DNA of 64,000 nucleotides from NCBI GenBank assembly GCA_947455645.1, contig CANGPA010000003.1, forward strand, positions 1 to 64,000, in the 5' to 3' direction. The notes beneath the pieces were generated by a model. The model searched no databases. It worked only from the letters and a program-made list of their open reading frames with translations, and had not been told where the DNA came from. The position numbers and the translations under genes were made by a program. Shown in pieces: positions 1 to 64,000 of the stretch. The stretch is from Hyphomicrobiales bacterium (GTDB lineage Bacteria > Pseudomonadota > Alphaproteobacteria > Rhizobiales > Beijerinckiaceae). Within the stretch, counting starts at the first letter, position 1; each line of letters opens with the position of its first letter.

Positions 1-4
1 ACAT
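1..4 (-). CDS. Start codon of the next sox-operon gene (partial)
   Basis: On the minus strand an ATG occupies bases 4-2, preceded by a GGAG ribosome-binding motif at bases 10-13 that lies just after the soxB stop. Only the start codon is inside the window. In sarcosine oxidase operons the gene after soxB is usually soxD, the small zinc-containing delta subunit, so that is the contextual guess; nothing of the protein can be read. Confidence 0.35.
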
Positions 5-14
5 TTTTTGCTCC

Positions 15-1265
15 TTAATGCGCGACAGCTGCGGCTGCAGCTTCGTCAATCAAACGACCGGTCTTGAAACGTTCAATCGTGAAACCGGCATTGATCGGAT
101 GCGGTTCATCGCGCGCAATCGTATGGGCGAACACATGGGCCGAACCCGGTGTGGCTTTGAAACCGCCTGTGCCCCAACCACAATTCACATAAAGCCCCTT
201 CACCGGAGTCTTTGCGAGAATGGGTGAACGATCCGGCGTCACATCGACAATGCCGCCCCAATTTCTGAGCATGCGCATACGACGCACAACGGGGAAGAGT
301 TCGCAAATCGCATCCAGCGTATGCGTGGTGATGTGTAAGCCTCCCGTTTGGCTATAGGAGGTATAGGCATCGGTACCCGCACCAATCACGAGTTCACCTT
401 TGTCGGATTGAGACATATAGGCGTGGATCGTGTTCGACATCACAACGCAGGGCATGATCGGCTTGATCGGTTCTGACACAAGCGCTTGCAGTGGATAAGA
501 TTCAAGCGGCATACGCACATCGGCCATCTGCATGATCACGCTTGTGTGACCAGCTGCAACAACGCCGATTTTTTTCGTGCCAATAAAACCCTTGGTCGTT
601 TCAACACCTGTCACCGCGCCATTGGCATCGCGGCGAATGCCCTTCACTTCGCAATTCTGAATGATGTCGACACCCATCGCGCTTGCCGCACGTGCATAAC
701 CCCATGCAACCGCATCGTGGCGCGCGGTGCCACCACGCCGTTGCAGCGCCGCACCCAAAATCGGGTAACGCATATTTTTTTCGATGTTGAGAATCGGGCA
801 GAACTCTTTCGCCTGTTCTGCGGTCAACCATTCATTGTCGATGCCTTGCAAACGATTGGCATGCACATGGCGTTTGAAGACTTGAATGTCATGCACCGTA
901 TGCGCGAGCATCATCACGCCGCGCGGCGAATACATGACATTGTAATTGAGTTCTTCCGAGAGCGTTTCCCAGAGCTTTACCGAATGCTCGTAAAGGCCTT
1001 GGCTTTCTTCCCACAAATAGTTCGAGCGGATGATCGTTGTATTACGACCCGTATTGCCGCCGCCCAACCAGCCTTTCTCCAGCACGGCGATGTTGCGCAT
1101 GCCATGTTCTTTGGCGAGATAATAGGCCGTGCCCAAACCATGGCCGCCCGCGCCCACGATGATCGCGTCATAGGAAGCCTTCGGCTCCGGAAAACGCCAT
1201 TGCTCCGGCCAGTGGCGATGGGCGCTCAGCGCCTGCTTTGCGAGATTGAGAAACGAGAAGCGCAA
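15..1265 (-). CDS. soxB: Sarcosine oxidase, beta subunit
   Basis: Beta subunit of the heterotetrameric sarcosine oxidase, which oxidatively demethylates sarcosine to glycine with tetrahydrofolate as C1 acceptor; this is the last step of glycine betaine/choline catabolism. The 416-residue length is normal for the family. An N-terminal FAD-binding Rossmann motif ([20 protein letters not shown], about residues 32-51) follows the family leader [12 protein letters not shown], and the C-terminus has the [15 protein letters not shown] signature. The start codon is TTG: the leader begins exactly there and GGGAG lies about 9 bases upstream. The gene is transcribed towards the window edge, where another gene starts at once, fitting a soxBDAG operon. 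Assignment of family is firm; substrate is inferred from family. Confidence 0.93.
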
Positions 1266-1451
1266 GTCTGGCTCTCCCTGACGATCAGGCCCATACGGCC
1301 GGAAGTGGATGAACGGGTCTGATTATCGGATAAAACCCAAGATCAAACCAATTAATTCGAATGATAAAGCGCTTATCGCTCCAGATCACGTTGCGCGTGT
1401 AGCGACCCGTCACCGATCTGTCGATTGGCGTCATGCCGCAGGGGTTCCCGA

Positions 1452-2417
1452 TTAAAGCGCGCCTTCTTTGCGGCAAATCCCGACCGCACTCGAAAGCGCC
1501 TCCTCGGTCGCGTCGGGCCCGAGATTTTGGCCGGCGATCACGCGGCCAAGACACGTGCAAGCGCGCTCGCAAGAAGCACGATCGCGCCCGCTTGCCACAC
1601 AACTCGCAATACAAGTCCCCTGAAATTCCATAGTCGCGGCCGGATGCAGAACAGACGGGCCGGCCAGCGTCACAAAGCCCCAGAGCGCCGCCATCAAAAT
1701 CGGTTGATGCAAGAGATAGATCGGCAAGGCGTTTCGCCCAAGGCGCGCCAAGCCTCGTGATACGCGTCGCTTGAGCGGCGTTGTGAGGCGCGCGGTCAAA
1801 GCGGCGCGTTTCAAGATCAAGCGTGGCGCGAGCAGACCCATCAGCACCACACCAAACCACGGGATCAAGGGCACGTAATCATTGGTGCGCGGAAGAACCT
1901 TGTTCAAGCCGAGCCAGAACAGCGCCGGCTGGTCCAAAACCGGATGGGAGATCACAAAAGGCGCGCCGAGCACAAGAACTGCCGCAAGCAAAACGAGTGC
2001 GAATGGCGCGCGCAGAAAGGGCAGAGCCAAAAGGCTCGCCATGGCGATGCAATGCAGCACGCCGAAAAAAATCCACTCCTCCGGCATCGCGAAATAAGTG
2101 CCAAGCGAAACCAAAGCGGCCGCACCCGCAATCTTTGCAAAGCGCATCAAAAAGGCTCGCGCTTGCAGCTGCACGCGATGCGCCAGCGTCAAACCAGCGC
2201 CAACAAGAAATAAAAACGTCCCCGCAATCAGATGTGAAAGCACACGGCCCTCGGGCGCGAAGGCGATGTCATATGGAATAATCTGAAAGAAACCGAGATC
2301 CCAAGTAAAATGGAATCCGATCATCGCCAGCACGGCAAGGCCGCGCAACGCATCGATCACAGGCCAACGATGAGAGGAAGAGGACGTCACGCCGCTTTCC
2401 GGCATCACGTCACGCAT
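1452..2417 (-). CDS. DUF1624 (heparan-alpha-glucosaminide N-acetyltransferase-like) membrane protein
   Basis: Polytopic membrane protein of 321 residues. The start RWPVIDALRGLAVLAMIGFH with the following segment is the signature of the DUF1624 acetyltransferase-like family; several hydrophobic helices follow (about 7-8 by eye). The reaction in bacteria is not established. After the last helix comes a Cys-rich tail (TCIASC, then CERACTC, about residues 268-290), unusual for a membrane acyltransferase and possibly metal-binding or disulfide-bonded. The gene starts 3 bases after the atpC stop on the same strand, so it is probably the last gene of the atp transcript, although no functional link is obvious. 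Confidence 0.8.
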   Translation of the reverse strand: MRDVMPESGVTSSSSHRWPVIDALRGLAVLAMIGFHFTWDLGFFQIIPYDIAFAPEGRVLSHLIAGTFLFLVGAGLTLAHRVQLQARAFLMRFAKIAGAAALVSLGTYFAMPEEWIFFGVLHCIAMASLLALPFLRAPFALVLLAAVLVLGAPFVISHPVLDQPALFWLGLNKVLPRTNDYVPLIPWFGVVLMGLLAPRLILKRAALTARLTTPLKRRVSRGLARLGRNALPIYLLHQPILMAALWGFVTLAGPSVLHPAATMEFQGTCIASCVASGRDRASCERACTCLGRVIAGQNLGPDATEEALSSAVGICRKEGAL

Positions 2418-2420
2418 TCA

Positions 2421-2822
2421 TCAGTGACGAATGGTGCCGCGCAAGGTCTCGATCTGCGCGAGACGCTCCGCCGCAAGGCGACGGCTGTCTTCGGATTGTG
2501 CCGCTTGCAATTCGTCGCTTGCCAGCTTCACTTCCGCGTCAAACAAAACATCGGTCATATCGGCAACCGGCACCGCAAGTTCCGCCAACACGATCAGGCC
2601 AACGGATGACACATCCGCAAAGCCGCCACGAACAAACAAAGTTTGCTTGTCGCCCTTGGAATCCTTGTAGCTCAGCACACCCGGACGCAGCGCCGAAATC
2701 ACCGGCGCATGGTCTTTCAGAACCGCGAAATCGCCTTCGGTTCCCGGAATCACAACTTCTTCGACATCGCCCGAGAACAAAAGTTTCTCCGGTGAGACGA
2801 GTTCGAATGCAAATCCGGCCAT
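2421..2822 (-). CDS. atpC: F1 ATP synthase epsilon subunit
   Basis: Epsilon subunit of the F1 sector, the rotor-stalk protein that couples gamma to the c-ring and can inhibit ATP hydrolysis. The 133-residue protein has the N-terminal beta-sandwich (FELVSPEKLLFSGDVEEVVIP, then TEGDFAVLKDHAPVISALRPG) and a short C-terminal helical part, as in other alphaproteobacteria. It is the last F1 gene, 29 bases after atpD, and is followed closely by the DUF1624 gene. Confidence 0.97.
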   Translation of the reverse strand: MAGFAFELVSPEKLLFSGDVEEVVIPGTEGDFAVLKDHAPVISALRPGVLSYKDSKGDKQTLFVRGGFADVSSVGLIVLAELAVPVADMTDVLFDAEVKLASDELQAAQSEDSRRLAAERLAQIETLRGTIRH

Positions 2823-2851
2823 GACGATCTCCGTTCAGTCTGTCGCGTCGA

Positions 2852-4315
<1,464 letters not shown>

Positions 4316-5194
4316 TCAGAGCGCTTCTGCGCCCGAAATGATTTCGATGAGTTCTTTAGTGATGTTCGCCTGACGCTGACGATTATATTTAATCGTCTGC
4401 TTCTTGATCATGTCGCCCGCGTTACGCGTCGCGCTGTCCATCGCGCTCATACGGGCGCCCTGTTCAGAAGCGGCATTTTCAAGCAATGCAGAGAAGACCT
4501 GCATCGAAATGTTGCGCGGCAACAGCGAAGCCAGAATCGTGGTTTCGTCGGGCTCATATTCATAAGCCGCCGAGGCACCCGCGCTCTTGTCCTTCACCGG
4601 CACAACCGCGGGCACAATTTGCAGCGCCGTCGGGAATTGCTGGATCACCGATTTGAAGCGCGCATAAAAGAGGGTGGCGACATCAAATTCGCCATTCTCA
4701 AACCGCGCGATGATCGAGCGGCCGATCTGGTCCGCATTTTCAAAACCGATATAGCGCACGGAACGAAGATCAACGAATTCGATAATCTCTTTCGCAAACT
4801 GGCGCTTCAAAAGATCATTGCCCTTTTTGCCGACGCAGATGATTTTCACCACCTTGCCTTCGGCCATCAGCGCCAACGCCTTTTCACGCGCCAGACGCGC
4901 GATAGAAGAATTGAACGCGCCGCAAAGACCACGCTCTGCCGTGCACACAATGAGCAGATGCGTCTTGTCACTACCGGTTCCCGACAAGAGCTTCGGCGCG
5001 GCGGGCGTGCCCATCACGCTTTCAGCCAAATTGACGAGAACGGAATTCATCCGCAGCGCATAAGGGCGCGCGGCTTCAGCGGCGGCTTGCGCACGGCGTA
5101 ACTTCGCCGCAGCAACCATCTGCATCGCCTTGGTGATTTTCTGAGTCGCCTTGACCGATGAGATCCGGGTCCTCAGGTCCTTCAATGAGGGCAT
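4316..5194 (-). CDS. atpG: F1 ATP synthase gamma subunit
   Basis: Central rotor shaft of F1. The 292-residue protein starts with the long N-terminal coiled-coil helix ([20 protein letters not shown]) and ends with the paired C-terminal helix ([20 protein letters not shown]), both hallmarks of gamma subunits. It lies 23 bases downstream of atpA in the conserved order alpha-gamma-beta-epsilon. Confidence 0.98.
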
Positions 5195-5217
5195 GGTGCG
5201 TCCCTTTTAAGACCCAA

Positions 5218-7307
<2,090 letters not shown>

Positions 7308-7778
7308 CAGAAAAGTCTCTCGGTTCAAGGACTTAAAGTCACTTCCCGCCTCGTCCGCAAAGCCTTGGGAGCCGCGGCGTCATGATGGGAAGGGACAGGA
7401 ACTTGTCGACCTACGCTTGCGGGCGAGCCGACACGCCGCGGTGACTAGCATAGGGATTTAACGAGTGCAATGCGGCAAGGGGGGAATATGCCCCCCTACA
7501 CTTGGACAGCCGCGCCCCGGCCTGATCATCGCCAGATCAAAGGTAGGGGGCGTGGGACCAGGACACTTACCTTCAATTACCTATATTATGACTTATTTCC
7601 TCTCATCGTGGCCCTTGATTTATGACCATGATCGAGGCGCCGCACAGACATTGTTTAAAATTTTAGTGAATTAAATTACCCTTACGTAAGTTCTGTGTAT
7701 CGGCATGAACAATCCGCGCCCCGCGCGCAAAATCATGCCGTTTGATCGGCACACTGTGACTCGAAAGGAGCGATGCTC
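7308..7778. other. Intergenic region between atpH and the Nudix gene
   Basis: About 470 bases with no credible gene. It must hold the atp promoter (minus strand) and the Nudix gene promoter (plus strand), neither of which I can place with confidence. Visible structure: a 9-bp inverted repeat CCGCGGCGT at 7372-7380 and ACGCCGCGG at 7433-7441 in the likely atp leader; a hairpin AGGGGGG / CCCCCCT at 7478-7497; and a perfect 10-bp palindrome CTTACGTAAG at 7681-7690 upstream of the Nudix gene. Base composition changes from GC-rich to AT-rich across the region. Confidence 0.6.
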
Positions 7779-8945
7779 ATGGCCTCTGTTTTTGATCTTT
7801 TCACGCTTCTGGATGAGCAAGACGCACTGACCTTTCATTCTAACATGATGAAAACGCTCACGATCAGCAAAACTACACGGTTCTTAAACTATGATGTCTC
7901 CTTTCTGAACGAATTTTATAAGGATGAAAAAACAGTTGGTGGCTTGCTGCCTTATTCTGAAATTTGTAATTTTTACGACGATATAAAAAATAATCAAAAG
8001 CCAAGAATTAAAGTCAAATTAGATCCAAAAGATTTTATATTAAAGTCTTGGTCATCGGAAATCGCAAACAGCTTGGTCCAAATTGGATCACAAGAACGAA
8101 TGGGCACCGGAACAATCTACAAGGATGATACGGTCATTCGTCTTTCAAATGTCAATATTGACGAAACAGGAGCGGCAACACTCCATTGTCAAAAAGCCAA
8201 ATATTCAGATCAAGTTAAATCCAATCTGATTGTCGACTTTACCAGCAAGATGTACACTGAAGCGGATTCACTGCGATATATTTTGCGCGTCAATGACGGA
8301 CAGAAACTGCCCGCGCTATCGGACAAAAGAATGGCTAATACGCTTGGATTAGCCTGCATTTTATTCTACTGGGACAATGAGTATTGGACTCCGCTGATGA
8401 TCCCCCGCCCTCCTGAATCATTAAAGGCGGTGTCGGTCTTTGAAGGGGGCTGGCATTGTTCGGCCTCCGGCGCAGCAGAATGGCCCGCGGCAACCGAGCA
8501 AGAATTTTTCGAAGCCATATCAAACGACATGCTTCGTGAAATTCACGAAGAAATCGGTATTGAAAAAAATGAAATTCATGACTTTGATCTCGTTGCAATT
8601 TGCCGGGAATTCGCGCGCGCTGGAAAGCCGCAATTATTCTTCACCGGCTTTGTCAATCTCGACTTCAAGACTCTGATGATGAGAATCGATAAAGCCCGGG
8701 AAACAGCCAGTTTAACCGGCAACAAAATTGAAACATTGAAATATCCAATTTTCAGACGCAATCCTTCGAATTCCGAATTTTTTCAAGAAATTCAAACGAG
8801 AGATAATGTTGATGTTAATGCAAAGAAAACCATCAGACCCGGCATAACGACAGAAGGAGCGACAGCGCTCTATTACGCGGCACAGGTGTTGAAGATTCGA
8901 AAACGGACTCCCCAATCTGGGCCCTATAAACTTGATTTGATGTGA
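7779..8945 (+). CDS. Nudix-domain protein with unrecognised N-terminal half
   Basis: Protein of 388 residues. Residues 239-261 hold a Nudix box: E245, then seven residues, then REIHEEIGI (253-261), giving the metal-binding Glu residues; the leading Gly of the consensus is Thr239. The pattern GGWHCSASG precedes it, as in Nudix hydrolases. The first 180 residues match nothing I recognise. The start at 7779 is chosen because AAGGAG (7765-7770) sits 8 bases before it but only 2 before the ATG at 7773. The N-terminal half is strikingly AT-rich against GC-rich neighbours, and the gene lies alone between atpH and priA, so recent acquisition is likely. Function unknown: a nucleotide-pyrophosphate hydrolase is possible. 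Confidence 0.75.
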   Translation: MASVFDLFTLLDEQDALTFHSNMMKTLTISKTTRFLNYDVSFLNEFYKDEKTVGGLLPYSEICNFYDDIKNNQKPRIKVKLDPKDFILKSWSSEIANSLVQIGSQERMGTGTIYKDDTVIRLSNVNIDETGAATLHCQKAKYSDQVKSNLIVDFTSKMYTEADSLRYILRVNDGQKLPALSDKRMANTLGLACILFYWDNEYWTPLMIPRPPESLKAVSVFEGGWHCSASGAAEWPAATEQEFFEAISNDMLREIHEEIGIEKNEIHDFDLVAICREFARAGKPQLFFTGFVNLDFKTLMMRIDKARETASLTGNKIETLKYPIFRRNPSNSEFFQEIQTRDNVDVNAKKTIRPGITTEGATALYYAAQVLKIRKRTPQSGPYKLDLM

Positions 8946-9017
8946 CCAGCATCGGCTAATGAAGCGCGCAGATTCGATCACAGCTTCGATTATACGTGCA
9001 GCGATGAAAGCGAACTC

Positions 9018-11234
9018 TCAAAAAAAACTCTGCGGATCGATGTCGATGCTCACCCTCAGACTGCCTGTGGGTTTGGGCGCCCTTGCGATCCAGTCCCGAA
9101 TATAGGTCTGCAGCGGGGCAGAGCGTTCCGTTTTAACCAGCAACCGGAACCGGTGCCGCCCCCGAATAACCGCCAAAGGCGCTTCCGCCGGTCCCAAAAT
9201 CGTGAAACCCGGCGGCGGTTCGGCGGCGCGCGCCAGCGCACGGGCATGGGTTTCGGCGGGGGCGCGATCATTGGCCGACACAATCAGGGCGGCCAACCGC
9301 CCGAAAGGCGGCAGACCCGCAGCCTCCCGCTGGGCAATCTCGGCGCGATAGAACCGCTCGGCGTCACCCGAGACCAACGCGCGGATCACCGGATGATCCG
9401 GATCATAGCTTTGCAGCAAGGCCCGCCCCGCCGTCGCCCCGCGTCCCGCCCGACCGGTCACTTGGCCCAGCATCTGGAACGTCCGTTCAGCCGCGCGCGG
9501 ATCGCCCGATGTCAGGCCCAAATCGGCATCAATAGCGCCAACGAGCGACAAAAAGGGAAAATGATGGCCCTTTGCGACCAGTTGCGTGCCAATCACAATG
9601 TTAAACGCACCGGTCGCAACCTCCTCAATTTCACGTCTGAGCCGCTCGATCCCGCCCGGCATATCGGAGGAGAGAACCAAAGTGCGCGCATCGGGAAAAC
9701 GCTCGGCAACCTCTTCTTGCAGACGCTCGACTCCGGGACCGCAGGCGGCGAGCGTGTCCGTCGCGGAACAAGACGGGCAAGTCTCCGGACGCCGCTCGAC
9801 ATGGCCGCAATGATGACACATCAGCGCCCGCCGAAACCGGTGTTCGACGAGCCACGCCGTGCAATTGGGGCATTGAAACCGATGGCCGCAATGGCGGCAA
9901 AGCGTCAAAGGCGCATAGCCGCGCCGGTTCAGATAGAGAAGCGTCTGTTCTCCACGCGCGAGCGTTTCGCTGATCTCGCGGACGAGCCTTGGAGAAAGAA
10001 ACTTACCCCGCTCGGGCGCATCCGCCCGCATGTCGATGGTCGCAATATCGGGCATCGCGCGGCCGCCATGGCGCTCGGGCAAAGTCACATGCTGGTAGCG
10101 CCCCGCCGCCGCATTGACGCGGCTTTCGATCGACGGCGTCGCCGAGGCGAGAATAACCGGAAACCCCTCGATCCGGCCGCGCACCACCGCCATGTCGCGC
10201 GCATGATAATGCACGCCATCTTCCTGCTTATAGGCGGTTTCATGCTCCTCATCGATGATGATGAGGCCCAGATCGGCATAAGGCAGAAACAAAGCGGAGC
10301 GCGCGCCCGCAATGACTTTGGCCTCGCCCGACGCCAGCGCCGCGAAGATTTTCTCGCGTTTACGGCCCGAAATTCCGGAGTGCCATTCCGCCGGACGCAC
10401 CCCGAACCGTTTTTCAAACCGGTCGAGAAACTGCCCCGTCAGGGCGATTTCCGGCATCAGAATGAGGGATTGCTTGCCCTGCCTGAGCGCGGCCGCCACG
10501 GCTTCGAAATAGACTTCCGTTTTGCCCGAGCCCGTGACCCCTTCGAGCAGGGAAACCGCGAATTCTCCGGTATTGACCATTGAAACCAACGCTTCGACGG
10601 CGATTTTCTGGCCTTCGGAAAAGGTATTTTGGGCAAAATCAGGGTCTGGCACGGGTGCCGTCGGGGCGGGGGGCAAAGGTTCGGGCGCGAGCGTGCCTTC
10701 ATCAATCAACCCGTCGATTACGGCCGCGCTGACCCCCGCCTCGTCCGCCACATCCCGTTTTGAACGCAGCAACCCGTCTTCCAGCAGCGCGATCACCCGC
10801 GCCCGCGCGTCCGTCATGCGTTTGGGCGGCGGGCCGACAAGCCTCACCCCCATCGCGATCCGCTCCGGCCGCTCGATCTCGGGACCACGCAACGTCATCC
10901 GCAGCACCGAGCCGCGCGGGGACAGCGTGTAGCGCGCCACCCAATCAACGAATTCGCGCAATTTTGAACCGACGGGCGGCGCATCCGCCCGGCCGATCAC
11001 CGCTTTGAGATTGGATGCCGCCGCCCCGCTGCGCATCTCCCACACCACGCCCAGCGTCTCGCGCGGGCCCAAGGGCACATGCACGACATCCCCCGGCTGG
11101 ACCTGAAGCCCCTTCGGCACCGTGTAAGAATAAGCCGTATCAAGCGCGAGCGGGATCAGCACATCGGCGATCACGGCGCCGGCAGAGCCAGAATCTGGAA
11201 AGAGAGAATCAAGAGGCGGGGAATCGGACGACAT
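9018..11234 (-). CDS. priA: Primosomal protein N' (replication restart helicase PriA)
   Basis: 3'-to-5' DNA helicase that recognises stalled forks and reloads the replisome. The 738-residue protein has an N-terminal DNA-binding part, helicase motif I GVTGSGKTEVY, motif II IIDEEHETAYK, and the Zn-binding insertion with paired cysteines (CRHCGHRFQCPNC, then CHHCGH and CPSC). The ATG at 11234 gives the expected full length. GC content is high. It is divergent from xerC, which starts about 80 bases away. Confidence 0.97.
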   Translation of the reverse strand: MSSDSPPLDSLFPDSGSAGAVIADVLIPLALDTAYSYTVPKGLQVQPGDVVHVPLGPRETLGVVWEMRSGAAASNLKAVIGRADAPPVGSKLREFVDWVARYTLSPRGSVLRMTLRGPEIERPERIAMGVRLVGPPPKRMTDARARVIALLEDGLLRSKRDVADEAGVSAAVIDGLIDEGTLAPEPLPPAPTAPVPDPDFAQNTFSEGQKIAVEALVSMVNTGEFAVSLLEGVTGSGKTEVYFEAVAAALRQGKQSLILMPEIALTGQFLDRFEKRFGVRPAEWHSGISGRKREKIFAALASGEAKVIAGARSALFLPYADLGLIIIDEEHETAYKQEDGVHYHARDMAVVRGRIEGFPVILASATPSIESRVNAAAGRYQHVTLPERHGGRAMPDIATIDMRADAPERGKFLSPRLVREISETLARGEQTLLYLNRRGYAPLTLCRHCGHRFQCPNCTAWLVEHRFRRALMCHHCGHVERRPETCPSCSATDTLAACGPGVERLQEEVAERFPDARTLVLSSDMPGGIERLRREIEEVATGAFNIVIGTQLVAKGHHFPFLSLVGAIDADLGLTSGDPRAAERTFQMLGQVTGRAGRGATAGRALLQSYDPDHPVIRALVSGDAERFYRAEIAQREAAGLPPFGRLAALIVSANDRAPAETHARALARAAEPPPGFTILGPAEAPLAVIRGRHRFRLLVKTERSAPLQTYIRDWIARAPKPTGSLRVSIDIDPQSFF

Positions 11235-11315
11235 GACAGACGAATAGCATCAAAATCCGGCCGTGGACGATCCATCGCTTACAGCCTGTTAATTCCGATC
11301 ATGCGAGAAGAAAGA

Positions 11316-12245
11316 ATGTCCCGCGATGCGCCGTCTCCCACAAACCCCTTCGCGCTCTGGCAGGCGCAGCTTGCCGGTGAACGACGGCTTGCGGCCAAGA
11401 CGCGCGAGGCCTATGGGCGCGATGTACGGCAATTTCTCGCTTATTTGGGTGCGGATCTCGGCCCACCGCTCGATCCCAAACTCAAAGCGCTCAGCGCGCA
11501 AGATTTGCGCGGCTTTATGGCGGCGCGCCGGGCGGACGGGGTCGGCAGCCGCAGCCTGATGCGGCAATTGGCGGGACTGCGCTCCTTTTTACGCTTTTTA
11601 GAACGCGAAAAACTCGCCGATGCGTCCGCGCTCTCCGCCATTCGGGGGCCGAAATTGCCCCGCCTTTTGCCCAAACCCGTGTCAGCCACCTCCGCTCTGC
11701 GTCTGGTTGATCCGGATGAGCGGGGCGGTGAAACCCGCGCGGCTTGGATTTTGGCGCGCGATGCCGCCGTCATGACGCTGCTTTACGGATGCGGCCTGCG
11801 TATTTCGGAAGCCTTGGGGCTTCTGGCCCGCGATATCCCCAAGAGTGGCGTCGACCAACTCCGTATCACGGGTAAAGGCGGGCGCATGCGCATCGTGCCG
11901 GTCATCGGCCCGGTGATCGAGGCCGTGTCCGCCTATCGCGCGCTGTGCCCTTATCAATTGGGCCCCGATCAGCCCTTGTTTCGCGGCGCGCGTGGCGGGC
12001 CCTTATCGGCGCGGATTATCCAATTCGCGATGGCGGAATTGCGCGGCGCGCTTGGGCTTCCCGATAGCGCCACGCCGCATGCGTTGCGTCATTCCTTCGC
12101 CACGCATCTTCTGGCGCGCGGCGGCGATCTGCGCGCGATTCAGGAATTGCTCGGCCATGCCTCGCTCTCCACCACCCAGATTTATACCGAAGTTGACGGG
12201 ACAATGCTTTTGAAGGCGTTTGATGCGGCCCATCCCCGGGCGTAA
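11316..12245 (+). CDS. xerC: Tyrosine recombinase XerC
   Basis: Site-specific recombinase that, with XerD, resolves chromosome dimers at dif before division. The N-terminal SAM-like core-binding domain (about residues 15-105) is followed by the catalytic domain with Arg in YGCGLRISEALGL, HALRHSFATHLL, the LLGHASLSTTQIY block and nucleophile Tyr near residue 290. The reading frame is open well upstream into priA, but homology starts near 11316, where ATG follows AGAAG by 5 bases; 11301 is an alternative. Length 309 residues is normal, so this is the housekeeping enzyme rather than a phage integrase. Confidence 0.93.
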   Translation: MSRDAPSPTNPFALWQAQLAGERRLAAKTREAYGRDVRQFLAYLGADLGPPLDPKLKALSAQDLRGFMAARRADGVGSRSLMRQLAGLRSFLRFLEREKLADASALSAIRGPKLPRLLPKPVSATSALRLVDPDERGGETRAAWILARDAAVMTLLYGCGLRISEALGLLARDIPKSGVDQLRITGKGGRMRIVPVIGPVIEAVSAYRALCPYQLGPDQPLFRGARGGPLSARIIQFAMAELRGALGLPDSATPHALRHSFATHLLARGGDLRAIQELLGHASLSTTQIYTEVDGTMLLKAFDAAHPRA

Positions 12246-12269
12246 GCCCTAGCCGAAAGGCGCGCGATC

Positions 12270-12947
12270 ATGGCCGATCAAGCAATCGCTGACAAAGCCG
12301 ATTTCATCCGTGCCCATACGGCTTGGCTCGCGGTGCCGCATACGCCGGAAATCAGCCTCCATCTCGCCGATGAAATCACCGAAATCTGGCACAAGACCGA
12401 GGACGATCTGGAAAAACTCGGCCTGCCACCGCCCTTTTGGGCCTTTGCCTGGGCGGGTGGGCAGGGGCTCGCGCGCTATATTCTCGATCATCCGGAAACC
12501 GTGCGCGGCAAGCGCGTGCTGGATCTGGCCTCCGGGTCGGGCCTTGTGGCGATTGCGGCGGCCAAAGCGGGCGCGGCATCGGTCGATGCGAATGACATCG
12601 ATGCCTTCGCGCTCGCCGCCATTGCGCTCAATGCGGCAGGCAATGGCGTCTGTGTTGAACCGCGCGCCGGCGATCTCATCGGCCAGAATGGCGACTGGCA
12701 AAACAACAATTGGGACGTCATCCTCGCGGGTGACATCGCCTATGAGCGGGATATGGCGGCGCGCGTGTTTGATTGGCTTTATGCCCGTATGCGTTCCGGC
12801 ACGGATGTCGTGATCGGCGATCCCGGCCGTGCCTTTTTGCCCAAAACGGGGCTGGTGGAGCTCGCCGAATACCGGGTTTCAACCACCCGCGCGATCGAGG
12901 ATGCCGAGATCAAGCGCACCAAGGTTTTCCGCCTTCATCACGGCTGA
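12270..12947 (+). CDS. Class I methyltransferase, ETF-beta lysine methyltransferase-like
   Basis: SAM-dependent methyltransferase of 225 residues with motif I VLDLASGSGLVAIAAAKAGA (about residues 84-103) and the acidic motif NDID. The N-terminal region (FIRAHTAWLAVPHTPEISLHLADE) and the WAFAWAGGQ stretch match the alphaproteobacterial homologues of human METTL20/ETFBKMT, which methylate lysines on the electron-transfer flavoprotein beta subunit. Often annotated nicotinamide N-methyltransferase-like by fold. It sits 24 bases after xerC and 31 bases before zur, all on the same strand. Substrate is inferred from family resemblance. Confidence 0.75.
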   Translation: MADQAIADKADFIRAHTAWLAVPHTPEISLHLADEITEIWHKTEDDLEKLGLPPPFWAFAWAGGQGLARYILDHPETVRGKRVLDLASGSGLVAIAAAKAGAASVDANDIDAFALAAIALNAAGNGVCVEPRAGDLIGQNGDWQNNNWDVILAGDIAYERDMAARVFDWLYARMRSGTDVVIGDPGRAFLPKTGLVELAEYRVSTTRAIEDAEIKRTKVFRLHHG

Positions 12948-12978
12948 TTTCTCGCGGAAGTCATGCTAGAGACAACGC

Positions 12979-13524
12979 ATGAGCGATCCGCATCACACCC
13001 ATAACCATATCCATGAGCATGGCCACTGCGCACATGAGGCCGAACACGCGGCGCGTGCGCCGGAGGCCTTGGCTGCGGCCGCGCTTCATTGCAACGATCA
13101 GGGTTTGAAACTCACGCCCATCCGCCGCGCGGTGCTCGAAGCGCTGTATTCCACCCATCGTCCGATCAGCGCCTATGACGCGATTGACGCGCTCGCCGCT
13201 TCAACCGGAAAACGCGAGGCGCCCGTCACCGTCTATCGCGCGCTTGATTTTTTGATGGCCGCCGGCCTCGCGCACAAGCTCGAGAGCCGCAACGCCTATA
13301 TCGCGTGCCCGTTTCACCACATGAACGACGAGCCGGTTGTGTTTCTCATTTGCGAACGCTGCGGCGGCGTCGATGAAGCCACCTCTGATCCGCTCGCCCG
13401 CGCGCTATCGGGTCTCGTCGAGTCCCATGGTTTCAGCCCGCGCGCGCGTGTCATCGAAGTGCAAGGCACATGTGCGCATTGCACCACCAACGCCATCCCC
13501 CTATCAGCGACATCACACCCATGA
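12979..13524 (+). CDS. zur: Fur-family zinc uptake regulator (Zur)
   Basis: Metal-dependent repressor of 181 residues. After a very His-rich N-terminus (nine His in the first 23 residues) comes the winged-helix domain ([28 protein letters not shown], with [19 protein letters not shown] as the recognition region) and then the dimerisation domain with the structural zinc pairs CERC and CAHC. Spacing and the [10 protein letters not shown] signature fit Zur better than Fur. The stop overlaps the ispG start by 4 bases (ATGA), so the two are translated together. Confidence 0.88.
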
Positions 13525-14783
13525 ATGATCTCAGTTCGGATCTCAATTGCCTGCCCACACCGATTGAAGCCGCACCCCTGCGTCGCCACAAAACCGTTGC
13601 GGTGAAAGTGGGCGGTGTCACGGTGGGTGGCTCTGCACCGATTGTCGTGCAATCGATGACCAATACCGACACCGCCGATATTGACGGCACGGTGACACAA
13701 ATTGCAGCGCTTCAGCGGCAAGGCTCGGAACTCGTCCGCATCACGGTCGATCGTGACGAGGCGGCGGCGGCCGTGCCACACATCAAAGATAAACTTTTGA
13801 AGCGCGGCATCACGACACCGCTCGTGGGTGATTTTCATTATATCGGCCACAAGCTTTTGGCTGATCATCCGGCCTGCGCCGAAGCGCTCGACAAATACCG
13901 CATCAATCCCGGCAATGTCGGTTTCAAAGATAAAAAAGACAAGCAGTTCTCCGCCATTGTCGAACTCGCGATCAAGCATGACAAAGCCGTGCGCATCGGC
14001 GCGAATTGGGGCTCGCTCGATCAAGAGCTTCTCACCCATCTTATGGATGTGAATGCAAAAACATCAAACCCGATTGATGCACGCGCCGTTACGCGCGAAG
14101 CGATGGTGCAATCGGCGTTGATGTCGGCAGAGCGCGCCGAAGAAATCGGCCTCAAGAAGAACCGCATTATTCTCTCGGCAAAAGTATCCGGCGTGCAGGA
14201 TTTGATTGCGGTGTATCGCATGCTCGCCGCGCGAGCCGATTACGCCATCCATCTCGGCCTCACCGAAGCTGGTATGGGATCAAAAGGCATTGTTGCCTCC
14301 TCCGCCGCACTCGGCGTCTTGTTGCAAGAAGGCATTGGCGACACGATCCGCGTTTCACTCACTCCGGAACCGGGTGGTGATCGCACATTGGAAGTGAAGG
14401 TCGCACAAGAAATTTTGCAGACGATGGGCTTTCGCACCTTTGTGCCTTTGGTTGCTGCATGTCCGGGATGCGGACGCACGACCTCCACCGTGTTCCAAGA
14501 GCTCGCGCGCGATATTCAAACGTGGATTTCAACCTCGATGCCCGAATGGAAAACGCGCTATGTCGGCGTTGAAAATTTGAGCGTCGCGGTGATGGGCTGC
14601 ATTGTGAATGGCCCCGGTGAATCAAAACACGCCGATATCGGCATCTCGCTGCCCGGGACGGGGGAAACACCCACCGCACCGGTATTTATCGATGGCCAAA
14701 AAGCAGCAACGCTGCGCGGACCCACCATTGCCGCGGAATTCAAGACGATGGTGGCTGATTATATTGAGAAAAGGTTCGGGTGA
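13521..14783 (+). CDS. ispG: 4-hydroxy-3-methylbut-2-enyl diphosphate synthase
   Basis: Iron-sulfur enzyme of the MEP isoprenoid pathway that reduces MEcPP to HMBPP. The 420-residue protein has the N-terminal TIM-barrel ([24 protein letters not shown] region) and the C-terminal 4Fe-4S ligands in ACPGCGRTT and GCIVNGPGE. The frame is open from 13470, but the ATG at 13521 overlaps the zur stop as ATGA and begins the family's normal N-terminus. Stops just before a repeat-rich spacer. Confidence 0.97.
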
Positions 14784-15118
14784 CTGAGCGTTTCGATAAT
14801 CGATTATTCGTCATTGCGAGCGAACGTACGCACTACGCCGTCATGGCAGGCCAAATCGTATTGAGAGTATTGCCTGCTATCCACGACTTGAGACGTAACT
14901 CAATTATTCTCAAGGAAGTCGTGGATGACCGGGACAAGCCCGGTCATGACGAAATGACGAAGCGCTTGTTTATACCTCATCCTGAGGAGCATCGCATGAG
15001 CGATGCGTCTCGAAGGACGTGGTTCAGCAGCTCTCATCTTTGAAAGGATGGTTCGACACGCGATGCTTCGCATCGCGGCTCACCATGAGGATACTTGCTG
15101 CACCCTATACCCTACACC
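14784..15118. repeat. Cluster of intergenic palindromic repeats
   Basis: No real gene. At least three modules are visible. CGTCATTGCGAGC at 14808-14820 recurs downstream of punA (16828). An inverted repeat TCCACGACTT (14880-14889) / AAGTCGTGGA (14916-14925) abuts a 9-bp hairpin ATGACCGGG / CCCGGTCAT (14925-14947). A 116-bp element at 14975-15090 begins CCTCATCCTGAGG and ends CACCATGAGG, with internal hairpins GCATCGC / GCGATGC and CGCGATGC / GCATCGCG. Elements of these kinds are widespread between genes in Hyphomicrobiales genomes; mobility is not shown here. Confidence 0.8.
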
Positions 15119-15502
15119 CTAATGCGTCGCCATATAACCCGCGACCACGAGTTCAGCTGTTGCAGGATTACACGCCATCGGAATGTCATACACAAGTGCG
15201 AGCCGTGTCAGCGCTTTCACATCGACATCATGCGGGTGTGGCGAAAGCGGATCGACAAAAAACACAAGCCCGTCAATTTTACCTTCGGCAATCAGCGCAC
15301 CGATTTGCTGATCGCCCCCCAAAGGCCCGCTTTTCATGCGTTGAATGGTGAGCTCGGGACAGCGTTCGAGAATGCGCCCACCCGTAGTGCCGGTGGCAAC
15401 AATGTCGCATTGCGCGAGTTGTGCGCGATGTTTCTCCGCCCACGCCACCATGCGGTCTTTCATTTGATCATGCGCAATCAGCGCCATGCGAAATCGGGCC
15501 AT
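15119..15502 (-). CDS. mgsA: Methylglyoxal synthase
   Basis: Converts dihydroxyacetone phosphate to methylglyoxal and phosphate, a glycolytic bypass that relieves phosphate starvation. The 127-residue protein has the family motifs [25 protein letters not shown] and [20 protein letters not shown]. The frame is open far upstream, but homology begins at [12 protein letters not shown]; the ATG at 15502 has GAGG 9 bases before it. Divergent from cdd. Confidence 0.94.
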
Positions 15503-15614
15503 CGAAGTCATCCTCACACCAAGTGCAAACCATAAAGCCAGTGCGCAAGATTTGCCAAGGCGCATGAGGTCATGACAAGTTGAGACCAGCGCCAAATCAT
15601 TGCGGATGATTTTT

Positions 15615-16016
15615 ATGAATGATGAACTCAAGGCCCTGTTTGATGCGGCACGTACCATCGCCGCCAAAGCCTATGCACCCTATTCCGGCTTTTCGGTTGG
15701 CGCGGCGATCCGTACATCGGGGGGGCACATTTACACCGGCTGCAATGTCGAGAACGCCGCCTATCCTGTCGGCACCTGTGCGGAGGCCGGTGCGATTGCC
15801 GCGATGATTGCCGCCGGCGACGCGACCCTTCAGGACATCGCGATCATCAGCCCGAACGCCAATCCCTGCATGCCCTGCGGCGCCTGTCGCCAACGCATTT
15901 CAGAATTTTCAACCGGTACCACGCGCATTCATATGCTCGATCACACAGGCGCATCGATATCCTATTCGATTACTGATCTTTTGCCTCATGCCTTTGGTCC
16001 GGGAGCTTTGCCATGA
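15615..16016 (+). CDS. cdd: Cytidine deaminase
   Basis: Zinc-dependent deamination of cytidine and deoxycytidine to uridine, pyrimidine salvage. The 133-residue protein is of the short homotetrameric type with [13 protein letters not shown], the catalytic CAE within TCAEAGAI and the zinc-binding PCGACRQ. ATG codons at 15606 and 15615 are both possible; 15615 matches the usual family N-terminus. Its stop overlaps the punA start (ATGA), forming a nucleoside salvage operon. Confidence 0.95.
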
Positions 16017-16816
16017 GCGCGCTTCAAGAAACACTAGCAACGCTCAAGGAGTGGGCTATCCAAGGCCCCTATGAAACCGCTCTTATTCTGGGCACAGGCT
16101 TGGGGCCGATCGCGGAGCGCCTCACTTATCCCGTGAGTGTTCCTTACGCGCAAATTCCCCATTTTCCACGGTCAGGCGTATCGGGCCATGCCGGTCGTCT
16201 GCTTGCCGGTTTTTATGGCACAACCAAAGTTCTCGTGATGCAAGGCCGCATGCATTATTACGAACGCGGTGATGCCACGGTGATGCGCTTACCGCTTGAA
16301 ATCTTGGCCGCACTCGGTGTCAAAAGCCTGTTGCTCACCAATGCATCCGGCTCGCTGGACGAGGCCGTGCCACCGGGCTCAATCGCGCTCATCACTGATC
16401 ACATCAATCTCAGCGGCATCAATCCGCTTATCGGTGTTGAGGATGACTCACGCTTCGTGCCGATGGTGGATGCTTATGATCCGCATCTGCGCGCCGCTTT
16501 GAAAAGCGCGGCCGCCTCTGCGCGTGTCACATTAGCCGAAGGCATTTATCAATTTTTTCCGGGCCCGAGTTTTGAAACGCCGGCAGAAATTCGCGCCGCC
16601 AAAACGCTGGGCGCCACATTGGTTGGCATGTCCACCGTGCCTGAAGTGATCCTCGCCCGCCGGCTCGGTTTGCGCGTCGCAGCACTCTCCATGGTTACCA
16701 ATTACGGCGCAGGGCTTTTTGGGGGCGCACCGTCCCATGACGAAACCAAACGCGTGGCAGCTGAGGCCGCTGAAAAGATGAGCGCGATTTTGGCAGCGTT
16801 TTTTTCTGTACCATGA
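16013..16816 (+). CDS. punA: Purine nucleoside phosphorylase (PNP, inosine/guanosine type)
   Basis: Phosphorolysis of purine nucleosides to base and ribose-1-phosphate. The 267-residue protein is the trimeric class: ILGTGLGPIAERL phosphate loop, HFPRSGVSGHAGRL, GRMHYYERGD, NASGSL and the MSTVPEVILARRLG signature near residue 205. Overlaps cdd by 4 bases. A strong hairpin lies 11 bases after the stop. Confidence 0.93.
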   Translation: MSALQETLATLKEWAIQGPYETALILGTGLGPIAERLTYPVSVPYAQIPHFPRSGVSGHAGRLLAGFYGTTKVLVMQGRMHYYERGDATVMRLPLEILAALGVKSLLLTNASGSLDEAVPPGSIALITDHINLSGINPLIGVEDDSRFVPMVDAYDPHLRAALKSAAASARVTLAEGIYQFFPGPSFETPAEIRAAKTLGATLVGMSTVPEVILARRLGLRVAALSMVTNYGAGLFGGAPSHDETKRVAAEAAEKMSAILAAFFSVP

Positions 16817-16827
16817 AATAATCGTCT

Positions 16828-16847
16828 CGTCATTGCGAGCAATGACG
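16828..16847. repeat. 20-bp perfect palindrome after punA
   Basis: CGTCATTGC and GCAATGACG flank a two-base loop. It shares its first half with the module at 14808-14820, so it belongs to the same repeat family. Its position right after punA suggests it may also act as a transcript end or 3' stabiliser. Confidence 0.7.
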
Positions 16848-16909
16848 GTTTCAACGTCTTCATCACGAAGTGAGGCGTCTCGAACCACGCAAATAATTGC
16901 ACGCTATAT

Positions 16910-17779
16910 TCAACGCCCCTCGCCCGCCGTAGCCAAAGCGCGAATGCCTTCGCGATAGGTCGGGAAGCGCAAAGCGACGCCCAATTCTTCGCGTATGAGC
17001 CGGTTCGACACGCGTTTATTGTCTGCATAAAAACTGCGCGCCATGTCGCTCATCACCGCGTCTTCAAACGGCACTTCGGGCGGTGGTTCGATACCCAAAA
17101 GGTCGGCGGCAAACAGCAGCACATCTTGCGGCGGTGCGGGCTCATCATCTGTGACATTATAAATCGCACCGGCGCGCGGATGCGCAAGCGACGCCAAAAG
17201 CGTTTGCGCAATATCATCGACATGAATACGGTTGAAAACCTGCCCCGGCTTGATGATGCGTTGCGCGCGGCTTTTCAAATTGAGAATCGGATTGCGTCCG
17301 GGTCCATAAATTCCCGCAAGTCTGAAAATCTGAACGGATTTTTGAACGCGTGTGCCAAGAGCGATCCACTCTTGTTCAACCGCCACGCGGATTTGCGTGC
17401 GCTTATGACTTGGATCAACAGGCGTGGTTTCATCAACCCAGCCGCCTTGCGCATCGCCATAAACACCAATCGTCGAGAGATATCCGATCCACCGCACGGT
17501 CGATGATTGTTCAATAACCGTTTTGAAGCGCCGCAAAACCGGATCACCGAAATCATCGGGACCAGCAGACACAAGCACAGCATCCGCCGCCTTCAGCGCA
17601 ATCTCAAGACGCGGATCCGATATTGTCTCGTTGAACACAACAACATCAAGACCTGCGCGCGACAATTCTGCGGCGCGCTCCGCACTTCTCACGGTTGCTG
17701 TGATTGATAAAAAGCGACTCTGCGCAAAGGCTACAAAAGCCTGCGCCGTAAATCCCAATCCGAAAATCACAAGTTTCAT
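16910..17779 (-). CDS. NAD-dependent epimerase/dehydratase-like SDR protein
   Basis: Extended short-chain dehydrogenase-like protein of 289 residues, similar in layout to E. coli YeeZ. It has an N-terminal nucleotide-binding motif VIFGLGFTAQAFV, the GYLSTIGVYGD strand (position of the catalytic Ser/Tyr region, here S-T-x-x-V-Y-G), RLAGIYGPGRNPI and NRIHVDDIAQTL. Substrate is unknown. It is 21 bases downstream of queG on the same strand. Confidence 0.8.
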   Translation of the reverse strand: MKLVIFGLGFTAQAFVAFAQSRFLSITATVRSAERAAELSRAGLDVVVFNETISDPRLEIALKAADAVLVSAGPDDFGDPVLRRFKTVIEQSSTVRWIGYLSTIGVYGDAQGGWVDETTPVDPSHKRTQIRVAVEQEWIALGTRVQKSVQIFRLAGIYGPGRNPILNLKSRAQRIIKPGQVFNRIHVDDIAQTLLASLAHPRAGAIYNVTDDEPAPPQDVLLFAADLLGIEPPPEVPFEDAVMSDMARSFYADNKRVSNRLIREELGVALRFPTYREGIRALATAGEGR

Positions 17780-17800
17780 ACGCCTGCCTGCCTCATTCAG

Positions 17801-19171
17801 CTACCGGTGTTCAGAAAGCGTGCGTCCCGCCAACCATTCCTCACGCACCTGAAGCTCTGTCTCTTGCTCGAAATGCGCGCCACGCAGCGTTTCAAAATCT
17901 TCAGGAGATACGAGACGGCTTAGCGCCCAGATTGCCGCACCGCGCACCAAAGCGGATGCATCGCCGAGAAGCCGCTTTGCATCGCCCACAAGCGATGCAT
18001 CACCCGAATTACCCATCGCAATCAAAACATTGCGCATGAACCGGTCGCGCCCTGTTCGCTTGATCGGCGTGCCCGCAAAAAAAAGACGAAATGCTGCATC
18101 ATCAAGACGCGACAATTCCGAGAGGCGCGGGGCCTTCAAATCGGCGCGCGCTTGCAGTTTTACCTCACGCGCGGTTTGCGCAAACCGGTTCCACGGGCAC
18201 ACCGCCAGACAATCATCGCAGCCAAAAATCCGGTTACCGATTTTGGGGCGCAGCGCGCGATCAATCGGGCCCTTATGCTCGATGGTCAGATAGGCAATGC
18301 ATTTCGTCGCATCGAGCTGATAGGGCTTCGGAAACGCGTCCGTCGGACAAATCGAGAGGCACCGCGTGCAGCGCCCGCAATGGTCGGGGCTCGGCTCGTC
18401 CGGCTCGAGTTCAAGCGTTGTGTAGATCGCGCCAAGAAACAGCCACGACCCATGCGAGCGGGAGACGAGCACCGTGTGCTTGCCTTGCCAGCCGAGGCCT
18501 GCCGCAGCGGCAAGCGGCTTCTCCATCACAGGCGCGGTGTCGACAAACACCTTCACCGCCGGTGGCGTTGGCTCATTATGACACGATCGGACCTGATCAC
18601 CGGCATTATGAGATGAGAGCCTATCGCTACCCAGCTCCAAAGTATCAGATCGCGCTGTTTTGGTATCTGATCGACCAGCCTTTGCGACCTGAACACCATG
18701 GGACTCGATCATAAAGCGGGCGACGCGCTTGAGTTTGGCTTTTATGACGTCGTGATAGTCGCGCGACTGGGCATAGACCGAGACCGCGCCATGCTGTTTT
18801 TTTTCAATGATTTCAAGGGGATCATGGTCGGGCGCGTAGGACATGCCGACCATCACAATCGAGCGCACAGCGGGCCAGAGCCGGGCCGGATCAGCGCGCT
18901 CGGCCACCCGGTCGGCCATCCAGTCCATCGAGCCGTGATAGCCCTGCGCCAACCACTCTCTAAGTCTCTGATCGGATTGAGGAATTGCGTCGGGTGTGGT
19001 GACGCGGACGGCGTCGAAACCCTCCGCTTTGGCCCGTTGCAGGACCGCCTCTTTGAGCGCCCCGGGGCTCAGAAATCGAGGTCCGCGTAATGCAGCGTCG
19101 GATCCATGCCCGGCACGCGATCGGCGAGCAGCGGGCGGAACGATGGCCGCGATTTTATCTTTTGATACCAA
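17801..19171 (-). CDS. queG: Epoxyqueuosine reductase with an in-frame insertion
   Basis: Cobalamin- and 4Fe-4S-dependent reductase for the last step of queuosine tRNA modification. Motifs present: DYHDVIKAKL, VDTAPVMEKPLA, GLGWQGKH, the clusters CGRCTRCLSICPTDAF and FGCDDCLAVCPWN, and a C-terminal HEAT-like region. Residues about 162-204 (DNA about 18560-18688) are an insert absent from the E. coli enzyme, which runs straight from the helix into FVDSAP; it contains the element also found in alkB. There is no ATG near the conserved start: the frame opens at a TTG (19171, GAGG 10 bases upstream) inside the upstream gene, and a CTG at 19072 overlapping that gene's stop is the only other candidate before the homology. 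Confidence 0.92.
   Translation of the reverse strand: MVSKDKIAAIVPPAARRSRAGHGSDAALRGPRFLSPGALKEAVLQRAKAEGFDAVRVTTPDAIPQSDQRLREWLAQGYHGSMDWMADRVAERADPARLWPAVRSIVMVGMSYAPDHDPLEIIEKKQHGAVSVYAQSRDYHDVIKAKLKRVARFMIESHGVQVAKAGRSDTKTARSDTLELGSDRLSSHNAGDQVRSCHNEPTPPAVKVFVDTAPVMEKPLAAAAGLGWQGKHTVLVSRSHGSWLFLGAIYTTLELEPDEPSPDHCGRCTRCLSICPTDAFPKPYQLDATKCIAYLTIEHKGPIDRALRPKIGNRIFGCDDCLAVCPWNRFAQTAREVKLQARADLKAPRLSELSRLDDAAFRLFFAGTPIKRTGRDRFMRNVLIAMGNSGDASLVGDAKRLLGDASALVRGAAIWALSRLVSPEDFETLRGAHFEQETELQVREEWLAGRTLSEHR
18605..18676 (-). repeat. In-frame palindromic element, copy A (inside queG)
   Basis: On the coding strand this 72-base stretch includes TCAGATACC and CTGATACTT spaced 21 bases, with inverted arms ATCAGAT / ATCTGAT. 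It encodes the part of the queG insert starting GRSDTKTARSDT and ending at N189. Hand alignment to 30140-30211 without gaps gives 44 of 72 identical bases and 11 of 24 identical residues. Interpreted as a copy of a gene-tolerated repeat. Confidence 0.6.
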
Positions 19172-19761
19172 TGCTTTGTCGCCTCGTGCGATGACCAGGG
19201 CACATCCCCCAGATAATCCGCCACCGACAGCTGAGCGGCCGCCGCCAGATCCGCATAAGTCAGCCTCTCCCCAGCAAGCCAGTTCCGATCCGCCAAGAGG
19301 TAATCACTATAGGACAAATGATACCGAATATTGGTCCGTGCAGCACGAATAGCGGCCATGTCCGGCGCCCCGCCACCCTGCTCTAAGGGCATGAATCTCT
19401 TATTGATTTTCTCGGTCATGAGATAGGATGTGACCTCGTCAAACATCTTGCCGTTGAACCAATCCAGCAGCCGTCGAACATCGGCGCGATCCGCAGGTTG
19501 GTCCGGTAGAAGCCGACGATCTCCCATCCCCAATCCGCGCGTTTCATCAAGATATTCCGCGATAACCCCAGCCCCGGGTAGGGGAATCCCCTCATTCTCG
19601 ACCAAAACCGGCGTAGTTCCTGCCGGATTCAGCTCTAAAAACGCACGGCGACGCTCCCAGATACGCTCTTCTACCAAATTGGGAGAAATGCCCAATTCTC
19701 CCAAAATCAGGCGCACAAAGCGAGACTGCGGACAAAAAGAAGCGTGATACAGAGTGGCCAT
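19069..19761 (-). CDS. fzlA: Glutathione S-transferase-fold protein, probable FzlA
   Basis: GST superfamily protein of 230 residues: thioredoxin-like N-terminus (TLYHASFCPQSRFVRLILGE), NPAGTTPVLVE and PGAGVIAEYLDE, then an all-helical C-terminal domain with LTYADLAAAAQLS. The long conserved C-terminal tail ending HYADLDF, with an Asp at position 227, fits FzlA, the FtsZ-binding GST homologue that drives constriction in alphaproteobacteria. That assignment rests on recollection of FzlA features, not on a search; otherwise it is a generic GST-like protein. It is divergent from uppP (cell-wall lipid recycling), which suits a division role, and overlaps queG. Confidence 0.62.
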   Translation of the reverse strand: MATLYHASFCPQSRFVRLILGELGISPNLVEERIWERRRAFLELNPAGTTPVLVENEGIPLPGAGVIAEYLDETRGLGMGDRRLLPDQPADRADVRRLLDWFNGKMFDEVTSYLMTEKINKRFMPLEQGGGAPDMAAIRAARTNIRYHLSYSDYLLADRNWLAGERLTYADLAAAAQLSVADYLGDVPWSSHEATKHWYQKIKSRPSFRPLLADRVPGMDPTLHYADLDF

Positions 19762-19954
19762 GAACGAAGGAGAGCCTATTTGTGCCGATAAGCCGAATTC
19801 AGCGAGATTTTATCCGCTTTCATCCAAAACCACGACGGGTTGAAGGATTCCAGATGGCGGTGAAGTTGCGCCCCGTATAGAACTGGAACTCATTCGAAAC
19901 AACCCGATTCGGTTAATTCAAATCTCGATAAACTGAAGCAAAGAGGCATAAATC

Positions 19955-20767
19955 ATGGATATGATGGCAATAAAGGCCGCGCTTCTTGGGATAATCGAAG
20001 GTCTAACCGAATACCTCCCCGTATCTTCGACGGGACATTTGCTTCTCGCAGAACATTTTCTGGGATTGAATTTCGATAATCCCACTTTGGACAAAACTTT
20101 CACGGTTTTGGTCCAATTAGGATCCATTCTCGCACTGGTCCTCGTTTACATTCGAAAATTGATGCAAATTTTGTTCTCAATCGGTCAAAATCGGCAGGCG
20201 CGGAGCTTTATCGCCGGCGTTTTAATTGCTTTCCTTCCTGCCGCCCTAATCGGCGCAATCCTTCACGGTTTCATCAAGGGGATCTTGTTTAATCCACTCA
20301 TTGTTTGCGTAGCTTTGATCTTAGGCGGATTTATTTTGTTGATCGTCGACGAGCTTCCCCTAGAACGCCGCTATCACGATGCAACCCAGTTTCCGATCGG
20401 TATGGCGTTTAAAATTGGCATTTTGCAGTGCCTTGCTATGGTTCCGGGCGTTTCGCGGTCCGGCGCGACCATTGTTGGCGCGATGCTTCTCGGTGCCGAT
20501 AAACGAGCGGCGGCTGAGTTTTCATTTTTTCTGGCAATACCAACAATGATTGGCGCATTCGCCTATGATCTTCTGAAAAGTTACAAGGATTTGACGCTTT
20601 CTGGGATCGAGATCATCACGATTGGCTTTATCACAGCCTTCATAGCCGGACTTATCGTGGTAACAAGCCTATTGCGCTATGTCTCGCGGCATGGCTTCGC
20701 TCTTTTCGCGTGGTGGCGAATTATCATCGGCGCCGCGGGTCTTGCCGGTTTGCTGGTTTTTGGATGA
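19955..20767 (+). CDS. uppP: Undecaprenyl-diphosphatase
   Basis: Integral membrane phosphatase that recycles undecaprenyl diphosphate to the carrier lipid for peptidoglycan synthesis; overproduction gives bacitracin resistance. The 270-residue protein has the catalytic segments [17 protein letters not shown] (residues 14-30) and [17 protein letters not shown], plus multiple hydrophobic helices. The first gene of the lower-GC stretch. Convergent with nth 12 bases away. Confidence 0.96.
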
Positions 20768-20779
20768 TCCCATTGATAA

Positions 20780-21511
20780 TTAACTCGTAGCCAGAGATTT
20801 TGGCTCAAATCGACATAAATCGGCAATCGGACAACGCCAGCATTCCGGGCGTCGTGCCTTGCAGAGGTAACGGCCGTGTAAAATCAACCAGTGATGTGCA
20901 TGTAGCGCAAATTCAGCTGGCATGATTTTTTCAAGACCGGCTTCAACCGCTTCAGGCGTTTTTCCAACCGCTAACGGAATCCTATTCGAAACGCGAAAAA
21001 CATGCGTATCAACCGCCATTGTGGGCCAGCCAAAGGCCATGTTCAGGACCACATTCGCTGTTTTTCGTCCCACTCCCGGCAATGCCTGAAGTGCTTCCCG
21101 ATCTTCAGGGACTTGGCCTTTATGATCTTCAATCAGCGCTTTTGAGAGTAGGATTACATTTTTTGCCTTGTTTCGATATAATCCAATCGTTTTTATAAGC
21201 TCGCGGACCCGGTCTTCGCCAAGGGCAACCATCTTTTTGGGTGTACTGGCCAGCTTAAAGAGCGCACGGGTGGCTTTGTTAACGCCGGAATCAGTCGCTT
21301 GGGCCGAAAGAACGACAGCGACAAGCAGTGTAAAGGCATTAACGTGCTCAAGCTCTCCTTTTGGTTCAGGTTCAATTGAGTAAAATCGACGGAAAATCTC
21401 TTTTATATCGTCAGATTGAAGCGCTCGTTTCGCCCTTGGGCGACGGTTTACCGCAGTTGTTTTTGCTGTATTGCTCCGTTTTGAAATAGTGGCTGGGGCT
21501 TTCTTCGTCAT
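20780..21511 (-). CDS. nth: Endonuclease III
   Basis: DNA glycosylase/AP lyase for oxidised pyrimidines in base excision repair. The protein has the helix-hairpin-helix LPGVGRKTANVVLN with the catalytic Lys, the catalytic Asp in AVDTHVFRVSNR, and the 4Fe-4S ligands in C-x6-C-x2-C-x5-C spacing near the C-terminus. The frame is open to 21589, but the ATG at 21511 avoids overlap with the divergent DUF2244 gene and gives 243 residues with a short basic N-terminal extension. Confidence 0.95.
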   Translation of the reverse strand: MTKKAPATISKRSNTAKTTAVNRRPRAKRALQSDDIKEIFRRFYSIEPEPKGELEHVNAFTLLVAVVLSAQATDSGVNKATRALFKLASTPKKMVALGEDRVRELIKTIGLYRNKAKNVILLSKALIEDHKGQVPEDREALQALPGVGRKTANVVLNMAFGWPTMAVDTHVFRVSNRIPLAVGKTPEAVEAGLEKIMPAEFALHAHHWLILHGRYLCKARRPECWRCPIADLCRFEPKSLATS

Positions 21512-21564
21512 ACTCAGAAGAATACAATGAGTGAATTGGATCCCAAATAGGGGATTATTGAAAA

Positions 21565-22071
21565 ATGTTTGTTTCAGCAGATGCTCCAATACTCCGAATG
21601 ACGATTAGACCTAATCGGTCTCTAACCTCGCGAGGAGCTTGGTTGGTGATCACCTTTGTCTCTGGCTTTGGCTTAATCCTGAGTATTCCATTTATTGTTC
21701 TCGGATATTGGCCCGTAGTTGGATTTTATGGTCTGGATATTGGCCTCCTAGCGCTTGCCTTTCGAGCAAGCATAACGGCTTCACGACAAGCCGAAGAACT
21801 GATCTTATCACCCATCGAATTACTTGTTCGTCGTCGTTATCGCTCCAACATGGTCCAAGAATGGCGATTTAACCCAATTTGGACGCGTCTTGATGCCGAG
21901 CAGGATAAGGAGCTCGGCATTTCTAGCATAACACTCGTCTCACGCGGTCAACATATTGTTATTGGACAGTTTCTAGGGCCGCAGGAAAAGTCGAAATTAC
22001 TCGTGAAGCTGTCTTCCGGGCTCGGTCAAGCAAAACGGGGCCTAGCTTTCAATCATGAGGCGCAACAATAG
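21565..22071 (+). CDS. DUF2244 membrane protein
   Basis: Integral membrane protein of 168 residues with two adjacent hydrophobic segments (about 27-70) and a C-terminal soluble beta-rich part (RRRYRSNMVQEWRFNPIWTRL and IVIGQFLGPQEKSKL), the standard layout of the DUF2244 family, usually found near nth or cytochrome oxidase genes in alphaproteobacteria. Molecular function unknown. Divergent from nth. Confidence 0.82.
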   Translation: MFVSADAPILRMTIRPNRSLTSRGAWLVITFVSGFGLILSIPFIVLGYWPVVGFYGLDIGLLALAFRASITASRQAEELILSPIELLVRRRYRSNMVQEWRFNPIWTRLDAEQDKELGISSITLVSRGQHIVIGQFLGPQEKSKLLVKLSSGLGQAKRGLAFNHEAQQ

Positions 22072-22141
22072 ATTTCGGGTGTCGGGACGTTTTTGAACTC
22101 GATAAGGTCAGCAATGAAAATTATCCGAGCGAGTTTCAATC

Positions 22142-23026
22142 ATGTTGACCGATACTACAGAGATAAAGTGGCCTCCGTCTGAGTCTGAGGTCTCTGATTA
22201 CGATAAAGTTAGACGTGCAATTGCGTTTATCAGCGCAGAATGGCGGGAACATCCCAGTTTAGAAGAAATTGCTGCTCATATTGGCGTTTCGATACCGCAT
22301 TTACACGCAATTTTTCGTCGATGGTCGGGGCTGTCACCCAAGGCGTTCCTTCAAGCTGTTACACTCGATCATGCCCGTCGCGTTTTGCGGAGCAATGCGC
22401 CACTTCTGGACGCGTCTTATGAACTTGGCTTATCCGGGCCTGGCCGTCTCCATGACCTCTTCATAACCCACGAATCGATGTCACCTGGAGACTGGAAGGC
22501 TGGCGGAGCAGGGCTATTGCTATCATACGGCTTTCATCCCTCCCCTTTCGGTGAAGCAATAGCCGTTTCGACAGACCGGGGATTGGCGGGGCTTGGATTT
22601 GTCGATGATAACGATCGAGAGGCCGCTCTCCAAGACATGAAAACGCGATGGCCGCGCGCAAATTATATTATGGATCAAGACGTTACCCGACCCTATGTGG
22701 TTAGGGCTTTCGACCCATCATTATGGACCCGCGAACAGCCCTTGCGGATAGTGATGATAGGTAGTGACTTTGAGATCCGGGTTTGGGAGGGGCTCTTACA
22801 GATTCCATTTGGCCGAATAACAACTTACGGAGACCTCGCAAAGTCCCTTCAGCAGCCTACCGCTGCCCGTGCCGTGGGTTCTGCAGTTGGCCGGAATCCA
22901 ATATCCTTTGTTGTGCCCTGTCATCGAGTGATCGGGAAATCAGGTTCATTAACCGGCTATCATTGGGGCTTAAATCGAAAACAAACTATTCTGGGCTGGG
23001 AAGCCTGTCAGCTGGTAACACCATAA
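22142..23026 (+). CDS. AraC-type helix-turn-helix fused to O6-methylguanine-DNA methyltransferase (Ada-like)
   Basis: Protein of 294 residues resembling Ada without its N-terminal zinc/phosphotriester domain. Residues about 20-115 form an AraC/XylS HTH; residues about 205-290 are the methyltransferase with the acceptor Cys in VPCHRVIGKSGSLTGYHWG. It probably repairs O6-alkylguanine and may regulate transcription, but without the phosphotriester sensor it cannot be switched as E. coli Ada is. Lies upstream of dnaK, in its own transcription unit. Confidence 0.9.
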   Translation: MLTDTTEIKWPPSESEVSDYDKVRRAIAFISAEWREHPSLEEIAAHIGVSIPHLHAIFRRWSGLSPKAFLQAVTLDHARRVLRSNAPLLDASYELGLSGPGRLHDLFITHESMSPGDWKAGGAGLLLSYGFHPSPFGEAIAVSTDRGLAGLGFVDDNDREAALQDMKTRWPRANYIMDQDVTRPYVVRAFDPSLWTREQPLRIVMIGSDFEIRVWEGLLQIPFGRITTYGDLAKSLQQPTAARAVGSAVGRNPISFVVPCHRVIGKSGSLTGYHWGLNRKQTILGWEACQLVTP

Positions 23027-23074
23027 AAACACACCCGATCTTTGTAATTTCTTATGTTTCGAACCTTCGCCGTT

Positions 23075-23103
23075 CTTGAAGCGCCCTAGGTACCCTCCTA
23101 TAT
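23075..23103 (+). promoter_or_regulatory. Predicted RpoH (sigma-32) heat-shock promoter of dnaK
   Basis: CTTGAA at 23075-23080 and CCTATAT at 23097-23103, a 16-base gap, fit the alphaproteobacterial RpoH pattern CTTG-N18-CYTATNT. The dnaK start lies about 130 bases downstream, leaving a long untranslated leader. No CIRCE element (GAGTGCTAA-type) is seen here, so dnaK control by HrcA is not suggested. Confidence 0.65.
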
Positions 23104-23236
23104 AGCCATAGAACTCAGGCCAAATAGGCCTTGCTAAGAATTCCACTTTTCAATTTCAGATCTCCGTTTGGATCGAAAAGTGCTGTCGGTGTGGCTTTGG
23201 CAACCGACAAACTTGTTAAATACAGGGGACTTAAGA

Positions 23237-25153
23237 ATGGCTAAAGTTATCGGTATCGACCTAGGCACAACCAATTCGTGCATCGCCGTAATGGATGGTA
23301 GCGCGCCAAAAGTTATCGAAAACGCTGAAGGCGCACGCACAACCCCCTCTGTTGTGGCCTTCACAGACTCAGATGAACGGCTGGTTGGTCAGCCCGCAAA
23401 ACGGCAAGCCGTTACCAACCCTGAAGCAACGTTCTTCGCAATTAAGCGCCTGATTGGTCGTACTTTTTCCGATCCTATGACCCAGAAGGATAAAAGTCTG
23501 GTGCCCTACGAGATCGTGAAAGCCAATAATGGTGATGCTTGGGTTAATGCCCGTGGTAATAACTATTCGCCATCGCAGATTTCCGCCTTCATTCTTCAAA
23601 AAATGAAAGAAACGGCAGAAGCTTTCCTTGGCCAGTCTGTCACACAGGCCGTAATTACCGTTCCAGCATATTTTAACGATGCGCAACGGCAGGCTACAAA
23701 GGATGCAGGCAAAATTGCAGGTCTTGAGGTTTTACGTATCATAAATGAGCCCACCGCGGCCGCACTCGCCTACGGGCTCGACAAGCGTAAAAATGGAACA
23801 ATTGCCGTCTATGATCTTGGAGGCGGCACCTTTGACGTTTCAATCTTGGAAATTGGAGACGGTGTCTTTGAAGTAAAGTCGACGAACGGCGATACATTCC
23901 TTGGCGGCGAAGACTTTGATATGCGTCTTGTCGAGTATTTGGCTGATGAATTTAAGAAAGAACAAGGTATTGATCTACGTAAGGACAAGCTCGCACTTCA
24001 GCGTCTAAAAGAAGCTGCGGAGAAAGCAAAAATTGAGCTGTCGGCGGCCGCACAAACGGAAATCAACCTTCCCTACATTACTGCTGATGCCTCCGGCCCA
24101 AAGCATCTAACATTGAAGTTGACGCGGTCGAAGTTTGAATCTCTTGTTGATGACTTGGTGCAGAGAACCGTAGAGCCTTGTCGTCAAGCCTTAAAAGACG
24201 CCGGACTCAAATCAGGCGATATTGACGAAGTCATTCTGGTGGGTGGCATGACCCGCATGCCGAAAGTGCAAGAAGTTGTAAAGTCATTCTTCGGTAAGGA
24301 ACCACACAAAGGCGTGAATCCTGACGAGGTCGTTGCAATTGGCGCAGCAGTTCAAGCTGGGGTCCTCCAAGGCGACGTCAAAGACGTTTTACTGTTAGAC
24401 GTCACGCCACTTTCTCTTGGAATTGAAACGCTAGGAGGGGTTTTTACGCGTCTTATCGATCGCAATACAACGATCCCAACAAAAAAGAGCCAAGTATTTT
24501 CGACTGCCGAAGATAATCAAACTGCGGTGACGATTCGCGTATTTCAGGGTGAACGTGAAATGGCTGCTGACAATAAGCTTCTCGGTCAGTTCGACCTTGT
24601 TGGCCTGCCGCCCGCTCCACGAGGGGTTCCACAAGTTGAGGTAACATTTGATATTGATGCGAATGGCATCGTAAATGTTTCAGCAAAAGATAAGGCAACA
24701 AATAAAGAACAACAAATTCGTATTCAGGCTTCGGGCGGCCTATCGGACACAGAAATCGAAAAGATGGTAAAGGATGCAGAAGCTCATGCTGCTGAGGATA
24801 AAACTCGGCGGGAGATAGTGGAAGCGAAGAATCAGGCGGAAAGCTTAATTCATTCTACAGAGAAATCTCTCGCTGAGCATGGCGATAAAGTATCCCCATC
24901 TGACAAGGCATCTGTTGAAGGCGCAATTGAGGCTTTAAAATCCGCACTTAGTGGAGAAGATCCCGAAACAATCAAAGCACGCACAACAGACCTTATGCAG
25001 GCCTCAATGAAATTGGGTGAAGCCATGTATGCCTCCCAGCAGTCTGACGGGCCATCAAACCCTAATGATGCAAATGACAATAAAGAAGAAGATGTGATTG
25101 ATGCAGATTTTCGTGAAGTTAACGAAGATGATCACAAGAAGAAACGTAACTAG
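23237..25153 (+). CDS. dnaK: Chaperone protein DnaK (Hsp70)
   Basis: ATP-dependent chaperone for protein folding and stress recovery. The 638-residue protein has the N-terminal ATPase signature [10 protein letters not shown], the [14 protein letters not shown] phosphate-2 type motif (here [12 protein letters not shown]), [11 protein letters not shown], the [14 protein letters not shown] linker region and an acidic C-terminal tail with the [12 protein letters not shown] motif. The ATG at 23237 follows AGGGGA; an upstream in-frame extension to 23168 is not homologous. A hairpin separates it from dnaJ. Confidence 0.99.
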
Positions 25154-25176
25154 TGTTCCTTCCATAATCAAACAAC

Positions 25177-25206
25177 TGACCCGGTTTGTTAGCTCAAACC
25201 GGGTCA
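25177..25206 (+). terminator. Strong hairpin between dnaK and dnaJ
   Basis: Perfect 12-bp stem TGACCCGGTTTG (25177-25188) / CAAACCGGGTCA (25195-25206) with loop TTAGCT. No T-run follows directly, so it is more likely a partial terminator or a 3'-end stabiliser of dnaK mRNA than a full stop; it would make dnaK expression exceed dnaJ. Confidence 0.7.
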
Positions 25207-25256
25207 CGCTGTAATTTGAGTTTTCAAAAAAATATTGAATAAATAATGATTTAAGC

Positions 25257-26399
25257 ATGAGCAAAAACGACTATTATGAAACCTTGGGTGTTTCAAAGAC
25301 GGCATCGGAATCTGAACTTAAATCAGCTTTCCGAAAGCTTGCTATGCAATATCATCCTGATCGAAATCCTGATAATGCTGAAGCCGAGGCAAAATTTAAA
25401 GAGTTAAACGAAGCCTACCAGATATTGTCAGATGCTCAGAAACGGGCTGCTTATGATCGTTTTGGTCATAACGCATTTGAACAAAATGGAGCGGGTGGTG
25501 GTGGCTTTGGCTTCCAGGGCGACTTCGGCGCCTCAATGTCTGACATCTTTGACGATCTCTTTGGAGGCCTAGGCGGCCGAACTCAAAGGCGCCAATCAGA
25601 CGGTCGTGAACGAGGAGCCGACCTTCGCTTTAATCTTCAAATATCACTTGAAGAAGCCTATCACGGAAAAACAGCGACAATAACGATCCCGACAGCACTA
25701 TCGTGTGATTCTTGCAATGGTTCAGGAGCCCAGTCCGGATCTAAAGCAAAATCCTGTTCGACTTGTAATGGATTTGGCCGTGTAAGGGCAAGCCAAGGGT
25801 TTTTCGCAATTGAGCGAACTTGTCCCAAATGCCAAGGTCGAGGCCAAATCATCGAGAACCCTTGCCGTTCGTGCAATGGTGAGGGAAGGGTTACAAAAGA
25901 TCGAACTCTTTCGGTGAATATTCCTCGAGGGGTCGAAGAGGGAACTCGTATTCGCCTCGCCGGTGAGGGTGAGAGCGGGCTACGCGGCGGCCCCGCTGGT
26001 GATCTTTACATTTTTCTATCAATTACAGCGCACCGATATTTTCAACGTGAAGGTGCAGATCTTTATTGTCGAATTCCAATTTCAATGGTGACCGCAGCTC
26101 TTGGCGGCGACGTTCGTGTTCCAATGATCGATGGAGAAGCACAATCGGTGTCCGTTTCGGAAGGAACCCAGTCTGGCCGTCAGATTCGGATACGCGGTAA
26201 AGGAATGCCTGTCTTACGGTCCCGCGATCACGGCGATCTCTATATTCAAGTTGCAGTAGAAACACCACAAAATCTTACTGCGCGCCAAAGGGATTTACTT
26301 AAAGAGTTCGACTCGGAAAGCTCACGTGAAACGCAACCTGAAAGCGTTGGTTTTTTTTCAAAAATGAAAGAGTTTTTCACGGGTACTGAAGAACCGTAG
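25257..26399 (+). CDS. dnaJ: Chaperone protein DnaJ (Hsp40)
   Basis: Co-chaperone that stimulates DnaK ATPase. The 380-residue protein has the J-domain with HPD (YHPDRNPDN, residues about 31-39), a Gly/Phe-rich linker, four zinc-finger CxxCxGxG-type repeats ([32 protein letters not shown]) and the C-terminal substrate domain. It follows dnaK by 103 bases and is probably co-expressed with it. Confidence 0.99.
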
Positions 26400-26446
26400 T
26401 TATGCGAATTGATTAACCAATAATAATTCGTTCTCTTGAATCCATT

Positions 26447-27031
26447 ATGAATTCAAGAACCGATCCGGACTTAATTTCCTTTTTTCGTGCAGCACTGCTA
26501 AATCCTTTAGAAATAGGCGCCATTGCGCCATCTAGTCGGCTATTAGCAAAATCGATTGCTTCACTAATCGATCCGGATGACAGTGGGTCAATTATTGAAC
26601 TTGGGAGCGGTACCGGCGTCATAACGGACGCGTTGATCGAAAGAGGAATTTCATCTAAAAGACTAATATTGATTGAAATTGACAAATCATTCTTGGCCAA
26701 ACTTACTAATCGCTTTCCAGACGCATTTTGTATTTCTGAAAGCGCCTATAGACTAGATGTGATTAGGGAACGATATCATATTGAGCCGGCCGCCGTGATT
26801 GTTTCCTGTCTTCCCTTACTATTGCGATCATTACTTGAACGTCAGCAATTTATGGGTGCAGTCACCCGCGCTTTAAAGCCTGGAGGAACTCTGGTTCAGT
26901 TTAGTTATGGAATTAGGGCGCCAATTCCGGGTTCCAGAAGCCTTGTGATCTACTCAAATCCAAAGCGGATTTGGCTTAATATCCCTCCGGCTACAATCTG
27001 GGTATACAGAAAGAGTTTAAATGAACCTTGA
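26447..27031 (+). CDS. Phospholipid N-methyltransferase-like protein (PmtA family)
   Basis: SAM-dependent methyltransferase of 194 residues. The N-terminus (DPDLISFFRAALLNPLEIGAIAPSSRLLAKSIA) followed by IIELGSGTGVITDALIERG matches the rhizobial-type PmtA family, which methylates phosphatidylethanolamine to phosphatidylcholine. The same fold also covers rRNA adenine dimethylase-like proteins, so the lipid substrate is likely but not certain. It follows dnaJ by 47 bases. Confidence 0.78.
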   Translation: MNSRTDPDLISFFRAALLNPLEIGAIAPSSRLLAKSIASLIDPDDSGSIIELGSGTGVITDALIERGISSKRLILIEIDKSFLAKLTNRFPDAFCISESAYRLDVIRERYHIEPAAVIVSCLPLLLRSLLERQQFMGAVTRALKPGGTLVQFSYGIRAPIPGSRSLVIYSNPKRIWLNIPPATIWVYRKSLNEP

Positions 27032-27088
27032 TTGGTGCGAGAGAATCTGAGACGCGGGTCATTAAGTCAATTTTAAAAGGCCCGCGTA

Positions 27089-27793
27089 ATGATCAAAATC
27101 CCTAGCAATGAGCGCTTGATAGTGGCGCTTGATGTAGAGACCGTCGAAAAAGCCCAAGATTTGATCGAGCAACTTGGTGATAGTATTAGTTTTTATAAGA
27201 TTGGCATGGAATTGGTTTATGCTGGCGGTCTTGATCTTGTAAAAACACTCTCAAAAGAAGGCAAAAAGGTTTTTCTCGACTTAAAATTACACGATATTCC
27301 AACGACGGTAGAACGAGCTACGGCACGGATTGCGGACCTCGGGGCAACTTTTCTAACTGTTCATGGTTTCCCGCAGACAATGAAGGCGGCTTTGTTGGGC
27401 AAGGGAAAAAGTAATCTAAATATACTGGCCGTGACGGTGATGACATCCTACGATGATAAGGATCTGAGAGAAGCGGGCTATTCCTGCACAGTACAAGAAC
27501 TTGTAAGAAATCGTGCAGCCCAGGCCCTTGACGCGGGCATCTACGGATTAATTTTATCCCCGCGAGAAGTTTCCGATATTCGTAATGTGGTAGGTTCTAA
27601 ACTTGAACTCATAACCCCAGGTATTCGACCAGCAGGAGCCGAAGAGGGGGATCAAAAGCGTATCATGACTCCTCGCGAGGCAATTAAAGTGGGGGCGGAT
27701 CGAGTTGTTATTGGTAGGCCAATAACTGCAGCAGTTAATCCCAAGGTCGCTGCAATCAATATACTCACCGAAATCGAAGAAGCTATTAGTTGA
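27089..27793 (+). CDS. pyrF: Orotidine 5'-phosphate decarboxylase
   Basis: Last step of de novo UMP synthesis. The 234-residue TIM barrel has the catalytic signature VFLDLKLHDIPTTV with the Asp/Lys tetrad, the N-terminal LIVALDVETVEKAQ and the phosphate-binding ITPGIRPAG and VVIGRPITAA motifs. Same strand as the flanking genes. Confidence 0.97.
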   Translation: MIKIPSNERLIVALDVETVEKAQDLIEQLGDSISFYKIGMELVYAGGLDLVKTLSKEGKKVFLDLKLHDIPTTVERATARIADLGATFLTVHGFPQTMKAALLGKGKSNLNILAVTVMTSYDDKDLREAGYSCTVQELVRNRAAQALDAGIYGLILSPREVSDIRNVVGSKLELITPGIRPAGAEEGDQKRIMTPREAIKVGADRVVIGRPITAAVNPKVAAINILTEIEEAIS

Positions 27794-27859
27794 CCTAATT
27801 TCGATTATTGAGTTTTGTTGAACTTAAGTTGTCGATTACATGGATTGAAAGCTAAATTT

Positions 27860-28678
27860 ATGTCAGATTTGAGGATTGTCGTTGTTGGGGCAGCGGGCCG
27901 GATGGGACGCCATCTCATTCAAACGATTAATGGCATGCCTGGCTTAGTACTAACTGGCGCTTTAGAGCGAACAGGAAGCCCAGTTTTAGGACAAGATTCA
28001 GGCACACTAGCAGGGTGTGGCATTAATAATATTATAATTAAAGACGACCCTTTGGCGGCCCTTGCTGCGGCAGATGCCTTAATTGATTTCACAACACCGG
28101 CTACGACTATTCAGCTATCGGAGCTATCTGCTCAGGCACGCATTGTACACGTCATCGGTACAACTGGGTTGAGCGCTGAAGATCTTGAAAAAATAGAAGC
28201 AGCGGCAAGGCATGCTGTCATTATTCGTTCTGGAAATATGAGCCTTGGCGTTAACCTTCTTGCCGCTCTCGTAAAACGCGTTTCAGAAACTCTTGATCCT
28301 GCATTTGATATTGAGATTCTAGAAATGCATCATCGTATGAAAATTGATGCTCCGTCGGGAACGGCAATTCTTCTGGGAGAGGCGGCCGCCAAAGGTCGAA
28401 AAATCCCTTTAGATGAAAAGCATTCGACTAGAGTTAGAGAAGGCCATACCGGCGCGCGGGAACAGGGTACAATTGGCTTTGCGACACTTCGTGGTGGAAC
28501 CGTAGTCGGTGATCACAGCGTAATATTTGCGGGGCCCTCAGAGCGAATCACACTTTCCCACATTGCTGAAGATCGTAGTATTTTTGCACAAGGCGCCGTC
28601 CGCGCAGCCATTTGGGGCCAAGGTAGAAAGCCAGGGCATTATTCTATGATGGATGTGCTTGGCATTAATGACATATAA
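27860..28678 (+). CDS. dapB: 4-hydroxy-tetrahydrodipicolinate reductase
   Basis: NAD(P)H-dependent reductase of lysine and diaminopimelate synthesis. The 272-residue protein has the dinucleotide motif [21 protein letters not shown], and the substrate-binding [13 protein letters not shown] (about residues 158-170). The frame is open from 27815, but the conserved N-terminus starts at the ATG at 27860. Confidence 0.97.
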
Positions 28679-28713
28679 ATGGTGCCTTTTTCTCTTAATA
28701 TAAGGATATTTTC

Positions 28714-29334
28714 ATGGAACGCCTGCTTGTGCTCGTTCGGCATGGACAAAGCGATTGGAATCTTAAAAATCTCTTCACCGGCTGGAAAGATCCTGACTTA
28801 ACCGAACAGGGTATTTCGGAAGCGCAGGCTGCTGGCCAAAGGCTTAAATCATTAAATCTCGGATTCGATGTTGCCTTCACTTCCGCGCTAACAAGAGCGC
28901 AACATACATGCAGTCTGATTCTGAACGAACTTGGACAACCGAATCTGAGTACCATTCGCAACTCTGCATTAAATGAACGAGACTATGGCGATCTATCGGG
29001 TCTTAATAAAGACGACGCTCGTGCAAAATGGGGAGAAGAACAAGTGCATCTTTGGCGCCGATCATATGATGTGCCGCCCCCAAATGGAGAAAGCTTAAAA
29101 GATACCGTTGCACGCGTTCTCCCATATTATTGTCAGGAAATTTTACCTCGCGTACTTGATGGGCAACGCGTTATAGTTGCGGCACATGGTAATTCATTGC
29201 GCGCTCTTGTGATGGTGCTAGACCGATTAACCCCCGCGACGATACCTACAATGGAATTAGAAACGGGCATCCCATTGGTTTATCGCTTGAAAGGTAATTC
29301 GATGGTGGAATCCAAAAGGATTTTATCTGCTTGA
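28714..29334 (+). CDS. gpmA: 2,3-bisphosphoglycerate-dependent phosphoglycerate mutase
   Basis: Interconverts 3- and 2-phosphoglycerate in glycolysis/gluconeogenesis. The 206-residue protein is the short alphaproteobacterial form, with the phospho-acceptor [18 protein letters not shown] (His 10), [12 protein letters not shown] and the second catalytic His in [11 protein letters not shown]. Its TGA overlaps the next ATG (TGATG). Confidence 0.96.
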
Positions 29335-29849
29335 TGGAAATTCGAAAGCTTCATGCCTTAGAAGTTCGCAAAAGAATTCTAGAGCTTGCAGTCATACTAG
29401 ATGATTGCGTCAAAAATGGCGCATCTGTTAGCTTTATGAATCCCTTTGACCTAGGGGAAGCCTCTAAATTTTATGAGGAAGTTGCGTCAAAGTGCGTTGC
29501 TGGCGAACTTATGCTTTTTGCGGCAATTTTAGATGGCAAGGCTGTGGGGACGGTTCAACTCGCCCCGAGTCAAAAGCCGAATCAGCCGCATCGCGCAGAC
29601 CTCGTAAAAATGTTAGTCCATTCGAAACATCGTCGACTGGGTATAGGCCAAAAACTGCTTGATTTGGTTGATTTCGAAGCAAAAAGTTATGGAATCACAC
29701 TGATTACGCTGGATACGGCGGCGGGGAGTGATGCGGAGCGATTATATTTGCGGGCGGAATATCAAAAAGCGGGTACAATTCCCGATTATGCGCTGTGGCC
29801 AGACGGTGGTTATTGCGACACGACTTATTATTATAAACGCATCGGATGA
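29334..29849 (+). CDS. GNAT-family N-acetyltransferase
   Basis: Protein of 171 residues with the acetyl-CoA binding A-motif VHSKHRRLGIGQKLLDLV and the following GITLITLDTAAGSDAERLY strand, typical of GNAT enzymes. The substrate is unknown. The start ATG (29334) shares its A with the gpmA stop, and the stop overlaps the alkB start, so gpmA, this gene and alkB are coupled. Confidence 0.88.
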   Translation: MEIRKLHALEVRKRILELAVILDDCVKNGASVSFMNPFDLGEASKFYEEVASKCVAGELMLFAAILDGKAVGTVQLAPSQKPNQPHRADLVKMLVHSKHRRLGIGQKLLDLVDFEAKSYGITLITLDTAAGSDAERLYLRAEYQKAGTIPDYALWPDGGYCDTTYYYKRIG

Positions 29850-30535
29850 GGACGACGGTCGCGGTTAAACCCGGTGTTTTGTATTTTCCGGGATATTTTG
29901 ATGTCACCGAGCAGACGGCCCTACTTCACGAAATCAACAATAATGCCAATGAGTTAGAGTGGTTCCAGCCGACCATGCCGCGTTGGGGGACGCCGTTTTC
30001 CGTACGCATGATGAATTTCGGACCGCTCGGCTGGGTGTCGGACAAAAGTGGCTATCGATACCAAGCAACGCATCCCGCGTGCGGCCGCCCATGGCCGCCA
30101 ATTCCAGCAATTTTACTCGATTTATGGCGTACGCAACAACGGTGTTCAGATACTGAACACGGTAGAACAGATACTCCGGAAGGCCCTTGCAATAAGCTAT
30201 CATCGCTTAATTCCGAGCCCGAAGCCTGTCTCGTCAATTATTACGGGCCGAAAGCCAAAATGGGCCTTCATCAAGACCGCGATGAGGAGGATTTGACCGC
30301 GCCGGTTGTGTCGGTCTCGCTCGGCGACACGGCGCTGTTCCGCATCGGGACCGATGAGCGCAACGGACCAACCCAATCCCTCAAACTACACTCGGGCGAC
30401 GTGCTGGTCTTTGGCGGACCCGCACGTCTGGCGTTTCACGGCATCGACCGGATCTACCCCGGAACCTCCCGGCTCCTGCCGGAGGGCGGTCGAATCAATC
30501 TAACACTCCGGCGGGTGACGCGACCGATGCCCTGA
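29846..30535 (+). CDS. alkB: AlkB-type 2-oxoglutarate/Fe(II) DNA dioxygenase with an in-frame insertion
   Basis: Removes methyl groups from 1-methyladenine and 3-methylcytosine in DNA by oxidation. The 229-residue protein has iron ligands H142 and D144 (LHQDRDE), the later His in AFHGIDRI and the 2-oxoglutarate-binding Arg residues in RINLTLRR. Residues about 97-123 are an insert between LLDLWR and EACLVNYY, segments that I expect to lie close together in AlkB; it carries the element also found in queG. The iron-site residues are intact, so activity is probably kept. Confidence 0.92.
   Translation: MRTTVAVKPGVLYFPGYFDVTEQTALLHEINNNANELEWFQPTMPRWGTPFSVRMMNFGPLGWVSDKSGYRYQATHPACGRPWPPIPAILLDLWRTQQRCSDTEHGRTDTPEGPCNKLSSLNSEPEACLVNYYGPKAKMGLHQDRDEEDLTAPVVSVSLGDTALFRIGTDERNGPTQSLKLHSGDVLVFGGPARLAFHGIDRIYPGTSRLLPEGGRINLTLRRVTRPMP
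30140..30211 (+). repeat. In-frame palindromic element, copy B (inside alkB)
   Basis: Begins with a perfect hairpin GTGTTCAG / CTGAACAC around ATA (30142-30160). It has TCAGATACT and ACAGATACT spaced 21 bases, the same arrangement as copy A, and ends in CTATCATCGCTTAAT, matching copy A's CTCTCATCTCATAAT at 12 of 15 positions. It adds about 27 residues with adjoining bases, in frame. Confidence 0.6.
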
Positions 30536-30570
30536 GCCTTAGTAGGGAAACAGGTCTTAGCGAGAGTCTC

Positions 30571-31155
30571 TTAAGATGCGGCGGGTTTTGGTCCACCCTT
30601 GGCAACGCCAACCATAGCGGGTCGCAATACGCGCTCGCCAATCATAAAGCCCGATTGAACGACATTCAACACCGTGCCTGAGGGAACCGACGTGTCCTCG
30701 ATCTCGAACATGGCCTGATGCTGATTGGGATCGAACCGCGTGCCCTGTGGCTCGATGCGGCGGATGCCATGGCGCTCAAACGTGTTGAGAAGATCGCGCT
30801 CGGTCAGTTCGACACCCTCGATGAGCGCCTTGAACGGACCCTCTGCTGCTGCATGACTTTCGGGCGGCACGCTTTCGAGCCCCCGGCGCATGTTGTCGGC
30901 AACCGTCAGCAAATCACGCGCGAATGACGACACGGCATAAGCTCGCGCATCCGCAATTTCCTTCTCGGTTCGGCGACGCAGATTTTCCATCTCGGCCATG
31001 GTGCGCAACGCCTTATCTTTAAGGCTGGCATTCTCGGCATTTAGCGCCTCGATGACGGCGAAGATTTCTGCCTCGCCCGTTGGCTTGGCATCACCCGGAG
31101 CGCCAGCGGCCGCGGCTTCATCGGAGGTGGGTTCGGGCGTGTTCTGATCAGTCAT
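30571..31155 (-). CDS. grpE: Nucleotide exchange factor GrpE
   Basis: Releases ADP from DnaK. The 194-residue protein has a long N-terminal coiled coil (ALRTMAEMENLRRRTEKEIADA), then the beta domain with GTRFDPNQHQAMFEIED and the C-terminal signature GFMIGERVLRPAMVGVAKG. It is the last gene of a minus-strand run after glnD (101-base gap) and is convergent with alkB. It is 9 kb from hrcA, with which it is commonly linked. Confidence 0.97.
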   Translation of the reverse strand: MTDQNTPEPTSDEAAAAGAPGDAKPTGEAEIFAVIEALNAENASLKDKALRTMAEMENLRRRTEKEIADARAYAVSSFARDLLTVADNMRRGLESVPPESHAAAEGPFKALIEGVELTERDLLNTFERHGIRRIEPQGTRFDPNQHQAMFEIEDTSVPSGTVLNVVQSGFMIGERVLRPAMVGVAKGGPKPAAS

Positions 31156-31256
31156 GGGATTAAATCAATATCCTGTCTAAAAGGTCAGATGCGGATATCG
31201 GCGTTTGGCGGCAGAAAATCAAGATTGTTGATCAACTTAACCAGACGGGGTTTCCA

Positions 31257-33992
31257 TCAAGCGGCTTCGCGGATGCCAAACAATTCCAACAAACTTCGTC
31301 GAATGGATGCTTGCCGTCCCGCGTGCCCCACTTTTCCACCGGTCAAATCCGTGACGTAGAACACGTCCACCGCCTTCTCGCCAAAGGTTGCGATATGCGC
31401 GGACGCAATGTTGATGTTGAGTTTGCCAAGGGCGGTCGTGAGCTCATAGAGCAGACCCGTCCGGTCCAAGCCCGAAATTTCAATAACGGTGAAACGATTT
31501 GAAATAGCATTGTCGATCACGACTTCGGGAACAACAGAAAATGTTTTTGCATTGGACGACCGCTGAGGCGCGCGTGCCGCCACCGCCTCGGCAATTTTGA
31601 TTTCACCCTTCAAGGCGCGCTCAATGCCCTGCGCCACTCGTGCGGCCCGCCGTAATTCATCCTCATCCTCATCAAACGCCCGCGAGATAAAAATTGTGTC
31701 CAGCGCCATACCATCCGTTGTTGTAAAAATTTGCGCGTCAACGATATTGGCGCCAGCCGCCGCACAGGCGCCTGTAATAATTGCTAGAAGACGGGGATGA
31801 TCTGGCACAGAGATCGTCAATTCCGTTACGCCACGAAAGCGATCCGTTGCCACTTCGGTTGCCAAAGACCTCATATTGCGCTCGGCCGCGAATAAGAATT
31901 GAGCGTGTTTGACACGCCGTGCCAAATCAACCTTGAGCCAATAGGCCGGATAATGCCGATCGATATAGGATTCGAGCTCTGAGTCAGACCAATTCGGTAA
32001 AGCGCGACGCAGTTCATCTTGCGCCGCGCGCACCCGATGCTCGCGATTGATAACGGAATGGCCACCAGCCAAAATGATTTCTGTTTCCCAAAACAGAGTG
32101 CGCAGCAACTGGCCTTTCCATCCATTCCATACACCGGGGCCGACTGCGCGAATATCGCATACCGTTAACACAAGCAGCATACGCAACCGCTCAAGCGTTT
32201 GGACAATGGCTGAAAACGACTCAATGGTTGAGGGGTCAGAAAGATCACGGCTCTGCGCAATCGTTGACATATCAAGATGATGTTCGATCAACCATGCGAC
32301 GGCTTCGGTTTCCGCCTCATTCAAGCCAAGACGCGGACATACTTTGCGCGCGACTTTTGCACCCGCGATTGAATGATCTTCCGGGCGGCCCTTGGCGACG
32401 TCGTGCAGAAAAAGCGCAACATAAAGAATCCGGCGATTGCGAATCATCGGCAGGACTTCATGCGCAACAGGGAGTTCTGCCGAAAGCCGACCTGCCTCAA
32501 TTTCAGCCAAAGCACCAATTGAGCGCAGAAGATGTTCGTCTACCGTATAGTGATGATACATGTTGAACTGCATCATCGCGACGACGCGTCCAAATTCGGG
32601 AATGAATTTACCCAAGACGCCGGCTTCATTCATGCGGCGCAGGGTGATTTCCGGTGTCTCTCTTGATGTTAGAATTTCAAGAAAGAGCCGATTGGCTTCT
32701 GGAGAGTTACGGAGTTTTGTATCAATCAACCGAAGCGATTGCGTCATCACGCGTGTCGCGTGTGGATGAATTGCGCGATTAAGTTTATCAGCAAAGTAAA
32801 AAATGCGGATCAAATTCACGGGGTCGTTTTGGAACACAAGATCATCGACGACCGTCAGTCGTTCATTTTCGATCACAAAATCTTTTGTGTCTTTGATTGC
32901 CTTATTCGTCCGCTTCAGCCGCCCGACAAAACGGTTCATGCCGGTTACGGGTTTTGCATGTCTTGCTTCGAGAGCCGCGCAGACAATGGCCGTTAAATCG
33001 CCGACATCCTTTGCGATCAAGAAATAACGCTTCATAAAACGTTCAACAGATGAAAGTCCGCCATGGGTATTATAGCCCAGACGCTCTGCTATCGTTCGCT
33101 GTTGATCAAAAGAAAGACGTTCTTCCGCACGATTGGATACGAAATGCAAATGACACCGAACGCGCCATAAAAACTCTTCACACCGTAGAAAAAGTTGTAA
33201 TTCATTGCGATCAAACAGGCCTACATCAACAAGCTCTTTGATATCGCTTACACGATAGACATATTTCGCAATCCAATAGAGTGTATTGAGATCACGCAAT
33301 CCGCCTTTACCATCTTTAACATTAGGCTCGACGAGATAACGGGAAGACCCTGCGCGCGAAACACGTGTCTCGCGCTCCGCAAGTTTAGCGGCAACAAACT
33401 CTGCCGCTGTACCGGTTACGACTTCACGATTATATCGCGCTTGGAATTGATCGAATAGGGTTTTGTCTCCCGCTATAGGCCGCGCTTCCAGCAAAGCGGT
33501 GCGGATCGTCATATCCGCTTTGCCTTCTCGGATGCATTCGTCAACAGTGCGAACCGAGTGGCCAACTTTGAGTTTCAAATCCCACAGAGCATAAAGAATG
33601 GTTTCAACCACACTCTCAGACCAAGGCGTCGCTTTGTAGGGAAGCAAGAACAAAAGATCGATGTCGGATCCGGGGGCCAAAGTGCCACGCCCATAACCGC
33701 CGACCGCCGCAATCGAAATTTTTTCACCCGTTGACGGATTGGCGATTGGATAGAGGATATTGGTCGCGACGTCATGAAGGCCGGACACAATCGAGTCCAT
33801 AACGTCTGACAAGAAATGGACGCAGGCAAACCCGTCCTTACTCATCAGAAGAATATGTTCCGCCTCGAGTCTTGCCGCCTGATATGTTTCTCTCAAAACG
33901 GCAACGACCGCCTGACGGCGGGCTGCCATATCATTCGCGCTGGATGCCGCTTTACGCAAGGCATTAAGCGGAAATTGATAATCCGTCTTCAT
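31257..33992 (-). CDS. glnD: Bifunctional PII uridylyltransferase/uridylyl-removing enzyme
   Basis: Nitrogen sensor that uridylylates PII proteins when glutamine is low and removes UMP when it is high. The 911-residue protein has an N-terminal nucleotidyltransferase domain (GGYGRGTLAPGSDIDLLFLLPY), a GlnE-type linker, an HD phosphohydrolase domain (ALFLHDVAKGRPEDHS), and two C-terminal ACT domains, the last near EISGLDRTGLLYELT. Order and length are typical. It starts 5 bases after gshB. Confidence 0.97.
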   Translation of the reverse strand: MKTDYQFPLNALRKAASSANDMAARRQAVVAVLRETYQAARLEAEHILLMSKDGFACVHFLSDVMDSIVSGLHDVATNILYPIANPSTGEKISIAAVGGYGRGTLAPGSDIDLLFLLPYKATPWSESVVETILYALWDLKLKVGHSVRTVDECIREGKADMTIRTALLEARPIAGDKTLFDQFQARYNREVVTGTAAEFVAAKLAERETRVSRAGSSRYLVEPNVKDGKGGLRDLNTLYWIAKYVYRVSDIKELVDVGLFDRNELQLFLRCEEFLWRVRCHLHFVSNRAEERLSFDQQRTIAERLGYNTHGGLSSVERFMKRYFLIAKDVGDLTAIVCAALEARHAKPVTGMNRFVGRLKRTNKAIKDTKDFVIENERLTVVDDLVFQNDPVNLIRIFYFADKLNRAIHPHATRVMTQSLRLIDTKLRNSPEANRLFLEILTSRETPEITLRRMNEAGVLGKFIPEFGRVVAMMQFNMYHHYTVDEHLLRSIGALAEIEAGRLSAELPVAHEVLPMIRNRRILYVALFLHDVAKGRPEDHSIAGAKVARKVCPRLGLNEAETEAVAWLIEHHLDMSTIAQSRDLSDPSTIESFSAIVQTLERLRMLLVLTVCDIRAVGPGVWNGWKGQLLRTLFWETEIILAGGHSVINREHRVRAAQDELRRALPNWSDSELESYIDRHYPAYWLKVDLARRVKHAQFLFAAERNMRSLATEVATDRFRGVTELTISVPDHPRLLAIITGACAAAGANIVDAQIFTTTDGMALDTIFISRAFDEDEDELRRAARVAQGIERALKGEIKIAEAVAARAPQRSSNAKTFSVVPEVVIDNAISNRFTVIEISGLDRTGLLYELTTALGKLNINIASAHIATFGEKAVDVFYVTDLTGGKVGHAGRQASIRRSLLELFGIREAA

Positions 33993-33997
33993 TGTCT

Positions 33998-34939
33998 TTA
34001 GAACCGCGACTCAATAGCACCCCAAATTTCAGAAGCGAGGTCGGGGCCGCCCAATCGCTTTATCGCCCGCAGACCCGTTGGCGATGTGACATTGATCTCC
34101 GTTAGGTGGCCGTCAATCACATCAATACCAACAAAAAGCAGTCCGGAATTTTTTAGAGTGGGGCCGATCCGTTCGCATATCTCGCGTTCGCGCGGTGTCA
34201 ATTCGGTGGTTTGAGCCGCACCACCGCGCACCATATTTGACCGGATATCGTCCCCACTCGGGACGCGATTAACCGCGCCGCGCGCGACACCATCAATCAA
34301 GATGATCCGTTTATCGCCCTCAACCACTTTAGGTAAAAATTTCTGAACGACCCATGGCTCACGAAACGTGACCGAAAAAAGATCATAGAGCGATCCGAAA
34401 TTAGGGTCCCGCGCCGATAGTTTAAATACAGCGGCACCGCCATTTCCATAAAGCGGCTTCATTACAACATCGCCGTACTCATGCCGAAAGGCTTCAATTT
34501 CAGCCTTATCGCGTGTGATCAATGTGGCCGGCATCAATTCAGGAAATTGTGTGACAAGAATTTTTTCTGGTGCATTCCGAACAGAGGCTGGATCATTCAC
34601 AACCAAAGTCTTGGGATGGATACGCTCGAGCAGATGAGTGGTGGTAATATAGGCCATATCAAAAGGCGGGTCTTGCCGCAGCAAGATCACATTCATCGAT
34701 GACAGATCGAGACGCTCTGCGGGGGCAAGCGTCACATGATCGCCCTTGATGTCGCGCACCTCAGCCGCATGTACAAGCGCGCTTACAATTCCGTCGCGCA
34801 TCGCCAATGTATCGGGCGTATAGTAAAATAGAGCATGACCGCGCGCCTGTGCTTCAAGCATCAGCGCAAAAGTTGAGTCGCCCGTGATGTTGATTTTTTC
34901 AATCGGGTCCATTTGGACCGCGACACTCAGCTTTGCCAC
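33998..34939 (-). CDS. gshB: Glutathione synthetase
   Basis: ATP-dependent ligation of glycine to gamma-glutamylcysteine. The 313-residue ATP-grasp protein has [17 protein letters not shown], the [14 protein letters not shown] loop and the Mg-binding [12 protein letters not shown]-type end (here [13 protein letters not shown]). It lies between yraN and glnD in the same direction. Confidence 0.97.
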
Positions 34940-34969
34940 CAGTATCTCCTTTAAAGATTTCTTTCTTCT

Positions 34970-35347
34970 TTAAGCGAAAGAGAGGTCGAATGCATCTTCG
35001 ATATGGCGTGGCCAACGCCAGGGTGAAATGATGATCGCGTCACCCCGCAGAACATGGTGTGATGCCCAGGAATTTCGACCGACCCATTCATCGATCGCAA
35101 AAGAGAGTTTTCTCTGCTTGTCGGGGTCAATCGCTTCGATTCCGGTGGCAAAATCCCGCCGCGCTTTGACCTCGACAAAGGCGACGACAGAGCCACGAAG
35201 CGCAACAAGATCGATTTCACCACTGCGCGCCAAAAAGCGCCGCGCGAGAATGCGGTAGCCTTTCAGGATAAGATAGAGGGCGGCGACCCATTCCGCGCTA
35301 TGGCCCAACCGATAGGCGGCCCGTCGCCGCTCTGACATTCGTGTCAC
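34970..35347 (-). CDS. yraN: UPF0102 family protein YraN
   Basis: Small predicted endonuclease-fold protein of 125 residues with AEWVAALYLILKGYRILARRF, the GEIDLVALRG strand and FVEVKARRD, which together form the family's nuclease-like active-site pattern (E-x-D-x-V ... E-V-K). Biochemical role not established. It begins with GTG overlapping the rsmI stop (GTGA). Confidence 0.92.
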   Translation of the reverse strand: MTRMSERRRAAYRLGHSAEWVAALYLILKGYRILARRFLARSGEIDLVALRGSVVAFVEVKARRDFATGIEAIDPDKQRKLSFAIDEWVGRNSWASHHVLRGDAIIISPWRWPRHIEDAFDLSFA

Positions 35348-36255
35348 GGCTCATCCCCGCGTGCGAGTGCTACGGCACGCGCATAGACCTGACGGCGGGG
35401 CAGGCCCGTATCCTCCGCAACAATGGCCGCGGCATCCTTGATCGACAAGCGAGCGAGTTGAACGCGCAACCGGTCATCGAGATCGGTTTCGCCGATTATA
35501 CTATGCGCCTCTTCCGTCGGAGGGCCGATCAAAACTACGATTTCGCCCTTGGGCGTTGGCGCTGCGGCATAGTCGGCCGCCAAAACGGTCAAGGGACCGC
35601 GCCGGACGGTTTCAAAGAGTTTGGTGAGTTCGCGCGCAACCGCGGCGGGCCGATCGCCAAACAAAGACGCGGCATCCGCAAGCATATCGGATAGGCGGCG
35701 CGGCGACTCAAAAAAGACCAAAGTCGCCGGAATTGACCCAAGAAGTGCCAGCCTTTCGCGCCTTGCCGTCGCTTTTGGCGGCAAAAAACCCTCGAAAAAG
35801 AAGCGATCGGTTGGCAACCCGGCGGCAACCAAAGCGGCAAGAACGGCCGAGGGGCCGGGAATAGGAACGACCGAAAAGCCTTCTGCCACGGCCGACTCGA
35901 CCAGTTTGAAGCCCGGATCTGACACCAAAGGCGTACCCGCATCGGAAATCAAAGCGAGCGCCTGACCGGCCCTTAGCCGCTCCATGATCTTGGGCCGCAT
36001 CTCGGCGGCATTGTGCTCGTGATAGGCTTGAAGCGGCGTGCTGATGCCATAATGCGCCAGTAAATGCCGCGATACGCGCGTGTCTTCGGCCAGCACCAGA
36101 TCAGCCGCAGCCAAGGTGGAAAGGGCGCGGAAGCTGATGTCTTTCAGATTTCCGATGGGCGTCGCAACCACATGCAACCCCGGTGCGAGGGGTTCGGCCT
36201 CGGCTTTTAGGCCAAAAGCCGTATAAGAAGAGGGGTTTTGCTCACGAGATGCCAC
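35344..36255 (-). CDS. rsmI: 16S rRNA (cytidine1402-2'-O)-methyltransferase
   Basis: SAM-dependent methylation of the ribosomal decoding centre. The 303-residue tetrapyrrole-methylase-fold protein shows LHVVATPIGNLKDISFRAL, LAEDTRVSRHLL, ALISDAGTPLVSDPG and PGPSAVLAALVAAGLP, all diagnostic. Start codon is GTG (36255) with AAGG 7 bases upstream. First gene of the rsmI-yraN-gshB-glnD-grpE run; divergent from the lipoprotein gene, as is usual in Hyphomicrobiales. Confidence 0.97.
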   Translation of the reverse strand: MASREQNPSSYTAFGLKAEAEPLAPGLHVVATPIGNLKDISFRALSTLAAADLVLAEDTRVSRHLLAHYGISTPLQAYHEHNAAEMRPKIMERLRAGQALALISDAGTPLVSDPGFKLVESAVAEGFSVVPIPGPSAVLAALVAAGLPTDRFFFEGFLPPKATARRERLALLGSIPATLVFFESPRRLSDMLADAASLFGDRPAAVARELTKLFETVRRGPLTVLAADYAAAPTPKGEIVVLIGPPTEEAHSIIGETDLDDRLRVQLARLSIKDAAAIVAEDTGLPRRQVYARAVALARGDEP

Positions 36256-36378
36256 GGAAAAACCTTTTTATCGGACCACCCGATGGTTGAGCCCTCGCGT
36301 TCGAATCGCATGGGACAAGGGGCAGATGCAACCGGCTTCGCATTGCGGCGCTGCAAGTCCTCTCGATATGATGGGGTT

Positions 36379-37719
36379 ATGATTTTGGATCGGGAGACCA
36401 GCGTGACATCGGCACAAGACCACTCCAACCCTACACGGGCGCCCCGCTTCGACGGTCAGCGGTTTCTTCTCATTGCCGGTTTGAGCCTTTGTCTCGGTGT
36501 TGCCCTTTCCGGTTGTGTGGCATCGAGCCGGCTGGGCGGTGGCTTGATTTCCCCCGCGCCGGAGGCTGCGCCCTCCACCGCTCAAAATGATGCGGAGGCG
36601 GAACCGCCGGTCGCATCCGGACCCATTGCGGGAACCGACCTGCCCCCGCCCGGAGAAGCCGCACCGGCAGTGGCTGCACCGGCTGCGCCGCCCCCGCAAT
36701 CCGGCACGCCAAAAATCGTATTGCTTTTGCCGCTCTCCGCCTCTGGCGCAACCGGAGCGGCCGCACAGGCGCTCAAAAACGCCGCCGATCTGGCAATGGC
36801 CGATCTCTCCAGTCCCAGCATTGAGCTTGTGGTCAAGGATGAGCGCGGCACGCCGGATGGTGCGCGCGAAGCGGCCAAGCAAGCCCTTGCCGAAGGGGCA
36901 AGTGTGATTATCGGGCCGTTGCTCGCATCCTCTGTTCAAGCAACAGCCTCGGTGATGCGTCCCGCGTCACGTCCGGTGATTGCATTTTCGACAGACATTG
37001 GTGTGGCCGGGCGGGGCGTTTATCTGTTGAGTTTCCTGCCGCAATCGGATGTTGATCGCATCTTAAGTTATGCCGCCGCGAAGGGTAAGAAATCGATTGC
37101 GGCGCTTATTCCGGACACCGCTTATGGCAACGCCGTCAATGCAACCTTGCAAAGCAGCGCGGCACGCAACGGCCTCACCCTCAAAACCATTGAACGCTAT
37201 ACACCGGGAGCGATGGATGCCGCCGCCCTTCGCGTCGGCGCGCTGAAAGATCAAATCGATGCGTTGTTCATCGCGGAGAATGGCGATGGAGCTGCGGCGG
37301 CGGCGAAGGCGCTGACCTCTGCCGGTATCGACACCAAGAAAATTCAACTGCTCGGCACAAGCGCTTGGGATGATCCCCGCGTGTTTACGACATCCGTTTT
37401 TGCAAACGGATGGTTTGCGCAACCTGATAAAGCAGGCTTTGATCGCTTTGCTGAAAAATATCGCACGGCCTATGGAACCGAACCGGTGCGCATCGCCACC
37501 TTGGCCTATGATGCGGTGTTCCTTGCAAATGCGCTCAAAAAGAACCGCGGTGATCAGGCTTATGATGCCGCTTCGCTCACTGCGCCGGAAGGGGCGGTTG
37601 GCATTGATGGTCTGTTTCGCTTGCGCAGCGACGGCACCAATGAACGCGGCCTCGTTGTGATGCAAGTGACAAAGGGTGGCGCCAGCAAAATCGATGCTGC
37701 ACCTGCATCATTTCCTTAA
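36379..37719 (+). CDS. LpoA-like lipoprotein / penicillin-binding protein activator
   Basis: Secreted lipoprotein of about 446 residues: N-terminal hydrophobic segment with lipobox LSGC (Cys near residue 40), a Pro/Ala-rich linker, then a type-I periplasmic-binding fold (IVLLLPLSASGATGAAAQAL, SVIIGPLLASSV, FIAENGDGAAAAAKAL). This architecture is that of LpoA-type activators and leucine-binding-like proteins that sit next to rsmI/yraN. The open frame begins at 36238, but that part lies opposite rsmI; the ATG at 36379 gives a normal signal peptide. Confidence 0.85.
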   Translation: MILDRETSVTSAQDHSNPTRAPRFDGQRFLLIAGLSLCLGVALSGCVASSRLGGGLISPAPEAAPSTAQNDAEAEPPVASGPIAGTDLPPPGEAAPAVAAPAAPPPQSGTPKIVLLLPLSASGATGAAAQALKNAADLAMADLSSPSIELVVKDERGTPDGAREAAKQALAEGASVIIGPLLASSVQATASVMRPASRPVIAFSTDIGVAGRGVYLLSFLPQSDVDRILSYAAAKGKKSIAALIPDTAYGNAVNATLQSSAARNGLTLKTIERYTPGAMDAAALRVGALKDQIDALFIAENGDGAAAAAKALTSAGIDTKKIQLLGTSAWDDPRVFTTSVFANGWFAQPDKAGFDRFAEKYRTAYGTEPVRIATLAYDAVFLANALKKNRGDQAYDAASLTAPEGAVGIDGLFRLRSDGTNERGLVVMQVTKGGASKIDAAPASFP

Positions 37720-37727
37720 GCGCTATC

Positions 37728-38891
37728 TTAAAACGATAAGGCTCTTACGATTGCATTGAGAACCGGCTTTCCCGACGCTGTCACGCGTATCCTGCGATTG
37801 GAAATGACCTCAATCAAGCGCTCCTCAATCAGATGATCGAGCGTTTCCCGGTTGATCGCGCGTCCGGCTAAATGTTCGGCGCGTTCAAGATCAAGACCTT
37901 CAACAAGACGAAGTCCCATGAGCAGGGATTCATTGGCGGCATCGAGCGGTAAGAGGCGCTCATCCTCGATTGCGCCATGGCCAAAGGATTCAACTTGTGC
38001 GAGCCATGCTTCCGGACTCTTTTCATTGGCGATGGCGTGACGCGCATCTTCGGCACCGAGCCGCGCATGCGCGCCCGGCCCCACGCCGACATATTCGCCA
38101 TAGCGCCAATATAAAAGATTATGCCGACATTCAGCGCCAGGCCGCGCATGATTGGAAATTTCATAAGCGGGGAGCCCAAGCGCCGCGCAGGTTTCTTGCG
38201 TCTGATCAAACAGAGCACGCTGATGATCATCATCCATCGGCGTGAGTTTGCCGGCGGCAACAAGGCGCTCAAACATCGTGCCGGGCTCAATGGTTAATTG
38301 ATACAAAGATAAATGTTCTGCAGCGAGTGAGACCGCTTCGCGCAATTCTTGCGCCCATGCCGCGGGCGTCTGACCCGGCCGCGCATAAATCAGATCAAAG
38401 GAATAACGCTCGAAAACCGCTGCTGCAATCTTAACCGCCGCACGCGCTTCATCCGCGGAATGAAGACGGCCAAGCATTCGTAAATCCGCATCATTCATGG
38501 CTTGAAACCCAAGCGAGACGCGATTGACGCCTGCATCACGATAGGCGCGCAACCGTGTCGCCTCAACGCTTGTGGGATTGGCTTCCATCGTGATCTCAAC
38601 ATCACGCGACAAAGACCAATGCCGCGCAATCTCATTTAAAATCGCAGCAATGGTCTTGGCTTGCATCAAAGAGGGCGTGCCGCCCCCGAAAAAAATACTG
38701 CCTACTGTTTTACCCTGCGCGCGCTGCGCCTGGTGCGCGAGTTCGCGCGCGAAGGCTTTGACATAACGCTCTTCATCAACGGGGCTGGTGCGTACGTGAC
38801 TGTTAAAATCACAATAGGGACATTTGGCCGCGCAAAAGGGCCAATGAACATAAACACCGAATCCCGGATCACTTGTGGAATAAGTGTCCAT
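37728..38891 (-). CDS. hemW: Radical SAM heme chaperone HemW
   Basis: Radical SAM protein of 387 residues long mistaken for an oxygen-independent coproporphyrinogen oxidase; family members bind heme and deliver it. It has the CxxxCxxC motif in FCAAKCPYCDFNSH (lacking the extra Cys of HemN), GGGTPSLM, and the C-terminal HemN domain. The ATG at 38891 overlaps the rdgB stop (TAATG) and so is preferred over the upstream 38906. Confidence 0.94.
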   Translation of the reverse strand: MDTYSTSDPGFGVYVHWPFCAAKCPYCDFNSHVRTSPVDEERYVKAFARELAHQAQRAQGKTVGSIFFGGGTPSLMQAKTIAAILNEIARHWSLSRDVEITMEANPTSVEATRLRAYRDAGVNRVSLGFQAMNDADLRMLGRLHSADEARAAVKIAAAVFERYSFDLIYARPGQTPAAWAQELREAVSLAAEHLSLYQLTIEPGTMFERLVAAGKLTPMDDDHQRALFDQTQETCAALGLPAYEISNHARPGAECRHNLLYWRYGEYVGVGPGAHARLGAEDARHAIANEKSPEAWLAQVESFGHGAIEDERLLPLDAANESLLMGLRLVEGLDLERAEHLAGRAINRETLDHLIEERLIEVISNRRIRVTASGKPVLNAIVRALSF

Positions 38892-39526
38892 TACACAGCG
38901 AGGCAAAGATCAACGAGCGCAAGGAATGCCCGCGCGCGATGCGAGAGGCCAAGACCGCGAGGCGGCAAGCCATGCTTTTCTTCTGGCGTCATTTCTCCGA
39001 AGGTGCGTGAATGACCTTCGGGTAGAAACATCGGATCATAGCCAAAACCAGCAGGACCGCGTGGCGGCCACACAAGTGTACCATCAACGCGCCCCTCAAC
39101 CTCAAGACGATGACCATCCGGCCACACTACAGAAAGTGCGGACACAAACCATGCCCGCCGTTGCTCTGGTGTGACGGCACCCTTCTCCTGAAGATTGGAT
39201 TCAATCTTGCTCATTGCCGCGTAAAAATCTTTTGTGGGCCCTGCCCAACGCGCCGAATAAAGACCCGGATCACCGTTCAAAGCTTCAACACAGAGACCGG
39301 AATCATCGGCGAAGGCCGGCAGGCCCGACAGCGTTGCTGCTGAATGCGCTTTGATAAACGCGTTTTCAGCAAAAGTTATACCGGTTTCATCCGGCTCAGG
39401 CAGATCAAGCTCGCCTGCTGAAATCGCCTCGACACCGAAAGGCGCAAGCAATTCACGCATTTCTTTGAGCTTGCCCGCATTGTGCGTGGCAATCACCACG
39501 CGCCCTTCGAGCCGTCGGGACACCAT
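38891..39526 (-). CDS. rdgB: XTP/dITP pyrophosphatase
   Basis: House-cleaning nucleotidase that removes non-canonical purine triphosphates. The 211-residue protein has [38 protein letters not shown] and the C-terminal [10 protein letters not shown] motif (His/Arg). Its start overlaps the rph stop by one base (TGATG). Confidence 0.96.
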
Positions 39527-40254
39527 CAGCCGATCACCGATTTTTGCAACGAGACCAGCGAACCGATTCCCGTTTTGGCCAGACGCAACAATGACATCAA
39601 TTCGTCTTCGCTGAACGGTTTACCTTCAGCAGTGCCCTGAATTTCAACAAGACCACCCGACCCCGTCATGACAAAATTGGCATCTGTTTCAGCGGTTGAA
39701 TCTTCCGCATAATCAAGATCAATCACCGGCATGCCCTTAACGATACCACATGAGATTGCGGCCACGTGATCACGCAACGGATTGCCTGTAATGATGGAGC
39801 GCGATTTCATCCAAGCCACGCAATCGTGGAGCGCGATCCATGCGCCTGTGATCGCTGCTGTGCGCGTACCACCATCGGCCTGCAACACGTCGCAATCAAG
39901 GGTGATCTGACGTTCTGACAATTGCGTGAGATCGACCACCGAACGCAAGGAGCGTCCGATCAAGCGTTGAATTTCCTGCGTGCGACCCGATTGCTTTCCC
40001 GACGTGCTTTCCCGCCGCGTACGCTCCGCGGTTGCGCGCGGCAACATCGAATACTCCGCCGTTACCCAACCTTTACCGGAGCCGCGCAACCATGGCGGGG
40101 CTTTTTCCTCGAGAGAAGCGGTGCATAACACGTGTGTTTCGCCAAATTTGACGAGACATGATCCCTCCGCATAGCGGGCGACGTTACGTTCAAGAGAGAC
40201 CGCCCGAAGTTCGTCGGGGGCGCGTTTGGATGGGCGCATGGGATAAGGTTCCAA
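39526..40254 (-). CDS. rph: Ribonuclease PH
   Basis: Phosphorolytic 3' exoribonuclease for tRNA 3'-end processing. The 242-residue protein begins [20 protein letters not shown] (from the second Met), with [18 protein letters not shown] and [19 protein letters not shown]. First gene of the rph-rdgB-hemW operon, divergent from hrcA. Confidence 0.97.
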
Positions 40255-40372
40255 TAATGATCCTGCCTTCTAGGGCGGCACGCGCGACATCGCAAGACAA
40301 GACATGATGATGCCCCGATCTTGATCCCTACTCTTGATCCTAGACGCTCAAACCCACACATTAGACCTGAGA

Positions 40373-41491
40373 ATGACCCGTCCGATTCGAAATTGCTCCA
40401 AGGACATGATGAACGACGATCGCCACATACCCTCTTTTAGCCCCCTGATTGATCTCAACCAGCGTTCGCGTGATATTTTCCGACGCATTGTCGAATCTTA
40501 TCTGGAAACTGGCGAACCTGTTGGGTCTCGCAATCTATCACGATTGATCCCGATTGCGTTATCGCCCGCCTCGGTCCGCAATGTCATGGCTGATCTTGAA
40601 AGTGCCGGACTGATCTATGCACCCCATACAAGCGCGGGCCGTTTGCCGACAGAAAGCGGTTTGCGCTTTTTTGTCGACGCGCTGATGGAAGTGGGTGATT
40701 TATCATCGGAAGATCGTACACGCATTGAGGCACAAGTACGGGCATCCGGACAAGCTAAAACAACCGAAGCCCTTTTGACTGAGGCATCGAGTCTGCTTTC
40801 CGGATTAACGCGAGGCGCAGCGGTTGTATTAACGTCTAAAACAAGTTCTCCGCTCAAACATATCGAATTCGTGCGCATTGAAAAAAGTCGTGCGCTGGCG
40901 GTGCTTGTGTCCGAAGATGGGACGATTGAAAACCGGATTGTCGATTTGCCACCCGGCCTCCCCTCATCTGCGCTTGTCGAGGCGTCAAATTATCTTTCTG
41001 ATCGCATTCGAGGAAAGACGATTAGCGAGCTTCGAACCGAACTCGAACAAGCGCGTAGCGATGCTGAACGCGAACTTGATACACTCACTGCTGAATTGGT
41101 TTCAACAGGTCTTGCCAGTTGGGCGGGGCATTCCGAAGATCGGCAGTTGATTGTACGCGGACAGGCTAATCTGCTTGAGGATCTAAAGGCGATTGAAGAT
41201 CTTGAACGCGTGCGGTTGCTGTTTTCTGATCTTGAGACCAAGAAAGATGTGATTGACATTTTATCGCGTGCAGAAACGGGTGAAGGTGTTCGTATTTATA
41301 TTGGTTCTGAAAATAAATTATTTTCGCTTTCAGGCTCATCCATGATTGCGGCGCCGTTTCGCGACAACCAACAAAAAATTGTTGGTGTGCTGGGCATAAT
41401 TGGCCCAACGCGCTTAAATTACGCCAAAGTTGTACCGATGGTTGATTATACGGCGAAGGTCATTTCGAAATTGATTGAAAGTGGGCGTTAA
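40373..41491 (+). CDS. hrcA: Heat-inducible transcription repressor HrcA
   Basis: Repressor that binds CIRCE elements upstream of groESL-type operons. The winged-helix N-terminus ([27 protein letters not shown] and [31 protein letters not shown]) and the GAF-like C-terminal domain ([23 protein letters not shown]) are typical. The start is uncertain: ATG codons at 40373, 40406 and 40409 all lie before the conserved region. No CIRCE site is visible in this window, so its targets are elsewhere. Its stop codon abuts that of the convergent permease. Confidence 0.95.
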
Positions 41492-42361
41492 TTACGCAAC
41501 ACGCAATAAGACAGCGCCTAAAAAGCCCAATAGACAGGCGATCCACCGCAAACGCCCAACGGGTTCCTTCAGAATAACAACTGATATTCCCAAGGCAAAC
41601 AGAACGCTGGTTTCGCGAATGGCTGATGCAGCACCCACCGGACCATGCGTTAACGCATAAAGAAACAAAACATAAGAACTCATGGAAAACAGTGACGCGA
41701 AAAAACCAAATCGATATTCGCCGCCCATGACGGCCCGCATTGGCGTACCTTCGATTTTCATAAAGAGCGGCATGGCCAATGCATTGATAACGGCGGCGGC
41801 CAAACCATAAACCAAAGGGCTGCCGGTGAGCGCAATGCCCTTTACATCCGTGATGACATAGGCCGCGGCTGTCACGCCGCCCAAGACGGCCAAGGCGATG
41901 GGCTTCCAGCCCAAAGCGTCTTGGCGCCGCCCCGAGAAGGCCAACAGAATAACGCCGACCGAAACCGTCACAATTCCAAGAAGCCCCAGAGCGCCTGGAT
42001 AGCCCATCGGCAAAAAGGCGAGATCCAAAGCGGTGACGGCCAAGGGAATTGTGCCGCGCATCATCGGATAGGCGACGGCAAAGGGCATAAGGCGATAAAT
42101 CGCCATTAAGAGACGCAAAGTTGTTGTGTTGAAGACGATGCCAAGCAAAAGCCAAGGAAAGGCTTCAAGCGGCGGCAACCCGAACCAGACGATGAAAGGC
42201 ACCGAAATAACGCCCGCCATGAAAACCGTTGCCGTGACGGCGGCCGACGGATTGGGGCGCGAGCGGGCAGCGGCATTCCATCCCGCATGAAAAATGGCGC
42301 TGAGCAATGCCGCAAGACAGGGAATAAGGGCCAAGGAACCGCGCCTTCTTTCGGCGAACAA
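41492..42361 (-). CDS. EamA/DMT-superfamily permease
   Basis: Multispanning membrane protein of about 289 residues with around ten hydrophobic helices and two EamA-like repeats; the AALLSAIFHAGWNAAARS start and the TSVLFALGISVVILKEPVGRLRWIACLLGFLGAVLLR end are typical of the drug/metabolite transporter superfamily. Substrate unknown. The frame opens with TTG at 42361; another TTG nine codons in is possible. Confidence 0.85.
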   Translation of the reverse strand: MFAERRRGSLALIPCLAALLSAIFHAGWNAAARSRPNPSAAVTATVFMAGVISVPFIVWFGLPPLEAFPWLLLGIVFNTTTLRLLMAIYRLMPFAVAYPMMRGTIPLAVTALDLAFLPMGYPGALGLLGIVTVSVGVILLAFSGRRQDALGWKPIALAVLGGVTAAAYVITDVKGIALTGSPLVYGLAAAVINALAMPLFMKIEGTPMRAVMGGEYRFGFFASLFSMSSYVLFLYALTHGPVGAASAIRETSVLFALGISVVILKEPVGRLRWIACLLGFLGAVLLRVA

Positions 42362-42514
42362 ACATGATCCGTGAGTTCTAACGTGGTTTTGTGGGCATGG
42401 AGAAGCTCAAAACCGACATAATGCTGCCATTAGCATGGCTCCTGCGCGCCTATAGCAGGGGTGCGCGCATCCGGACCTTGGAAATCAGGCCACAGACTGC
42501 TAGGAGGCGTGGCT

Positions 42515-44320
42515 ATGACGACACATTCCTTTGATCAAATTCGCAATTTCTCCATTGTCGCCCATATCGACCATGGCAAATCCACGCTGGCAGACCGTCT
42601 GATCCAGAAAACGGGTGGGCTCGCCGAGCGCGATATGGTGGAACAAGTGCTCGACTCGATGGATATTGAGCGCGAGCGCGGAATCACGATCAAAGCGCAG
42701 ACCGTTCGTCTCTCCTACAAAGCCGAGGACGGCAAGACCTATATTCTCAACCTCATGGACACACCGGGCCATGTGGACTTTGCCTATGAGGTCTCGCGCT
42801 CGCTCGCTGCTTGCGAAGGCTCTTTGCTGGTTGTTGACGCATCGCAGGGTGTGGAAGCGCAGACGCTTGCCAATGTGTATCATGCGCTTGATGCCGGCCA
42901 CGAGATTGTGCCCGTGCTCAACAAAGTGGATTTACCGGCAGCAGAACCGGACCGGATCAAACAACAGATCGAAGATGTGATCGGGCTTGATGCTTCTGAA
43001 GCCGTGCCGATTTCAGCCAAGACAGGCTTGAACATCGAAGGCGTGTTGGAAGCGATCGTTAAAAAATTGCCGCCGCCAAAGGGCGATGAAACCGCGCCTG
43101 TGAAGGCGATGCTGGTTGACAGCTGGTATGATGCCTATCTGGGCGTTGTTGTTCTTGTGCGGATCATCGATGGAAAATTGCGCAAGGGCTCCGACATTAC
43201 GATGATGGGCACGCATGCGCGTTACACTGTCGATAAAATTGGTGTCTTCACACCAAAGATGCAGGATGTAACCGAACTCGGCCCCGGTGAAATCGGATTT
43301 ATCACCGCGCAAATTAAACAAGTTGCCGATACACGCGTTGGCGATACGATTACGGAAACAAAGCGCCCTTGCGCGGAAGCGCTTGAAGGGTTCAAGCCCG
43401 CACAGCCTGTGGTGTTTTGCGGTCTGTTTCCGGTAGATGCGGCGCAGTTTGAAGATTTGCGCGCGGCGATGGGTAAGTTGCGTTTGAATGATGCAAGTTT
43501 TTCCTATGAAATGGAATCGTCTGCGGCGCTCGGCTTCGGCTTCCGGTGTGGCTTTTTGGGATTGCTCCATCTTGAAATCATTCAGGAACGTTTGAGCCGC
43601 GAGTTTAATCTTGATCTCATCGCCACAGCCCCATCGGTTATTTACAAAATTGCCCTGAAAGATGGCACCGATATTGATCTTCATAATCCTGCCGACATGC
43701 CGGATATTATGAAGATTGAAACGATTCAGGAGCCTTGGATTCGCGCAACAATTTTGACGCCTGATGATTATCTCGGCGCAATCTTGAAGCTTTGTCAGGA
43801 TCGCCGCGGCACACAAATCGATTTGAACTATGTCGGCAAGCGCGCGATGGTTGTGTATGATTTGCCGCTCAATGAAGTTGTGTTCGATTTTTACGATCGT
43901 TTGAAATCGATTTCAAAAGGCTATGCGAGTTTTGACTATAACATCACCGATTATCGCGAAGGTGATCTTGTAAAAATGTCGATCCTTGTGAATGCCGAAC
44001 CCGTTGATGCGCTCTCGATGCTCGTTCATCGCACGCGCGCCGACTCTCGTGGGCGCGCGATGTGTGAGAAGCTGAAAGATCTCATTCCGCAACATCTCTT
44101 CCAGATTCCGATTCAAGCAGCCATTGGCGGCAAGATCATCGCGCGCGAAACAATCTCGGCGCTGCGCAAGGATGTGACGGCGAAATGCTATGGTGGTGAT
44201 ATTTCGCGTAAACGGAAACTGCTCGACAAGCAGAAAGAAGGCAAAAAGCGGATGCGCCAATTCGGCAAAGTTGAAATTCCGCAAGAGGCCTTTATCGCCG
44301 CATTGAAGATGGACAATTAA
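42515..44320 (+). CDS. lepA: Elongation factor 4 (LepA)
   Basis: Ribosome-bound GTPase acting in translation and ribosome biogenesis. The 601-residue protein has G1 [15 protein letters not shown]2/G3 [12 protein letters not shown] and [14 protein letters not shown]4 NKVDLPAA, and the LepA-specific C-terminal domain ([33 protein letters not shown] region). The ATG at 42515 has AGGAGG 7 bases upstream, which decides the start against the 18-codon upstream extension. Confidence 0.98.
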
Positions 44321-44365
44321 GGTCCTTTCCGCCTAGGCTTCCCCGCAAGAAAAACGGGAGACGTT

Positions 44366-44728
44366 ATGACGGATTTATCCACGCTTGAAGGGTTTCACTC
44401 ACGCTGGGTCGAGGTGTTCAACGCACACGATCTTGAAGCGCATGCCATGCTTTATAAAGAAGACGCGATGTTGTTCGGGTCCGTTCCCGAGCTGATTGTC
44501 GGACGCGCAGCGATTAAAGCCTATTTTGGGGGCCGCGGTCCCCATGTACATGTGAAGCATTATCCGTTTCCGCGTGTCGTCATGATTTCAGACGGGGTTG
44601 CGGCCACCGCTGCGCATGTTGATTTCGCTGATGGTGATACGCTTATGCCCTATCGCGTGACATGGATGCTGGTAAAGCGCGACGGAACTTGGAAGATCGC
44701 GCAACATCATGGTTCGCCGCGCGGGTAA
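44366..44728 (+). CDS. SnoaL/NTF2-like (DUF4440-type) protein
   Basis: Small protein of 120 residues with the cone-shaped NTF2-like fold signature: FHSRWVEVFNAHDLEAHAMLYKEDAMLF at the start and MLVKRDGTWKIAQHHGSP at the end. Members bind small hydrophobic ligands or act as isomerases; no specific function can be given. Overlaps the next small gene by 20 bases. Confidence 0.8.
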   Translation: MTDLSTLEGFHSRWVEVFNAHDLEAHAMLYKEDAMLFGSVPELIVGRAAIKAYFGGRGPHVHVKHYPFPRVVMISDGVAATAAHVDFADGDTLMPYRVTWMLVKRDGTWKIAQHHGSPRG

Positions 44729-44996
44729 GGCGGTGACCGTGATTGCCGTTACCTTTATTCTCGACGCACTGATCATCGTTGCGATGCTGCTATCGGCTCT
44801 CTTATGGCTTTTCGCGAGTCGCAACAGATTACGCCGGGTCAGTCGCCATGAAGTGCTCGATTACGCCGATATCAATCGCATCGTAACGGCGGTTAATCGT
44901 GCGCAAATTCTCAATGCGCGCGCCGCATTGATGACCGCACTTGCCGCTTTCCTGGCGGCCTTGCGCGTGATGATCGATCTATGGGTGATCATGTGA
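44709..44996 (+). CDS. Small hypothetical membrane protein
   Basis: Up to 95 residues with two hydrophobic segments (about 10-37 and 70-95). No family recognised. The ATG at 44709 overlaps the previous gene; GTG at 44739, with AAGG 8 bases upstream, is a good alternative start. The stop codon lies inside a strong inverted repeat that probably ends its transcript. Confidence 0.5.
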   Translation: MVRRAGKAVTVIAVTFILDALIIVAMLLSALLWLFASRNRLRRVSRHEVLDYADINRIVTAVNRAQILNARAALMTALAAFLAALRVMIDLWVIM

Positions 44997-45016
44997 ATTT
45001 CATGATCACCCATAGA
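44978..45016. terminator. Bidirectional hairpin between convergent genes
   Basis: Perfect 16-bp inverted repeat TCTATGGGTGATCATG / CATGATCACCCATAGA around a 7-base loop. It lies between the plus-strand small membrane gene (whose stop is inside it) and the minus-strand zinc-ribbon gene. T-runs are absent, so termination efficiency is uncertain. Confidence 0.65.
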
Positions 45017-45026
45017 CGCTGCACTC

Positions 45027-45311
45027 TTAGTCAAACAATTCTTCGAGGAAGGATTTGGGTCTCTTCTGGTAAGAATGACCATAGGATGGTGGTGGATGAC
45101 CGTATGACGGCGGCGGTGCAGAAGGATAGGATTGCGGCGGCGGTGGCGCTGCATTCATGCCGCTTCGCTCAATAATCTTATCGAGCTCGCCGCGATCAAG
45201 CCATACGCCGCGACATTGCGGGCAGTAATCAATTTCGATGCCCTGACGCTCACTCAAAGTGAGCGGAACAGAACAAACCGGACAAGGCATGCCAGTTGAA
45301 GAACGTTGCAT
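45027..45311 (-). CDS. Zinc-ribbon (zf-TFIIB) protein with Pro/Tyr/Ser-rich tail
   Basis: Protein of 94 residues. The N-terminal zinc ribbon has CPVC (residues 9-12) and CPQC (about 29-32) followed by RGVWLDRGELDKII, the signature of zf-TFIIB domain proteins. A low-complexity tail follows with repeated PPPSYGH units, then KSFLEELFD at the C-terminus. Function unknown. Confidence 0.85.
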   Translation of the reverse strand: MQRSSTGMPCPVCSVPLTLSERQGIEIDYCPQCRGVWLDRGELDKIIERSGMNAAPPPPQSYPSAPPPSYGHPPPSYGHSYQKRPKSFLEELFD

Positions 45312-45511
45312 GAGAGGGTCTCCCTGAATTCAGGCCCTCTCGCGAATCATCCCCCATGGATGGGTAACGGATCGGGCCCAATGATGCGGTCCGACATCAC
45401 ATGGGTTTCAAAAATTGAGTTTTTGAAAGCCAATGTCAGAGGGGCCCGGCCCGCATGAGGAGAGAAGAAAAAAATTACGGCGATTCTTTGACGACGCACC
45501 GCTCACCTGAA
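45312..45511. repeat. Highly structured spacer with rod-like inverted repeat
   Basis: No gene. Near 45313-45341 GAGAGGG / CCCTCTC encloses the 12-bp palindrome CCTGAATTCAGG. At 45384-45456 a longer rod can form: outer ATGCGG / CCGCAT, middle GACAT / ATGTC, and a perfect 9-bp inner stem TTTCAAAAA (45406-45414) / TTTTTGAAA (45420-45428). It lies downstream of the polyprenyl synthase and upstream of the zinc-ribbon gene, both minus strand; it could be a 3' end, a leader, or a small RNA. Confidence 0.5.
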
Positions 45512-46528
45512 TTAGTGTGCGCGGGAGATACAGAAATCGACCGCTTCGAGCATCGACCGCTTCATCGGTGTATCCGCAAAAATTGCTAAGGCATCGCGGG
45601 CCATCGCGCCATAGTGGCGCGCACGTTCGATCGTGTCTTCAATAGCGCGATGTTTTTTCATGATCGTCATGGCTTCAGCCAATTCCACATCACCATGTTG
45701 GCCATCTTCAAGCGCGCGTTTCCAGAACGCGCGTTCAGAATCATTGCCGCGACGATAAGAAAGCACGACCGGCAATGTGATCTTGCCCTCGCGGAAATCG
45801 TCACCGGTATTTTTTCCGAGCTTGGTTGCAACGCCTCCGTAATCGAGCGCGTCGTCGATCAATTGAAAGGCAATGCCGAGATTGGTGCCATAAGACCGGC
45901 ATGCGGATTGTTCTGCTTTGCCCTTATTGGCAATGATCGGACCCACTTCACAGGCAGCCGCAAACAAAGCCGCCGTTTTACCGCGGACAACTTGTAGATA
46001 TTCATCCTCGGTTGTTGCGGTGTTTTTGGCAAAAGCCAATTGCATGACTTCGCCTTCGGCAATGACGGTCGCGGCTGTCGACAACACATCAAGCGCGTGA
46101 AGTGAACCCACTTCAACCATCATCTTGAAGGCTTGGCCGAGCAGAAAATCGCCCACCAGCACGCTGGCCTCATTACCCCACAACATACGGGCGGCGAGCT
46201 TGCCGCGACGCATCTCGCTGTCATCGACCACATCATCATGCAGCAATGTAGCCGTATGCATGAATTCAACGGCGGCGGCGAGTTTCACATGGCCTTCGCC
46301 CTCATAATCGCAGAGCGTGGCCGTGGCGAGGGTTAGCATCGGACGCAGGCGCTTGCCGCCTGAATCGATCAAGTGCCGGGCGATCTCCGGAATCATTTCC
46401 ACATCGGAGCCGACACGAGACAGGATCATCCGGTTGACGCCTTCCATGCCCGGCCGCGTGAGCGACAACAGCGCGTCGAGCGACGGGCCACCTGACGCCT
46501 TCTCCTCTAGCGAAACAACAACGCCCAC
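45512..46528 (-). CDS. ispB: Long-chain polyprenyl diphosphate synthase (octaprenyl/decaprenyl type)
   Basis: Makes the isoprenoid side chain of ubiquinone. The 338-residue protein has the first Asp-rich motif LLHDDVVDDSEMRRG, GNEASVLVGDFLL, and the second Asp-rich motif FQLIDDALDYGG. Chain length (probably decaprenyl in this class) is inferred. Start codon GTG (46528) with AGGA 8 bases upstream. Divergent from trmN6, as in other Hyphomicrobiales. Confidence 0.94.
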   Translation of the reverse strand: MGVVVSLEEKASGGPSLDALLSLTRPGMEGVNRMILSRVGSDVEMIPEIARHLIDSGGKRLRPMLTLATATLCDYEGEGHVKLAAAVEFMHTATLLHDDVVDDSEMRRGKLAARMLWGNEASVLVGDFLLGQAFKMMVEVGSLHALDVLSTAATVIAEGEVMQLAFAKNTATTEDEYLQVVRGKTAALFAAACEVGPIIANKGKAEQSACRSYGTNLGIAFQLIDDALDYGGVATKLGKNTGDDFREGKITLPVVLSYRRGNDSERAFWKRALEDGQHGDVELAEAMTIMKKHRAIEDTIERARHYGAMARDALAIFADTPMKRSMLEAVDFCISRAH

Positions 46529-46649
46529 AATCTTGATCCTTTTTCGTCTGCCCTGATCAGCGGGCGGAAAATGCCACGCCGCGGACAGCTTCGCAACGTG
46601 CGACAGTGTGACCTTGCCAAGCTACCCCGAGAGCCGATAGTGCACGCCC

Positions 46650-47396
46650 ATGACGATGACTGATTTTCTGGGCGGCAAAATAAGGTTGGCGCAAGCACGG
46701 ACGGGCCATCGAGCGGGTACCGATGCGATTTTGCTTGCCGCCCTCGTTGCTCAACACGACGCGGGTCATTTGATTGATGCCGGTGCAGGTACAGGTGCGG
46801 CGGGGCTTTGCGTCGCCGCACGCTATCCCGAAGCAATCCTTCGCCTCGTTGAAATTGACGCCGACCAATGCGCGCTTGCCCAGGACAACATCGCGGAAAA
46901 CAGGCTTTCGTCGCGGGTGAGCGTCGTCGAGGCAGATCTTTTTGGCAGTTTTGCCGAGCGGCAGGGCCTAGGCCTGACACAAGAGGACGCCAGCTGCGTT
47001 ATTACGAATCCACCTTTTCTCGATCCGACCCGCGACCGGACGACACCCGACCCGGACAAAGCGCGTGCGCATGTGATGCCCGAGGGCGGCCTCGCACTCT
47101 GGCTGAAATCCTGCCGCGCGATGCTGGCGCCGCAGGGACGGCTTCATCTCATCCATCGGGCGGATCGATTAACGGAAGTGCTCGAAGCACTTTCGATCGG
47201 ATTTGGTGCGCTTGCGATCCGTCCCGTTCATCCACGCAAGGATGAAAATGCCAGTCGGATTCTCGTCTCCGCTGTCAAAGGGAGTCGCGCGCCGCTCACA
47301 ATCCAACCCGGATTTGTGCTGCATGATGCCGACGGGCGCTTTACGCCAGAAGCAGATGCGATCCATCGCGGTTTGACGGGATTTAACGCGGACTGA
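46650..47396 (+). CDS. trmN6: tRNA1(Val) (adenine37-N6)-methyltransferase-like protein
   Basis: SAM-dependent N6-adenine methyltransferase of 248 residues with FLGGKIRLAQARTGHRAGTDAILLAALV, motif I LIDAGAGTGAAGLCVAARYP and the NPPF catalytic motif (VITNPPFLDP). This is the TrmN6 family, which methylates A37 of tRNA-Val. Substrate inferred from family. It overlaps the end of the convergent serine hydrolase gene by 14 bases. Confidence 0.88.
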   Translation: MTMTDFLGGKIRLAQARTGHRAGTDAILLAALVAQHDAGHLIDAGAGTGAAGLCVAARYPEAILRLVEIDADQCALAQDNIAENRLSSRVSVVEADLFGSFAERQGLGLTQEDASCVITNPPFLDPTRDRTTPDPDKARAHVMPEGGLALWLKSCRAMLAPQGRLHLIHRADRLTEVLEALSIGFGALAIRPVHPRKDENASRILVSAVKGSRAPLTIQPGFVLHDADGRFTPEADAIHRGLTGFNAD

Positions 47397-48399
47397 ACAA
47401 TGCCGCGACACGGCGCCCCGTCTCCCGGCGCAAGGCCATAATTCCTGTATCTGTGTGACGGCTCGGATGAACACGGTTTGTCAGAAGCGTCCACGCATAA
47501 CCACGTGCCAGATCAATCCAAAGCCCTGTACCGGTGAATCCGAGATGACCGATTGTGCGCGCCGAATGACCCTCGCCGCCATGCCAACCCGCATGATTAA
47601 TCTCCCAACCAAGCGCGCGGGTTCCGGATTGCGGTGTCTCCATCGCCTTTGCCATTTCCGCGGAAAGCCCCGTGCCGGAAAGAATAAGAAATGCGTGATC
47701 GAGAACGCCCTCGACCGTGCCGAAAAGACCCGCATGACCTGCTGCACCTCCAAGGGCATAAGCGTTTTCATCGTGAACGGCACCACGCATGACACGCCCA
47801 CGCCACGCGCAAAATTCTGTTGCAACGCTATGTTCCGTCGGTGGTGTAAAACTTAAGCCCGAAGCCACCGGCTGCTTACTTAAGAGCGTGTCCGTCACGC
47901 GTTCGATCACAAGACCAAGCAGCATAAAATTAATATCGGAATAAACCGAAGGACCTGATTTCCATGCGCGTTGTAAGATATAAGCGCGCAAAGTCTCTGC
48001 ATCTTGCCCAAGCGTATAAAGAGGTTCAACCGCAGGCAGATGCGTTTGATGGGATAAGAGTGCCCGCAGTGTTAAGACCCGCTCAGGCGCCGATAAATCA
48101 TATTGTCGTAAATCGGGAATGTAGTTTGAAATTTTCTCATCGAGATTGAGTTGTCCCGCATCAACCAGCTCTAAAATACGTCGCGTTGTAAAAATAACTT
48201 TGGTCAATGATGCCAGATCAAACCACATGGTTTGATCGAAAGGCACAGTTTCTGGTTCGATTTGCGCTTGACCCACTGAGCGTATGAATTTTTGACCATC
48301 CAGTTTGACAACACCGAGAGCCGCGCAAGGAATGCGCTTCTCTTTGACCGCCTGCCATGCCGGTTCAAACACCGCGTCCATTTCAATTTCAAAACTCAT
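47383..48399 (-). CDS. Beta-lactamase-fold serine hydrolase
   Basis: Penicillin-binding-protein-like hydrolase of about 338 residues, with the nucleophile in ASLTKV (S64-x-x-K67), a YSDIN motif in place of YxN, and a late G-x-x-G-T-G-like motif (LGFTGTGLWID). No signal peptide, so cytoplasmic. Paired with anmK 10 bases upstream, it probably acts on a cell-wall-derived peptide or amide, as family members clustered with anmK are suspected to do. An upstream start at 48435 would overlap anmK; the ATG at 48399 avoids it. Confidence 0.83.
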   Translation of the reverse strand: MSFEIEMDAVFEPAWQAVKEKRIPCAALGVVKLDGQKFIRSVGQAQIEPETVPFDQTMWFDLASLTKVIFTTRRILELVDAGQLNLDEKISNYIPDLRQYDLSAPERVLTLRALLSHQTHLPAVEPLYTLGQDAETLRAYILQRAWKSGPSVYSDINFMLLGLVIERVTDTLLSKQPVASGLSFTPPTEHSVATEFCAWRGRVMRGAVHDENAYALGGAAGHAGLFGTVEGVLDHAFLILSGTGLSAEMAKAMETPQSGTRALGWEINHAGWHGGEGHSARTIGHLGFTGTGLWIDLARGYAWTLLTNRVHPSRHTDTGIMALRRETGRRVAALFSPR

Positions 48400-48409
48400 T
48401 GAAAGCTCA

Positions 48410-49510
48410 TCACGACGGAAAATGGATTGCCCCACCGGTTAAGGGAAGGGGCACGCCCGTTGTTGAGGGAAGACTTAAAGGAAATTCTTTCAAAGACCTG
48501 ACGGCGAGCCATGCGAAACACTCTGCCTCCACCATATCACCGTTCCACCCCAGAATTTCGATGGGTTCTACAGAAACCCCAAGACGGGCCGAAAGGCCGT
48601 TCATCAGATATTTATTATGGCGCCCACCTCCGCAGACATACCAATGGTGTGGTGGTTGAGAAACATGATCAAGCGCTTTCGCAATCGACTCAACCGTAAA
48701 TGCAGCGAGAGTGGCGACACCATCGGCGTCACTCATCGGTTCAACCAAGGTCATGCCGTCATGAAATGAATTACGATCCAATGATTTCGGAGGTGCTTTC
48801 GAAAAATAGGGATGCGTAAGCCATTGAGCAACGCAGGTCTTGTCGACCTGTCCCTCCTTTGCCAATTGACCATCGCGATCAAATAAAAGCCCGCGCCGCG
48901 TCTTTATAAAATCATCCATCATTGCGGATGCCGGACCTGTGTCGAATGCAATGACGTCAGAGCCATTGACATAAGTGACATTGGCCACACCACCAAGATT
49001 AAGAATCATGACGGGTTCTGATCTCAAGCCCAAACGGGCTTGATGATAAAGCGGTGCGAGCGGTGCGCCTTGCCCACCCGCTCGAACATCGGCGGATCGG
49101 AAATCACTAACGACCACACAACCCAAGCGATCGGCCGCACGCTGACCGTCGAATAGCTGTCGCGTTATGCCCCGTTCAGGTGCATGAAAAACTGTCTGCC
49201 CATGAAAACCAATGACGTCAAACGACTCCGGACGGGCTCCCTGCGCAGCGCAGAACGCGGTTACCGCATCACAATGCGAATCGGTTATGGCAATCACGAG
49301 ATCCGGATCAGGATCGCCAGCGGCGAGCACCGGATCTGAAATCAGCGACAAAAGACGATGCCGCAGCTCTTCGGAATAAGTACCCGATCCGGATGCGCCA
49401 ACTTGAATGTCATATAATCCATCAGTCGTAATTGCTGCCACGTCGATCGCATCCATTGACGTACCGCTCATGACACCAATGGCATGCGCAATGGGACCAT
49501 CAGCCGGCAT
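48410..49510 (-). CDS. anmK: Anhydro-N-acetylmuramic acid kinase
   Basis: Cytoplasmic murein-recycling kinase that converts anhydroMurNAc to MurNAc-6-phosphate. The protein (366 residues) has the phosphate-binding IGVMSGTSMDAIDVA near the N-terminus, VIGFHGQTVFHAPE, LNLGGVANVTYV and FDTGPASAMMDDF. The frame opens at 49537, but the ATG at 49510 has AAAGG 7 bases upstream. Confidence 0.95.
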   Translation of the reverse strand: MPADGPIAHAIGVMSGTSMDAIDVAAITTDGLYDIQVGASGSGTYSEELRHRLLSLISDPVLAAGDPDPDLVIAITDSHCDAVTAFCAAQGARPESFDVIGFHGQTVFHAPERGITRQLFDGQRAADRLGCVVVSDFRSADVRAGGQGAPLAPLYHQARLGLRSEPVMILNLGGVANVTYVNGSDVIAFDTGPASAMMDDFIKTRRGLLFDRDGQLAKEGQVDKTCVAQWLTHPYFSKAPPKSLDRNSFHDGMTLVEPMSDADGVATLAAFTVESIAKALDHVSQPPHHWYVCGGGRHNKYLMNGLSARLGVSVEPIEILGWNGDMVEAECFAWLAVRSLKEFPLSLPSTTGVPLPLTGGAIHFPS

Positions 49511-49631
49511 TTGTACGCCTTTGCTCTTTAAGTCCAAATTTATCGCGTGCTTTCAGCATTGTTCAGACCGTATTCATCCGCGAAGCATTTTCCTATATAC
49601 TCGTTTAACCTTATTCTCGGCTAGACTGGAA

Positions 49632-50036
49632 ATGCGGCATTTTATGAGGATGAGCTTGGGTCAGAGATTAAAAACCGTTCGGCATTATTCATTTCTTGTT
49701 TTGGTACTGGCAGGTTTGACGGCCTGTCAGCGCTATGAATGGACGCATCCCACAAAATCAATTGAACAATTTGGCCGTGATAAATTTTCCTGTGAAAGCC
49801 GCGCGTCACGGCTTTATCCCCTTATGCCCGTTACGGTGATGGAGGGTGGTGGCTATATTTATGATGATGATTTCTATTGCCGGCATAGGCGGGGCAGATT
49901 CGGCATGTGCTATTCACGTCCGCCAATCTATGTACCGCCGACCTATTCGACACGCGATATGAATGAAACATCTCGTAATCAAGCGGTTGAATCATGCCTC
50001 TATAGTAAGGGCTATGTTCTTGTTCCTGCCAAATAA
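49632..50036 (+). CDS. Small lipoprotein
   Basis: About 134 residues. After a basic N-terminus the hydrophobic segment FLVLVLAGLTAC ends in a lipobox (LTAC, Cys near residue 31). The mature part has several Cys and Tyr/Pro-rich stretches (RPPIYVPPTYSTRD) and ends ESCLYSKGYVLVPAK, a pattern common in small alphaproteobacterial envelope lipoproteins of unknown function. Start chosen among ATGs at 49632, 49644 and 49650; earlier in-frame codons run opposite anmK. Confidence 0.72.
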   Translation: MRHFMRMSLGQRLKTVRHYSFLVLVLAGLTACQRYEWTHPTKSIEQFGRDKFSCESRASRLYPLMPVTVMEGGGYIYDDDFYCRHRRGRFGMCYSRPPIYVPPTYSTRDMNETSRNQAVESCLYSKGYVLVPAK

Positions 50037-50114
50037 GTGTTACGACTCGTTTGATACCTATCAAAGACAGATTGATCGCCCATATCCAATGTCATCACCG
50101 CTGCGCAAGCAGCG

Positions 50115-50171
50115 ATGCGCGTTCGCGCATGGACGCCCGATCCTTTCTCGGGGGAGCGGGATCGGGCGTCC
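50115..50171. terminator. Tandem hairpins between convergent genes
   Basis: ATGCGCG / CGCGCAT around TT (50115-50130), followed at once by a 13-bp perfect stem GGACGCCCGATCC (50131-50143) / GGATCGGGCGTCC (50159-50171). It separates the lipoprotein gene (plus) and the FixK-like gene (minus) and probably serves as a two-way transcript end. Confidence 0.6.
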
Positions 50172-50202
50172 AAGATCATTTCGATAAAAGGAGTGGACCG
50201 AA

Positions 50203-50841
50203 TTAAAACGTACCTGTTAAGGGACGCAAGCGTCTGAAATGGACACGCATCGGACCATCATGTCGCTCATAAGAAACAACACCGTCGCGCTTTAATTTTG
50301 AAAAGGCGCGGCTGACCGTTTCGAGAGTCAAACCAAGATAATCGGCAATTTCCGAACGCGTCATGGGAACGCGTACAATAACGCCATCGCCATTATGTGT
50401 TTGGTCGGCTGATGATGCTTCTACGAGATCAAGAATATAAGATGCCACGCGTTCAACGGCTGTTTTTCTCCCGAGAAGAACTGCATGATCATGAAGTGCG
50501 CAGATTTGTGCTTTCAAATGATCGGCAACAAAAATTCCGAAGGCCGGTGAACGCTCTGCTGTGACACGCTCAAATGCAGCGACACGCGTTTCCGTCAGTG
50601 TTTCGGCAATGCTGTCATGTTTGCCATTTGGTGTAACACCAAAAATCGCCCCTGGACCAAGCACTTCAAAAATTTGCCGCCGCCCATCGGGCAGTAATTT
50701 CGAGAGCATGACTCGGCCCGATACGACGCGATAGATCGCACGGGCCGGTTCACCTTCATCAATTATTGTGGTGCGCGGCGGAAAATCGACAGGTCTGCCA
50801 GAAGCAGACCCTTCTGGCTGATATTCAACGTCATCGATCAT
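50203..50841 (-). CDS. Crp/Fnr-family regulator, FixK-like
   Basis: Transcription regulator of 212 residues. A cyclic-nucleotide-binding-like beta barrel (TIIDEGEPARAIYRVVSGRVMLSKLLPDGRRQ region) is followed by a dimer helix and the winged HTH VPMTRSEIADYLGLTLETVSRAFSKLKRDG. There are no N-terminal cysteines for an Fe-S cluster, so it is FixK-like rather than FNR-like. The frame is open back into the upstream gene; the ATG at 50841 lies after that gene's stop. It follows a FixJ-type regulator, the usual activator of fixK. Confidence 0.85.
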   Translation of the reverse strand: MIDDVEYQPEGSASGRPVDFPPRTTIIDEGEPARAIYRVVSGRVMLSKLLPDGRRQIFEVLGPGAIFGVTPNGKHDSIAETLTETRVAAFERVTAERSPAFGIFVADHLKAQICALHDHAVLLGRKTAVERVASYILDLVEASSADQTHNGDGVIVRVPMTRSEIADYLGLTLETVSRAFSKLKRDGVVSYERHDGPMRVHFRRLRPLTGTF

Positions 50842-50887
50842 GATCCTTCTCCGACCTGCAGAGGGTAACGAAACGAGGAAACCTCCG

Positions 50888-51502
50888 TCAGAGACTGGCT
50901 GAATAAACGATGCGCACGAGATCGGCGGTGTTTCGCGCACCAATTTTTTCCATGATCCGCGCACGATGGACTTCAACGGTTCTTGGACTAATTCCTAATT
51001 GGCGACCGGCCTCTTTGTTTGAAGCGCCCAATGCAATTTTTTCAAGAACATCGCGTTCACGGGGCGTCAAACGATCACCACCGCGAAGAGCACCAAGATC
51101 GGGGACCGTGGTTGCACCTGCACGCCGATCGACCAAGGCTTCACGGACACGCCCGACAACCGAATCAGCTGCACACGGCTTTGTGACAAAATCTTTCGCG
51201 CCTTTTTTCATGGCGCTCACGGCTGAATCCACATTGGCGCCGCCCGACATCATGACAATCGGAGCTGTCACTCTTTGACCCAATTCACCCAAAAGATCGT
51301 TATCATTTGTACCCTGCACGCTTGTATCCATCAAAATACAATCGGGTGAGCGGCTACGGGTGGCAGCCAACAGGGACGGTCCATCAGAGAAGGACGTCAC
51401 GTGATAGCCGGCTGTTTCGAGACTCGATGCAACGGCACTGCGAAAGGCGAGATCGACATCCGCGATAAAAATTTCATTTCCTGCAGAACTGATAAGCGTC
51501 AT
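50888..51502 (-). CDS. FixJ-type two-component response regulator
   Basis: Response regulator of 204 residues: receiver domain with phospho-acceptor D59 (CILMDTSV) and K108 (FVTKP), then a LuxR-type HTH (LTPRERDVLEKIALGASNKEAGRQLGISPRTVEVHRARIMEKIGA region). The acidic pocket reads A-D-V-D instead of the usual D-D pair. It is immediately upstream of a FixK-like gene, but no FixL heme kinase is adjacent. Confidence 0.9.
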   Translation of the reverse strand: MTLISSAGNEIFIADVDLAFRSAVASSLETAGYHVTSFSDGPSLLAATRSRSPDCILMDTSVQGTNDNDLLGELGQRVTAPIVMMSGGANVDSAVSAMKKGAKDFVTKPCAADSVVGRVREALVDRRAGATTVPDLGALRGGDRLTPRERDVLEKIALGASNKEAGRQLGISPRTVEVHRARIMEKIGARNTADLVRIVYSASL

Positions 51503-51713
51503 GTGCCAACTCCTGACAAAGATATACCCTCCCCCGCAAAGACTTTGCGTGGCCGACTTTTGAACTATCGTTAGTCAAATTTATCGGGTGGAACCGGAAT
51601 TCACTCGTTCCGGGTTCTCACGAACTAAGGATGAAACGCCCAATACGCGAATTGGTTGCGTAGTTTGTCGCTTAGATACATTTCGAAGATAAGGAGGAGT
51701 CTTTACAGGCTCT
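51503..51713. other. Spacer between the aminotransferase and fixJ-type genes
   Basis: Contains the fixJ-type promoter region (minus strand). No FixK box of the TTGAT-N4-ATCAA form is visible; an imperfect inverted repeat TTGAACTA / TTAGTCAA near 51560-51578 is the only notable structure. Confidence 0.4.
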
Positions 51714-52913
51714 TCACGTAAGGGCACGCACGAGCCGTGCTGTGGCCTCGGCGAGATCTTCTGCCTTTCTCGCAAAGCAGAGACGAAGCCAGGGATTCTG
51801 ATTGTTCGCAAAAGCTGACCCAGGGGCAAGTCCGACATTGGCGTCGTCGACGAGACGTTTGGCGAGGGCCATGGGGTCTTTGGCGCCATCTACTTTAAAG
51901 TAGAGATAGAAAGCACCTTCGGGCTTGGCGAAGTGAACGCGACCCGTTGCGAGCAACCCATCACACACGATATCGCGGCCTGCACGCGCGCGCGCAATTT
52001 GATGCTCGACAAAGCTGGTGCCGTGATCGAGAGCAGCGATGGCGCCGCGTTGCAGGAATGTGGCGACACCGGAAGATGAATACTGAATGAGGTTTTCAGC
52101 CGTTTGCGCGAGCGAGGGGTGGCATTCCAGCCAGCCGATCCGCCAGCCCGTCATGGCCCAATTCTTCGAAAAGGTTTGAACGAAGAGAATGCGATCGTCG
52201 GGGTCCATCACATCATGAAAGGACGGCGCGCGCTTGGACCCATCAAAGACGAATTGGCCATAGATTTCGTCAGCGATGATCCAAAGCCCGTGTTTGCGGG
52301 CGAGCGCCAGAACCTCTTCAAGCTCGGCGCGGGTGGCTGTCCAACCGGTTGGATTGGAGGGCGAATTGATAACAATCGCGCGGGTGCGGGGCGTAACCGC
52401 CGCGGCGAGGCGTTCAATGTCCAAGAACCAGCGGCCATTGGGCCCGTCATCGGTGAGGCCCATGGGCACATCGACCGGAACCCCGCCAATGGCCAAAGCG
52501 CAGCCTGCGAAATTCGGCCAGGCCGGTGAAGGGATGATCAACTCATCGCCCTGAGAGAGCGCCATGCGGATCGCCACCTGCATCGCATGCATACCGCCAA
52601 TGGTGCAGAGGAACCGTTCCGGCGCAAAATCCTGCCCGTAAAGACCGCTCATATAACGAGTGACGGCCTCGCGAAACGCGGGAATGCCGCGATTGGGCGT
52701 GTAAAATGTCTCCCCGGCCGCAAGCGAACGCGTGGTCGCCTCGGTGATAAAGGCAGGGGTCGCCATATCACCCTCTCCGGCCCAAAGGGGGATGAGACCC
52801 GGCCGTCCCCATCCATATGTGAACACCTCGACAATGCCACTGGGCGGAACCGCAAGCGCCTCAGGACGAACGGCTTTGGTGAGATCGGTGGCGCGGTCGG
52901 CGGAAAAAGACAT
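51714..52913 (-). CDS. Class I pyridoxal-phosphate aminotransferase
   Basis: Protein of 399 residues, fold type I. Motifs: FYTPNRGIPAFREAVTRYM, INSPSNPTGWTATRAELEEV, IIADEIYGQFVF with the conserved Asp/Tyr, and the PLP lysine in TFSKNWAMTGWRIGW; the late Arg is in NPWLRLCFA. Probably uses an aromatic, aspartate-like or related amino donor, but substrate cannot be read. The frame opens at 53090, but the conserved start is the ATG at 52913. Divergent from the giant kinase. Confidence 0.9.
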   Translation of the reverse strand: MSFSADRATDLTKAVRPEALAVPPSGIVEVFTYGWGRPGLIPLWAGEGDMATPAFITEATTRSLAAGETFYTPNRGIPAFREAVTRYMSGLYGQDFAPERFLCTIGGMHAMQVAIRMALSQGDELIIPSPAWPNFAGCALAIGGVPVDVPMGLTDDGPNGRWFLDIERLAAAVTPRTRAIVINSPSNPTGWTATRAELEEVLALARKHGLWIIADEIYGQFVFDGSKRAPSFHDVMDPDDRILFVQTFSKNWAMTGWRIGWLECHPSLAQTAENLIQYSSSGVATFLQRGAIAALDHGTSFVEHQIARARAGRDIVCDGLLATGRVHFAKPEGAFYLYFKVDGAKDPMALAKRLVDDANVGLAPGSAFANNQNPWLRLCFARKAEDLAEATARLVRALT

Positions 52914-53028
52914 GATCAAGGGTTCCGATAAAAAGGACGCCCTCTTTGTTCCATAAAGCAAGGATGCTTGCCAGACCGCGCCTGACCTGAAATGGTCAAT
53001 AAGACCAAGAATTTCGGGGGTATTCGGA

Positions 53029-56000
53029 ATGATCGCGGGCTGGTTCGTCATTTTGGCGGCGCTTGTGTATCTGTCGGCCCTGTTTGCCATCGCCCATTTT
53101 GGCGATCTCTATGGCGAACGTCTGCATGTTGGCCGCGCACGGTCTTCCATCTACGCGCTGACGCTTGCCGTCTATTGCACCTCGTGGACGTTTTTCGGTT
53201 CCGTAGGACTGGCCTCATCCACAGGATTCGATTTTTTGGCCATTTATATTGGCCCTATTTTGATGATCGGCTTGGGCCATAATTTCGTGCGCCGCATCGT
53301 GCGCCTCGCCAAAACACAGAATATTCTGTCGGTCTCCGATTTTGTTTCCGCCCGTTATGGCAAGAGCGGGCGCGTGGCGGCGATTGTGGCCATCATCGCG
53401 GTGATCGGATCGATCCCCTATATCGCGCTGCAACTCAAAGCGATCACCGTGTCACTCAGAACGCTCCTGGAAGCCGTGCCCGGCGGTGTGGGCGGCTTAT
53501 CAACGCCCGCCTTCGGAACGCTCGCGCTTATGGTGGCCTTGGTTCTGGCCGCCTTCACCGTGACATTTGGAACGCGCCATATCGACTCGCGCGAACATCA
53601 CACGGGACTATCCATTGCGATTGCGAGCGAGTCCGCCATCAAACTCGCAGCTTTCCTGGCTGCCGGAATTTTTGTGGTTTGGGGCATGTTCGGTGGCTTA
53701 TCGGCACTGGTGAGCGAGGTCATGGCGCGCGCCGATGTGCGACCTCTGCTTGATCGCAGTGGCGGTTTCGCATCGGTCCTCGCGATGACGGGTCTTTCGA
53801 CCGCAATCATTCTGCTGCTGCCGCGGCAATTCCATATGACGATTGTCGAGAACCGCGATGAAAGCGATACAAAACGCGCCGCATGGATGTTTCCGCTCTA
53901 TCTTGTTTTGATCAATCTGTTTGTGATCCCGATTGCGCTGGCCTCCGATCTTGTATTTCCGCCCGGTATGATTGATCGCGATATGGCGATTTTGGAATTG
54001 CCGCTCAAAGCCAGCACTGGGTTGATCGCGCTTGTGGTATTTATCGGCGGCCTATCGGCATCCACCGCCATGGTGATTGTCGAATGCGTGGCTTTGGCAA
54101 CGATGATTTCAAACGATCTCGTCATGCCACTTCTATTGAGTGAAAAAACACGCATCCTCGGCGCGCGGCCCGGCGATCTGGGTGGTCAGGTGCTCGCGGT
54201 GCGGCGCCTCGCCATCGTGATCATTCTGCTTGCGGGTTATAGCTATTTCCGATCGACCAGCGATGCCGCGCTCGCGTCCATCGGTTTGATTTCCTTTACC
54301 GCGATTGCGCAGATTGCCCCATCGTTTTTCGGTGGGCTCTTCTGGCGCAAGGGGACGGCGCTCGGCGCGATGGCGGGTCTCATATCCGGGCTTGCGGTGT
54401 GGGCTTACACGCTCATTCTGCCGACGCTGGCTAATCCGGCTGCCTTTGGTCTTGATGAGCTGATCCGCAACGGACCATTTGGCCTCGCGCTTCTCAAACC
54501 TACAGCGCTGTTTGGTACCACACTGGTGCCGATTGCTCATGGTGCCTTTTTCAGTCTCGGCGTGAATATTCTTTGCTATATCGGCTTCTCGCTCCTACGC
54601 GCGCCGACTCCGATTGAGAAATTGCAAGCCAATTTGTTTGTGAGTGCTGATAATCCTCTCCGGAATTTGAATTTCCGACGTTGGCGCAGCACTGTGACTA
54701 TCGGTGAACTCAAGCGTGTGGTCGGTCGTTATCTCGGCGTTGATCGCGCGGAAGCTGCATTTGCCTCCTATCCGGCTCCATCCGGTATTGATGATCAACC
54801 GGCGGATCTCGATGTGTTGCGCTTTGCGGAACATCAATTGGCATCGGCGATTGGTGCGGCCTCATCGCGCCGTGTGCTTTCAATGATGTTAAGCGGCGGT
54901 AATGTCAGCCAATCGGACGCGTTGCGTTTGCTTGATGACGCATCCGCCGCGCTCCAACATAATCGCGATCTTTTGCAGCACGCGTTGGATCATGCCCGCC
55001 AAGGTGTCACCGTGTTTGACACGAATCTCCATCTTCTATGCTGGAACCGCGAATTCCAAATGCTATTTGAGCTTCCCGATTCCTTGATGCGTGTCGGAAC
55101 GAGTTTGAATGATATTGTAGCGTTCAATGCACGCCGCGGCCTCTACGGTAAGGGCCGCGCTTATGATTTGATCACTGCGCGGCTGGAAAGCTTTGTGAAT
55201 GACACAAATCCTGTACGTCTCAAACTCTATCCCGAAGAACAAACCATTGAAATTCGCTCGGCTCATCTTCCCGATGGTGGCATCGTAACGACCTATACCG
55301 ATATTACCGAGACCGTTGCGGCAGAAGATGCGCTCGCACGTGCCAATGAGTCACTCGAAGGGCGCGTTCGTGAACGTACTGAAGAACTATTGCGCCTAAA
55401 CGGCGAATTAAGTCGCGCCAAATCGGAAGCTGATGAAGCCAATCTTTCGAAGACGCGATTTCTAGCGGCCGCCAGCCATGATATCTTACAACCTTTGAAC
55501 GCGGCCCGACTCTACGCCTCAGCCCTTCTCGACCGCGGCACGTCGACAGGCAATGATCAGCTGGTTCAGAATGTTGCATCATCGCTCGAAGCGGTCGAAG
55601 ATATTTTAACCACGCTGCTTGATATTTCACGACTTGATGCCGGTGCGATGAAACCGGAACTTTCTACTTTTGCTCTTGATGATGTATTTAATCAATTACG
55701 GATTGAACTTGCTCCTCTGGCTGAAGAAAAAGGAATAGAACTGCGCTTTGTTAAGACTGCTTTATCCGTTCGTTCCGATCGTCGTTTGTTGCGGCGTCTG
55801 TTACAAAATCTGATTTCAAACGCCATCAAATACACGCCGCACGGTCGGGTGCTGGTCGGCTGCCGCCGCATAAAGGGCAAAATCCGTATCGATGTTTATG
55901 ATACGGGATTAGGTATTCCGCTCGCGCAACAAAAATCTATATTCCGCGAATTCAAGCGCCTTGATGACGGTGCAAAAATAGCGCGTGGTTTAGGGCTTGG

Positions 56001-56553
56001 ATTATCGATTGTTGAGCGTATTGCACGACTTTTGAAGCATCCGCTCAAACTGAAATCGGAACCGGGCCAAGGTTCGCATTTCTCAATTGAAGTGCCCGTA
56101 GGAGATCGTGTGTCAACGACACGCAAGACGACGACGCCTCACCGCGATTTATCCGCACCACTTGCGGGATTAAAGATTTTAGTCATCGACAATGAACCCG
56201 CCATTCTTGATGCCATGAATAATCTACTCAGTGGTTGGGGCTGCATCATCCACACTGCTTCTGGCATTAAAGCGGCAGAAGCATTTCACACTGATCTTTA
56301 TAACGATATCGATGTGATTATCGCCGATTATCATCTTGATGATGGCACAGGCATTGACGCCATTGCGCATCTGCGACGTCAATCCGACCGCATGATCTCA
56401 GCAATTCTTGCGACCGCCGATCGTTCAGAGCCCGTTCGAATTGCCGCTGCCGCTGCCGATGTCACTCTCGTGCACAAGCCTTTGAAGCCTGCCGGATTAC
56501 GCGCTCTTCTTTCGCAATGGCGTGCGACACGGTTTGCAGATGCAACGCAATGA
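53029..56553 (+). CDS. Hybrid histidine kinase with sodium/solute symporter-like sensor domain
   Basis: Protein of 1174 residues. Residues about 1-500 form a multi-helix SSSF (PutP-like) domain; about 640-770 a PAS-type domain (HARQGVTVFDTNLHLLCWNREFQ region); a short coiled coil; HisKA with phospho-His H817 (ASHDILQPLN); HATPase motifs LLQNLISNAIKYTP, DTGLGIP and GLGLGLSIV; and a C-terminal receiver with D1100 (IIADYHLDD). This CbrA/NahK-like layout senses a transported solute, or its flux, and passes phosphate to a partner. The nearest candidate partner is the FixJ-type regulator 1.5 kb away, but no direct link is shown. Confidence 0.92.
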   Translation: MIAGWFVILAALVYLSALFAIAHFGDLYGERLHVGRARSSIYALTLAVYCTSWTFFGSVGLASSTGFDFLAIYIGPILMIGLGHNFVRRIVRLAKTQNILSVSDFVSARYGKSGRVAAIVAIIAVIGSIPYIALQLKAITVSLRTLLEAVPGGVGGLSTPAFGTLALMVALVLAAFTVTFGTRHIDSREHHTGLSIAIASESAIKLAAFLAAGIFVVWGMFGGLSALVSEVMARADVRPLLDRSGGFASVLAMTGLSTAIILLLPRQFHMTIVENRDESDTKRAAWMFPLYLVLINLFVIPIALASDLVFPPGMIDRDMAILELPLKASTGLIALVVFIGGLSASTAMVIVECVALATMISNDLVMPLLLSEKTRILGARPGDLGGQVLAVRRLAIVIILLAGYSYFRSTSDAALASIGLISFTAIAQIAPSFFGGLFWRKGTALGAMAGLISGLAVWAYTLILPTLANPAAFGLDELIRNGPFGLALLKPTALFGTTLVPIAHGAFFSLGVNILCYIGFSLLRAPTPIEKLQANLFVSADNPLRNLNFRRWRSTVTIGELKRVVGRYLGVDRAEAAFASYPAPSGIDDQPADLDVLRFAEHQLASAIGAASSRRVLSMMLSGGNVSQSDALRLLDDASAALQHNRDLLQHALDHARQGVTVFDTNLHLLCWNREFQMLFELPDSLMRVGTSLNDIVAFNARRGLYGKGRAYDLITARLESFVNDTNPVRLKLYPEEQTIEIRSAHLPDGGIVTTYTDITETVAAEDALARANESLEGRVRERTEELLRLNGELSRAKSEADEANLSKTRFLAAASHDILQPLNAARLYASALLDRGTSTGNDQLVQNVASSLEAVEDILTTLLDISRLDAGAMKPELSTFALDDVFNQLRIELAPLAEEKGIELRFVKTALSVRSDRRLLRRLLQNLISNAIKYTPHGRVLVGCRRIKGKIRIDVYDTGLGIPLAQQKSIFREFKRLDDGAKIARGLGLGLSIVERIARLLKHPLKLKSEPGQGSHFSIEVPVGDRVSTTRKTTTPHRDLSAPLAGLKILVIDNEPAILDAMNNLLSGWGCIIHTASGIKAAEAFHTDLYNDIDVIIADYHLDDGTGIDAIAHLRRQSDRMISAILATADRSEPVRIAAAAADVTLVHKPLKPAGLRALLSQWRATRFADATQ

Positions 56554-56554
56554 T

Positions 56555-58753
56555 CTAGCCCGCGTAAAAGGTGCGGCCGCTACCAGCCATTGTTTCAAGG
56601 TTCTGTGGCGGCTTGAAGCGCGGACCGTGCTTACGGGCGAGATTATCGCAGCGTTCAATAAAAGTCTGCACACCCATGCCATCGATCATTGATAAAGGGC
56701 CGCCCGTGAAAGGCGCAAACCCGAATCCTAAAATTGCGCCGATATCGGCTTCACGCGCATCTTCGAGAATACCCTCTTCCATAGAACGAGCCGCCTCAAG
56801 CGCTTGAGTCATCAAAAGACGATCTTTCAACTCTTGAACATCAAAATTGTCTGGAGTTTGGTTTCGCGTTGTGAGCGCTGAAAGGCCAGACCAGAGATAT
56901 TTGGGACCCTCTTTCGGGTACTCATAAAATCCATGACCATTTTTACGACCATAGCGTTCCATTTTTTCAACAAGTGTTGAAATCAAGCGCGCTTGTACCG
57001 GATTAAGAGCCGCATCACCCAAGGCGGCCTGTGTGGCTTTCATGATTTTAAAAATCAGATCAAGCGCGATCTCATCTGACAAAGCGAGCGGCCCGACAGG
57101 CATGCCGGCCATGCGCGCCGCATTTTCAATGAGAGCGGGGGGAATACCCTCGTCCAGCATCAAATGGCCTTCGAGAAGATAATTCAAAACGCAGCGATTG
57201 GCGTAAAAGCCGCGTGCATCATTCACAAGGATGGGTGTTTTGCCGATGGCGCGAACAAAATCAAAGGCGGCGGCAATGGCTTCAGGCCCAGTCTCTTTAC
57301 CTTTAATAATTTCAACCAGCATCATCCGATCAACCGGCGAGAAAAAGTGGATGCCGATGAAATCCTGACGGCGTGAGAAGCTTGCCGCGAGATCTGAAAT
57401 CGGAATGGTTGATGTATTTGAAGCGAAGATGACATCTGATCCCATTGCGGCTTCAGCCTCGCGAATGGTCTCGTCTTTGACGTGCGGATCTTCAAATACC
57501 GCTTCAATCACAAGCTCACAATCGGCAAGCAGTGTGTAATCGGCGGTGGGGTTAATACGTGCAAGAAAAGCATCGCGTTCGGCCTCGGTTGCGCGACCTT
57601 TTGCAACCCGCGATGAAATGGTTTTATCCGCTGTCGCTTTACCCTTTTGAGCACTCGCTTCATCGCGATCAATCAACACGACGTCGATCCCAGCGAGTGA
57701 GGCAACGGTAGCGATACCCGCACCCATAAAGCCGGCGCCAATAATACCGATGCGCTTGAATTTTTTTGACGCAATGGTTTGCGGCCGCCGTGCGCCTTTG
57801 TTTAGCGCTTGCATTGACACAAAGAGCGAACGGATCATCGCCTTCGCTTCTTTGCTCTTCAAAATATGTGCGAAGTAACGGCTTTCGATGCGAAGTGCCA
57901 CATCCATCGGCACTTGCAAGCCTTCATAAACAGACTGGATGAGCGCTTTGGCGGCCGGGTAATTGTCAAACGTTTCTTTGCGGCAAATCGCGCTGGCTGC
58001 TGGCCACACCATCATGCCCGCTTTGGAATAGATCGGGCCGGACGGTAGTTTGAACTTCTCGTGATCCCATGGCGCGATTGGCGAACCACCTTGTTTGATC
58101 CACGCTTTAGCGCGCATGATGAGTTCACTCTGCGGCGCACTATCATGAATAAGGTTGAGCTTCTGCGCCGCGTCGGGCTTTAGCGCTTCACCCTTCATCA
58201 TCATTAACAAAGCGTCAGCCGTTGGAGCCAGTCGGGCCACGCGTTGCGTGCCTCCAGCGCCTGGAAAAATTCCGATTTTGATTTCGGGTAACCCGATGCG
58301 GGTTTTCTTATCGTCCGAGAGAATGCGATAATGACAAGCTAGCGCGAGTTCTGTCGCGCCTCCTAAACAAATGCCGTGAATTGTGATCGCAAAGGGCTTG
58401 CCGCAGGTTTCCAATTTGCGGAAGAGCAGGCTGAGGCTACGTGACTCTTCAAAGAAAATCCGGTTTGCTTCATCGGCGCCGAGTGTTTTCTCGTTCACGC
58501 GTGCGCGTTCAGCCATTGCCTCAAGCATGCGAATATCAGCGCCACCCGAAAAACTGTCCGACTTTCCGGAGGTGATCACACAACCTTTGATCATGTCATT
58601 GGCGACAACATGATCTATGACATGATCGAGATCTTTCATCGTCTCATCGATGAAAATATTCATGCTGCGGCCGGGTGCGTCCCATGTAAGGAGTGCAATA
58701 CCGTCGGCATCGATTTCAAAGTGAAATTGCGTCAAGGTGAGGCTCATCGTCAT
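56555..58753 (-). CDS. fadJ: Fatty-acid oxidation multifunctional protein (enoyl-CoA hydratase / 3-hydroxyacyl-CoA dehydrogenase)
   Basis: Two consecutive steps of beta-oxidation. The 732-residue protein has an N-terminal crotonase domain ([11 protein letters not shown], then [18 protein letters not shown], with the catalytic Glu region [14 protein letters not shown]), a linker, the NAD-binding motif [21 protein letters not shown] near residue 335, and tandem C-terminal dehydrogenase domains ([19 protein letters not shown]). Start is ATG at 58753 or 58747. It lies 6 bases after fadA and is convergent with the kinase gene. Confidence 0.94.
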
Positions 58754-58759
58754 CTCTCC

Positions 58760-59968
58760 TTATACGCGCTCAATAATCGTGGCGGTGCCCATACCCGCGC
58801 CGATGCAAAGCGTGATTAACGCCGTTGTTTTATTGCTGCGCTCCAGCTCGTCGAGCACTGTACCGACGAGGATCGCTCCTGTCGCACCAAGCGGATGGCC
58901 CATCGCAATTGCGCCGCCATTGACGTTGACTTGCGCTGGATCGAGGTCAAAGGCCTGCAAATAGCGCAAGACAACGGAAGCAAAAGCTTCGTTGACTTCG
59001 AAGAGATCAATATCCGAAATTTTGAAGCCTGATTGGCGGAGTAATTTTTGTGTGACATCGACAGGCCCCGTCAGCATCAATGCCGGATCCGAACCGATAT
59101 TCGCAAAGGCGCGGATTTTCGCGCGGGGTTTGAGGCCAGCGGCAACACCCGCCTCACGCGAACCGATCAACACGGCGGCGGCACCATCCACGATACCGGA
59201 TGAATTACCGGCATGATGCACATGATTAAGAGCTTCAACATCGGGGTGGGCCTGCAATGCGACGGCACCGAAGCCGCCCTGCTCCGCCATTTGCGCGAAT
59301 GAGGGTTTGAGCGCTCCGAGTGTCTGGGTGGTTGTATCCGGCCGTCGATGTTCATCATGATCCAGAATGATCAGACCATTGATGTCTCGCACCGGAACGA
59401 CCGATTGTTTGAACCGGCCCTCACGCCAAGCGGCGTCAGCGCGCTTTTGGCTTTCAACCGCATAGGCGTCAACATCTTGCCGTGAGAATCCATATTTTGT
59501 GGCGATGAGATCGGCGGAGATGCCTTGGGGCATAAAAAAAGCCGGAATTGCGATGGTGGGATCAGCCGCCCACGCCCCGCCCGACGCGCCGATTCCGACA
59601 CGGCTCATCGATTCAATACCGCCGGCCAAGGCCAGATTTTGCTGTCCAGCCATGATCTGGCTTGCGGCGAAATTGATGGCATCAAGACCGGACGCACAAA
59701 AGCGGTTGATCTGCATACCCGGCACGGTGATGCCGTAACCTGCAACGAGCGCGGCGGCACGCGCGATATTGCCGCCGGCTTCACCAACCGGATCAACGCA
59801 GCCCAGCACGACATCGTCGACCAGTTTTGGATCAAGAGCCTGCCGCGTGCGGATTTCACGCAAGGGATGAGCGGCCAGCGCCAGCGCCGTTACCTCATGC
59901 AACGCCCCGTCCGGTTTGCCGCGTCCGCGTGGGGTCCGCACATGATCATAGATAAACGCGTCGGCCAT
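58760..59968 (-). CDS. fadA: Acetyl-CoA acetyltransferase / 3-ketoacyl-CoA thiolase
   Basis: Thiolase that cleaves 3-ketoacyl-CoA at the end of each beta-oxidation cycle. The 402-residue protein has the acyl-enzyme Cys in [25 protein letters not shown]-type [28 protein letters not shown] and the second Cys in CIGAGMGTA. The ATG at 59968 is preceded by GGGAAAGAAG; the frame is open 8 codons further. Forms a pair with the downstream multifunctional gene. Confidence 0.95.
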
Positions 59969-59993
59969 CGGCTCTTCTTTCCCGGGCCTCATT

Positions 59994-60039
59994 AAACAAA
60001 ACGCCCTATCGCGCCGCCCGCAGCGGCACGATAGGGCGT
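59994..60039 (-). terminator. Rho-independent terminator after the MerR gene
   Basis: On the minus strand an 11-bp stem ACGCCCTATCG / CGATAGGGCGT (60039-60029 and 60011-60001) is followed directly by TTTTGTTT. It lies between the MerR gene and fadA, so the two are probably separate units or linked only by read-through. Confidence 0.75.
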
Positions 60040-60065
60040 CATAACGACAGGATCAACTTAAGCAG

Positions 60066-60497
60066 TTAGGAGGCGCGTTGCATCGCCTTCAACTGGCTTA
60101 TGGCCTTCTCGGTTTCAAGCTTTTGCTCTTCGAGCTGCGCAAGCTGACGCGTGATTTGAGCCTTGGACAATTTCAAGGCTTTCGATTTACTGCCCGAATC
60201 CGTGCCCATCAGCGCGAGGATTTCCGTGAGGGTGAACCCTAGCCGTGTCGCTTTGATGATTTCTTGAACACGGGCCCGCGCCGCTTCGTTGTAAAGCCGC
60301 GTCAGACCGGAGCGCTTTGGCTTAATCAGGCCACGGTCCTCATAGAACCGCAACGTGCGAAGTGTCACGTCAAACTCACGCGACAAGTCACCGATCGAAT
60401 AGATATGCCCATCATCGCGAGCGGACGCCTTACCTTTTTTGGCCGCCATTGCTTTGACCGGTGCGCTACGCTTTGTTTTCACTGCTGTTTTCGACAC
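60066..60497 (-). CDS. MerR-family transcription regulator
   Basis: Regulator of 143 residues with a basic N-terminal extension, then the MerR HTH (YSIGDLSREFDVTLRTLRFYEDRGLIKPKRSGLTRLY region) and a coiled-coil C-terminus without effector-binding Cys. This is the short MerR type that controls acyl-CoA and branched-chain amino-acid catabolism genes in alphaproteobacteria; the adjacent fadA-fadJ pair supports that. Start is probably the GTG at 60497 (GGAG upstream); the ATG at 60524 is an alternative. Confidence 0.85.
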   Translation of the reverse strand: MSKTAVKTKRSAPVKAMAAKKGKASARDDGHIYSIGDLSREFDVTLRTLRFYEDRGLIKPKRSGLTRLYNEAARARVQEIIKATRLGFTLTEILALMGTDSGSKSKALKLSKAQITRQLAQLEEQKLETEKAISQLKAMQRAS

Positions 60498-60841
60498 AAC
60501 CCAACTCCAAAGAACACAACTCATACTAGAATTAACGAATTGATGATCGTGAAAGTTGCTTTATTCGAGCGTTACGTCAACTAAAAATTTACATTACGTT
60601 AACTTGGCCTTTGGTTCAGTTCTGCTGAATTCAATGGAACAATGGGCATGATTTCGATGCCGTCTAGATTACGAAATGTAAGGTCCAAGGCCTGATATGC
60701 CAATATTTGATGGGCAATTCCGATATTGTTAACGCGATTTTAACCTAAAATTTTCAGTATTTGTCCGGGCAAATTGCAACCTGAGATATACTTTATTTCA
60801 CATGGTGCCCGGATGTGATGTTTGTCAAAGAGCGCTGTGCC
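60498..60841. promoter_or_regulatory. Upstream region of the MerR gene with direct repeats
   Basis: Contains TTACGTCAAC at 60572-60581 and TTACGTTAAC at 60594-60603, spaced 22 bases (about two helical turns), likely operators for the adjacent MerR protein or a divergent control site. The rest is AT-rich and gene-free. It also holds the promoter of the coiled-coil gene on the plus strand. Confidence 0.5.
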
Positions 60842-61693
60842 ATGGATGATCCGGACCTGCCCTTGCCGCCTTCCGGTTATACACTGGATCTGCCTGAATC
60901 GATTGATTTTGAAGCCATTCTTCAAGAACAAGTTAGCCTTCAAAATCAAGAACATGACACCTATTCGGAGACGACCGAACAGGCGCTCGCACGTCTGCGC
61001 AATCGGATTGCTGAACTGCATCGACGGACGAATAATGACCGCACGCTTGCGCGCCTCGGACTTGCAATTTTGACGCTCGAATCCTGTGTGGCCAAGCTCG
61101 AGATTAAAGAGCAACGGGTGATCGATTCACCCAGCATTCTTGCGATAGTCGAACAGGTTGAACGCAGTTGTCAGACCATTGAAGAGCGACTCAATAAAAC
61201 GCAAAGCGAGCGCAGCGTTGAACCTGCGCAGATTGCATATTTGATCAGCGAAATACGCATGATCGCGGAGCAAAACACGGCAATGAAGGAGGTAATTGAC
61301 CGACTGCTGACCGAATGGATACCGCGTTTTGATGCAGACCGGACGGAGACACGCAGCAATACGGAAAAGCTGGCGACGCTTCTCTCCGCCTTGCGCGATG
61401 CCCAAATCGGGGAGGGACGCCGTATTTTTGCGTCTCTGGGTGCCATGCACGCCACTCTCGAACGGCTTGTCGAACGCTTATCCCGCGTAGAACATGGACT
61501 GGCCGAAGCGCGCAGCATCGAGACCAGTGTGGCGATTGCGGATTGGCCCGACGCTGTTCGGGCGACTTCGCGGCACGCCTTGACCGATCTTGACGAACCA
61601 CGGCGATCAATCGACCCGCGCGCCGCGCTGGCTGCTGCACGCGCTGCTGCAGCCCGGGCTCTTGCGGCTCACGAGGCCGCCCGCTCAGCCTGA
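60842..61693 (+). CDS. Hypothetical coiled-coil protein
   Basis: Protein of 283 residues, rich in Glu, Arg, Leu and Ala, predicted to be nearly all helix with long coiled coils (RLRNRIAELHRRTNNDRTLA, VEQVERSCQTIEERL, LGAMHATLERLVERLSRVEHG). It ends in an Ala-rich helix (RAALAAARAAAARALAAHEA). That end recalls the FIAAARRAA-type helix before the membrane segment of PodJ-like polar proteins, but there is no membrane segment, so this could be a truncated relative or unrelated. Start may instead be at 60815. No signal peptide. Confidence 0.7.
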   Translation: MDDPDLPLPPSGYTLDLPESIDFEAILQEQVSLQNQEHDTYSETTEQALARLRNRIAELHRRTNNDRTLARLGLAILTLESCVAKLEIKEQRVIDSPSILAIVEQVERSCQTIEERLNKTQSERSVEPAQIAYLISEIRMIAEQNTAMKEVIDRLLTEWIPRFDADRTETRSNTEKLATLLSALRDAQIGEGRRIFASLGAMHATLERLVERLSRVEHGLAEARSIETSVAIADWPDAVRATSRHALTDLDEPRRSIDPRAALAAARAAAARALAAHEAARSA

Positions 61694-61777
61694 CCAACAT
61701 GCCGAACTCCACTGGCCGCTTGCGACGCAGCCGGCTTATCTGGCATCGATGGCATCGTGTCCGTGTAGGAGCTGCTT

Positions 61778-62215
61778 GTGTCCATCGACTTTGTTCATTT
61801 TTCGCCATTTTCGGCTATTTTTGGCGGTGCTTTGATCGGTTTGGCGGCTGCCCTGTTTATACTAGCGCATGGGCGCATTATGGGGGTCAGTGGAATTTTG
61901 GGCGGGCTTGTTCGACCGCTGAAGGGCGATTGGGGTTGGCGTACCCGTTTTCTGGCCGGATTAATCGCCGCGCCGCTCTTGGCACGCTTGGCGGGATTCA
62001 TGCCCGAAGCGCGCATTGACTCCTCCCTGATCGTATTAGTCATCGCTGGCCTACTGGTCGGCTTTGGCACCAGTCTGGGCAGCGGTTGCACCAGCGGCCA
62101 TGGTGTGTGCGGAATCGCACGCCTCTCCCCACGCTCAATCACAGCCACGCTGATCTTTATGGCCTTTGGTATCGCTACCGTATGGGCCATGCGGGTTATC
62201 GGATGGGGGCCATGA
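61778..62215 (+). CDS. YeeE/YedE-family sulfur transporter, first half (PmpA-like)
   Basis: Membrane protein of 145 residues with about four helices. It has the GSGCTSGHGVCGIARLS motif (Cys-containing, typical of the thiosulfate-uptake YeeE family) and an early GALIGLAAALFILAHGRIMGVSGILGG. It is one half of the transporter that is a single chain in TsuA-like proteins. Start is GTG with AGGAG 6 bases upstream; the stop overlaps the next gene (ATGA). Confidence 0.9.
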   Translation: MSIDFVHFSPFSAIFGGALIGLAAALFILAHGRIMGVSGILGGLVRPLKGDWGWRTRFLAGLIAAPLLARLAGFMPEARIDSSLIVLVIAGLLVGFGTSLGSGCTSGHGVCGIARLSPRSITATLIFMAFGIATVWAMRVIGWGP

Positions 62216-62637
62216 CCATGCGGCGGATCAGCGAATTTCTAATCGGCCTCGTATTCGGCGTGGGCTTGCTGCTCAGCGGCATGACCGACCCCGGCAAGGT
62301 TATCGGCTTCCTCGATATTGGCGGTCTATGGGATCCGTCACTCGCTTTTGTGATGGGTGGCGCTGTTGTGATCTCCTTCTTTGCATTCCGGATCGCCCGC
62401 GGATGGCCCGCGAGCCTGTATGGTCGCGTGATCATGCTAACCGATGGAAAAGCCATAGATCTGCGCCTCGTATTGGGCAGCGCACTATTTGGCATCGGTT
62501 GGGGACTCTCCGGCTTTTGCCCGGGCCCGGCGCTGGTTTCCCTCGGAGCCGGAGAATGGAAAGCATTTGTCTTTGTTGCTGCGATGGGCATCGGTATGGC
62601 GCTTGAGGCCTATCTCGAACGACGGAGCCAAACCTAA
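62212..62637 (+). CDS. YeeE/YedE-family sulfur transporter, second half (PmpB-like, DUF6691)
   Basis: Membrane protein of 141 residues, with SEFLIGLVFGVGLLLSGMTDPGKVIGFLDIGG at the start (region about 5-37) and the Cys motif GWGLSGFCPGPALVSLGAGE. It pairs with the preceding gene through a 4-base overlap. An upstream in-frame extension runs over the first gene and is not used. Confidence 0.9.
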   Translation: MTMRRISEFLIGLVFGVGLLLSGMTDPGKVIGFLDIGGLWDPSLAFVMGGAVVISFFAFRIARGWPASLYGRVIMLTDGKAIDLRLVLGSALFGIGWGLSGFCPGPALVSLGAGEWKAFVFVAAMGIGMALEAYLERRSQT

Positions 62638-62640
62638 TTC

Positions 62641-63702
62641 ATGTTTGATGTCATTCTGCCGATTGCCGGTGTTTGGGTTAATATCGGCATTATCGCCTTA
62701 GTGGGTCTGTTGATCGGTTTTGTGTCGGGCTTGTTTGGCGTCGGTGGCGGTTTTCTCATGACGCCGATCTTGATTTTTCTGGGCGTGCCGCCTTCGATTG
62801 CCGTTGCGACCGGCTCGGCACAATTGGTGGCTTCGGCGAGTTTTGGAACCGCTATTGCCTATCGCAAAGGACTGATTGATCGCACGCTATCGATCTATCT
62901 TTTGATCGGTGCCATGATCGGTACCGGATTAGGAATTTCAATTTTCAATCTCTTGAATAAAATGGGGCGGTTGGATCACTTCGTTGCAGTCGCCTATGTT
63001 GTGTTATTGGGTCTTGTTGGCGGTTTCATGTTGAAAGAGAGCCTTGGTGCCGTAAATGCAACGAGCACAACGGATGATGATCGCCCAACCGAAAATGCAA
63101 TACAGCGATGGTTATCGCGTCAAGGTTTTCAAAAAGAATTTCCAAAATTTGGAATCACACTCAGCCTACCCCCGCTGCTCATTATCTCGATCACCATCGG
63201 TCTGATTGGAACAGTTTTAGGTGTTGGCGGTGGATTTATGTTTGTGCCCGCGCTGATCTATCTCTTTCGGCTACCCACACGCGCGGCAGTCGCCGCATCA
63301 CAAGTACAAATTCTCGTAACCATGATTGTGGCGACGGTGCTGCACGCGGTTTACAATCATGCCATTGATGTGGTGCTCGCATTACCACTTATTCTTGGAG
63401 GGGTGTTTGGCGCCCATCTTGGAGCATTGTTGGGCCGTATTGTCGGCGGCGCACGGTTCCGGCTTGCGCTCGCCCTTCTCATTCTCGGTGTCGCACTGCG
63501 GTTTCTTTATGCATTGGCCCGGACTCTGTTTGAACCCTCCTCAAGCGAACCGGCAACACCCATTCCGCTCTCGGCGCTTCCATCATGGGAAGGCTGGGTT
63601 GCGCTCGTCGCGCAAAACAACTCTCTATTTTACGGGCTGGCGACGATGATTATTGCTATTCTCGCCGGCTTTGGGGCAAGCATTCTACTCCATCGCGATT
63701 AA
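62641..63702 (+). CDS. TauE/SafE-family sulfite/sulfonate exporter
   Basis: Membrane permease of 353 residues with around nine helices and the family's duplicated core: LLIGFVSGLFGVGGGFLMTP early and LIGTVLGVGGGFMFVPAL in the second half, plus LGGVFGAHLGALLGRIVGG. Family members export sulfite, sulfoacetate or related anions. It follows the YeeE/YedE pair by 3 bases, so sulfur oxyanion traffic is the likely theme. Confidence 0.92.
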   Translation: MFDVILPIAGVWVNIGIIALVGLLIGFVSGLFGVGGGFLMTPILIFLGVPPSIAVATGSAQLVASASFGTAIAYRKGLIDRTLSIYLLIGAMIGTGLGISIFNLLNKMGRLDHFVAVAYVVLLGLVGGFMLKESLGAVNATSTTDDDRPTENAIQRWLSRQGFQKEFPKFGITLSLPPLLIISITIGLIGTVLGVGGGFMFVPALIYLFRLPTRAAVAASQVQILVTMIVATVLHAVYNHAIDVVLALPLILGGVFGAHLGALLGRIVGGARFRLALALLILGVALRFLYALARTLFEPSSSEPATPIPLSALPSWEGWVALVAQNNSLFYGLATMIIAILAGFGASILLHRD

Positions 63703-63720
63703 GAGGGTCATAAAATTACG

Positions 63721-64000
63721 ATGACAACGGATGATCACAAACCAATTCCGACCCAAACAATTCCGATCATGGCCTTGGTGCTCGGTGCCGGTGGAATAAT
63801 CCCTTTTCTGACCCTGGCATTTGCGCTTGTCGTTGCTCCCGATGTGTTTGGTTTGGGGGAACGCGCGTTGCATATGATGCTCGTGACCTATGGCGCCCTC
63901 ATTGCGTCCTTTCTCGGCGGCGTGCGCTGGGGCAATGTTTTGAATGAAAGCCGACAGCAATCAAAAGAAATGATCATTGCGGTTGTGCCTTCACTCGTGG
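63721..64000 (+). CDS. DUF3429 membrane protein (partial, cut by window end)
   Basis: The first 93 residues are visible: a polar start, a hydrophobic helix (IMALVLGAGGIIPFLTLAFA), then MLVTYGALIASFLGGVRWGN, the DUF3429 signature. The reading frame runs off the window. ATG at 63721 is 18 bases after tauE. Function unknown. Confidence 0.8.
   Translation, partial: MTTDDHKPIPTQTIPIMALVLGAGGIIPFLTLAFALVVAPDVFGLGERALHMMLVTYGALIASFLGGVRWGNVLNESRQQSKEMIIAVVPSLV

Follow-up and report, generated by a model that had tools for sequence, protein, structure and literature searches.

The window, the whole 64,000-nucleotide stretch analysed here, is contig C3 of its own genome, G000 (2.3 Mb in 156 contigs), and was compared with 11 congeners, G001 to G011, and with genomes outside the genus. 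It carries two enzyme genes on opposite strands, each with an in-frame insert in a loop. The features are listed below; gene names, here and throughout, are our reading of translations, and E-values in the list come from R3, a model of the repeat trained on twelve copies.

17804..19171, minus strand: queG, host gene (epoxyqueuosine reductase by reading), an open reading frame with matches in 40 of 41 genomes, its own included
18578..18679, minus strand: QueG insert, 34 residues relative to the G001 protein (global alignment; 30-protein alignment)
18601..18699, minus strand: putative family copy in queG, direct units plus end block TAGCGATAGGCTCTCATC (R3 E 5.1e-15, a training sequence; copy alignments)
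18569..18694, minus strand: predicted disordered QueG loop, residues 135-176 of the 431-residue model (AlphaFold2, pLDDT below 50)
29846..30535, plus strand: alkB-type dioxygenase gene (by reading), host gene, an open reading frame with matches in 32 of 41 genomes, its own included
30128..30199, plus strand: AlkB insert, 24 residues relative to the G006 and G010 proteins (global alignment; 30-protein alignment)
30116..30215, plus strand: putative family copy in alkB, with GTGTTCAGATAC, AACAGATAC and TTGCAATAAGCTATCATC (R3 E 5.1e-15, a training sequence)

The sequence-only reading had placed both inserts at sites where the protein families normally have short loops, and comparison with relatives supports this for both genes. 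For QueG we aligned loci from 30 of the 40 matching genomes, its own included, with only a partial match in G007. The loop at the insert site is 0 to about 8 residues long in G001 and in genomes outside the genus, about 13 residues in G002, G004 and G011, longer and of other sequence in G003, G005, G006, G008, G009 and G010, and longest in G000. An AlphaFold2 model built on 26 sequences places residues 135-176 between a helix (114-132) and a strand (181-185), and the low pLDDT of this loop is to be read with the fact that few aligned homologues of the insert also depress pLDDT. Among the 30 AlkB loci aligned from the 32 matching genomes, only those of G000, G003 and G009 have an insert. The alignments thus bore out a length difference in both genes; as to target duplications, none was established. 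The statement that both inserts remain in frame and leave the metal sites intact holds in so far as both genes are open and the eight QueG cysteines are invariant over 26 proteins; the AlkB ligands were located by eye in the translation, with the motif that we take to mark them. By eye, the alkB inserts of G003 and G009 have at both ends a direct repeat like TTTCGATARTCC, a possible target duplication.

The two segments are alike. Aligned without gaps, positions 18605-18676 (minus strand, queG) and 30140-30211 (plus strand, alkB) are identical at 44 of 72 bases, the encoded peptides at 11 of 24 residues, and GATAC recurs at a spacing of 21 in each copy, all as first described. When both strands of the window were scanned, the runner-up position had 36 matches, and the maximum among about 4000 random pairs was 39. 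Contrary to the possibility that the alignment might be no better than shuffled sequence, neither unit-preserving nor codon shuffles attained 44 (0 of 20,000 each). The similarity reaches about 84 nt, with a Smith-Waterman score of 42 against 32 for the best of 19,661 null pieces. That the match is a chance likeness of two unrelated loops would agree with the searches that began from this pair, in which DNA queries met nothing further and a peptide profile run in 12 genomes scored well only on the two window copies. It is nevertheless extremely improbable, given that the random-pair, shuffle and Smith-Waterman controls all lie below the observed match, by which chance similarity was ruled out, and that a diverged family was later met with models of more copies.

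Searches of the genome and its relatives with the queG/alkB pair, at the DNA and peptide level, gave no convincing third copy. The peptide profile returned nine matches at E<=10; the next after the two window copies, at G009:C83 (E 0.016), falls on the antisense strand of a TPR-like gene and was put down to chance. The queG copy had one 19-base match in a phage collection and none in a plasmid collection, and neither a DNA-uptake-type word nor any other abundant word that might underlie the loops was conspicuous in the window or in stretches of five relatives. R1, a sequence-only model of the two copies, gave six sub-threshold matches in G000 against 0-2 in each of the 11 congeners, and its matches at C25, C114, C81 and C105 of G000 and at G004:C11 lie outside evident genes and have a common architecture. 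Further models were then trained on seven copies (R2) and on the twelve of R3, and since 150 of several hundred first-look candidates were scored per genome, the counts that follow for both are lower bounds. At E<=1, R2 gave at least 17 matches in G000, six of them trained and 11 untrained (at 10 loci, with C21 at 8.7e-8), at least six in G004 (one trained), at least 0-3 in each of the ten other congeners and at least 0-3 in each of 13 genomes outside the genus. We also ran an HMM of eleven copies on 780 kb of G000 DNA that includes pieces chosen because they already matched, and it gave 18 matches below E 1 (nine of them seeds) against 0 in reversed DNA, and 28 against 1 below E 10; for the relatives (1.18 Mb) the real and reversed counts were one and one below E 1, and 11 and 2 below E 10. 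At E<1e-3, R3 found at least 17 loci in G000, ten of them trained, against at least 0-4 in each of the 11 congeners. At least seven of the G000 loci are untrained, and four of these are non-coding by reading. In the congeners the R3 counts were at least four in G004 (one trained), at least three in G010 (one trained) and at least one each, in sodB, in G005, G006 and G008, with none in the remaining six among the candidates scored. All model E-values are rough, and iterated models favour their own training sequences. One candidate, C89, was set aside as chance, rising only from 16.0 to 17.4 bits under the better model (R2 to R3). A search of Rfam with eight loci (seven with family copies, and C89) gave 0 matches at E<=1.

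The expectation that a comparable family exists in this genome was therefore right in one respect: stepwise models met a dispersed family to which the two inserts belong, while the build expected of it, that of Rickettsia palindromic elements (RPEs), was not found. The further suggestion, that the copies are diverged and the insertion either old or the family variable, agrees with a likeness that varies widely from pair to pair. The queG copy scores z 9.5 with alkB and with C25 and 1.6 with C105 (150 mononucleotide shuffles each), and several pairs, taken by themselves, show no likeness (z from -1.2 upward).

A copy measures about 100 bp and consists of direct 21-22-bp units near GGTTGATGAGGTACTAAAAA, two of them well kept and preceded by a weaker one, then a 12-nt spacer and an end block, TTGCRATAAGCTCTCATC. 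Tandem arrays of 21-22-bp sites are also found as plasmid iterons and as Tn7-type transposase sites, and the family is like these in that its direct units each span about two helical turns and lead into a distinct end block. Judging coding status from open reading frames, we placed 12 of the 17 R3 loci in G000 between genes or at gene edges; the coding loci are queG, alkB, sodB, a photolyase-like gene and a dppC-like gene. At C64 the copy reaches over the called start of a desaturase-like gene, and for C14 and C1:55385 it is uncertain where the edges lie. The copy at G000:C81 (L286:1478-1600) is enclosed by the two arms of a terminator-like inverted repeat (AACAAAGCCGG ... CCGGCTTTGTTTTTTT), with two convergent genes flanking it. 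Near an xseA-like gene, a tandem GGCAGTA array adjoins a weak family copy (L337, just below 17356, G000:C9).

Inverted-repeat arms had been proposed as a common feature of the copies, and this was not upheld. Short inverted arms can be read in each window copy; the folding of both is no better than that of shuffles (z 0.07 to -1.05 in four folds), and an alignment of seven copies has 0 consensus base pairs. A palindrome or hairpin is thus unsupported, and we therefore regard the family as a DNA-level repeat. In the frame of the queG and alkB hosts, ten other copies contain 32 stops, against 18.8 expected from shuffles; this frame is open in one of the ten, against 1.4 in shuffles, and is the most stop-ridden of the six, the best of which has 11 stops and is open in three of the ten copies. 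Alignment gaps shift the frame in a few copies in these counts. The consensus GGTTGATGAGGT reads TGA TGA in the host frame, where queG has CGA TCA and alkB TGT TCA, and the two peptides probably resemble each other in part because both copies are free of TGATGA stops in the same frame. Because of the excess of stops in the host frame, translation of the in-gene copies looks incidental.

These results bear on the resemblance to RPEs that the sequence-only reading had seen. The sections of PMC2229807 and PMC10969869 that deal with RPEs describe stem-loops of 105-146 bp with terminal inverted repeats and an open reading frame, which occur in frame within genes and also between genes. Measured against those sections, the resemblance extends to the choice of sites, since the G000 family is likewise short, dispersed, intergenic and in frame inside conserved genes, and does not extend to the build: the family has direct units, no supported fold and no conserved open frame. 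A family of RPE type that inserts as translatable peptides would account for in-frame inserts in conserved genes and for dispersed copies; we nonetheless consider it very unlikely and do not class the G000 family as RPE, because both the palindrome and the reading frame fail. ERIC, RUP and Correia elements, in the part of PMC2229807 that treats them, have terminal inverted repeats, target duplications and folded transcripts. The G000 family is like these MITE-like elements in being short, dispersed and mostly outside genes. It differs from them as there described in having no supported fold, and in its aligned flanks no terminal inverted repeat or target duplication was visible by eye, with copy borders not fixed. 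We met no description of dispersed direct repeats in the literature on this bacterial group, and an earlier description is possible.

Comparison of four intergenic loci with relatives gave a clear length gain at only one of them, so that insertion as judged by length is otherwise confined to queG and alkB. The gain is at C4, between an hpt-like gene and its convergent neighbour: these stand about 125 nt apart in G000, and in G003 about 30 nt separate the ends of the two matches, with the final 15 residues of one gene left unmatched. The C114 locus is, by eye, about 40 nt longer than in a relative, and the gap that contains C25 differs little in length (about 813 and 778 nt). The dciA-mutY gap measures 130 nt in G000 and 99-147 nt in six relatives that have no other repeats there, and by eye the gap of G003, G008 and G009 holds similar strings. 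As three of the four loci are without clear insertion, copies may have evolved in place; neither a target duplication nor a clean empty site was established. In G006, G005 and G010 (L385, L387 and L383; three of ten genomes) the dciA-mutY gap is enlarged by repeats of the type CCTTCTCCC ... GGGAGAAGG.

The inserts of the sister species are diverged. With the eleven-copy HMM, the queG inserts of G009 and G006 and the alkB insert of G003 rank 3, 4 and 8 in 1.18 Mb, at E 1.3-2.6, which is not significant for any one alone; the queG inserts of G003 and G010 and the alkB insert of G009 are not among the matches listed at E<=30. An HMM of seven sister sequences gave 10 matches below E 1 in 721 kb, against 0 in reversed DNA and 2 in G001; in G000 its first round gave eight weak matches below E 1 (best 0.0076), seven of them at family loci, against 2 in G001. 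A separate dispersed family in the G003 group was rejected, as in those 721 kb this HMM gave the queG and alkB loci and weak matches. An untrained G010 copy at C17:51417 (R3 E 5.3e-6) ends in GGCCGGTTCCGATAATC, close to the GGCCAGTTCCGATAATC of the G006 queG insert. Taken together, these matches weakly suggest that some sister-species inserts are family remnants.

On this basis each of the two window inserts is probably a copy of an interspersed repeat that is short, highly diverged and not palindromic. Such copies would have spread as short DNA patches through some activity, most of those in G000 coming to lie between genes or at gene edges, and in queG and alkB the copy would lengthen a loop in frame. 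The queG and alkB events would be old, given that the corresponding places in sister species hold diverged inserts, and the inserts of the genus at both sites would be old members of one family, which for those of the sister species is likely. One rival account, to which we give a small share of the probability, is that the repeats are putative arrays of binding sites for a DNA-binding protein, operator-like and two helical turns apart, kept by selection within genes as well. It would explain why the spacing is kept despite low identity, why similar strings occur in the dciA-mutY gap of several species and why no RNA fold is supported; by our reading of the flanks, however, orientation and distance to gene starts are inconsistent, and copies also lie between convergent genes and inside unrelated coding sequences. 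Similarly unlikely is that the loops expanded in situ through duplication of 21-nt units, their likeness being due to convergent loop composition and unit length. Both copies do have the 21-nt period, sister loops also look heptad-like, and the G003 QueG loop has repeated units with no family match in the HMM list. Yet the 21-nt units match between queG and alkB (12/21 and 13/21) at least as well as within either gene, where units 1-2 agree at 10/21 and 12/21 and other pairs at 6-9/21; the unit-preserving shuffles likewise count against growth in place, as do the spacer and end block common to intergenic copies.

Some matches within conserved genes are less easily accommodated. The antisense of the 3' coding end of sodB matches R3, untrained, at E 4.3e-10 in G000 (L338:11783-11860, G000:C26) and at E 1.6e-7 to 4.3e-5 in G005, G006, G008 and G010, also untrained, and sodB from another family of the order matches weakly (E 0.0157); the protein is conserved, and the match may reflect the source of the repeat, a codon coincidence or something else. 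An antisense R3 match (3.9e-7) also lies in the photolyase-like gene at G000:C47:6423-6496 (L323), in a segment of native length where G000 is strongly diverged from its relatives. Both are native protein segments with nothing inserted, and together with the dciA-mutY strings they speak against insertion as the sole mechanism. A repeat that copies itself in patches, related to the antisense sodB 3' coding end and spreading both by insertion and by overwriting without change of length, could combine these observations, and we hold it to be a rather remote prospect. If true, it would bring unrelated proteins to share a stretch, inserted in queG, alkB and intergenic sites and overwritten in the photolyase-like gene of G000. 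Rickettsia provides the best-known in-frame repeats in conserved enzymes, and these are palindromic and carry a reading frame of their own. In a Hyphomicrobiales genus, a non-palindromic family that is stop-rich in the frame used and yet lies in frame in two enzymes would mean that repeats can occur in genes without adaptation to translation, and an interspersed repeat of the kind we favour would also illustrate how a peptide pattern becomes common to two unrelated proteins.

In a joint tree of QueG and AlkB without gapped columns, G001 lies outside the rest of the genus, and G000 groups with G002, G004 and G011 (support 92, and 99 in the QueG tree); the AlkB tree places G000 with the G003 group instead (support 75). 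A survey of in-frame inserts of at least 10 residues, blind to insert sequence, covered 115 G000/G003, 52 G000/G001 and 82 G003/G001 pairs and further pairs; apart from queG and alkB, it turned up a single His-rich tract and a single 11-residue insert. Other abundant intergenic words in these genomes are CTCATCCTGAG, TCCTGAGGAGC and TCGAGACGC in G000 and CTGGGTTGCTT and TCGCAATGACG in G003 and G006.
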